From Deltaproteobacteria bacterium (GTDB lineage Bacteria; Desulfobacterota; Binatia; DP-6), in contig VBKJ01000144.1 in assembly GCA_005879795.1 (NCBI GenBank), positions 1-33,814 on the forward strand: a DNA stretch of 33,814 nucleotides. The letters run 5' to 3'. Below the pieces are notes generated by a model, which saw only the letters and a list, made by a program, of their open reading frames with translations, ran no database searches and was not told the origin of the DNA. Shown piece after piece: positions 1 to 33,814 of the stretch. Numbering within the stretch: the first letter of the stretch is position 1; every line of letters begins with the position of its first letter. Position numbers and translations under genes: made by a program.

Positions 1-13
1 GTCGTTCTCCCGC

Positions 14-87
14 GGTCGCATAGCTCAGCTGGTTAGAGCGCCTGCCTCACATGCAGGAGGTCCGTGGTTCGAGTCCACGTGCGACCA
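14..87 (+). tRNA. tRNA-Val, anticodon CAC
   Basis: The sequence folds into a complete cloverleaf. The 7-bp acceptor stem pairs 14-20 with 80-86, and the discriminator base is A87. The D-arm is 23-39. The anticodon stem is 41-45 with 53-57, and its loop CTCACAT carries anticodon CAC at 48-50. The T-arm is 63-79 with loop TTCGAGT. No 3' CCA is encoded, so it must be added after transcription. CAC reads the GUG valine codon, which fits the GC-rich codon use here. Nothing gene-like is seen between it and the next gene (88-144). Confidence 0.97.
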
Positions 88-144
88 CTGTCCTTCTCGG
101 AAGTGCGGCGTGACGCACGCGTTTCGGTCGCGGGCCGAGCGGCG

Positions 145-1137
145 TCAGCGGAAGATCGCCCACGTCCGCTCGAGCCACCAGGAGGCGGCGAGGGAGCCCA
201 TCGCGTAGACCGGCACGCGCCGCATCCACGCTGGCACGAGATCGAGCGCGCGGCCCGCGGGGCGGCCGAGCGCGAGGACGGTCAGGACGAACGCGAGCTG
301 CCCCAACTCGATGCCGGTGTTGAACGACACGAGCGCGAGCGGGATGTCGCCCGACGGGAGCCCCGCCGCGCGCAGCGCTGCCGCGAAGCCGAGGCCGTGG
401 AGGAGGCCGAAGATGGCGGCCATCGTCCAGGGCCGGCGCCGCATGAGCGTCGGCGCGGTGGGCCGGCGGGCCAGCTCGACGGCCAGCGCGAGGACGCTCG
501 CGGCGATCGCCGCCTCGATCGGCCGCGAGGGCAGGTCGACGACGCCGAGCGCCGCCAGGCTGAGCGTCACACTGTGCCCGGCGGTGAACGCCGTCACCGT
601 CGCGAGCAGGCGGCGGACGGTGCCCGCGAGCAGGAGGAGGCCGAAGACGAACAGCAGGTGATCGGGCCCCGTGAGGATGTGTTCGACGCCGAGGCGCACG
701 TAGTCACGCACGACGTCGAGCACGCGCGGCCGCGGCGGCACGGTGAGGAGCGGACGGCCGAGCGTGACCACGCCGCTCACGACGCGGCCGTCGGCGAGCG
801 TCACGCGGATGAGCGCGCCGATCCCGCTCCCGCCGAAGCCCGTCGCGCCGAGCTGCTCGCCGACGACCCCGCCCGGCCCGCAGTCGACGGTCCAGCGTGT
901 CCACACGCCGCTGTTCTCCTCGGCGACCGTGCGCGCCCGGACGTCGCGGCAGCGCGACGGCAGCACGGGTGCGACCTCCGCCCCGCGCGCACGGAGCAGC
1001 GGCGTCTTCCAACCGACGTCGAGCTGGCCGCCGTCGCGCTCGTGGACCTCGAGCAGCGACGGCGCGAGGGGGTGCGCGCGCAGCGTCGCGGGGACGAGCG
1101 CGAGCACGACGAGGGCGGACGCGAGGCGGCGGGCCAC
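145..1137 (-). CDS. HupE/UreJ_2-like membrane protein
   Basis: The protein of about 330 residues starts with a signal-peptide-like helix (MARRLASALVVLALVP...), followed by a soluble extracytoplasmic part of roughly 120 residues and a C-terminal multi-helix membrane domain. The membrane domain has the hallmarks of the HupE/UreJ_2 family: HILTGPDHLLF near residue 153, TAGHSVTLSLA near 185 and FGLLHGLGFA near 243, with conserved His/Asp residues inside helices. Some HupE/UreJ relatives are linked to nickel handling, but no hydrogenase or urease gene is visible here, so the substrate is unknown. I prefer the GTG at 1137 to an upstream TTG at 1173. It begins the signal peptide directly, and AGGA, or a TAGGAT -10-like hexamer, lies just before it. 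The gene is divergent from the DUF3604 gene. Confidence 0.85.
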   Translation of the reverse strand: MARRLASALVVLALVPATLRAHPLAPSLLEVHERDGGQLDVGWKTPLLRARGAEVAPVLPSRCRDVRARTVAEENSGVWTRWTVDCGPGGVVGEQLGATGFGGSGIGALIRVTLADGRVVSGVVTLGRPLLTVPPRPRVLDVVRDYVRLGVEHILTGPDHLLFVFGLLLLAGTVRRLLATVTAFTAGHSVTLSLAALGVVDLPSRPIEAAIAASVLALAVELARRPTAPTLMRRRPWTMAAIFGLLHGLGFAAALRAAGLPSGDIPLALVSFNTGIELGQLAFVLTVLALGRPAGRALDLVPAWMRRVPVYAMGSLAASWWLERTWAIFR

Positions 1138-1159
1138 GGGCGATCCTAGCGCATCGCCC
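1138..1159. promoter_or_regulatory. 7-bp inverted repeat, possible operator
   Basis: GGGCGAT at 1138-1144 is an exact inverted match of ATCGCCC at 1153-1159, with an 8-base gap. It sits directly before the GTG start of the HupE-like gene and covers its probable -10/Shine-Dalgarno region. It could be a repressor site or an mRNA hairpin hiding the start. Short inverted repeats are frequent in GC-rich DNA, so this is weak. Confidence 0.25.
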
Positions 1160-1173
1160 CCGTCGCTCGACAA
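1143..1173 (-). promoter_or_regulatory. Candidate promoter of the HupE-like gene
   Basis: On the minus strand TTGTCG (1173-1168) and TAGGAT (1148-1143) are separated by 19 bases, and the GTG start follows 5 bases after the -10-like hexamer. The -35 overlaps the -35 of the divergent DUF3604 promoter in a TCGACAA core. The transcript would have almost no leader. Confidence 0.35.
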
Positions 1174-1195
1174 GGGGGGCGTCGCACGCTAGAGG
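1167..1195 (+). promoter_or_regulatory. Candidate promoter of the DUF3604 gene
   Basis: TCGACA (1167-1172, one mismatch from TTGACA) and TAGAGG (1190-1195) are separated by 17 bases. The ATG start at 1204 is only 8 bases beyond the -10-like hexamer, which predicts a leaderless or nearly leaderless mRNA. AGAGG could instead act as a Shine-Dalgarno sequence. Confidence 0.4.
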
Positions 1196-1203
1196 CCGCG
1201 CTC

Positions 1204-3564
1204 ATGCGCTGGACGTCGGTCCTGGTGCTCGTCGCGCTGCTCGGCACGGCGAGGGGCGCCGGGCCGCCCCCGTGGGCGCGCACCGAGACGCGCGCGCCGT
1301 GCCGGACCTTCGAGCTCTTCCGCAGCCCGTACTTCGGGGAGCTCCACGTGCACACGCGATTCTCCGCCGACGCGTACATCTTCGGCACGCGGATCACGCC
1401 GCCGGACGTCTACGCGTTCGCCCGCGGCGGGACGATTCCGCTCGCCGACGACGACGAGCAGCAGACGCGCAGCGCGACCATCGACCGCCCGCTCGACTTC
1501 GCCGCGGTCACCGACCACGCCGAGTTCTTCGGCGAGGTGCGCGTCTGCGACACGCCGAGCTCTCCCGCCTTCGACAGCCATCTCTGCCAGATCCTCAAGC
1601 AGGCGGAGCCGCCCAGCCGACAGTTCCCGACGATCGTCAATTGGCTCTTCCCCGCCGGCATCCCCGACCCCCCACACCTCTCGCTCTGCCAGACGCCGGG
1701 CGTCGACTGCTCCGCGGCGGCGGTGTCGGCCTGGCAGGACGAGCAGGCGGCGGCGGCGGCGGCCTACGACCGGACCTCCGCCTGCGCGTTCACGACCTTC
1801 ATCGGCTACGAGTACACCGCGAGCCCCATCGGCCGGCATCTCCACCGCAACATCATCTTCCGCAACGAGCACGTGCCGGCGGCGGCGGCCAGCTACATCG
1901 AGACCGCGGGGGGCGGGATCCCGCAGGGCGTGTGGTCGGCGATCGAGACCGAGTGCCTGAACGCGGGCACGGGCTGCGAGGCCGTCATCATCCCCCACAA
2001 CTCGAACCTGAGCGGCGGCTTGCAGTTCTTCGACCCGGCCGACGCGAACGAGGCGCTCCGCCGGCAGACGCTCGAGCCGCTCGTCGAGGTGCACCAGATC
2101 AAGGGCAACTCCGAGTGCCGCTTCGACCGCCTCGCGCGCGCGGGCGCCGGCACGGCCGACGAGCTCTGCACCTTCGAGCAGGACCCGCACCCGGACCAGA
2201 CCCCGGGCGAAGCCGTGCCGTCCATCGACGCCTACCCGCAGCGCAACATGGTGCGGAACGCGCTCAAGGACGGGCTCGCGTTCGAGCAGAAGCTCGGTGT
2301 GAATCCCTTCCGCTTCGGCTTCGTCGGCGGCACCGACAACCACGACGGCGCGGCGGGGAGCGTCGACGAGATCGGCTGGGCGGGCGGGCAGGGCAACAAC
2401 GACTCGTCGCCCGCACGCCAGATCGGCGACGAGATGCGGACGAACCCGGGCGGACTCACGGTCGCGTGGGCCGAGGAGAACTCGCGCGACGCGATCTTCT
2501 CCGCGCTCGCCCGGCGCGAGACGTACGCAACGAGCGGCACCCGCCCCGTCGTCCGCTTCTTCGCGGGCGACCTGGCCGGCGTGCGTTGCGGCTCGCGCAC
2601 GTTGGTCCGCGACGCGTATGCGAGCGGGACGCCGATGGGCGGCGAGCTGGGTGCCGTGCGCGGCGCGCGGAGCCCGCGCTTCGTGGCGTGGGCGATGAAG
2701 GACCCCGGCACGGCGTCGCAGCCCGGCACCGACCTCCAGCGCATCCAGATCGTGAAGGGCTGGACGGACGCGAGGGGCCGGACGCACGAGCGCGTCTACG
2801 ACGTCGCCGGGAAGGCGAACACGGGGGCGGACGTCGATCCGGCGACCTGCGCGCCGCGCGGGAAGGGCTTCCGGGAGCTGTGCGCCGAGTGGCGCGACCC
2901 GCACTTCAAGCGCGGCCAGCGGGCTCTCTACTATGTCCGCGTGCTCGAGAACCCGACCTGCCGCTGGAGCACGCGGGTGTGCAGGGCGGCGGGGGTCGAC
3001 CCGTTCGCGAACGCCTGCGCCGCGCAGGCGGCGCAGGCGGGCCCGGCCTTCGCCGACTGCTGCCTCGGCCCGGCGAACGACGCCTTCATGGACCCGGTGA
3101 TCCAGGAGCGCGCGTGGACGTCGCCGGTGTGGTACCGGCCCGAGGCCATCGGCCGGCTGCGCGCCGCCGTGCGCTACGGCGGGCGCCCGTCGACCGACCG
3201 CCTCGTCCTGCGTCTCGTCCTGGGCGGCGTCCCCGCCGAGCTCGACCCCACGCGGACGCCGCTCACGCTGCGCGTGACGGACGACGACGAGATCTTCGCC
3301 GTGACCATCCCCCCTGGGACGCTCGAGCGCCGCGGGTCGCGCTTCCTCCTCCCGCGGCCGTTCGGCGGCCTCGAGGCGGCGATGCTCGCGCTCCGGGGGA
3401 CGCGCGAAGCGAGGCTCACCCTCCGCACTGAGCCGCTCGACCTCTCGGGCGCCGACCGGAGCGACCACATGGTGACCGTCGGGCTCGCGAGCGGGACCTT
3501 CCGCGCGTCGCACACCCGGCTGTGGGTCGCGCGCGGCGACCGGCTCGTCCCGGGAGCGCACTAG
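1204..3564 (+). CDS. DUF3604 family exported PHP-like metallo-hydrolase
   Basis: This 786-residue protein has a short signal peptide (residues 1-19). PHP-type metal-binding motifs follow: ELHVHTRFSADAY (46-58), VTDHAEF (102-108), IIPHNSNL (about 262) and GGTDNHDG (about 375). The order and spacing match the DUF3604 family, whose members are large predicted metal-dependent hydrolases of unknown substrate. Many Cys residues fit a periplasmic location with disulfides. The start ATG directly precedes the signal peptide. The stop is one base before the GTG start of the PpiC-like gene, so the two are probably co-transcribed, and the HupE-like gene is divergent. I recall HupE/UreJ, DUF3604 and PpiC proteins occurring together in other genomes, but that needs a search. 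The family call is firm and the biochemical role is unknown. Confidence 0.9.
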   Translation: MRWTSVLVLVALLGTARGAGPPPWARTETRAPCRTFELFRSPYFGELHVHTRFSADAYIFGTRITPPDVYAFARGGTIPLADDDEQQTRSATIDRPLDFAAVTDHAEFFGEVRVCDTPSSPAFDSHLCQILKQAEPPSRQFPTIVNWLFPAGIPDPPHLSLCQTPGVDCSAAAVSAWQDEQAAAAAAYDRTSACAFTTFIGYEYTASPIGRHLHRNIIFRNEHVPAAAASYIETAGGGIPQGVWSAIETECLNAGTGCEAVIIPHNSNLSGGLQFFDPADANEALRRQTLEPLVEVHQIKGNSECRFDRLARAGAGTADELCTFEQDPHPDQTPGEAVPSIDAYPQRNMVRNALKDGLAFEQKLGVNPFRFGFVGGTDNHDGAAGSVDEIGWAGGQGNNDSSPARQIGDEMRTNPGGLTVAWAEENSRDAIFSALARRETYATSGTRPVVRFFAGDLAGVRCGSRTLVRDAYASGTPMGGELGAVRGARSPRFVAWAMKDPGTASQPGTDLQRIQIVKGWTDARGRTHERVYDVAGKANTGADVDPATCAPRGKGFRELCAEWRDPHFKRGQRALYYVRVLENPTCRWSTRVCRAAGVDPFANACAAQAAQAGPAFADCCLGPANDAFMDPVIQERAWTSPVWYRPEAIGRLRAAVRYGGRPSTDRLVLRLVLGGVPAELDPTRTPLTLRVTDDDEIFAVTIPPGTLERRGSRFLLPRPFGGLEAAMLALRGTREARLTLRTEPLDLSGADRSDHMVTVGLASGTFRASHTRLWVARGDRLVPGAH

Positions 3565-3565
3565 C

Positions 3566-4516
3566 GTGCACCGCGTCCTGCGCGCGCCGCTCGTCCACTT
3601 CCTGCTGCTCGGTGCGGTGATCCTCGTGGTGCGCTCGTGGGGGGGAGGTGGCGACGACGGCGCGCGGCCACGCATTGTCGTCACGGCGGCCGACGTCGAA
3701 CGGCTGCGCGCAGAGTGGACGGAGGAGCACGGCGAGCCGCCGGGGCCCGCGGCCGAGGCGTCACTCGTGCGGGACGCGATCGACGAGGAGGTGCTCTACA
3801 GCGAGGCCTTCGCCGCCCGCATTGGCGAGCGCGATCCGGTCACGCGCGAGCGCCTCGTCCGCCTTGGCGACTTCCTCGGCGAGGACGGCGCGCGCGGCCG
3901 CGAGGCGCTCGAGCGCGAGGCGCGCGGCCTCGGCCTCGAGCGGAGCGACGTCGTCATCCGCCGCCATCTCGTGGAGATGATGCGGCTCGCCGCGGCGAAG
4001 CCGGCGCCGGCCGACGTCCCGAGCGAGGCCGAGCTCCAGGCGTGGCTCGACGCGCACGCCTCGGAGTTCACGCAGCCGCCGACGCTCCGCCTGACGCACG
4101 TGTACCTGAGCGCGGAGACGCGCGGTGCGACGGCGGCAGCGGATGCGCAGCGCCTCCTCGATGAGCTCCGCCGCACGGGCGCGGGCCCCGACGCGGCCGC
4201 GGCGCGCACCGATCCCTTCATCCGCGGGACGCACGTCGGCCCGACGACCGCCGGCGGCCTCGATCGCATCTTCGGCGACGGCTTTTCACGCGCCCTGGCG
4301 GACCTGCCGGCCGGGGCGTGGGTCGGCCCGGTCGGCTCGAGCTACGGTCTCCACCTCGTGTGGATCGACGAGCGCGTGCCGGCACGCCTGCCGTCGCTCG
4401 CGGAGGTTCACCGCCAGGTGCTCCTTCGCGTGCTGCGCGAGCGCGGCGCGGAGCGCGCCGAGGAGCGCATGCGGCTCCTCCGCGCGCGCTACGACGTCGA
4501 GGTGGAGCGGCGGTAG
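3566..4516 (+). CDS. PpiC/SurA-like peptidyl-prolyl cis-trans isomerase, membrane-anchored
   Basis: This 316-residue protein has an N-terminal membrane anchor at about residues 9-23, a helical SurA_N-like region (about 40-165) and a parvulin-type domain (about 171-270). The parvulin part shows the usual order: LRLTHVYLS, then a helix with AQRLLDEL, then GPTTAGGLDRIFGDGFSRAL and GPVGSSYGLHLVWIDER. It should assist folding of exported proteins at the periplasmic face. The GTG start lies one base after the DUF3604 stop and has no strong Shine-Dalgarno of its own, which suggests translational coupling. The obvious inferred client is the DUF3604 protein or another Cys-rich exported partner. The stop TAG is embedded in the TAGGAG Shine-Dalgarno of the next gene. 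Confidence 0.88.
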   Translation: MHRVLRAPLVHFLLLGAVILVVRSWGGGGDDGARPRIVVTAADVERLRAEWTEEHGEPPGPAAEASLVRDAIDEEVLYSEAFAARIGERDPVTRERLVRLGDFLGEDGARGREALEREARGLGLERSDVVIRRHLVEMMRLAAAKPAPADVPSEAELQAWLDAHASEFTQPPTLRLTHVYLSAETRGATAAADAQRLLDELRRTGAGPDAAAARTDPFIRGTHVGPTTAGGLDRIFGDGFSRALADLPAGAWVGPVGSSYGLHLVWIDERVPARLPSLAEVHRQVLLRVLRERGAERAEERMRLLRARYDVEVERR

Positions 4517-4521
4517 GAGCG

Positions 4522-5199
4522 ATGATCTCCGTCCGCGACCTCCACAAGGTGTTCCGCCAGGGCGAGACCGAGGTGCGCGCGCTGGCCGGTGTGTCGCTCG
4601 ACATCGCGGCGGGCGAGTTCGTGTCGATCATGGGGCCGAGCGGCTCGGGGAAGAGCACCCTCCTCCACCTGATGGGCGGCCTCGACGTGCCGACGGCGGG
4701 CGAGATCGTCATCGAGGGGACGCCCATCTCGCGCATGAGCGACGACGAGATCACCATCTTCCGGCGGCGGAAGATCGGCTTCGTGTTCCAGTTCTTCAAC
4801 CTCCTGCCGACCTATTCCGCCGAGGAGAACGTGGCGCTCCCGCTGCTCCTCGACCGCCGCCGCCCGCGCGACGTGCGCGACCGCGTCCAGGCGGCGCTCG
4901 ACCTGGTCGGGCTCGGGCACCGCCGCCGGCATCGGCCCGACGAGCTCTCGGGCGGCGAGATGCAACGGGTGGCGATCGCGCGCGCGCTGGTGATCGATCC
5001 CGCGCTCATCCTCGCCGACGAGCCGACCGGCAACCTCGACACACGCACCGGCGAGCATATCCTGGCCCTCATCGGCGACGCGAACCGCGCCCGTGGCTGC
5101 ACCGTGGTGCTGGTGACGCACGACACGCGCGCCGCGGGCTTCGCCGCACGGACGATCACGCTCGAGGACGGGAGGGTGGTCGACGGGGCGTCGGCCTGA
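4522..5199 (+). CDS. LolD/MacB-type ABC transporter ATP-binding protein, no adjacent permease
   Basis: This is a 225-residue single nucleotide-binding domain. Walker A GPSGSGKST is at 38-46, the Q-loop VFQFFNL is near 88, the signature LSGGEMQRVAIARAL starts at 142, Walker B LILADEPTGNLD starts at 162 and the switch His is H200. These are typical of the LolD/MacB/FtsE-like class that energises MacB-type permeases in lipoprotein export, macrolide export or envelope complexes. I chose the ATG at 4522 because TAGGAGCG directly precedes it and it begins the domain; an in-frame upstream extension has no domain. The gene follows the PpiC-like gene by 5 bases. No FtsX/MacB permease is in this window, because the next gene is convergent. 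The permease must lie elsewhere, or the ATPase serves another membrane protein such as the HupE-like one; that last idea is inference. Confidence 0.9.
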   Translation: MISVRDLHKVFRQGETEVRALAGVSLDIAAGEFVSIMGPSGSGKSTLLHLMGGLDVPTAGEIVIEGTPISRMSDDEITIFRRRKIGFVFQFFNLLPTYSAEENVALPLLLDRRRPRDVRDRVQAALDLVGLGHRRRHRPDELSGGEMQRVAIARALVIDPALILADEPTGNLDTRTGEHILALIGDANRARGCTVVLVTHDTRAAGFAARTITLEDGRVVDGASA

Positions 5200-5202
5200 C
5201 CG

Positions 5203-6291
5203 CTACCAGCCCGCGAGGTCCGCGGCGCGCAGGCGGTGGTAGCTCGCCTCGCCCAGGAAGGCGCGATCGAAGACGGCGCGGCGGAACCACAGGTGGAGGT
5301 CGTACTCCCAGGTGAAGCCGATGCCGCCGTGCAGCTCGATCGCGACGCGCGTCGCGCGGTCGTAGAGGTCGGTCAGGTGGGCTTTGGCGAGCGCGGCGTG
5401 TCGCGCGGCGCGCTCCGGGATGTGGTCGTAGGCGTGCGCGGCGTGCCACCACAGCGAGAGCGCCGGCTCCAGGTCGGCCGCGAGGTCGGCGAGCTGGTGC
5501 TTGACGGCCTGGAAGGCGCCGATCGGCTGGCCGAACTGCTCGCGCGTCAAGGCGTACTTGACCGTCATGTCGAGGCAGCGGCGCGCGCCGCCCCAGGCGT
5601 CGGCGGCGAGGAGCACGAGGCCCGCGTCGCGCGCGCGATCGATCGCCGCGCGCCCCGCGGCGATCCTGGTCGCCGGCACCGCCTCGAGCTCGACGGCCGC
5701 CACGCGCCGGGTCATGTCGGTGCCGCTGAGCGGCGTCACGCCGAGCCCGCGCGCGCCGCGCTCCACGAGCCAGAGGCCCGGGCCGTCGGCGTCCTCGGCG
5801 GCGACCAGGATCGCGTCGGCGAGCGCGGCGTAGGGGACGAGGGGCTTGCGGCCGCTGAGCGTCCCGCCTTGCGCCCGCGTCGTGAGCCGCGCGCCATCCC
5901 ACTCGTCGCCCTCCTCGCCGAGCGCGAGGGTGACGAGCGCGCGGCCGCGCGCGATGGCCGGGAGCCAGCGCCCGGCGGCCTCCGCGTCGCCGCTCGCCAG
6001 GAGCGCGGCAGTCGCGAGCGCGCATGCGAGGAAGGGGCCCGGCGTGCAGCACCAGCCCAGCTCCTCGGCGGCGAGCGCCAGGTCGAGGAGCTCGAGTCCC
6101 GACCCCCCGTGCGCGGCCGGCACCTGGAGCCCGGGCACGCCGAGCTCGGCGAGCCCCTCCCACAGGCGCGGGTCGTGCCCGCTCTCGCTCTCCATGATGG
6201 CGCGCACGCGCGCGGTCGGGCACTCCGTCTCGAGCCAGCGGCGGATCGTCTGCTTGAGCAGGACCTGGTCCGGGGAGAGGCCGAAGTCCAT
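5203..6291 (-). CDS. Acyl-CoA dehydrogenase, small/complementary subunit
   Basis: This 362-residue acyl-CoA dehydrogenase-fold protein shows an N-terminal helical domain (1-115), a degenerate middle β domain and a C-terminal helical domain. The C-terminal domain has the flavin-contacting segment YALTREQFGQPIGAFQAVKH (about 246-265) and HGGIGFTWEYDLH (321-333). The middle domain lacks the usual substrate/FAD motif of homotetrameric family members. It is encoded 21 bases downstream of a second acyl-CoA dehydrogenase that has the features missing here. This matches the α2β2 heteromeric dehydrogenases known from actinobacterial steroid side-chain degradation (FadE26/27 and FadE28/29 types). The ATG start has GGAG 8 bases upstream. 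It converges on the ABC ATPase gene with only 3 bases between stops. The substrate is not predictable; branched or bulky acyl-CoA is a guess. Confidence 0.9.
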   Translation of the reverse strand: MDFGLSPDQVLLKQTIRRWLETECPTARVRAIMESESGHDPRLWEGLAELGVPGLQVPAAHGGSGLELLDLALAAEELGWCCTPGPFLACALATAALLASGDAEAAGRWLPAIARGRALVTLALGEEGDEWDGARLTTRAQGGTLSGRKPLVPYAALADAILVAAEDADGPGLWLVERGARGLGVTPLSGTDMTRRVAAVELEAVPATRIAAGRAAIDRARDAGLVLLAADAWGGARRCLDMTVKYALTREQFGQPIGAFQAVKHQLADLAADLEPALSLWWHAAHAYDHIPERAARHAALAKAHLTDLYDRATRVAIELHGGIGFTWEYDLHLWFRRAVFDRAFLGEASYHRLRAADLAGW

Positions 6292-6312
6292 CTCAGGCTC
6301 CGTGCGCCGCCG

Positions 6313-7530
6313 TCACTTGCGCGTGTCGCGCGGCAGCCCGAGGCCGCGCTCGGCGATGATGTTGCGCTGGATGTTGGCCGTGCCGCCCGCGATCAGCACC
6401 CCGAGCGACCACATGTAGGCGGTGCCGAACATGCCCATCGCCGGCGCGTTCGGCTCGCCCGGGGCGAGCAGCGCGCGGTCGCCGATCACGTCCATGGCGA
6501 GCTTCGCGATGTCGTGGCCCAGGGTCGTCGAGGCGAGCTTCATCACCAGGCCCGCGAGCCCGGGCTCCTCGCCGCGCGCGCTCAGGGTGAGAAGCCGATA
6601 GCCCTGGTACTCGTTCGCGAGCAGGCGCGCCTCGAGCTCCGCGAGCCGGCTCCGCACCACCGGGTCCTGGATGGCGGGCCGGCCGTGGACCACGAGCGCC
6701 CTGGCCAGCATGACGAGGCCGTCGAACGTCCGCCGCGTGAGCTGCGAGCCGCCGATCAGCGCGCGCTCGTGCTTGAGGGTCGAGCGGCTCACCAGCCAGC
6801 CCTGGCCCCGCTGCCCGACCAGGTTCTCCGCCGGCACGCGCACGTTGTCGAAGAACACCTCGTTGAAGTCGGCATCGCCGGTCATCTGGCGGAGCGGCCG
6901 CACCTCGATGCCGGACGTCTTCATGTCGATCAGGAGGTAGCTGACGCCGTCGTGCTTCGGCTTGTCCGGCTCGCTGCGGACCAGGGCGAACATCCAGTCG
7001 GACTCGCGCGCGCTCGAGGTCCAGATCTTCTGGCCGTTCACGACCCACGAGTCGCCCTCGAGCACGGCGCGGGTGCGGAGCGCGGCCAGGTCGCTCCCCG
7101 CCCCCGGCTCGCTGTAGCCCTGGCACCAGCGGATCTTCCCGAGCAGGGTGCCCGGGATGAAGCGCTGCTTCTGCGCCTCGGTCCCGTGCTCGAGGAGGGT
7201 CGGCACGAGCATGCTCGGCCCCTGGCCGACCATCTCGTGGGGAGCGCGGGCGCGGCGGAACTCCTCGGCGATGATGGTCGCCTTGAGGGGGTCGGGCGGT
7301 TGCTCGCCGCCGCCGTAGCGCCGGGGGACGTGGCGGTAGAGGTAGCCGCGCTCGATCGCCTTCAGGCGGAACGCGGTCGCTCGCTCGTCCAGGGGGACCG
7401 CCCCCGCGAAGGCGGCCATGCCGTCCGGGTCGGGCTGGCGGGCGGCGTCCTCGCGGCTCCAGTGCTCGGCGAGAAAGTGGCGCACCTGGGCGCGGAAGTC
7501 CTTGTACTCGGCGCTGTACTCGAGGTTCAC
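6313..7530 (-). CDS. Acyl-CoA dehydrogenase, large/catalytic subunit
   Basis: This 405-residue protein contains the acyl-CoA dehydrogenase middle-domain signature WCQGYSEPGAGSDLAALRT (135-153) and VVNGQKIWTS (163-172). Its C-terminal segment reads AGGTANIQRNIIAERGLGLPR where classical short-chain enzymes have the catalytic Glu in an EGT motif; that Glu is absent. A glutamate in LKHERALIGG (E255) lies where isovaleryl-CoA dehydrogenase and FadE26-type subunits carry the catalytic base, so it is the likely base (inference). The flavin-binding TREQFG segment is missing but present in the partner, which supports a heteromer. The GTG start at 7530 has GGGAGG upstream with 8-base spacing. The preceding 61-aa gene is probably in the same operon. 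Confidence 0.92.
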   Translation of the reverse strand: MNLEYSAEYKDFRAQVRHFLAEHWSREDAARQPDPDGMAAFAGAVPLDERATAFRLKAIERGYLYRHVPRRYGGGEQPPDPLKATIIAEEFRRARAPHEMVGQGPSMLVPTLLEHGTEAQKQRFIPGTLLGKIRWCQGYSEPGAGSDLAALRTRAVLEGDSWVVNGQKIWTSSARESDWMFALVRSEPDKPKHDGVSYLLIDMKTSGIEVRPLRQMTGDADFNEVFFDNVRVPAENLVGQRGQGWLVSRSTLKHERALIGGSQLTRRTFDGLVMLARALVVHGRPAIQDPVVRSRLAELEARLLANEYQGYRLLTLSARGEEPGLAGLVMKLASTTLGHDIAKLAMDVIGDRALLAPGEPNAPAMGMFGTAYMWSLGVLIAGGTANIQRNIIAERGLGLPRDTRK

Positions 7531-7582
7531 GGGCGCGTCCTCCCGGATGCGGTCGGCCGACTGCTTACAGCTTCCGGGGCGC

Positions 7583-7768
7583 TCAGTCGAGCAGCGCGCT
7601 CGCCACGAAGCGGACAGTCGCCATCGAGGCGTTCAGGAGATCGCCCAGCACGTCGACCAGGATGCGCCGCACGGCGACGTCGCGGCCGAGGCGCTCGAGC
7701 AGGTCGGCGCTGTCGTGCAACCCCTGGATCATCGCGTCGAACTGATCCTGGCGCGGGGCCACGTCCAT
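7583..7768 (-). CDS. Small helical protein (61 aa), unknown
   Basis: I do not recognise this protein. Its 61 residues contain no Cys and look all-helical and amphipathic (for example FDAMIQGLHDSADLLERLGRD and ILVDVLGDLLNASMATVRFVASALLD). Third codon positions are strongly G/C, as in real genes here. It is the first gene before the acyl-CoA dehydrogenase pair, 52 bases upstream of the large subunit. A promoter-like TTGTCA-18-TATGAG ends 8 bases before its ATG, which supports expression. There is only a weak Shine-Dalgarno sequence. It could be a helper of the dehydrogenase or a small oligomerising protein; both are guesses. A spurious ORF remains possible. Confidence 0.55.
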   Translation of the reverse strand: MDVAPRQDQFDAMIQGLHDSADLLERLGRDVAVRRILVDVLGDLLNASMATVRFVASALLD

Positions 7769-7776
7769 CTGCTCGG

Positions 7777-7806
7777 CTCATAGCCCCGGGCGGCGCGGCT
7801 TGACAA
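7777..7806 (-). promoter_or_regulatory. Candidate promoter of the 61-aa protein/acyl-CoA dehydrogenase operon
   Basis: On the minus strand TTGTCA (7806-7801) and TATGAG (7782-7777) are 18 bases apart, and the ATG at 7768 follows after 8 bases. The -35 overlaps the TTGACA of the divergent PBP promoter in a TTGACAA palindrome-like core. This arrangement repeats what is seen at 1143-1195. Confidence 0.42.
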
Positions 7807-7826
7807 GGGGCAGGTGAAAAAATCTT
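7800..7826 (+). promoter_or_regulatory. Candidate promoter of the PBP gene
   Basis: A perfect TTGACA -35 hexamer lies at 7800-7805. The best -10-like hexamer is AATCTT at 7821-7826, only 15 bases away, so the -10 assignment is uncertain. The gene has its own Shine-Dalgarno (TAGGAGAG) and starts at 7849. Confidence 0.35.
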
Positions 7827-7848
7827 CCGCTGCCTGTAGGAGAGACGC

Positions 7849-10191
7849 GTGGTGCGGCTGCGGCGCTTTCTCCTCGTCGGCTGCTTGGTCCTCGGCCTCG
7901 GCGCGGCGCTCGTCGTCATGCGGCTCGACGCGCGCGTGCGCACCTACCTGGCCGGGCCGCCGCTCGGCGGCACGCGCATGTACGCCGCGCCCACACGGCT
8001 CGCGTTGGGCGAGGCGGTGCCCGGCGGCTCGCTCACCCGCAAGCTCGAGCGGCTCGGCTACCGGCCGGTCGCGGACCCGACGCGGGCGCTCGCGCCGGGC
8101 GAGTACCGCGCCGCGGGTGCGACGATGGAGCTCGCCGAGCGGCCCTCGCCCGTGCCCTGGGCGGAGCCGGCGCGGCACGTACGCCTGGGGCTCGACGCCG
8201 AGCGGGTCACCGCGATCGAGGACCTGGCCGCCGGCGCGCTCGACCGCCTCGAGCTCGAGCCCGAGGTGCTCGCCGTGATCGGCGGCGCGGGCCCGACGCT
8301 CGGCACGAGCCCCGAGGAGCCGCCGCCCGCCTGCCGCTCGGCGGTGCTCGCCGCCGAGGATCGGAACTTCTACCTCCATCCGGGCGTGGACCCGATCGCC
8401 ATCGCGCGCGCGCTGGCCGCCGATCTGCGCGCCCACGCGGCGGCGCAGGGCGCCAGCACGCTGACGCAGCAGCTCGCGAAGAACGCCTTCCTCTCGCCGC
8501 GGCGCACGCTCTCCCGCAAGCTCCGGGAGGCGGTGCTCGCCCTGCTCCTCGAGGCGCACGCGAGCAAGGAGGAGATCCTCGCCCGCTACGTCGCCTCGGT
8601 CTACCTGGGGGTCGACGGCGGCCTCCCCGTCCACGGCTTCAGCCAGGCGGCCCAGGTCTACTTCGGGAAGCCGCTCGGCGACCTCGACCCGGCCGAGTGC
8701 GCGCTCCTGGCCGGCATCATCCGCTCGCCGAACGGCCTCTCGCCGCGCCGCCACCCGCGCGCCGCGCTCGCGCGCCGCAACCGCGTGCTCGAGCTCATGG
8801 TGCGGGGCGCGCTGCTCGAGCGGTCGGCCGGCGCCGAGGCGATGGCCGAGCCGGTCAAGCTCGCCCCGCCGCTGGCGCGGCCGGTGGCCGCGCTCTACGT
8901 GGCGGCGGAGGTCGCGCGCGAGCTGCCGCGGCTCCTGCCGCGCGATGTCGCCGAGGCGCCCGGCCTCGACGTCTTCACCTCGATCGACGCGGACGCGCAG
9001 CGCGAGGCGGAGCGCGCGACGCGGCACGGGCTCGCCGCGCTCGAGCGCGGGCGGCGCCGGCGCGCGCCGCTCGAGGCGGCGCTGGTGGCGCTCGACCCGC
9101 CCACCGGCCGCGTGCGCGCGCTGGTGGGCGGCCGCGACTACGGCTCGAGCCCGCTCGATCGGGCGGTGCGCTCCCACCGCCAGCCGGGCTCGGCCTTCAA
9201 GCCGTTCGTGTACGTGGCCGCGCTCGACCCCGCACGCCGGGGTGCGGCCGAGCCGCGCACCGTCGTGTCGCCGGTCGAGGACACGCCGCTCTCCGTGCGC
9301 GTCGGCGCGAGGGAGTGGCAGCCCGCCAACTACGACGGCACCTTCGCGGGCACGCTCCCGCTCGAGGACGCGCTCGCCGAGTCGCGCAACGCGGCCACGG
9401 TGCGCGTGGCGCTCGACGTCGGCGTCGACGCGGTGGCGCGCGCGGCCGCGGACCTCGGCATCGCCGAGCCGCTGCCGCGCGTGCCGGCCCTCGCGCTCGG
9501 CGTGGCGGAGACCTCGCTCCTCGAGCTGACCGCGGCCTACGGCGTGTTCGCGAGCGGCGGCGTGCGCCGGCCCCCGAGGCTCGTCGTGGCCGTCACCTCC
9601 GCCGACGGCGAGACCCTCTACGCCGCCCCGCCCGAGGAGGAGCGCGTCCTCGACCCGGGCGTCGCCTATCTCGTCACCCATCTCCTCGAAGGCGTGATCG
9701 ACCGCGGCACCGGTCGTTCCGCGCGCGCGGCGGGTCTCAGCGGCGCGGCCGCGGGCAAGACCGGCACGACGGACGACACCCGCGACGCGTGGTTCATCGG
9801 TTTCACGCCCGAGGTGGTGGCCGGCGTCTGGGTGGGGCTCGACCGGGGCGGGCCGACCGGCCTCACGGGGGCGCAGGGGGCGCTGCCCATCTGGACCGAC
9901 TTCGTGCGCGCGATCGGCGGCGACGCGAGCGAGCGCGACTTCCCGGTGCCCGACGACATCGTCTGGCTCGACGTCGATCCCGACTCCGGCGGGCTCGCCA
10001 CCGCCGACTGCCCGACGACCCGCCGCGAGCCGTTCCTCGTCGGGACGGAGCCGCGCGAGGCGTGCCCGCTCCACCGGGCGGTGTGGACGGCCTTCGGCAA
10101 GGAGGTCGGCGGCGCCATGCGCGGCGGCGGCCGCGCCGTCGGGTCGACGGGCCGGCGCCTGGGTGAATGGTTCCGCCGCCTCTTTCGTTGA
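7849..10191 (+). CDS. Class A penicillin-binding protein, PBP1b type (GT51 transglycosylase plus transpeptidase)
   Basis: This 780-residue enzyme makes and cross-links peptidoglycan at the outer face of the inner membrane. It has one N-terminal membrane helix (about 5-24) and a UB2H-like segment (about 44-92, MYAAPTRL...LERLGYRPV...APGEY) typical of PBP1b. The GT51 domain holds the catalytic Glu in AAEDRNFYLHPGVDP (E170) and QGASTLTQQLAKNAF (200-214). The transpeptidase domain holds SAFK (S448, K451), SRN (512-514) and KTGT (637-640). All key residues are present. The start is GTG with TAGGAGAG upstream. Length and domain order are normal. The PBP1b type normally pairs with an outer-membrane lipoprotein activator, which supports a Gram-negative cell plan. 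The small exported HhH protein follows after 31 bases. Confidence 0.96.
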   Translation: MVRLRRFLLVGCLVLGLGAALVVMRLDARVRTYLAGPPLGGTRMYAAPTRLALGEAVPGGSLTRKLERLGYRPVADPTRALAPGEYRAAGATMELAERPSPVPWAEPARHVRLGLDAERVTAIEDLAAGALDRLELEPEVLAVIGGAGPTLGTSPEEPPPACRSAVLAAEDRNFYLHPGVDPIAIARALAADLRAHAAAQGASTLTQQLAKNAFLSPRRTLSRKLREAVLALLLEAHASKEEILARYVASVYLGVDGGLPVHGFSQAAQVYFGKPLGDLDPAECALLAGIIRSPNGLSPRRHPRAALARRNRVLELMVRGALLERSAGAEAMAEPVKLAPPLARPVAALYVAAEVARELPRLLPRDVAEAPGLDVFTSIDADAQREAERATRHGLAALERGRRRRAPLEAALVALDPPTGRVRALVGGRDYGSSPLDRAVRSHRQPGSAFKPFVYVAALDPARRGAAEPRTVVSPVEDTPLSVRVGAREWQPANYDGTFAGTLPLEDALAESRNAATVRVALDVGVDAVARAAADLGIAEPLPRVPALALGVAETSLLELTAAYGVFASGGVRRPPRLVVAVTSADGETLYAAPPEEERVLDPGVAYLVTHLLEGVIDRGTGRSARAAGLSGAAAGKTGTTDDTRDAWFIGFTPEVVAGVWVGLDRGGPTGLTGAQGALPIWTDFVRAIGGDASERDFPVPDDIVWLDVDPDSGGLATADCPTTRREPFLVGTEPREACPLHRAVWTAFGKEVGGAMRGGGRAVGSTGRRLGEWFRRLFR

Positions 10192-10222
10192 GGGCGACGA
10201 GCAGGGTAGGCTCCGCGGCCCC

Positions 10223-10525
10223 ATGCCCCGCGCGCTCGCACGGCTCGCCACCCTGGTACTCGCGACCGCGCTGATCGCCCCGGCGTGCAGTCTGCTCCAC
10301 CGGAGCCACGCGCCCGACACCGACAAGCCCGCGCCGATCGACCTGAACCGCGCTCCGCTGCGCAAGCTCGAGAAGCTGCCCGGGATCACGCCCAGCATGG
10401 CGAGGCGGATCGTCGAGGGGCGGCCCTACGCGGAGCCCCACGATCTCGTCGCGCGCGGCATCCTGACCGAGCGCGAGCTCGACCGCATCCTCGACCGGGT
10501 GGTCGTGCAGGGCCGTGCACGCTGA
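10223..10525 (+). CDS. Small exported helix-hairpin-helix protein, ComEA-like
   Basis: This 100-residue protein has an N-terminal hydrophobic signal ending in a Cys (LIAPAC, C22) that may be a weak lipobox. A single HhH module follows (about 39-77): IDLNRAPLRKLEKLPGITPSMARRIVEGRPY, then a second short helical pair. The module matches the ComEA/HhH_3 type, which in ComEA binds DNA during uptake. HhH folds also mediate protein contacts, so a DNA role is only inferred. I chose the ATG at 10223 because it begins the signal sequence; an in-frame upstream ATG at 10163 lies inside the PBP gene. A TAGGCT hexamer ends 10 bases before the start and could be a -10 element. The last 11 bases overlap the following transporter gene. 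Confidence 0.8.
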   Translation: MPRALARLATLVLATALIAPACSLLHRSHAPDTDKPAPIDLNRAPLRKLEKLPGITPSMARRIVEGRPYAEPHDLVARGILTERELDRILDRVVVQGRAR

Positions 10526-11873
10526 GGATCTCGGCACGCTCCTGCCCTCCTGGAGCGCCATCCCGTTCGCGGGCATGCTGCTCTCGATCGCGCTCTTCCC
10601 ACTCCTCGCCCCGGCGTTCTGGCACCACCACTATCCGAAGGTGTCCGCCGCGTGGTCGGCGGTGGTGATCGTGCCCTTCGTTCTCGCCTACGGCGCGCCC
10701 GCGCGCCACGAGCTGGCGCACGTGACGGTGGTCGACTACGTGCCCTTCATCATCCTGCTCGGCGCGCTCTTCACGATCGGCGGCGGCATCTACGTGCGCG
10801 GCGGGCTGCGCGGGACACCCTGGGTGAACGGGACGCTCATGCTGAGCGGGACGCTGCTCGCCTCGTGGGTGGGAACGACCGGCGCCGCCATGCTCCTCGT
10901 CCGCCCGCTCCTGCGCGCCAACCGCGCGCGCCGGCACCGGGCTCACACGCTGGTGTTCTTCATCTTTCTCGTCGCCAACATCGGCGGCGCGCTCACCCCC
11001 CTCGGCGATCCGCCGCTCTTCCTGGGCTTCCTCCACGGCGTGCCGTTCTTCTGGACCTTCGCGCTCTGGAAGGAGATTCTGTTCACCGCGGGCGCGGTCC
11101 TCGGCGCCTACCTGTGCTTCGATCTCTACTGGTGGCGGCGCGAGGACGCGCTCGTGCGCGCGCGGCCGGCCGGGCCCGGCGAGCCGATCCGGGTGGAGGG
11201 CTGGCACAACGTCTTCTTCCTGGGCGGCGTGCTGGCCGCCGTCATCCTCTCCGGGACCGTGCAGCTCGGCGAGGTGACGATCCTCGGCGTCGCCCAGCGG
11301 GGGCAGAACCTCGTGCGCGACGCGATCCTCCTCCTCATGCTGGCGGCGTCCTGGCGGACGACGCCGCAGCGCATTCGCGACGACAACGAGTTCACCTGGG
11401 AGCCGATCAAGGAGGTGGCGATCCTGTTCGCGGGCATCTTCGCGACCATCATTCCCGCGCTCGCCATGCTGCGCGTGGGCGAGCAGGGCGCGCTCGCATT
11501 CGTCATCCGCGCCGTGCGCGAGCCGGCGCATTTCTTCTGGGCGAGCGGAATCCTGTCGTCATTTCTCGACAACGCGCCCACCTACCTGACCTTCCTGTCG
11601 ACGGCGCTCGGCCGACTGTATCCGGGCGTGGCGGAGCGCGAGGCGATCCATCGTCTCATCGCCGAGAATCACGCCTTCCTGCAGGCCATCGCGACCGGTT
11701 CGGTGTTCATGGGGGCGAACACGTACATCGGAAACGCGCCCAACTTCATGGTCAAGTCGATCGCCGAGGAGGCGGGAGTGCCGATGCCGTCGTTCTTCGG
11801 GTACATTCTGCGCTACTCGTTGCCCGTCTTGATTCCCGTGTTTGCGCTGGCGACTCTGGTATTCTTCGAGTGA
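10515..11873 (+). CDS. NhaD/CitMHS-type (IT superfamily) ion transporter, putative sodium:proton antiporter
   Basis: This 452-residue polytopic membrane protein has about 11-12 hydrophobic helices. Motifs include FIFLVANIGGALTPLGDPPLFLGFLHGVPFFW (about 150-180) and, in the C-terminal half, SSFLDNAPTYLTF and TGSVFMGANTYIGNAPNFMVK. The two NxGGxLTPxGDPP and GANTYIGNAPN motifs are the paired re-entrant signatures of the NhaD/ArsB/CitM class. Databases usually name this subgroup 'sodium:proton antiporter' or 'putative citrate transport'; the ion is not decidable from sequence. The GTG start at 10515 overlaps the HhH gene by 11 bases, so translation is likely coupled. The next gene follows after 10 bases. 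Confidence 0.85.
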   Translation: MHAEDLGTLLPSWSAIPFAGMLLSIALFPLLAPAFWHHHYPKVSAAWSAVVIVPFVLAYGAPARHELAHVTVVDYVPFIILLGALFTIGGGIYVRGGLRGTPWVNGTLMLSGTLLASWVGTTGAAMLLVRPLLRANRARRHRAHTLVFFIFLVANIGGALTPLGDPPLFLGFLHGVPFFWTFALWKEILFTAGAVLGAYLCFDLYWWRREDALVRARPAGPGEPIRVEGWHNVFFLGGVLAAVILSGTVQLGEVTILGVAQRGQNLVRDAILLLMLAASWRTTPQRIRDDNEFTWEPIKEVAILFAGIFATIIPALAMLRVGEQGALAFVIRAVREPAHFFWASGILSSFLDNAPTYLTFLSTALGRLYPGVAEREAIHRLIAENHAFLQAIATGSVFMGANTYIGNAPNFMVKSIAEEAGVPMPSFFGYILRYSLPVLIPVFALATLVFFE

Positions 11874-11883
11874 GAGGTCGATC

Positions 11884-12468
11884 ATGACCGACTGGCACGA
11901 GCTCGTGGTCGAGGGTGCGGAGCGGACACTGCGCGCCTTCGTAGCCGGCTTCCTGGCCGGCAGCGGTGAGCGCGCGGGGGGCGTCTTCGGCAGCGACGTC
12001 GCGCTGGAGCTGGGATCGCCCGGCGAGCGCCTGCGGGCGCTCTTCGCGGCCGGCTCCCACCAGATTTTCCTGGCGCCGGAGCCGCTCGCCGTGCCGCTGG
12101 CGCAGGCGCTCGGCGAGCGCGGCAGGGAGGTGGGGCTCGCGTTGGAACGCCGCCGGCTGCTCGAATCGGCGAAATTCTCGTTCCGAGCCGAGGCATTTTC
12201 GCGTGACGTGGCGGCGCAGATTCGCGGCGCGTTGCTCACCGCGTTACCCGTCGGTGTACGGGTGGAACGGCGCTCGGAAGAGGAAGAAAAGCATCCCGAG
12301 GCGCACGGTCCCGAGCCATTCGCGCCGCTCCACGAGTACGTTTACCGCGTATCCGGCGACATCGTCGGTTCGTTCGAAGGAGTTCTGGAGGTCTGGCAGC
12401 GCGCGCGGACGCTGGATTTCGTGGAAACCGGTCCACTCCATCTCGAAGGGAAATTCCTGGTCACGTAG
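11884..12468 (+). CDS. Protein of unknown function (194 aa)
   Basis: I do not recognise this family. The protein is soluble, without signal peptide or membrane helix. It has an N-terminal helix (HELVVEGAERTLRAFVAGFLAG), a segment rich in Leu/Ala/Glu and a central acidic stretch (RRSEEEEKHPEAHGPE, about 136-151). A C-terminal β-rich part follows (YVYRVSGDIVGSFEGVLEVWQRARTLDFVETGPLHLEGKFLV). GAGAGG precedes the ATG with good spacing. It is 10 bases downstream of the transporter gene and could be a cytoplasmic partner of it. Its codons are somewhat less G/C-biased than those of neighbours (for example several AAA, TTC and GTT codons near the 3' end). The AT-hook gene follows after 71 bases. Confidence 0.8.
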   Translation: MTDWHELVVEGAERTLRAFVAGFLAGSGERAGGVFGSDVALELGSPGERLRALFAAGSHQIFLAPEPLAVPLAQALGERGREVGLALERRRLLESAKFSFRAEAFSRDVAAQIRGALLTALPVGVRVERRSEEEEKHPEAHGPEPFAPLHEYVYRVSGDIVGSFEGVLEVWQRARTLDFVETGPLHLEGKFLVT

Positions 12469-12482
12469 CGTGCCTGCGCATC

Positions 12483-12511
12483 TTGCCCTGCTCGAACCAT
12501 TGGAGTAGGAG
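12483..12511 (+). promoter_or_regulatory. Candidate promoter of the AT-hook protein gene
   Basis: TTGCCC (12483-12488) and TAGGAG (12506-12511) are separated by 17 bases. A leader of about 28 bases with a strong GGGAGGA Shine-Dalgarno leads to the ATG at 12540. Unlike several other promoters in the window, this one is not close to the start codon. Confidence 0.3.
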
Positions 12512-12539
12512 CAACCATCCGTAAGCGGGAGGACAGCGC

Positions 12540-12740
12540 ATGCCACGACAGAAGAGCCTCGTCACCGCGATCCGGGAACTCGTGCGCAAGGAACTCGGTC
12601 AGCAGATTTCGAATCTCCTGGGCACCATCGGCGGGGCCGGGACGACGCGCCGCCGCCGGCGGCGTGGGCGCCGCGGTCCCGGGCGGCCGCCAGGCTCCAA
12701 GACCAGGCGCCGCCGGGGCCGCCCGCCCGTGACGGCCTAG
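12540..12740 (+). CDS. Small basic AT-hook-like DNA-binding protein (66 aa)
   Basis: The protein has an N-terminal amphipathic helix (SLVTAIRELVRKELGQQISNLLGTI, about 6-30) and a glycine linker. An extremely Arg-rich tail follows with two AT-hook-like cores, PGRPPG (47-52) and RGRPP (59-63), inside runs of arginine. AT-hooks bind the minor groove, so a nucleoid-associated or regulatory role is likely, with the helix serving for oligomerisation; this is inference. The start is well supported by GGGAGGACAGCGC before the ATG. The gene is close behind the 194-aa unknown protein and ends at a hairpin that overlaps the collapsed repeat element. Related Arg/Gly/Pro-rich small proteins exist in GC-rich bacteria, but I cannot name a family. 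Confidence 0.82.
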   Translation: MPRQKSLVTAIRELVRKELGQQISNLLGTIGGAGTTRRRRRRGRRGPGRPPGSKTRRRRGRPPVTA

Positions 12741-12770
12741 CTAGGAGCCTGTCCGAGTAAGGCTCCTGGG
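12741..12770. repeat. Hairpin, probable collapsed copy of the 28430-28609 repeat; possible two-way terminator
   Basis: AGGAGCC (12743-12749) pairs exactly with GGCTCCT (12761-12767) around an 11-base loop containing GTCCGAGTAA. The left half (CTAGGAGCCTGTCCGAGTAA) resembles the left end of the repeat at 28428 (CTAGGAGGCCGTCCGGGTAA), and the right half (CTCCTGGG) resembles its right end. It lies exactly between two convergent genes, so it may also stop transcription in both directions. No T-run follows. Confidence 0.5.
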
Positions 12771-13172
12771 CTACGCGGGCTGGTCGAGGAGGGCGCGCCG
12801 CACGCGCAGGCGCCAGCGGCCGTTCACCTTGACGAACTCGTCCTCGTAGCGCCCCGTGGTCTGCATGCTCGCGCCGGGCGGCCCGGTGACGGCGAGCACG
12901 TAGCACTCGGCGCGGGCGCGCTCGCCGTCGCCGCGGACGACGACGTTGGTCGTGTAGTGGCGCATGAAGAGGCCGAGGCCCTGGATGCGCTCGCCGAAGC
13001 GGCGCACGCCTTCCCGGCCCTCGTAGACGCCCATCAGGCTCCCGAAGTCGAGGCGGCAGTCGTCGGAGAAGAGGTCCACGAACTCCTCCCAACGGCCGAG
13101 GTCGAGCGCGTGGCAGTAGGTGGCGATGATCTCGCGGATGGCGAGGCGGTCGTCGGCCGAGAGCTGGCTCAC
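12771..13172 (-). CDS. SnoaL/NTF2-like protein
   Basis: This 133-residue α+β-barrel protein has the typical opening helix DRLAIREIIATYCHALDLGRWEEFVDLFSDDCRLDFG, then YEGREGVRRFGERI. β-strands follow with HYTTNVVV, RARAECYVLAV, GRYEDEFVKVNGRWRLRVRRALLD. This is the SnoaL_4/NTF2-like fold, found in polyketide cyclases, steroid isomerase relatives and small dehydratases. The specific reaction cannot be told. The GTG start at 13172 has a strong AGGAGGG sequence 6 bases upstream. An open frame without a clear start ends with a TGA that overlaps this GTG (13169-13291), so this gene may once have been second in an operon. Confidence 0.9.
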   Translation of the reverse strand: MSQLSADDRLAIREIIATYCHALDLGRWEEFVDLFSDDCRLDFGSLMGVYEGREGVRRFGERIQGLGLFMRHYTTNVVVRGDGERARAECYVLAVTGPPGASMQTTGRYEDEFVKVNGRWRLRVRRALLDQPA

Positions 13173-13291
13173 GGTATCCCTCCTGACCTGGGACGCTGGT
13201 TCGGCTGCCCGTTCATCGCCCGGTCGTAGGTGAGATACTCCAGAGTCGGGTGCCGCTCCAAGAGGTAGCGGCGCGAGCAGCTTGAAAAGGT
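13169..13291 (-). pseudogene. Possible 3' remnant of a coding sequence
   Basis: On the minus strand a 40-codon open stretch encodes a protein-like sequence (RYLLERHPTLEYLTYDRAMN and on to a TGA stop). The stop overlaps the GTG start of the SnoaL-like gene, the usual operon junction in this window. The frame is closed upstream by TGA at 13292-13294. A TTG at 13261 would give only 30 residues and has no Shine-Dalgarno. It may be the tail of a deleted gene or a chance frame; I do not recognise the sequence. Confidence 0.25.
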
Positions 13292-13311
13292 TCAGGCCGC
13301 CCGCCTACTGT
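13282..13311 (+). promoter_or_regulatory. Candidate leaderless promoter of the aldolase/SDR operon
   Basis: TTGAAA (13282-13287) and TACTGT (13306-13311) are separated by 18 bases. The ATG at 13321 lies 9 bases beyond the -10 element, and no Shine-Dalgarno is present. Both hexamers are good matches in an otherwise GC-rich stretch, which makes this one of the better promoter candidates. Confidence 0.5.
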
Positions 13312-13320
13312 GGGCGCCCG

Positions 13321-15441
13321 ATGGAGAGCCGCTGGTCGGAGCGCGAGGCCGCCGAGTTCGTCGAGCGCCTCGCACCGCGCTGGGGCGAGGACCTGGCGCT
13401 GTGCGTCTACGGCTCGCGGCTCGTCGGCCGTGACCCCGACCTCGTGATGCACGGCGGCGGCAACACGTCGCTCAAGGGGACGGTGACGACCCTCGTCGGC
13501 GAGCGGGTGGAGGCGCTCTTCGTCAAGGGGAGCGGCTGGGACCTGGATGCGATCGAGCCGCCCGGGCTCCCGGCGGTGGACCTGGCGCATCTCCGCAAGC
13601 TGCGCGCGCTCGGCGAGCTGTCCGACGAGGAGATGGTGAACCAGCTCCGCACCCACCTCTTCGACGCGAGCGCGCCGAACCCGTCGGTCGAGACGCTGCT
13701 CCACGCCTTCTTGCCCCATCGCTTCGTCGACCACACCCACGCCGACATCGCGCTGGTGCTGACCAACCAGCCGCGCGACGAGGCGGAGGCGATGGTGCGC
13801 GAGGCCTTCGGCCCGCGCTGGGCGATCGTGCCCTACGTCATGCCCGGCTTCGCGCTCGCCAAGCTGGCGGCGGAGGTCTACGAGCGCGACCCGTCGGTAG
13901 AGGGGCTGGTGCTCATGAACCACGGCCTCTTCACCTTCGCCGACGATGCGCGCACCGCCTACGAGCGGATGATCGCCGGCGCCGACCGCGCCGAGCGCTT
14001 CGTGCGCGCCCGGGCGCGCGCGCGCCGCCCGACCGGCCGCGGCGCTCGCCTCGAGGTCCCGCCGGCCGGGGCCGCGGCCCGGCTCGCCCCGGTGCTGCGC
14101 GGCGCGCTCGCCGAGGCGACGGGCGATGCGGACCGGCCCTGGCGCCGCATGATCCTCGAGCATCGCGCGAGCGAGGCGACGCTCGACATCCTGGCCGGGT
14201 CCGACGCGGCGCGCATCGCGGCCGCGAACCCGCTCACCCCCGACCACGTGATCCGCACCAAGGGGCCCGCGCTGCTCCTCCCCGGCGACCTCCCGCTCGA
14301 CGATCCGGGCGCGCTCCGCGAGCGGCTCGCCGCCGCCGTCGCCCGCTACCGCGAGGCCTACGACGCGTACTTCGAGACCAACCGTGCGCGTGCGCGCACC
14401 CTGGTCACCAAGCTCGACTCCTCGCCGTGCGTCATCCTCGTGCCCGGCGTCGGCCTGTTCACCGCCGGGCGCACCAAGCAGGACGCGCGCATCGCGGCCG
14501 ACATCGCCGAGCACACGCTCCGCGCCAAGGCGCTCGCCAACGCGATCGGCCGCTACACGGCGCTCGGCGACGCGGACCTCTTCGACATGGAGTACTGGAG
14601 CCTCGAGCAGGCGAAGCTCGGGAAGGCGAAGGAGGCGGCGCTCGCCGGGCAGGTGGCGCTCGTCACCGGCGCCGCCGGCGCGATCGGCTTCACGGTCTGC
14701 CAGAAGCTGATCGAGGCGGGCGCGCACGTGGTGGCGGCCGACCTGGCCGGCGAGCGCCTGGAGGCCGCGGCCGGGGAACTCGATCCCGGGCGGCGCGGCC
14801 TCGCCGCGGGCGTGGTGATGGACGTGACCGACGAGCGCTCGGTCGCGGCCGGCTTCGCCGAGACGTGCCGGCTCTACGGCGGCGTCGACATCCTCGTGCT
14901 CAACGCCGGGATCGCGCACGTGAGCCCGATCGAGGCGACCGACCCGGCCGCCTTCCGCCGGGTGGTGGACGTGAACCTCGTCGGCTACTTCCTCGTCCTG
15001 CGCGAGGTCGCGGCGCTCTTCCGCCGCCAGGGCACGGGCGGCAACGTGATCGTCAACTCCTCGAAGAACGTCTTCGCGCCGGGCGCCGACTTCGGGGCCT
15101 ACAGCGCCTCCAAGGCGGGCGCGCACCAGCTCGGCAAGGTGGCCGCGCTCGAGCTGGCGGCGGCCGGCGTGCGCGTCAACATGGTGAACGCCGACGCCGT
15201 CTTCGGCGACGCGAAGCGGCCCTCGGGCCTGTGGCAGGCGGTCGGCCCGGCGCGCGCCCGCTCGCGCGGCCTCGATCCCGCCCAGCTGCGGGACTACTAC
15301 CGGGAGCGCAACCTGCTCAAGGCGGCGGTCACCCCCGAGCACGTCGGCAACGCGGTCGTGTTCTTCGCCTCCAACCTGACCCCGACCACCGGTGCGACGC
15401 TGCCCGTCGACGGGGGCGTGCCGGACGCATTTCCCCGCTGA
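13321..15441 (+). CDS. Bifunctional class II aldolase / short-chain dehydrogenase
   Basis: This 706-residue fusion has an N-terminal class II aldolase/adducin domain. It carries HGGGNTSLKG (44-53), Zn ligands in DHTHAD (H138, H140) and MNHG (H201). The C-terminal SDR has the nucleotide site TGAAGAIG (449-456), NAG, NSSKN with the catalytic Ser, and YSASK (Y594, K598). Architecture matches the RhaD-type fusion that cleaves rhamnulose-1-phosphate to DHAP and lactaldehyde and oxidises the aldehyde. The true substrate may be another deoxy-sugar phosphate, since no rhamnose kinase or isomerase is nearby. I chose the ATG at 13321, because it sits 9 bases after a good -10 element. A TTG at 13282 is part of the -35. 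The stop overlaps the next start (TGATG). Confidence 0.9.
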   Translation: MESRWSEREAAEFVERLAPRWGEDLALCVYGSRLVGRDPDLVMHGGGNTSLKGTVTTLVGERVEALFVKGSGWDLDAIEPPGLPAVDLAHLRKLRALGELSDEEMVNQLRTHLFDASAPNPSVETLLHAFLPHRFVDHTHADIALVLTNQPRDEAEAMVREAFGPRWAIVPYVMPGFALAKLAAEVYERDPSVEGLVLMNHGLFTFADDARTAYERMIAGADRAERFVRARARARRPTGRGARLEVPPAGAAARLAPVLRGALAEATGDADRPWRRMILEHRASEATLDILAGSDAARIAAANPLTPDHVIRTKGPALLLPGDLPLDDPGALRERLAAAVARYREAYDAYFETNRARARTLVTKLDSSPCVILVPGVGLFTAGRTKQDARIAADIAEHTLRAKALANAIGRYTALGDADLFDMEYWSLEQAKLGKAKEAALAGQVALVTGAAGAIGFTVCQKLIEAGAHVVAADLAGERLEAAAGELDPGRRGLAAGVVMDVTDERSVAAGFAETCRLYGGVDILVLNAGIAHVSPIEATDPAAFRRVVDVNLVGYFLVLREVAALFRRQGTGGNVIVNSSKNVFAPGADFGAYSASKAGAHQLGKVAALELAAAGVRVNMVNADAVFGDAKRPSGLWQAVGPARARSRGLDPAQLRDYYRERNLLKAAVTPEHVGNAVVFFASNLTPTTGATLPVDGGVPDAFPR

Positions 15442-16085
15442 TGCTGCACGTCTTCTGCGACTTCGACGGCACCATCACGGAGCCCGACACGCTCAGGTTC
15501 CTGACCGAGCGCCTCGGGGCTGGCCCCGAGTACTACCGCGAGACGGGCAGGCTCCTGCGCGATGGCGCGCTCAGCCTGCGCGAGGCGGTCGCGCGCGACC
15601 TCGGCACCATCCGCGTGCCGTTCGCCGAGGCGGCTGCGTGCCTGCGCGCCCACGTCACCGTCGACGCGAGCTTCGCGCCCTTCGCGCGCTGGTGCGCGGC
15701 AAACCACGTCCCGCTCACCGTGCTCAGCGCGGGCTTCGAGGAGATCATCGAGCTGCTCCTCGGGCCCACGGGCGCGCCCGTGCACGACGTGCGGGCCAAT
15801 CGTCTGCGTCCCGGCAGCTGGGAGTGCCGCTTCCGGGACGACTCGCCGCACGGACACGACAAGGCGGCCGCGCTGCGGAGCGCGCGCGCCGCAGGCCGCC
15901 GCACGATCCTCGTCGGCGACGGCTTCTCGGACCGCGAGTCCGCGGCCGTCGCCGACGTCGTCTTCGCCCGGCGCGGAGGGAGCCTGGCCGACTGGTGCCG
16001 GGCGCGCGCCATCGCCTGCGAGGAGTTCGCCACGTTCCACGATGTCCAGCGCGGCGTGGCCGAGCGCCTCGGGCTGCCCGCCTGA
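15441..16085 (+). CDS. HAD-IB phosphatase, MtnX-like
   Basis: This 214-residue HAD hydrolase has the nucleophile motif CDFDGTIT (D7, D9), the motif II Ser/Thr in LTVLSAGF (about 92-99), Lys in HDKAAAL (K141) and GDGFSDRESA (159-168) as motif IV. The pattern and length match MtnX-like phosphatases; MtnX removes phosphate from the 2-hydroxy-3-keto-5-methylthiopentenyl-1-phosphate intermediate of methionine salvage. No other mtn genes are present, so the substrate is open. Its start overlaps the aldolase stop by one base (TGATG), so the two are translated together. This suggests that it dephosphorylates a substrate or product of the aldolase/SDR (inference). Confidence 0.87.
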   Translation: MLHVFCDFDGTITEPDTLRFLTERLGAGPEYYRETGRLLRDGALSLREAVARDLGTIRVPFAEAAACLRAHVTVDASFAPFARWCAANHVPLTVLSAGFEEIIELLLGPTGAPVHDVRANRLRPGSWECRFRDDSPHGHDKAAALRSARAAGRRTILVGDGFSDRESAAVADVVFARRGGSLADWCRARAIACEEFATFHDVQRGVAERLGLPA

Positions 16086-16099
16086 AAGGGGGCACGCGA

Positions 16100-17107
16100 A
16101 TCACGCCCGACGAGCTCGCCGAGCGGCTCGCCCGCGACGTCGCGCGCCGGCTCGGCGCCGAGAGGGTCGCGGTCGAGCGCCTGCGCCGCCTGGCCGGCGG
16201 CGCCTCGCGCGAGCTCTGGGCCTTCGACGCGGCACTGCCCGGCGGCGGCGTCGAGCGCCTCGTGCTGCGCGGCGACCCGCCGGGACACCCCGTGCACTCG
16301 AGCCGGCGCGACGAGTTCGCCGTCCTCGCCGCGGCGCACGCCGCCGGGCTCCCGGTGCCGCGCGTGCGCTGGTGCGAGGAGGACCCGGCCGTCCTGGGCG
16401 CGCCCTTCTTCGTGATGGACTTCGTCGCGGGCGAGACGCTCGCGCGCCGCCTCCTGCGCGACGCCGAGTACGCGCCCGCGCGCGCCGCGCTCCCCGGCCA
16501 GCTCGCCGCGGCGCTGGCCGCCATCCATGCCCTCGACCCGCGCGCGCCGGCGCTCGCCTTCCTGCCGCGGCCGCCGGCGGACGCGACGCCCGCGGCGGCG
16601 GAGCTCGCGCGCCACGAGCAGCTCTACCGCGCCGTCACGCTCGACCCGCATCCGGCGCTCGAGCTCGCGCTCCGCTGGCTCGCCGCGGCGCCGCCCGCGC
16701 CGCGCGCCGAGACCCTGGTGCACGGCGACTTCCGCATCGGCAACGTCATCTTCGGGCCCGAGGGCCTGCGCGCCGTGCTCGACTGGGAGCTCGCCCACGC
16801 GGGCGATCCGATGGAGGACCTGGGCTGGCTCTGCGTGCGCTCCTGGCGCTTCGGCGCGGACGCGCAGCCGGTCGGCGGCCTCTGCCGGCGCGAGGAGTTC
16901 TTCGCCGCCTACGCCCGCGCCGCCGGCGCGCCCGTCGACTCGGCCGCGGTGCGCTGGTGGGAGGTGTTCGGCAACTTGAAGTGGGCGATCATCTGCGTGA
17001 TGCAGGCGCGGAGCTTCATCGACGGCGCGCGGAGCGTCGAGCTCGCGAGCCTCGGGCGCCGCGTCGCCGAGATGGAGCTCGAGCTCCTCGAGCTGACGGA
17101 GGCGTGA
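16100..17107 (+). CDS. APH-fold phosphotransferase (FadE36/ACAD10-like), probable ATC start
   Basis: This protein of about 335 residues has the aminoglycoside phosphotransferase fold. It carries the N-lobe motif LAGGASRELWAFDA, a PFFVMDFVAGETL hinge, the catalytic loop VHGDFRIGNVIF (about 207-218) and the metal-binding DWELAHAGDPMEDLGWL (about 228-244). It belongs to the 'phosphotransferase family protein' group found next to acyl-CoA dehydrogenases and DUF6285. No ATG, GTG or TTG in frame precedes the N-lobe after the phosphatase stop. An ATC at 16100 has AAAGGGGG 7 bases upstream and fits the expected N-terminus. A CTG (16082) or ACG (16094) start, or a sequence error, are alternatives; the first in-frame GTG would delete the N-lobe. 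DUF6285 follows. Confidence 0.85.
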   Translation: MTPDELAERLARDVARRLGAERVAVERLRRLAGGASRELWAFDAALPGGGVERLVLRGDPPGHPVHSSRRDEFAVLAAAHAAGLPVPRVRWCEEDPAVLGAPFFVMDFVAGETLARRLLRDAEYAPARAALPGQLAAALAAIHALDPRAPALAFLPRPPADATPAAAELARHEQLYRAVTLDPHPALELALRWLAAAPPAPRAETLVHGDFRIGNVIFGPEGLRAVLDWELAHAGDPMEDLGWLCVRSWRFGADAQPVGGLCRREEFFAAYARAAGAPVDSAAVRWWEVFGNLKWAIICVMQARSFIDGARSVELASLGRRVAEMELELLELTEA

Positions 17108-17109
17108 GC

Positions 17110-17520
17110 ATGCAGGACCGACCCGGCGCGACCGAGCTGCTCGAAGCCGTGCGTGCCTTCCTCGAGGAGGAGGTGGTGCCCGCCCTCGACGGTCCGCGGC
17201 AGTTCCACGCCCGCGTCGCGGCCAACGTGCTCGCCATCGTGGGGCGCGAGCTGGCGGGCGAGGAGGCGAGCCTGCTCGCCGAGTGGCGGCGGCTGGCAGG
17301 TCTCCTCGGCCGCGCGAGCGAGCCGCTCCCGCGGCTCGAGGCGCTTCGCGCCGCGGTGCGCGACGGGACGGCGGCCCTCGCCGAGCGCATCCGCCGCGGC
17401 GACGCCGACGCCGGCCCGTTCCGGCACGCGCTCCGCGCCCACGTGCGGGCGACGGTGGAGGACAAGCTCCGGGTCGCGAACCCGCGCTTGCTCGAGTCCG
17501 CGGGCGGGACGACCCGGTAG
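17110..17520 (+). CDS. DUF6285 family protein
   Basis: This 136-residue all-helical protein begins RPGATELLEAVRAFLEEEVVPALDGPRQFHARVAANVLAIVGREL, the typical opening of DUF6285. This family is often encoded immediately after APH-fold phosphotransferases near acyl-CoA dehydrogenases. No catalytic motif is visible. The ATG at 17110 follows GGAGG by 7 bases. A GTG two codons earlier overlaps the upstream TGA but is too close to the Shine-Dalgarno. It is probably an accessory or complex partner of the phosphotransferase (inference from gene order). It closes the operon that begins with the aldolase/SDR fusion. Confidence 0.85.
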   Translation: MQDRPGATELLEAVRAFLEEEVVPALDGPRQFHARVAANVLAIVGRELAGEEASLLAEWRRLAGLLGRASEPLPRLEALRAAVRDGTAALAERIRRGDADAGPFRHALRAHVRATVEDKLRVANPRLLESAGGTTR

Positions 17521-17552
17521 CGCGCGGCCGGGATCCGCGCCATTCTAGGCCC

Positions 17553-18131
17553 GTGACTCTCCGCCCGGGTGACGGCCTCATCGTGGTGGACGTGCAGAAC
17601 GACTTCCTCCCCGGCGGCAGCCTTGCCGTCGCCGGGGGCGACGAGGTCGTGCCGCCGCTGAACGCCTACGTCGCGGCCTTCGTCCGCGCCGGCCTGCCGA
17701 TCTTCGCGACGCGCGACTGGCATCCGCCGAACCACTGCTCGTTCCGCACGCGCGGCGGGCCGTGGCCCCCTCACTGCGTGGCCGGCAGCGAGGGCGCGCG
17801 CTTCGCGCCCGGCCTCGCGCTCCCGCCCTCGACCGTGGTGGTGTCGAAGGACACGCTGTCCGAGCAGGACACCTACTCCGGGTTCCAGGGAGGCGACCTC
17901 GACGCGCGCCTGCGCGAGGCCGGCGTGCGGCGCGTGTTCGTGGGCGGCCTCGCGACCGACTACTGCGTCTTCCACACCGTCAAGGACGCGCTCGCGCGCG
18001 GCTACACCGCGGTGCTGCTCGGCGACGCGGTCCGCGCCGTCGACGTCCGGCCGGACGACGGGCGCCGGGCGGAGGCGGAGATGATCCGCCTGGGCGCCGT
18101 CCCGATCCGCCGCGACCTGCTCGCTGCATGA
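17553..18131 (+). CDS. pncA: Nicotinamidase
   Basis: This 192-residue isochorismatase-fold amidase has the full nicotinamidase set. The catalytic triad is D13 (VDVQNDF), K99 (VSKD) and C138 (ATDYCVF). The metal site is D55, H57 and H61 in RDWHPPNHCSF. It converts nicotinamide to nicotinate in the cytoplasm, the first step of NAD salvage. The product is used by the next gene, nicotinate phosphoribosyltransferase, whose ATG overlaps this stop (ATGA). The GTG start lies 6 bases after a CATTCT hexamer, a possible -10 of a near-leaderless promoter, although no good -35 is visible. The tight pairing with pncB makes the assignment firm. Confidence 0.95.
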   Translation: MTLRPGDGLIVVDVQNDFLPGGSLAVAGGDEVVPPLNAYVAAFVRAGLPIFATRDWHPPNHCSFRTRGGPWPPHCVAGSEGARFAPGLALPPSTVVVSKDTLSEQDTYSGFQGGDLDARLREAGVRRVFVGGLATDYCVFHTVKDALARGYTAVLLGDAVRAVDVRPDDGRRAEAEMIRLGAVPIRRDLLAA

Positions 18132-19447
18132 GCGCCGAGTCCGGCGCCCTGCTCACCGACCTCTACCAGCTCACCATGCTGCACGCGTACGTCCGCCGCG
18201 GCATGGGCGAGCCGGCCGTGTTCGAGCTCTTCGTGCGCAGCCTGCCGCCCGCGCGCGGCTTCCTCCTCGCCGCGGGGCTCGAGCAGGCGCTCGAGTACCT
18301 GGCGACGCTGCGCTTCACCGGCGAGGAGCTGGCGTGGGTGGCGCGCGAGGGGCGCTTCGACCGCGCCTTCGTCGACTACCTGGCGCGCCTGCGCTTCACC
18401 GGCGACGTGCACGCGCTGCCCGAGGGCACCGTCTTCTTCCCGGACGAGCCGATCCTGCGCGTCACGGCGCCGCTACCCGAGGCGCAGCTCGTGGAGAGCC
18501 GGCTGCTCAACCTGCTCCACTTCCAGACGCTCGTCGCCTCCAAGGCGGCGCGCGCGGTGCTGGCAGCGCCCGGGAAGGTGCTCGTCGACTTCGGCCTGCG
18601 GCGCGCGCACGGCGCGGAGGCAGCGTTGCTCGCGGCGCGCGCGAGCTACCTCGCCGGGCTCGCCGGGAGCGCGACCGTGCTCGCGAACCCGCGCTTCGGC
18701 ATCCCGCTCTACGGCACCATGGCACACTCCTTCGTGCAGGCGCACGACGACGAGGCGGAGGCGTTCGCGCACTTCGCCGCCGACGACCCCGAGCACGCGG
18801 TGCACCTGCTCGACACCTACGACACGGAGGCGGCGGCGGCGAAGGTGGTCACGCTCGCGCGCGAGGGCGTCGCGGTGCGAGGCGTCCGGCTCGACAGCGG
18901 CGACCTGGCCGAGCACGCGCGCCGGGTCCGGCGCATCCTCGACGCGGGCGGGCTCGGCGAGGTCACCATCTTCGCGAGCGGCAACCTCGACGAGGACGGG
19001 CTGCGCGATCTGATCGCCAGCGGCGCGCCGATCGACGGCTTCGGCCTCGGCACGCGCCTCGTCACCTCCGCCGACGCGCCCTATCTCGACTGCGCCTACA
19101 AGCTGGTCGAGTACGCAGGGCGGCCGCGGCGCAAGCGCTCCGAAGGCAAGGCGAGCTGGCCGGGCCGGAAGCAGGTCTGGCGCCGCCACGGTGACGACGG
19201 CCGCATGTGCGGGGACGTCCTCGCGCTCGAGGACGACCCGCAGGCGGGCACGCCGCTCCTCGTGCCGGTCATGCGCGCCGGGCGGCGCCTCGGGCTCTCC
19301 GCGTCGCTCGTCGCGTCCCGCGCGCACGCCGCCGGCGAGCTCGGGCGGCTTCCCGAGCCGCTCCGCCGCCTCGAGCCCGGCGCCGCCTACCCGGTCACCG
19401 TCGCCCCGGCGCTCCGCACCCTGGCCGCAACGCTGGACGGGCGGTGA
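18128..19447 (+). CDS. pncB: Nicotinate phosphoribosyltransferase
   Basis: This 439-residue enzyme makes nicotinate mononucleotide from nicotinate and PRPP. The start LLTDLYQLTMLHAYVRRGM is characteristic. VDFGLRRAHGAEAAL (about 153-167), the phosphorylated His in YGTMAHSFVQA (H200) and RLDSGDLAEHARRVRRIL are conserved. IDGFGLGTRLVTSADAPYLDCAYKLVEY is also typical. Length is normal for the short bacterial class. The gene overlaps pncA by 4 bases, so the two steps of the Preiss-Handler entry are coupled. The stop overlaps the GTG of the DUF72 gene. Confidence 0.95.
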   Translation: MSAESGALLTDLYQLTMLHAYVRRGMGEPAVFELFVRSLPPARGFLLAAGLEQALEYLATLRFTGEELAWVAREGRFDRAFVDYLARLRFTGDVHALPEGTVFFPDEPILRVTAPLPEAQLVESRLLNLLHFQTLVASKAARAVLAAPGKVLVDFGLRRAHGAEAALLAARASYLAGLAGSATVLANPRFGIPLYGTMAHSFVQAHDDEAEAFAHFAADDPEHAVHLLDTYDTEAAAAKVVTLAREGVAVRGVRLDSGDLAEHARRVRRILDAGGLGEVTIFASGNLDEDGLRDLIASGAPIDGFGLGTRLVTSADAPYLDCAYKLVEYAGRPRRKRSEGKASWPGRKQVWRRHGDDGRMCGDVLALEDDPQAGTPLLVPVMRAGRRLGLSASLVASRAHAAGELGRLPEPLRRLEPGAAYPVTVAPALRTLAATLDGR

Positions 19448-20439
19448 GCTTTCGTCTGACCGCGCCCGGCGGCGACTGGCTCGCGGCCGTGCCGCCGCTC
19501 GCCGCGCTCGACCATGGGCCCATGCCCGCGCGCGTCGGCAACGTCGCCTTCGGCACCGCTTCGTGGACCGACCGGACGCTGCTCGCGAGCCGCGCCTTCT
19601 ATCCGCCCGCGGCGGGCACGCCCGAGCGCCGGCTGCGCTACTACGCGCGCCACTTCCCGGTGGTCGAGGTGGACGCGACGTACTACGCGCTGCCGTCCGC
19701 GGCCCACGCGCGCGCCTGGGCCGCACGCACGCCCCCCGACTTCGCGTTCGGCGTGAAGGCCCACGCCGCGCTGACTCGGCATCCGCTCGAGCCGGCGCGC
19801 CTCGACCGGGACCTGCTGGACGAGCTCCCGCGCGAGCTGCGCCGCAAGCGGAGCGTCTATGCCAACGAGCTGCCGGAGGCGGTGCTCGCCGAGCTCTGGC
19901 GGCGCTTTCACGCCGCCCTGGAGCCGCTCCGCGCCGCGGGAAAGCTCGCCTACCTCCTCTTCCAGATGCCGAAGTGGTTCACGCCCTCGCGCGCGAGCGA
20001 GGCCTACCTGGAGCAGGTGCCGGCGAGGCTCCCCGGCGCGCCGATCGCGGTCGAGTTCCGCGAGGCGCGCTGGCTGGCGGAGGCGCGGCGCGAGCGCACG
20101 CTCGACTTCCTCCGCCGCGGCGGCTTCGTGTACGTGTCGGTCGACGAGCCTCAGGGTACGCGCGCGAGCGTGCCGCCGGTCGCCGCGGCGACTTCCGACG
20201 CGCTCGCCGTGGTCCGCTTCCACGGCCGCAACGCGACGGCATGGGACAAGCCCGGCGCCGGCACGGCCGAGCGCTTCGGATACGCGTATCGCGAGGACGA
20301 GCTGCGCGAGTGGGCGCCGAGGCTCCGGCACCTCGCCGCCAGGACCCGCCAGGTCCACGTGCTGATGAACAACTGCTACCGCCACTACGCCGTGCAGAAC
20401 GCGAAGGACCTCGCTGCCCTGCTCGCCGAGGGCTCTTAG
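19444..20439 (+). CDS. DUF72 family protein
   Basis: This protein of up to 331 residues is a TIM-barrel-like DUF72 (YecE) relative. It carries FGTASWTDRTL, AFYPPAAGTPERRLRYYARHFPVVEVDATYY, FAFGVKAHAALTRHPL, YLLFQMPKWF, IAVEFREARWL, VVRFHGRNATAWDKP and HVLMNNCYRHYAVQNAKDL. The family is widespread, has no settled function, and is structurally compared with metal-dependent TIM-barrel nucleases and isomerases. The GTG start overlaps the pncB stop. An in-frame ATG at 19522 would fit the usual DUF72 N-terminus better, so the first 26 residues may not be translated. It is co-directional with pncA-pncB. Its stop overlaps the stop of the convergent exporter gene by 4 bases. Confidence 0.88.
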   Translation: MSFRLTAPGGDWLAAVPPLAALDHGPMPARVGNVAFGTASWTDRTLLASRAFYPPAAGTPERRLRYYARHFPVVEVDATYYALPSAAHARAWAARTPPDFAFGVKAHAALTRHPLEPARLDRDLLDELPRELRRKRSVYANELPEAVLAELWRRFHAALEPLRAAGKLAYLLFQMPKWFTPSRASEAYLEQVPARLPGAPIAVEFREARWLAEARRERTLDFLRRGGFVYVSVDEPQGTRASVPPVAAATSDALAVVRFHGRNATAWDKPGAGTAERFGYAYREDELREWAPRLRHLAARTRQVHVLMNNCYRHYAVQNAKDLAALLAEGS

Positions 20440-22799
20440 GCCTGGCGGCCTGCCGCGGCGCGCGACGCCGGCGCGCGCCCGGCGGACGCCTTCGCCGCGC
20501 GCCCGAAGACGAACGCCGGCCGCGTGCGCAGCACGAGCACCGGCATGAGCGAGAGTGCGGCGAGGCACGACACCGCCATGGCGATCGGCATGAGCGTGCC
20601 GAACAGCCGCATGCCGAGGAACTTCGAGAACCCCATCACCGAGAAGCCGGCCCCGATGCTCGCCGCCACGAAGAGGACGGCGCGCCCCGAGGTGTGTAGC
20701 GCCGCGTCGAACGCAGCCTCGTCGGTCGGTGCGCGCGCGTGCTCCTCGCGCAGGCGGTAGAGGAAGTAGATGGCGTAGTCGGCGCCGATGCCGGCGGCCA
20801 TGGCGATCACCGACGCCGAGCCCATGTCGAGGCGGATACCGGTCCAGCCGAGCACGCCGAAGAGGATCGCGATCGTGGCGACGATCGGAGAGACCACGTA
20901 GAGCCCGCCCAGAGCCGAGCGCAGCATGAGCGACGAGACCAGATAGATCACGCACAGCACGACCAGCGTGTTCAAGAGCTTCCCGTGCGTGGTGTGTTCG
21001 TTGACGGCCAGGATGGTGGGCCCCACCCCGCCCGCGATCAGCACGCGGACACCCTCTGGCGCCGGGTGCGCGGCGACCCAGGCCTGCGCACGGCGGACGA
21101 GCGGGCCGACGCGCGCGGAGTCGTCGGTGCGGAGGTAGGCGACCAGCAGCGCCTTCGCGAGCGCACGGTCGGTGAAGCGCTCGAAGGCGGGCGACTCGCC
21201 GAGGAACATGAGCTGCGCCAGCAGCTCCTGGCTGTCGGGCAGGCGGTAGGGGTGCGGGTCGTCGGCGTTGAAGGTCTTGTGCAGCGCCTTCACCAGGTCG
21301 GCGAGCGACGCCGTGCGCAGCACCAGCGGGTCGCGCGCGATCTCGTCCTGCAGCGCGGCCAGGTGCCGCACGAGCCCGAGCGTGCGCGCGCTCCCCGGCG
21401 GCCCCTGGTAGAGGATCGTCATGGTGACGGTGCCGGGGAAGTGCTTCTCGATCTCGGCCAGGTGCACGCGCGCCATGCTGTCGGGCGGCATGTACTCGCG
21501 CGTCGAGCCGTAGGTGCGGATGAAGAGGGCGCCCAGGGCGGCGCTCGCGAGCGCCAGCACGGTGGCGACCAGGATGCGCCGGCCGCCGGCATGGAAGATC
21601 GCCGCGTGCAGCGTGGAGAGCACCCGGTGGGTGGGGCCGCCCTCGCCCGGGACCCGCCGCGGCGCGGGGAGCAGCGCGCGCAGCGCCGGGATGAACGTCA
21701 TCTCGAGGAGCACGGCGCTCGCGATGCCGTACGCGCACGAGAGGCCGAAGTTCCCGATCGAGCGTACGCCGAAGAGCGCGAGCGAGGCGAAGCCGAGCGC
21801 GGCGGTCGCGCCGGCGGCCACCATCACGGGGCCCATCGACACGGTCGAGGCGATCACCGCGGCGCGGTTGTCGCGCCTCCGCTCGACCTCTTCGCCGTAG
21901 CGCTTCAGCATCTGCGCCGAGTGCGCGGCCGCGACCGCGATCAGCAGGATCGGCACGGCGACGTTCCAGCCGTCGATGACGATGCCCGTCCAGCCCATGA
22001 GCCCGAGACCCCAGAGCGTGCTGAGGGTCGCGGTCAGCATGGGGACGAGCATGCCCTGCACGCTGCGGAACGAGACGAGCAGCATGCCCGCGATCACGAG
22101 GAAGGTGAACGGGATGCGCCAGGCGACCTCGCGCGACTGCTCCAGGTCGGTGAGGACGAACATGGGCTCGCCCGCGAAGTAGAAGTCGAGCGGGCGGTCG
22201 CGGTACGGCTCGGCCAGGCCCGTCGTGCGGGCGAACACGTCCTGGCCGGAGGTGCCGTCGTAGAAGTCCAGCATGACGAGCGCGGCGCGCTGGTCGGGCG
22301 TGACCAGCAGGCCGCGGAGCGCCGGCTCCCCGTCGAGCCGGGCGCGCAGGGCGGCGATCTCCTCCGGCGTCTCGGGGACGTCGCGCATGAGGTAATCGAC
22401 GCGGATCGTGCCGCCCTCCTCCTCGGCGTGGCGCACGCTCGGCGCGGCCAGGCTCACGACGTTCGGCGCGATTACGTCCGGGAGGCGGAGGGCCGCGAGC
22501 GTCACCTCCTGCACGACCCGCAGCACGTCGCTCCGCCACACCTCGCCGTCGCGCGGCACGATGGCGACGATCATGGTGTTGCGCCCGCCGAACTCGCGGC
22601 GGATCTGGTGGTCGATCTGCACGAAGGGATGGTTCGCGGGCAGGCTGGCCTCGATGTCGATCGAGACGCGCAGGCGGCCCATGCCGGCAACGAGCGCCGC
22701 CGTCACCACGCCGACGGCGACCAGCACCGTCCAGGCATGCCGGGTGAGGAAGCGCGCGTAGCGCTCGAGCGGGGGCATGAAGGGGTTTCTTTCCCGCAT
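20436..22799 (-). CDS. MMPL/RND-family exporter
   Basis: This protein of about 787 residues has two repeated halves. Each consists of one membrane helix (first at about 22-40), a large periplasmic loop and a cluster of five or six helices. Motifs of the MMPL/SSD-like class include IEASLPANHPFVQIDHQIRREFGGRNTMIVAI, RIPFTFLVIAGMLLVSFRSVQGMLVPM, ILLIAVAAAHSAQMLKRYGEE and GIGADYAIYFLYRLREEH. Such single-gene RND proteins export lipids, hopanoids or other hydrophobic compounds, or act in envelope biogenesis. No membrane-fusion protein or outer-membrane partner lies next to it. The ATG at 22799 is used; an ATG 7 codons in (22778) is also possible. It is divergent from the DUF2760 gene and convergent with DUF72. 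Confidence 0.92.
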   Translation of the reverse strand: MRERNPFMPPLERYARFLTRHAWTVLVAVGVVTAALVAGMGRLRVSIDIEASLPANHPFVQIDHQIRREFGGRNTMIVAIVPRDGEVWRSDVLRVVQEVTLAALRLPDVIAPNVVSLAAPSVRHAEEEGGTIRVDYLMRDVPETPEEIAALRARLDGEPALRGLLVTPDQRAALVMLDFYDGTSGQDVFARTTGLAEPYRDRPLDFYFAGEPMFVLTDLEQSREVAWRIPFTFLVIAGMLLVSFRSVQGMLVPMLTATLSTLWGLGLMGWTGIVIDGWNVAVPILLIAVAAAHSAQMLKRYGEEVERRRDNRAAVIASTVSMGPVMVAAGATAALGFASLALFGVRSIGNFGLSCAYGIASAVLLEMTFIPALRALLPAPRRVPGEGGPTHRVLSTLHAAIFHAGGRRILVATVLALASAALGALFIRTYGSTREYMPPDSMARVHLAEIEKHFPGTVTMTILYQGPPGSARTLGLVRHLAALQDEIARDPLVLRTASLADLVKALHKTFNADDPHPYRLPDSQELLAQLMFLGESPAFERFTDRALAKALLVAYLRTDDSARVGPLVRRAQAWVAAHPAPEGVRVLIAGGVGPTILAVNEHTTHGKLLNTLVVLCVIYLVSSLMLRSALGGLYVVSPIVATIAILFGVLGWTGIRLDMGSASVIAMAAGIGADYAIYFLYRLREEHARAPTDEAAFDAALHTSGRAVLFVAASIGAGFSVMGFSKFLGMRLFGTLMPIAMAVSCLAALSLMPVLVLRTRPAFVFGRAAKASAGRAPASRAAAGRQA

Positions 22800-22830
22800 C
22801 CGCTCGCGATGCAATCCCGCCCTCGCATGC

Positions 22831-22858
22831 TTGCCGCGCCACCGCCGTGTGATAGCAA
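22831..22858 (+). promoter_or_regulatory. Candidate promoter of the DUF2760/Hsp70 operon
   Basis: TTGCCG (22831-22836) and TAGCAA (22853-22858) are 16 bases apart, and the ATG at 22866 follows after 7 bases. AAGG just before the start could also serve as a Shine-Dalgarno. The -10 match is partial. Confidence 0.3.
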
Positions 22859-22865
22859 GGCGGGC

Positions 22866-23444
22866 ATGCTCCTCACACGTCTCCTCCTCGCGCTCGTGCT
22901 CGCGGCCGCGGTCGCCGCGGGGAACTTCCTCGTCGCGGGCGACGCGCCCGCCTGGCGCGTCGGCGCACCGTTCGCGCTGGCGGTGGTGGTCGCGTTCCTG
23001 CCCTCGCGGCCGGGCGCGCCGCCCGCTCGAGAGCCGGCTGCGCCGCCTCCGCCGCCCGCCGAGTCGCCGGGCACCGAAGCGCTCGGCCTCCTCGGACTCC
23101 TGCAGGAGCAGGGTCGCTTCGTCGACTTCGTGACCGAGGACCTCGCGCCCTACCCGGACGAGCAGATCGGCGCCGCCGTGCGCGGCATCCACGAGGGCTG
23201 CCGCAAGGCGCTCGACGAGCGGGTCGCGCTCGAGCCGGTGCTGCGGGCGGCCGAAGGCGAGATGGTGACGATCGAGGGCGGGTTCGATCCGGCGGCGATC
23301 CGGCTCACGGGCAACGTCGGCGGCGGGCCGCCCTTCCGCGGCGTGCTGCGCCACGCGGGCTGGCGCGTGACGCGCGTGACCTTCCCCGCGGGCCGCGGCC
23401 GGGACCCGCACATCATCGCGCCGGCCGAGGTGGAGATCGCCTAG
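22866..23444 (+). CDS. DUF2760 family membrane-anchored protein
   Basis: This 192-residue protein has one or two N-terminal membrane helices (about 4-22 and 32-46), then a Pro-rich linker (REPAAPPPPPAESP). The conserved DUF2760 domain is LLGLLQEQGRFVDFVTEDLAPYPDEQIGAAVRGIHEGCRKALDE...EGGFDPAAIRLTGNVGGGPPFRGVLRHAGWRVTRVTFP. DUF2760 genes commonly sit directly before unusual Hsp70 genes, as here (9 bases before the next ATG). The N-terminal anchor suggests it tethers or recruits the Hsp70 relative at the membrane, which is inference. The ATG at 22866 starts the first helix. Confidence 0.9.
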   Translation: MLLTRLLLALVLAAAVAAGNFLVAGDAPAWRVGAPFALAVVVAFLPSRPGAPPAREPAAPPPPPAESPGTEALGLLGLLQEQGRFVDFVTEDLAPYPDEQIGAAVRGIHEGCRKALDERVALEPVLRAAEGEMVTIEGGFDPAAIRLTGNVGGGPPFRGVLRHAGWRVTRVTFPAGRGRDPHIIAPAEVEIA

Positions 23445-23452
23445 TCGAGTCG

Positions 23453-26227
23453 ATGGCCGCCCGCTTCGTCGTCGGCATCGACCTCGGCACGACCAACACC
23501 GCCTGCGCCTGGGTCGACACGCAGGCCGGGCGCACGCTCCACGTCTTCGACGTGCCGCAGCTCGTCGCGCCGGGCGAGCTGGGCGCGCGGCCGACGCTGC
23601 CCTCGTTCCTCTACCTGGCTGGCGCGCACGAGCTGCCCCCGGGCAGCCTCGATCCACCCTGGGCGACGGGCCGTGCCTGGTGCGTGGGCCTCTTCGCCCG
23701 CGAGCAGGGTGCGCGCGTCCCCGGGCGCCTGGTGGCCTCGTCCAAGTCGTGGCTCTGCCACGCGGCCGTCGATCGCACGGCCGCGATCCTGCCCTGGGGC
23801 GCCGCGGACGGGGTGGCGAAGGTCTCGCCGGTCGAGGCGTCGGCGCGCACCCTCACGCACCTGCGCGAGGCGTGGGACGCGAGCTTCCCCGCGCCGCTCG
23901 CCGAGCAGGACGTGGTCCTCACCGTGCCGGCGTCGTTCGACGAGGTGGCGCGCGAGCTGACGCTCGCTGCCGCGCGCACGGCCGGGCTGCCCGACGTGGT
24001 CCTCCTGGAGGAGCCGCAGGCTGCCGTCTACGCCTGGCTCGCGGCGCACCAGGGCGACTGGCGCGCGCGCGTGGCGGCGCATCCGCTCGTCCTCGTCGTC
24101 GACGTCGGGGGCGGCACGACCGACCTGTCGCTCATCGCCGCCCGCGCGAGCCGCGGCGAGCTCGGGCTCGAGCGCGTGGCCGTGGGCGAGCACCTCCTCC
24201 TCGGCGGCGACAACATCGACCTCGCCCTGGCGCGCGAGGTCGAGGCGCGTCTGCTGGCGAGGGGCGGCCAGCTCGACACGCAGCGGTTCAACGGGCTCGT
24301 GAGCCAGTGCCGGGCGGCGAAGGAGCGCCTGCTCGCGGATCCCTGCCCGGGCGAAGTCCGCCTCTCGGTACCGGGCCGCGGCGGCGCGGTGGTCGGCGGC
24401 GCGCTCGCGGCCAGGCTCACGCGCGCGGAGGTGGAGGCCGTGGTGCTCGACCGCTTCTTCCCGCGCGTCGCCGCCGACGCGCAGGCGCGGCGCGGGACGG
24501 GGCTCGCGCCGCGCGAGTGGGGGCTGCCTTTCGCCGAAGAGCCGGAGATCACCCGCCACCTGGCCGAGTTCCTCGCCCGGCAGCGCGAGGCAGCGGGGCA
24601 GGCGGACCTGCCGCTCGCGCGCCCCGACGCGCTCCTCTTCAACGGCGGCGCCCTCGAGCCGGAGAGCGTGCGCGAGCGCCTGTGCGACGTCGTCGCGTCC
24701 TGGCACGGCGGGCGCCGCCCCGCGGTGCTGGAGGGCGAGTCGCTGCAGCTCGCCGTGGCGCGCGGCGCGGCCTACTTCGGGCTCGCGCGCCGCGGCCTCG
24801 GCGTGCGCATCGGCGGCGGCGCGGCGCGGACGTACTACCTGGGGCTCGGCGACGGGCGCGCCCTCTGCCTCGTGCCGCGCGGCATGGAGGAGGGCGAGGC
24901 GCTCGAGATCGCCGAGCCCGAGTTCGAGCTGCTCGCCAACCGGCCCGTGTCCCTTCCCTTGCTCACGGCGACGGACCGGAGCGGGGAGCGCGCGGGCGAC
25001 CTCGTCGCGGCCGCTGGGCTGGCGCCGCTCCCGCCCATCCGCACCGTGCTCCGCTTCGGGCGCAAGCTGGTCGAGGCCGCGCTCCCGGTGCACCTCGAGG
25101 TACGCCTCACGGAGATCGGCACGCTCGAGATCTGGTGCCGCTCGCGCACCACCGACCACCGCTGGCGCCTCGAGTTCCGCCTGCGCGAGCCGGTGGGAGA
25201 GGCGCCCGCGGCCGGCGAAGCGGCCGGGCTGGTGATCGAGCCCGCGCGCGTCGAGGAGGCGGCGGGCCTCCTGCGCGCCGCCTTCGCGGGCGGCGACGAT
25301 GCCGTCACGCTGACGCGCCGCCTGGAGGGGGCGCTCGGCGCCGGGCGCGACGCCTGGCCCCTCGGCGCGATCCGCGCCCTGTGGGACGCGCTCTGGCCGC
25401 TCGAGCCGGCACGCGCGCGCGCACCCGCGCGCGAGGCGCGCTGGCTCAACCTCGCCGGCTTCCTCCTCCGCCCGGGCTTCGGCGATCCCGGCGACGAGCT
25501 GCGCGTGAGCCGTCTCTGGCGCGTGCTCGGCGCCGAGCTGCGCCATCCGCGTGCCGCACAGTGCCGCGCCGAGTGGTGGAACCTCTGGAAGCGGATCGCG
25601 GGCGGACTCGGAGCGCGGCAGCAGGAGCACCTCCTCCAGCAGGTGAGCCCGGCGCTCCTCCGTCGCGGCAAGCCCAAGGGCCCGCGCCCGGGCGCGCAGG
25701 AGCTGCGAGAGATGTGGCAGGCGATCGGGAGCTGCGAGCGGCTCGCCGCGGGCGCCCGCGCCGCGCTGGGCGCCGTACTCGTCGCCGAGGCCGAGCGCGG
25801 GCGCGCGACCGAGCCGGAGCTGTGGGCGCTGGCGCGCCTCGGCGCGCGGGCGCCGCTCTACGGCCCACTCAACTGCGTGGTCGCGCGCGACACGGCGGCT
25901 GCGTGGGCGGAGCGGCTCCTCGCCGCCGCCTGGCCGCGCCCCGAAGCCTACGCCTTCGCGCTCGCCCAGATCGCGCGCGCGACGGGCGACCGTGAGCGCG
26001 ACCTCGACGCTTCGCTGCGCGAGCGGATCGCGCGCCGGCTGGCGGCAGCGCCGAACGGGGAGCGTGCGGCGCGCCTGGTGCGCGAGCCGGTGCCGCTCGA
26101 GGCGCGCGAGGAAGCGCGGCTGCTCGACGAGGCGCTGCCGGCCGGGCTCAGAATTCGCGGCGCCGGAGCCGACAGCTCAAGCAACCGGCGTCAGCCGCCG
26201 ATAGACGCAGAGGAGGACCAAGGATGA
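23453..26227 (+). CDS. Large Hsp70-family protein (YegD/DUF3731 type)
   Basis: This 924-residue protein has an N-terminal Hsp70/actin-like ATPase. Phosphate-1 FVVGIDLGTTNTAC is at 5-18, the connect-1 region is LLEEPQAAVYAW (about 184-195), phosphate-2 VVDVGGGTTDLSL starts at about 216, and the adenosine motif LLFNGGALEPESVRERL is at about 393-409. Long insertions, including EWGLPFAEEPEITRHLAEFLARQR, distinguish it from DnaK. There is no recognisable β-sandwich substrate domain of DnaK type. The C-terminal third is helical and Arg/Ala-rich, like the DUF3731 region of these paralogues. Related loci often carry two such genes, while only one is here. No DnaJ or GrpE is adjacent. The stop overlaps the next start (ATGA). 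Its clients are unknown. Confidence 0.9.
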   Translation: MAARFVVGIDLGTTNTACAWVDTQAGRTLHVFDVPQLVAPGELGARPTLPSFLYLAGAHELPPGSLDPPWATGRAWCVGLFAREQGARVPGRLVASSKSWLCHAAVDRTAAILPWGAADGVAKVSPVEASARTLTHLREAWDASFPAPLAEQDVVLTVPASFDEVARELTLAAARTAGLPDVVLLEEPQAAVYAWLAAHQGDWRARVAAHPLVLVVDVGGGTTDLSLIAARASRGELGLERVAVGEHLLLGGDNIDLALAREVEARLLARGGQLDTQRFNGLVSQCRAAKERLLADPCPGEVRLSVPGRGGAVVGGALAARLTRAEVEAVVLDRFFPRVAADAQARRGTGLAPREWGLPFAEEPEITRHLAEFLARQREAAGQADLPLARPDALLFNGGALEPESVRERLCDVVASWHGGRRPAVLEGESLQLAVARGAAYFGLARRGLGVRIGGGAARTYYLGLGDGRALCLVPRGMEEGEALEIAEPEFELLANRPVSLPLLTATDRSGERAGDLVAAAGLAPLPPIRTVLRFGRKLVEAALPVHLEVRLTEIGTLEIWCRSRTTDHRWRLEFRLREPVGEAPAAGEAAGLVIEPARVEEAAGLLRAAFAGGDDAVTLTRRLEGALGAGRDAWPLGAIRALWDALWPLEPARARAPAREARWLNLAGFLLRPGFGDPGDELRVSRLWRVLGAELRHPRAAQCRAEWWNLWKRIAGGLGARQQEHLLQQVSPALLRRGKPKGPRPGAQELREMWQAIGSCERLAAGARAALGAVLVAEAERGRATEPELWALARLGARAPLYGPLNCVVARDTAAAWAERLLAAAWPRPEAYAFALAQIARATGDRERDLDASLRERIARRLAAAPNGERAARLVREPVPLEAREEARLLDEALPAGLRIRGAGADSSSNRRQPPIDAEEDQG

Positions 26228-26664
26228 GGCGAACGTCACTCGGGATCGTGCTCGCGGCCGGGGTGCTCGCCGCGCCTGCCCGCGGCGCCGACGTGCACAT
26301 CGGCATCAACATCGGCGTGCCGCCGCCACCCCCGCCCGTGGTGGTGGAGGCCCCGCCGCCGCTCGTGGTCGTGCCGCGGACGCCCGTCTACTACGCGCCG
26401 TCCCTGCCCTACAACTACTTCTACTATGGCGGGCTCTACTACACCTTCCACGGCGACCACTGGTTCCACGCCGCGAGCTTCAACGGGCCGTGGAGCTTCG
26501 TCACGCTCGAGCGCGTGCCGCGCCCGATCCTCACCGTGCCGGTCGGCTACTACAGGGTGCCGCCGGGGCACTGTAAGAAGCACGGGCCGCCGCCCTGGGC
26601 CGGCCACGGCCGGGGCCACGAACACGGGCACGGCAAGGGCCACCACAAGCACGACGACGACTGA
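26224..26664 (+). CDS. Exported Pro/Tyr/His-rich protein, unknown
   Basis: This 146-residue protein has a clear signal peptide (about 1-21, ending ...APARGA). Next is a Pro/Val-rich region (GVPPPPPPVVVEAPPPLVVVP), an aromatic core with YNYFYYGGLYYTFHGDHWFHAASFNGPW and VPVGYYRVPPGHCKKHGPP, and a His/Gly-rich tail (HGRGHEHGHGKGHHKHDDD) that could bind metal ions. Similar exported proteins are often annotated only as hypothetical. Its ATG overlaps the Hsp70 stop (ATGA) and is preceded by AGAGGA, so it is translated with the chaperone-like gene. A hairpin follows the stop. A metal-binding envelope role is a guess from the tail. Confidence 0.8.
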   Translation: MRRTSLGIVLAAGVLAAPARGADVHIGINIGVPPPPPPVVVEAPPPLVVVPRTPVYYAPSLPYNYFYYGGLYYTFHGDHWFHAASFNGPWSFVTLERVPRPILTVPVGYYRVPPGHCKKHGPPPWAGHGRGHEHGHGKGHHKHDDD

Positions 26665-26683
26665 AAGCCCGCAGGTCGGGCTT
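26665..26683 (+). terminator. Hairpin after the DUF2760/Hsp70 operon
   Basis: AAGCCCG (26665-26671) pairs exactly with CGGGCTT (26677-26683) around the 5-base loop CAGGT, directly after the stop codon. The stem is GC-rich but followed by CGGCC rather than a T-run, so it is a weak intrinsic terminator or an mRNA-stabilising hairpin. Confidence 0.45.
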
Positions 26684-26701
26684 CGGCCGTGCCGGCTCCG
26701 G

Positions 26702-26731
26702 TTGCCGGCGCCTTCCCGCCTCTGCTACCGG
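26702..26731 (+). promoter_or_regulatory. Candidate promoter of the amidohydrolase gene
   Basis: TTGCCG (26702-26707) and TACCGG (26726-26731) are separated by 18 bases. The ATG at 26740 lies 8 bases beyond. The -10 match is poor on its own. Its position relative to the start matches the other candidates in the window. Confidence 0.28.
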
Positions 26732-26739
26732 GGCGGCGC

Positions 26740-28431
26740 ATGCTCGACCTCGTCCTGCGCGGCGGCCGGGTCTGCGACGGCAGCACCGCCCCGGCGCGGG
26801 ATGCGGACGTGGGGATCGACGCGGGACGGATCGTGGCGATCGGCCGCGTCGACGGCGCCGCCCGGCGCACGCTCGACGTGCGCGGTCTCGTCGTCGCGCC
26901 GGGGTTCGTCGACGTGCACACGCACTACGACGCGCAGGTGACCTGGGACCGGCTGTGCACGCCGTCGTGCTGGCACGGGGTCACCTCGGTCGTGATCGGG
27001 AACTGCGGCTTCGCGCTCGCGCCCTGCCGGCCGGGTGAGCGTGAGCGCCTCCTGCGCATGCTCGAGCACGTCGAGGGCATGCCGTTCGAGAGCCTGCGGG
27101 CCGGCGTCGCGTGGGAGTGGGAGTCGTTCGCCGACTACGTGCGGGCGCTGCGCGCCCGGCCGCTCGGCGTGAACGTCGGCGTGCTCCTCGGGCACTCGGC
27201 GCTCCGCGCCTATGTCATGGGCGACGACGCGTACGCGCGCCAGGCGCGGACCGGCGAGGTGGAGGCGATGGCCGCCCTGGTGCGGGAGGGCATGGCCGCG
27301 GGCGCGGTCGGGCTCGCGACCTCGCGCTCGCCGGCGCACGTCGGCGAGGGCGGCCGGCCCGTCCCCAGCCGGCAGGCGAGCCGCGAGGAGCTGGGCGCCC
27401 TCGTCGCGGCGATGGCCGCGTCGGGCCGGGGCGTGCTCGAGATCACGTCCGAGACCTTTCCCGTGTCGGCCGACGAGCTCGCCTGGCTGCAGGACCTCGC
27501 GCGGGCGTCCGGGCGCCCCGTCAGCTTCAGCGCGATCCTCGACGTCCCCGACCGCCGCGACGCGTGGGAGCCCGTCTACGCGCGGCTCCGCGAGGGCCTC
27601 GCCGCCGGCGCCGCCGTCTACCCGCAGGTGTCGTGCCGCCCGATGCGCTTCGACTTCGACCTCGCCACGGGCTGCGCGTCGCTCGACGCGATGCCGTGCT
27701 GGCGCCGCTGGCGCGCGGCGCCATCCGACGCCGCGCGGCTGGTACTCCTCGCCGACGCCGGGTTCCGGGCCGCCGTGAAGGCCGAGGCGCTCGGCCGGGC
27801 GGGCGCTCCGGCCGGCCGGCGCTGGGGCGAGGTCGTCCTCGAGGAGGCGTCGCGTGCCGAGCACGAGACGCTCGTCGGCCGCACGCTGGCCGAGATCGCC
27901 GCGGCCCGCGGTGGCGACACGATCGACGCGCTCCTCGACCTGTCCGCGGCCGAGAACCTGAGCGCCCGCTTCTCCATGCTGCTCATGAACTACGACGACG
28001 AGCACGTGGGCGCCCTCCTCGGCCGGCCCGAGAGCCTGATCGCGCTCTCGGACGCGGGCGCGCACGTCTCCGTCCTCTGCGACGCCGGCTACGCGACCCA
28101 CCTCCTCGGCCACTGGGTGCGCGGGCGCGGTCTCTTCGGGTGGGAGGAGGCGGTGCGCCGGCTCACCGCGATGCCGGCTGCGATCTACGGCATCGCGGAG
28201 CGCGGGCTCCTGGCGCCCGGGCGGGTGGCCGACGTCGTCTGCCTCGATCCGACGCGGGTCGCGGCGCGCGCGCCGGAGAAGGTGCACGACTTCCCGGGCG
28301 GCGCGGCGCGCTACGTCGCGCGTGCCGAGGGCATCGAGCACGTCTTCATCCGTGGCGAGGAGTTCCTCGCCCACGGCGAGTGGACCGGGGCGCACCCGGG
28401 CGTGGTGCTCGACGGGGCGGCCCGTGGCTAG
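26740..28431 (+). CDS. N-acyl-D-amino-acid deacylase-like amidohydrolase
   Basis: This 563-residue amidohydrolase has the N-terminal small β domain MLDLVLRGGRVCDGS and a metal site DVHTHYD (H60, H62). GVTSVVIGNCGFALAP carries C89, the Cys that serves as a metal ligand in D-aminoacylases. LLGHSALRAYVMGDDAY, VGLATSRSPAHVGEGG and a late IALSDAGAHVSVLCDAGY with the conserved Asp follow. Enzymes of this group hydrolyse N-acyl-D-amino acids or related amides, and many annotated members have untested substrates. I chose the ATG at 26740 over an in-frame GTG at 26689 because the family fold starts here. The TAG stop lies inside the left end of the inverted-repeat element, so the C-terminus may have been set by its insertion. 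Confidence 0.9.
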   Translation: MLDLVLRGGRVCDGSTAPARDADVGIDAGRIVAIGRVDGAARRTLDVRGLVVAPGFVDVHTHYDAQVTWDRLCTPSCWHGVTSVVIGNCGFALAPCRPGERERLLRMLEHVEGMPFESLRAGVAWEWESFADYVRALRARPLGVNVGVLLGHSALRAYVMGDDAYARQARTGEVEAMAALVREGMAAGAVGLATSRSPAHVGEGGRPVPSRQASREELGALVAAMAASGRGVLEITSETFPVSADELAWLQDLARASGRPVSFSAILDVPDRRDAWEPVYARLREGLAAGAAVYPQVSCRPMRFDFDLATGCASLDAMPCWRRWRAAPSDAARLVLLADAGFRAAVKAEALGRAGAPAGRRWGEVVLEEASRAEHETLVGRTLAEIAAARGGDTIDALLDLSAAENLSARFSMLLMNYDDEHVGALLGRPESLIALSDAGAHVSVLCDAGYATHLLGHWVRGRGLFGWEEAVRRLTAMPAAIYGIAERGLLAPGRVADVVCLDPTRVAARAPEKVHDFPGGAARYVARAEGIEHVFIRGEEFLAHGEWTGAHPGVVLDGAARG

Positions 28432-28609
28432 GAGGCCGTCCGGGTAATCATGGCGGCTCCGGCGAACGAGCCGGGGGCTGCGAGCGGCGTGCTCGCTCCT
28501 CCCTCCTGCGGCGTGCCTTCAGGCACGCCTCGTCGGTCGTCACTGCGCTTGCCGCGCTCGCTCCCCGGCTCGTTCGCCTCGCTCGCCATGATTACCCGGA
28601 CGGACTCCT
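28430..28609. repeat. 180-bp inverted-repeat element (MITE/REP-like hairpin)
   Basis: The two ends are near-perfect inverted repeats of about 55-58 bases with few mismatches. The left outer part AGGAGGCCGTCCGGGTAATC starts at 28430 and its partner ends at 28609 with GGACTCCT. The match continues inward through CATGGCG and GGCGAACGAGCCGGGG. The centre holds a further palindrome, GGCGTGCCT (28510-28518) and AGGCACGCC (28521-28529). As RNA or single-stranded DNA the whole would fold into one long hairpin. It has no credible gene; an open frame through it is a by-product. Its left end contains the stop codon of the amidohydrolase. A probable collapsed copy is at 12741-12770. The remaining 28610-28718 holds only the promoter of the ABC-F gene. 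Confidence 0.8.
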
Positions 28610-28681
28610 GGGTGCCCGAGGCGCTCGTCACCCTCGCCGCGGGGGCCGCCGGGCTCGCCGTCACCGCGCGCTGAGCCGCGC

Positions 28682-28710
28682 TTGCCCCTCGCCGGACCGC
28701 CCGGCATGCT
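28682..28710 (+). promoter_or_regulatory. Candidate promoter of the ABC-F gene
   Basis: TTGCCC (28682-28687) and CATGCT (28705-28710) are separated by 17 bases. The GTG start at 28719 follows 8 bases later with no Shine-Dalgarno in between, so a near-leaderless transcript is predicted. Confidence 0.35.
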
Positions 28711-28718
28711 CTCGGCTC

Positions 28719-30389
28719 GTGCTCAACGTCGCCGGCATCGCCAAGCGCTACGGAGGCCAGGTCGTCCTCGACGACGTCACCTGGGCCGTGCCCGACGGCG
28801 CTCGGGTCGGGCTCACCGGGCCGAACGGCGCCGGGAAGTCGACCCTGCTGCGCATCATCGCGGGCGAGGTGGAGCCGGACCGGGGCACGGTCGCGCTGCC
28901 GCGCGGTGCGCGCGTCGGCTATCTCCCGCAGCACATCCTCGGCACGCGCGGCGTCACGGTACGCCGGCACGCGCTCGCCGCCTTCGCCGAGCTGCACGAG
29001 CTGGAGGCACAGCGCGCGGCGCTCGAGCACGCGCTCGCCACGGTCCCGCCCGAGAGCGAGGAGTACACGGCGGTCATGGAGCGGTACATGACGGTGTGCG
29101 AGGAGTGGGACCACCGCGGCCGCTACGACACCGAGGCCGAGGCCGAGGCGGTGCTCGCCGGGCTCGGGTTCGGGCCCTCCGACATGGAGCGCGACTGCGG
29201 CGAGCTCTCCGGCGGGTGGCAGATGCGCGTCGCGCTCGCCCAGCTCCTCCTCCGGCGCCCCGACTTCCTCCTCCTCGACGAGCCCACCAACTACCTCGAC
29301 CTCGAGGCCCGGACGTGGCTCGAGGAGTTCCTGGTCGCGTACCCGGGGACGCTCATCATGGTCGCGCACGACCGCTACTTCCTGGACGTGACCGTCGACC
29401 ACATCGCCGAGGTGCTGCACGGGCGCGTCACGGACTACCCGATGAACTACAGCCACTACCTGGCCGAGCGTGAGGAGCGCCTCGAGCAGGCACGCAAGGC
29501 CTACGAGGACCAGAAGGCCGAGATCGAGCGCGTCGAGGCGTTCATCCGCCGCTTCCGCTACCAGGCTTCCAAGGCGGCGCTGGTGCAGAGCCGCGTGAAG
29601 CAGCTCGAGAAGATGGACCGCCTGCCGCCGCCCGACGGCCACGAGCGCACGCTCAAGATCCGCCTCCCCGAGGCGGCGCGCAGCGGGCGCGCGGTCGTCG
29701 AGCTCAAGGGCGCGCGCAAGCGCTTCGGCGCGGTGCGCGTCTACGACGGCGCCGACGTGCTCATCGAGCGCGGGCAGCGGGTCGCGCTGGTCGGGCCGAA
29801 CGGCGCCGGCAAGACGACGCTGCTCAAGATGCTGGCCGGCGTGCTCGCGCTCGATGGCGGCGAGCGGCGGGTCGGGCAGAACGTCGCACTCGGCTACTTT
29901 GCGCAGGATCACGCCGAGATGCTCGACCCCGAGCGCACCGCGCTCGAGGAGGTCCTGGCCGCGGCGTCGATCGAGACGGCGCCGCACGTGCGCTCGCTGC
30001 TCGGCGCTTTTCTCTTCTCGGGCGACGCGGTGGAGAAGCGGACCGCGGTGCTCTCGGGCGGCGAGCGGAGCCGGCTCGCGCTCGCCAAGCTCCTGGTCGA
30101 GCCGTCGAACTGCCTCCTCCTCGACGAGCCCACCAACCACCTCGATTTGACCGCCAAGGAGGTGCTGATGGAGGCGCTCCTCGCCTACACCGGCACGCTC
30201 GTGCTGGTCGCCCACGACCGCTACCTCCTCGACCGGCTGCCGACGCAGGTGATCGAGGTCGGGGGCGGGAAGGCGGTGCGCTACCTCGGAAACTACGAGG
30301 ACTACCTGCGCGCCAAGGCGAGCGCGGTGGCCGCCGCGAGCGCGCCGCAGGGCGCCCGGGCGGCCGGCCCGGCGCGCGCGAGCCGCTAG
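28719..30389 (+). CDS. ABC-F family ATPase
   Basis: This 556-residue soluble protein has two ABC domains and no membrane segment. Domain 1 has Walker A GPNGAGKST (about 34), an inserted arm, LSGGWQMRVALAQLLL (about 163) and LLLDEPTNYLDLEA. A charged helical linker (about 240-300) follows, ending KAALVQSRVKQLEKMDRLPPP. Domain 2 has GPNGAGKTT (about 360), LSGGERSRLALAKLL (about 445) and LLLDEPTNHLDL. ABC-F proteins act on the ribosome as translation factors, and some protect against antibiotics. The signature LSGGWQMR and domain lengths fit a housekeeping Uup/YheS-like member rather than a known resistance type; that is an inference. The GTG start begins domain 1 directly. The stop abuts the stop of the convergent gene with no base between them. 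Confidence 0.95.
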   Translation: MLNVAGIAKRYGGQVVLDDVTWAVPDGARVGLTGPNGAGKSTLLRIIAGEVEPDRGTVALPRGARVGYLPQHILGTRGVTVRRHALAAFAELHELEAQRAALEHALATVPPESEEYTAVMERYMTVCEEWDHRGRYDTEAEAEAVLAGLGFGPSDMERDCGELSGGWQMRVALAQLLLRRPDFLLLDEPTNYLDLEARTWLEEFLVAYPGTLIMVAHDRYFLDVTVDHIAEVLHGRVTDYPMNYSHYLAEREERLEQARKAYEDQKAEIERVEAFIRRFRYQASKAALVQSRVKQLEKMDRLPPPDGHERTLKIRLPEAARSGRAVVELKGARKRFGAVRVYDGADVLIERGQRVALVGPNGAGKTTLLKMLAGVLALDGGERRVGQNVALGYFAQDHAEMLDPERTALEEVLAAASIETAPHVRSLLGAFLFSGDAVEKRTAVLSGGERSRLALAKLLVEPSNCLLLDEPTNHLDLTAKEVLMEALLAYTGTLVLVAHDRYLLDRLPTQVIEVGGGKAVRYLGNYEDYLRAKASAVAAASAPQGARAAGPARASR

Positions 30390-30725
30390 CTAGCGCCCGC
30401 GGCGCGAGCGGAAGGTGCTCTGCCCGCCCGGCGGCGGCAGGGGCTTCACGTCTGCCAGGCGGTGATCCGGCATCGGCTTGAAGAGCATGGTGTCGCTGGC
30501 GCGCTTGAGCCGCAGGCGGAGCTCGTTCCGCGCCATGGGGCTCTCGGCGGCGGCGAGGACGGCCGTCACCGGCACCTCGGTCTGCGTCTGATGGGTCCCG
30601 TGCGTGAGGACGAGCCGGAGCCGCGTGCCGCCGGGCAACTCGCGCACCTCGACCGCGAGGCGCCGGTCGACCGCCCGGGCCACGTCGGCGAGGATACGCC
30701 GGACCTCTTGCCGGTCGTCGGGCAT
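30390..30725 (-). CDS. Small protein of unknown function (111 aa)
   Basis: I do not recognise this protein. It starts with an acidic/basic helix (DDRQEVRRILADVARAVDRRLAVEVRELP), then a β segment (TRLRLVLTHGTHQTQTEVPVTAVLAAA) and a helix with MARNELRLRLKRASDTMLF. The Pro/Gly/Arg tail is KPLPPPGGQSTFRSRRGR. It has no signal peptide or membrane helix. The composition and third-position G/C bias are like real genes. A good promoter (TTGACA-18-TTAGCT) lies 13 bases upstream of the ATG, which raises confidence. It is convergent with ABC-F and divergent from the Cys-rich protein. Confidence 0.72.
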   Translation of the reverse strand: MPDDRQEVRRILADVARAVDRRLAVEVRELPGGTRLRLVLTHGTHQTQTEVPVTAVLAAAESPMARNELRLRLKRASDTMLFKPMPDHRLADVKPLPPPGGQSTFRSRRGR

Positions 30726-30738
30726 GGGTCTTGCGATC

Positions 30739-30768
30739 AGCTAAGGGGCAGCCGTGGCGGGCTGTCAA
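30739..30768 (-). promoter_or_regulatory. Candidate promoter of the 111-aa protein gene
   Basis: On the minus strand a perfect TTGACA (30768-30763) and TTAGCT (30744-30739) are separated by 18 bases, and the ATG at 30725 follows after 13 bases. It is a strong -35 in GC-rich surroundings. Confidence 0.5.
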
Positions 30769-30807
30769 CTCGGCGCGTCCCGGTGTGAAAGGTCCGCCGC
30801 GAAAACC

Positions 30808-30836
30808 TTGCCTTCGGGGGGCGAATACGGCATCTT
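30808..30836 (+). promoter_or_regulatory. Candidate promoter of the Cys-rich exported protein
   Basis: TTGCCT (30808-30813) and CATCTT (30831-30836) are separated by 17 bases. A leader of about 25 bases with the strong GGAGGAGGGACGAGG Shine-Dalgarno region leads to the ATG at 30868. Confidence 0.4.
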
Positions 30837-30867
30837 GCGCCCCCACTCCGGCGGAGGAGGGACGAGG

Positions 30868-32445
30868 ATGGGCCAGCGAGGCATTTCCCACCATTTGACG
30901 AGCCTGATGACGTCCAATCCCAGCGGCACGGTAGGTCTGGCCCTGGTGGCTGTTCTGGCGCAGCAGCTCGGCCTCGCGACACCGGCGCTCGCTCAGGTGA
31001 GTCTGCCCGCTTCCCGTACGCAGTTACTCTATGCGCAGAGCGCAGACGTTGACTGCACCGCGCTCCACAAGATCACCGATGACGGCCAGTTGCCCTTTTA
31101 CGTCGCGCGCCTCCACGTGGAAGGCATCCCGAGTGGCTTACCCGTCCGCTACCGATGGTCGGTCGCCAAGAAGGCGGCCGGGCTCCTCGCGGCTGATCTG
31201 GACCTTGGGCCGATGGCGGTGACCTCCGATGTGATCGGCATGTGCTCGGCGTTCGGCAACATGTGCGTCCTGACGCAGGACCGCCTCAAATTCTACAACG
31301 AGCCCACGGTCTTCTTCGTCGCGCCGACCTGCGACATCTTACCGAACAACACCGAGAAGCCCTTTCGTGGGGGCACGACCAAGATCCGGGTGGTCGTGAC
31401 CGCAGGTCGCAGGAGAGTCGGCCGCGCGACGATCACTATCGGCTGGGGCCGCGAGGGGACCGTCGTCGTCTTCGCGGAGGACAATCAGGGCAGGTTCGAT
31501 GACGGAATCGGGAAGCCGAACGGCGTGAACGTGCCAGCGGTCACGATATTGGGGGCCATCGTCAACGCGCACCCTAGTCCGGAGCCGTCCGGCGGTGTGC
31601 AGAAGTTCAAGTTCGATGGAACAGGTTTCAACACCGTCGAGACGATCGGTTGTCCGCTCACCCGCTTCGAGGCCTGCGTCGAAGAGGATCTGTTCTCAGC
31701 TGGGCGGTTCTTCCCTAGTGTCGCCGCGCTCTATAACGACGGAAGCGCTCTGTGCGACAAGATGGAAACGCACACGGGCACGTGCGCCGCCAGCCCGAAG
31801 CTCGAGGTCATTCCGAGGCCAAGGCGGGAAACGTACGACCCCGACAATCCCGCGAAGAGCACCGTCGACCTGACCGTGCGACTCAAGAACGAGAGCCATG
31901 CGGAGGGTGGCCTACCGCCCTGTGACTTCTTGCTGCGCGGGGCGGGCATCCTCACCTGCGCGGAGGACCTGAGGGTGGGCGGTGTCAAGGACAGCAAGAG
32001 CATGCAGTTCGATTTCAAGCACTGCTCCACGGCGTCCGACCAGGGTTGCCTGAGGGACTCGGACTGCGACCCCAACTTTTGTCCCACCTGCGTGGCCGGG
32101 GAGGTCTGTCTCACGCAGTCTCACTGTTCGCAGACTGTCAGCAAGCTCTGCCAGAACAATGTGGACTGTGAGAAGACCGGAAACCCACCGCCTTGTCCCG
32201 ACTGCAAGGACGGTGAGACGTGCATCCGGGTCCTCGACATCCCCGAGGGCTTCGAGGTCGGCATCCCGGTTGGCAGATCGTTCGATCTGCTGCACGAGAC
32301 GGTCAAGCTGGGGAATGACCTGCCCGACACGGCCAAGATCACGGACACGTGGACGGCCAACGTGTTCATCCCGAAGGTGAGCGCGACCGCGAAAGTGAAG
32401 TATCGGATAAGAGGCCGACCGAAGCCGAGTACGACGGGGCGTTAG
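30868..32445 (+). CDS. Exported Cys-rich protein, unknown
   Basis: This 525-residue protein has a long signal peptide (hydrophobic TVGLALVAVLAQQLGLATPALAQ at about 21-43). A β-rich body follows with scattered Cys, then a Cys-rich module near 390-450: CLRDSDCDPNFCPTCVAGEVC followed by a second similar CQNNVDC...CPDCKDGETC unit. These 'C..D.DC....C..C..GE.C' units resemble disulfide-rich repeats of secreted proteins from myxobacteria and related phyla. A C-terminal region with GFEVGIPVGRSFDLL ends at residue 525. No enzyme motif is visible. The codons are clearly less GC-biased than in neighbouring genes (many A/T third positions), which suggests recent transfer or a distinct selective regime. 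The ATG at 30868 has the best Shine-Dalgarno; an ATG at 30907 would shorten the signal peptide. Confidence 0.82.
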   Translation: MGQRGISHHLTSLMTSNPSGTVGLALVAVLAQQLGLATPALAQVSLPASRTQLLYAQSADVDCTALHKITDDGQLPFYVARLHVEGIPSGLPVRYRWSVAKKAAGLLAADLDLGPMAVTSDVIGMCSAFGNMCVLTQDRLKFYNEPTVFFVAPTCDILPNNTEKPFRGGTTKIRVVVTAGRRRVGRATITIGWGREGTVVVFAEDNQGRFDDGIGKPNGVNVPAVTILGAIVNAHPSPEPSGGVQKFKFDGTGFNTVETIGCPLTRFEACVEEDLFSAGRFFPSVAALYNDGSALCDKMETHTGTCAASPKLEVIPRPRRETYDPDNPAKSTVDLTVRLKNESHAEGGLPPCDFLLRGAGILTCAEDLRVGGVKDSKSMQFDFKHCSTASDQGCLRDSDCDPNFCPTCVAGEVCLTQSHCSQTVSKLCQNNVDCEKTGNPPPCPDCKDGETCIRVLDIPEGFEVGIPVGRSFDLLHETVKLGNDLPDTAKITDTWTANVFIPKVSATAKVKYRIRGRPKPSTTGR

Positions 32446-32455
32446 CGCGGAGTCG

Positions 32456-33667
32456 CTACTCGAACACCCTCGCGTCCCTGAGCCGCGCGAACTCCCCGGC
32501 CTCCATCCCGAGGAGCTCCCGCAGCACGTGCTCGGTGTGCTCGCCGAGCCGCGGCGCGGGGGAGTGAATCCGCGGCTCCATCGCCGAGAAGCGCATGGCG
32601 TGCGTCTCGACCGGGTGCCGCCCGAGCACGGCGTGCTCAACGTCGCGGAAGTGCCGCCGGTGCGCGAGCTGCGGGTCCTCGTGCAGGTCGGCGAAGTCCT
32701 CGACCGGCCCCGCCTCGACACCGGCGGCTTGCAGTCGGTCCGCGACCGCCAGGCCGTCCTGCCCCGTCGTCCACTCCGCGAGCCGCCGCTCCACCTCGTC
32801 GACGCGGGCCAGCCGCCCCGCCGTGGTCGCCAGTGCCGCGTCCGTCGCCCACGCCGGCTCACCCAGCGCGCGCACGAGGCGCCGCCAGTCCTCGTCGTCG
32901 TGGACGACGATCGCGACCCAGCGGTCCTTCCCCGCGCAGGGGAAGACGCCGTGGGGCGCCTCGTGGCGTGAACGGTTCCCCATGCGGGTCAGGATCTCGC
33001 CGTTGCCAGAGTACGTGATCATCGACTCGGTCAGGCACACGATCCCGCCCTCCACCTGCGCCAGGTCGATGTGCTGGCCCTGGCCGGTGCGGCGGCGGTG
33101 GAGGAGGGCCGAGGCGAGCAGGAGCGCCGCGAAGCGCGGCGAGAGCGAGTCGGTGATGGTGCCGAAGGGGCCGACGGGCTCGCGGTCGGGCCAGCCCGTC
33201 AGGTGGTTGAAGCCGGCGAGCGCCGAGCCCTGCCCGCCGAAGCCCGGGTAGTGGCGCTCGGGGCCCGTCTGGCCGTTCAGGCAGGTGCTGATCATCACCA
33301 GGTCGGGGCGCTCCCGCACCAGCGCGGCGTAGTCGAGCCCCCACTTCGCCATCGCGCCGGGCGCGAAGTTCTCCGCCACGGCGTCGGCCCAGAGCGCGAG
33401 CCGGCGCGCGACCGCCACGCCCTCCGCGCGCGAGAGGTCGAGCGCGACGGAGAGCTTGTTCGCGTTCAGCACCGCGAAGTGGTGCGCGCCATCGAGGCCG
33501 CCGGGCGAGTCGGGCGTGAGGCGGAGCGTGCGCAGGAAATCCGGGCGCCGGCGCGACTCGACGCGGATCACGGTCGCACCGTGCTCGGTGAAGTAGCGGG
33601 TCGCGACCGGGCCGGCTGCGCCGCCGCCGAACTCGAGGATGGTCGTGCCGGCGAAGAGGTCCGTCAC
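32456..33667 (-). CDS. CaiB/BaiF family III CoA-transferase
   Basis: This 403-residue protein has the family III fold signatures. They are ILEFGGGAAGPVATRYFTEHGATVIRVES near the N-terminus, NKLSVALDLSRAEG, DAVAENFAPGAMAKWGLDYAAL, and GPFGTITDSLSPRFAALLLASALLHRRRTGQGQHIDLAQVEG with the likely catalytic D173. The C-terminal part is PRLGEHTEHVLRELLGM. Such enzymes move CoA between carboxylic acids, and the substrate cannot be told. The GTG start overlaps the TGA of the upstream gene (GTGA), which is a second CaiB/BaiF protein, so the two are likely a coupled pair. It is convergent with the Cys-rich protein gene, 10 bases apart. Confidence 0.93.
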   Translation of the reverse strand: MTDLFAGTTILEFGGGAAGPVATRYFTEHGATVIRVESRRRPDFLRTLRLTPDSPGGLDGAHHFAVLNANKLSVALDLSRAEGVAVARRLALWADAVAENFAPGAMAKWGLDYAALVRERPDLVMISTCLNGQTGPERHYPGFGGQGSALAGFNHLTGWPDREPVGPFGTITDSLSPRFAALLLASALLHRRRTGQGQHIDLAQVEGGIVCLTESMITYSGNGEILTRMGNRSRHEAPHGVFPCAGKDRWVAIVVHDDEDWRRLVRALGEPAWATDAALATTAGRLARVDEVERRLAEWTTGQDGLAVADRLQAAGVEAGPVEDFADLHEDPQLAHRRHFRDVEHAVLGRHPVETHAMRFSAMEPRIHSPAPRLGEHTEHVLRELLGMEAGEFARLRDARVFE

Positions 33668-33814
33668 ACCATCCCCTCGGCGCGCAGGCGCTGCAGCTCG
33701 GCCGCGCCGAGGCCGAGCTCGCCCAGCACCTCCGCCGTGTGCTCGCCGAGCCGCGGCGCCGGGCGGCGGATGGCGATCGCGCTCCCGTTGCTCCTGGCGA
33801 AGGCGCCCGGGTAG
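33664..33814 (-). CDS. CaiB/BaiF CoA-transferase, C-terminal part (cut by window edge)
   Basis: The last 49 codons are visible on the minus strand. They include AIAIRRPAPRLGEHTAEVLGELGLGAAELQRLRAEGMV, which is the usual C-terminus of family III CoA-transferases (compare PAPRLGEHTEHVLRELLG in the downstream gene). The start lies beyond base 33814. The TGA stop (33666-33664) overlaps the GTG start of the downstream CoA-transferase by 3 bases. The tandem suggests a heteromeric enzyme or two enzymes of one acyl-CoA pathway. Confidence 0.88.
   Translation of the reverse strand, partial: YPGAFARSNGSAIAIRRPAPRLGEHTAEVLGELGLGAAELQRLRAEGMV

Follow-up and report, generated by a model that had tools for sequence, protein, structure and literature searches.

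MITEs are usually seen as shrunken copies of one insertion sequence, and are defined by their ends. The Correia (NEMIS) and ERIC elements are MITE-like hairpins located between genes, and both use TA targets. Correia-bearing mRNAs of Neisseria are cut by RNase III (PMC10969869). Within the IS1182 family, ISMac2-related MITEs of 160 and 169 bp have been reported from Methanosarcina acetivorans; these are short, carry no gene, have end repeats of about 25 bp and an IS1182-family partner IS, and one of them is listed with 4-bp direct repeats (PMC3852290). IS1272/TnSha1, of the same family, replaces hairpins without target duplication (PMC5678879, PMC4923244). A listed family of predicted short RNAs in Geobacter metallireducens has the central palindrome GRCGTAGCGCTGCTACGCC; its members are intergenic, e.g. 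near lysine/arginine genes, and transposon ends go unmentioned in the passages of that report devoted to them (PMC2700814).

The window analysed here, a stretch of 33,814 nucleotides of a deltaproteobacterial genome (class Binatia, contig VBKJ01000144.1), contains a hairpin element of 184 nt which starts at a TAG stop codon (Table 1). No description of it was found in the open-access literature on IS1182, MITEs and CTAG. The element resembles the Methanosarcina MITEs in being short and without a gene, in its end repeats and in its IS1182-family partner; its own interior is a conserved hairpin, which recurs between ends of other kinds. Like Correia and ERIC it is a MITE-like hairpin between genes; unlike them it has a CTAG target and belongs with the IS1182 family, and it is known here from its DNA sequence.

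Table 1. Coordinates of the hairpin element, its parts and the neighbouring genes in the window.
Feature	Position	Strand	Remarks
Left target duplication, CTAG	28428..28431	+	28429-28431 is the TAG stop of the amidohydrolase gene; based on an IS1182 empty/occupied pair
MITE body, 176 bp	28432..28607	.	Limits from 18 copies in the same genome and from relatives
Right target duplication, CTAG decayed to CTGG	28608..28611	+	Intact in the majority of the other copies
Left terminal inverted repeat including CTAG, CTAGGAGGCCGTCCGGGTAA, IS1182 type	28428..28447	+	
Right terminal inverted repeat including decayed CTAG, CCAGGAGTCCGTCCGGGTAA on the minus strand	28592..28611	-	
Conserved core; minus strand a ladder of G/A internal loops	28477..28564	-	Covariance models R1 and R2
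Central 9-bp palindrome, hairpin tip	28510..28529	.	Exchanged for different palindromes in some copies
Second, collapsed remnant of the same kind of element, CTAGGAGCCTGTCCGAGTAAGGCTCCTGG	12741..12769	+	Adjoins the stop codon of a minus-strand gene
Amidohydrolase, native TAG at the insertion site	26689..28431	+	Amidohydrolase-family matches below curated cut-offs
ABC-F family ATPase, downstream	28719..30389	+	NF000355, over cut-off

A preliminary description of this DNA had placed a hairpin at 28430-28609. The hairpin itself was borne out, whereas its exact limits were not, as the true span is slightly wider (28428-28611); the net gain is 180 bp when one CTAG copy is counted with the body. Arms of about 55-58 bases had been described, and we find 59-nt arms (28430-28488 and 28551-28609) that are 81% complementary. 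The internal 9-bp palindrome (GGCGTGCCT/AGGCACGCC) and the start of the element inside the amidohydrolase stop codon were likewise confirmed. The folding energy of positions 28420-28620 is -141.1 kcal/mol, against a mean of -94.5 for shuffled sequences (z -9.86), and none of 200 shuffles was as stable. An Rfam search of the window and seven related loci gave only tRNAs over the gathering cut-off; the sub-threshold matches were to long-hairpin miRNA models only. A tRNA gene is located at positions 14-87 of the window. The open frames inside the element had been suspected to be spurious, which agrees with the indels and exchanged loops that distinguish the copies (119 to 220 bp long) and with the core also occurring between unrelated ends. 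A reading of these frames as a real protein was dropped, as the length differences and loop swaps disrupt the frame.

The element proved to be multi-copy when its genome and related genomes were searched, and not a single-copy structure confined to orthologous sites. The genome of origin (4.1 Mb, 280 contigs) contains 18 copies with both ends, collected by hand and 119-220 bp long. There are also one-ended copies, and some dozen collapsed remnants (17-46 bp) in which only the two ends are left, e.g. CTAGGAGGCCGTCCGGACTCCTAG. Diverged copies are present in two genomes of the same family and in two further genomes of the class; a plasmid search for the element found none. Among copies the hairpin tip is exchanged for GGCGTGCC/GGCACGCC, GGCGTAGC/GCTACGCC or a longer GC-rich palindrome. 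The element is thus short, repeated and without a transposase gene, as MITEs are. Palindromic remnants of 17-38 bp, made up of two element ends flanked by CTAG, were seen at eight loci, and suggest frequent loss of the hairpin interior by deletion, or excision footprints.

The ends of the element, CTAGGAGnCyGTCCGrGTAA, match those of IS1182-family insertion sequences. At least 120 stretches, belonging to many phyla, contain the end pattern CTAGGAGNCYGTCCGRGTAA, and in three contigs among the matches listed two such ends face each other 1.54-1.62 kb apart. Two of these three contigs were translated, and both encode IS1182 transposases that pass the NCBIfam IS1182 cut-off (NF033551, E 3.7e-106 and 1.5e-122). 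Closely similar CTAG[GC]AG-type ends occur in IS1182 elements of the same class, one of which has the end CTAGGAGTCTGTCCGAGAAA, only 1-2 bases off that of the element. A transposase with matching ends, the search for which had been recommended, is therefore found in the IS1182 family, and the element is very probably an IS1182-type, MITE-like element that is non-autonomous and moved in trans at CTAG. For this very element, mobilisation in trans would follow from the likeness of the ends.

Neither NF033551 nor DDE_Tnp_1 (PF01609) gave a match in the genome of origin, a fragmented assembly in which IS elements are lost, so the partner transposase has been lost, is unassembled or was always elsewhere. 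An IS1182 transposase over the cut-off is encoded in a genome of the same family (G006), on a short contig and without CTAG ends, and weaker matches were obtained in another genome (G001). IS1182-end loci of other phyla have other interiors, with no convincing core match there. At five loci of other bacteria, Planctomycetota included, the same IS1182 ends enclose elements of near-constant size (283-285 bp) with another interior. A Klebsiella phage record holds an IS1182-family element with CTAG ends, whose transposase is 41% identical to one from Nitrospira.

The core of the window element is not confined to IS1182-type ends (T1). It was also found between IS1380-type ends (T2, CTAGCCCGGATnATTCATGA) in one genome, between a third type (T3, AGAGCYTATCCCACAAGG-like) in two related genomes (G024 and G031; loci L337 and L334), and in the genome of origin itself between very different T4 ends, TAGTGTGGTTTCCGC (C128:26182-26293, L354). 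The T2 ends flank an IS1380-family transposase in a further genome and in a viral contig. This brings the kinds of ends around the core to four at least, IS1182 and IS1380 among them. T3-type ends in viral contigs (GAGCCTATCCCACAAG) were also considered and rejected, since no partner end lies within 3 kb of them and nothing sets them apart from ordinary sequence. With a wider covariance model, 17 of the 395 genomes sampled from the phylum gave related cores, with up to a dozen copies each among the matches listed. In a set of 12 related elements, every one aligned to the window-type core better than any of its own 300 dinucleotide shuffles did (z 5 to 16).

One core homologue, in genome G495, holds GGCGTAGCGCTGCTACGCC, the Geobacter palindrome verbatim, of which the window copy has the variant GGCGTGCCTTCAGGCACGCC; the palindrome is also found nearly verbatim on another contig of the genome of origin and in copies of genome G005. 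Compared by this central palindrome, the Geobacter short-RNA family is probably a branch of the same hairpin family.

Within the IS1182-type family, compensating double changes were observed in 17 of 70 pairs, a number equalled by none of 500 shuffles, and sliding the partner destroyed the signal. Across T1, T2 and T3 elements 92.9% of cells are paired, compared to 35-39% when slid. The stems of T1 and T2 are only 41% identical, yet pairing is kept, and 26 of the 59 pairs of their consensus have changed on both sides. The pairing counts are descriptive, since they come from related copies whose own sequences served to derive the structures; the slid controls are the guard. At the mismatched loop positions T1 and T2 share 78% identity, and 83% of the bases are purines; several GA and GCA loop positions do not vary among the 15 sequences. 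Folded with RNA energies, the minus strand is the more stable one in 36 of 36 copies (related, and hence not independent), because the loops are G/A-rich on this strand and C/T-rich on the other. DNA energies favour the minus strand in only 23 of 28 copies, and do not favour it in the window copy.

The persistence of the mismatches argues against the arms being kept alike by gene conversion, which would erase them. From diverged stems that remain paired and from conserved mismatched loops we infer that selection acts on one folded strand, as RNA or single-stranded DNA. A plain MITE, whose core would be left over from a single ancestral element, with ends exchanged by recombination and a fold without function, seems less likely to us, though by no means remote: recombination among MITEs can swap ends and the copies are related by descent, but stems at 41% identity are still paired, the mismatched loops are the most conserved columns, and conversion from arm to arm would have removed the mismatches. 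Nearly as likely as not is the fuller reading of a portable, strand-specific hairpin of about 180 nt with near-invariant G/A loops, which would have spread through a bacterial phylum on the ends of IS1182, IS1380 and two or more further types, and which may be kept by selection on a folded single strand (RNA or single-stranded DNA).

The target of insertion could be read from a Roseomonas plasmid, on which an IS1182 element is flanked by CTAG on either side. On two other plasmids the same 504 bp, 100% identical, contain a single CTAG, an empty site at which nothing has been lost. Insertion of the Roseomonas IS1182 element hence duplicates the 4-bp CTAG, an observation that belongs to a related IS with slightly different ends and not to the window MITE. 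No empty site was found for the MITE itself, nor in joined-flank searches for two other IS1182 copies. CTAG is present on both sides in 10 of the 18 full copies, and on at least one side in 17.

These flanks bear on a different mode of insertion, in which the element would replace a pre-existing hairpin without target duplication. IS1272, of the IS1182 family, is known to target hairpins and terminators in this way (PMC5678879, PMC4923244). It shares its transposase family with the Roseomonas IS1182 member, which instead duplicates CTAG; the empty site with exactly one CTAG contradicts replacement for that IS, and together with the CTAGs around the full copies makes it very improbable for the element.

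It had been claimed that the element supplies the stop codon of the amidohydrolase gene, and this claim had to be abandoned. Alignments of the amidohydrolase with its homologues run to residue 557-559 of 560, and the two homologues that could be read in frame stop no more than two residues from there. Since the homologues end at about the same point and CTAG is duplicated on insertion, the TAG is native and was preserved. A stop supplied by the element, beyond an open frame (WVPEALVTLAAG...) running past the CTGG target, was considered because the right CTAG has become CTGG, and was ruled out by the two in-frame homologues.

The copies were mapped relative to stop codons, as the preliminary description had advised, and 18 of 30 insertion sites are at stop codons (19 including the window copy with its decayed right CTAG), compared to 54 of 142 background CTAGs (38%; Fisher p 0.04 for 18). 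The remaining background CTAGs lie between genes (59) or inside genes (29). The background was taken from a 427-kb sample of the genome of origin, 90% coding, annotated with a codon-model gene caller. From base composition about 1060 CTAGs would be expected in this sample; with 153 found, the site is depleted about 7-fold. With 38% of CTAGs being stop codons in a CTAG-poor genome, the stop-codon bias is mostly explained by target choice, and selection against other sites may account for the modest excess. Of 413 gene stops called in the sample, 140 are TAG and only 15 are TAA. Relative to the gene whose stop it occupies, the element has the same orientation in seven cases and the opposite in two, too few to interpret.

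The position directly 3' of a stop codon and the very stable fold would also suit a local terminator or RNA-processing hairpin of the amidohydrolase gene. We regard this as highly improbable: the element is multi-copy at unrelated sites, no T run follows the hairpin in the window sequence, and the strand with the conserved purine loops is opposite to the amidohydrolase transcript. This last point also speaks against the suggestion that the element acts in RNA processing or termination between the two genes. Mobilisation as a REP/BIME-type repeat by a RAYT (Y1 tyrosine) transposase can practically be dismissed, for although the element is palindromic, extragenic and multi-copy, these are 184-bp elements with end repeats of about 20 bp and CTAG flanks that match DDE IS1182 insertion sequences, and they are without the short REP unit, a 20-40 bp palindrome tagged GTAG or CGTC. 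Of the mobile repeat of MITE or REP type first envisaged, the non-autonomous MITE-like part stands and the REP/RAYT part falls, the ends matching IS1182.

For a MITE-like element of the IS1182 kind we propose that an IS1182-family DDE transposase supplied in trans would recognise the element ends of about 20 bp and insert the element at CTAG, which would be duplicated. If such a CTAG closes a gene that terminates with TAG, insertion would leave the stop codon unchanged. Between the mobile ends there would be a separate hairpin module that folds, on one of its strands (the minus strand here), with regular G/A-rich internal loops. The folded strand, as RNA or single-stranded DNA, may be recognised by something and selected, and the module would have travelled on ends that belong to two or more transposase families.

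The location of the elements at stop codons has a simple reason: CTAG is rare except at stops and between genes, and its duplication leaves the stop intact. The ends are here exchangeable and the interior is constant: one fold is shared by two unrelated transposase families, and these IS1182 ends enclose other interiors elsewhere. If the fold is the selected part, it is a parasite or a cargo of transposons, and the question of why many bacterial repeats are long imperfect hairpins would become testable.
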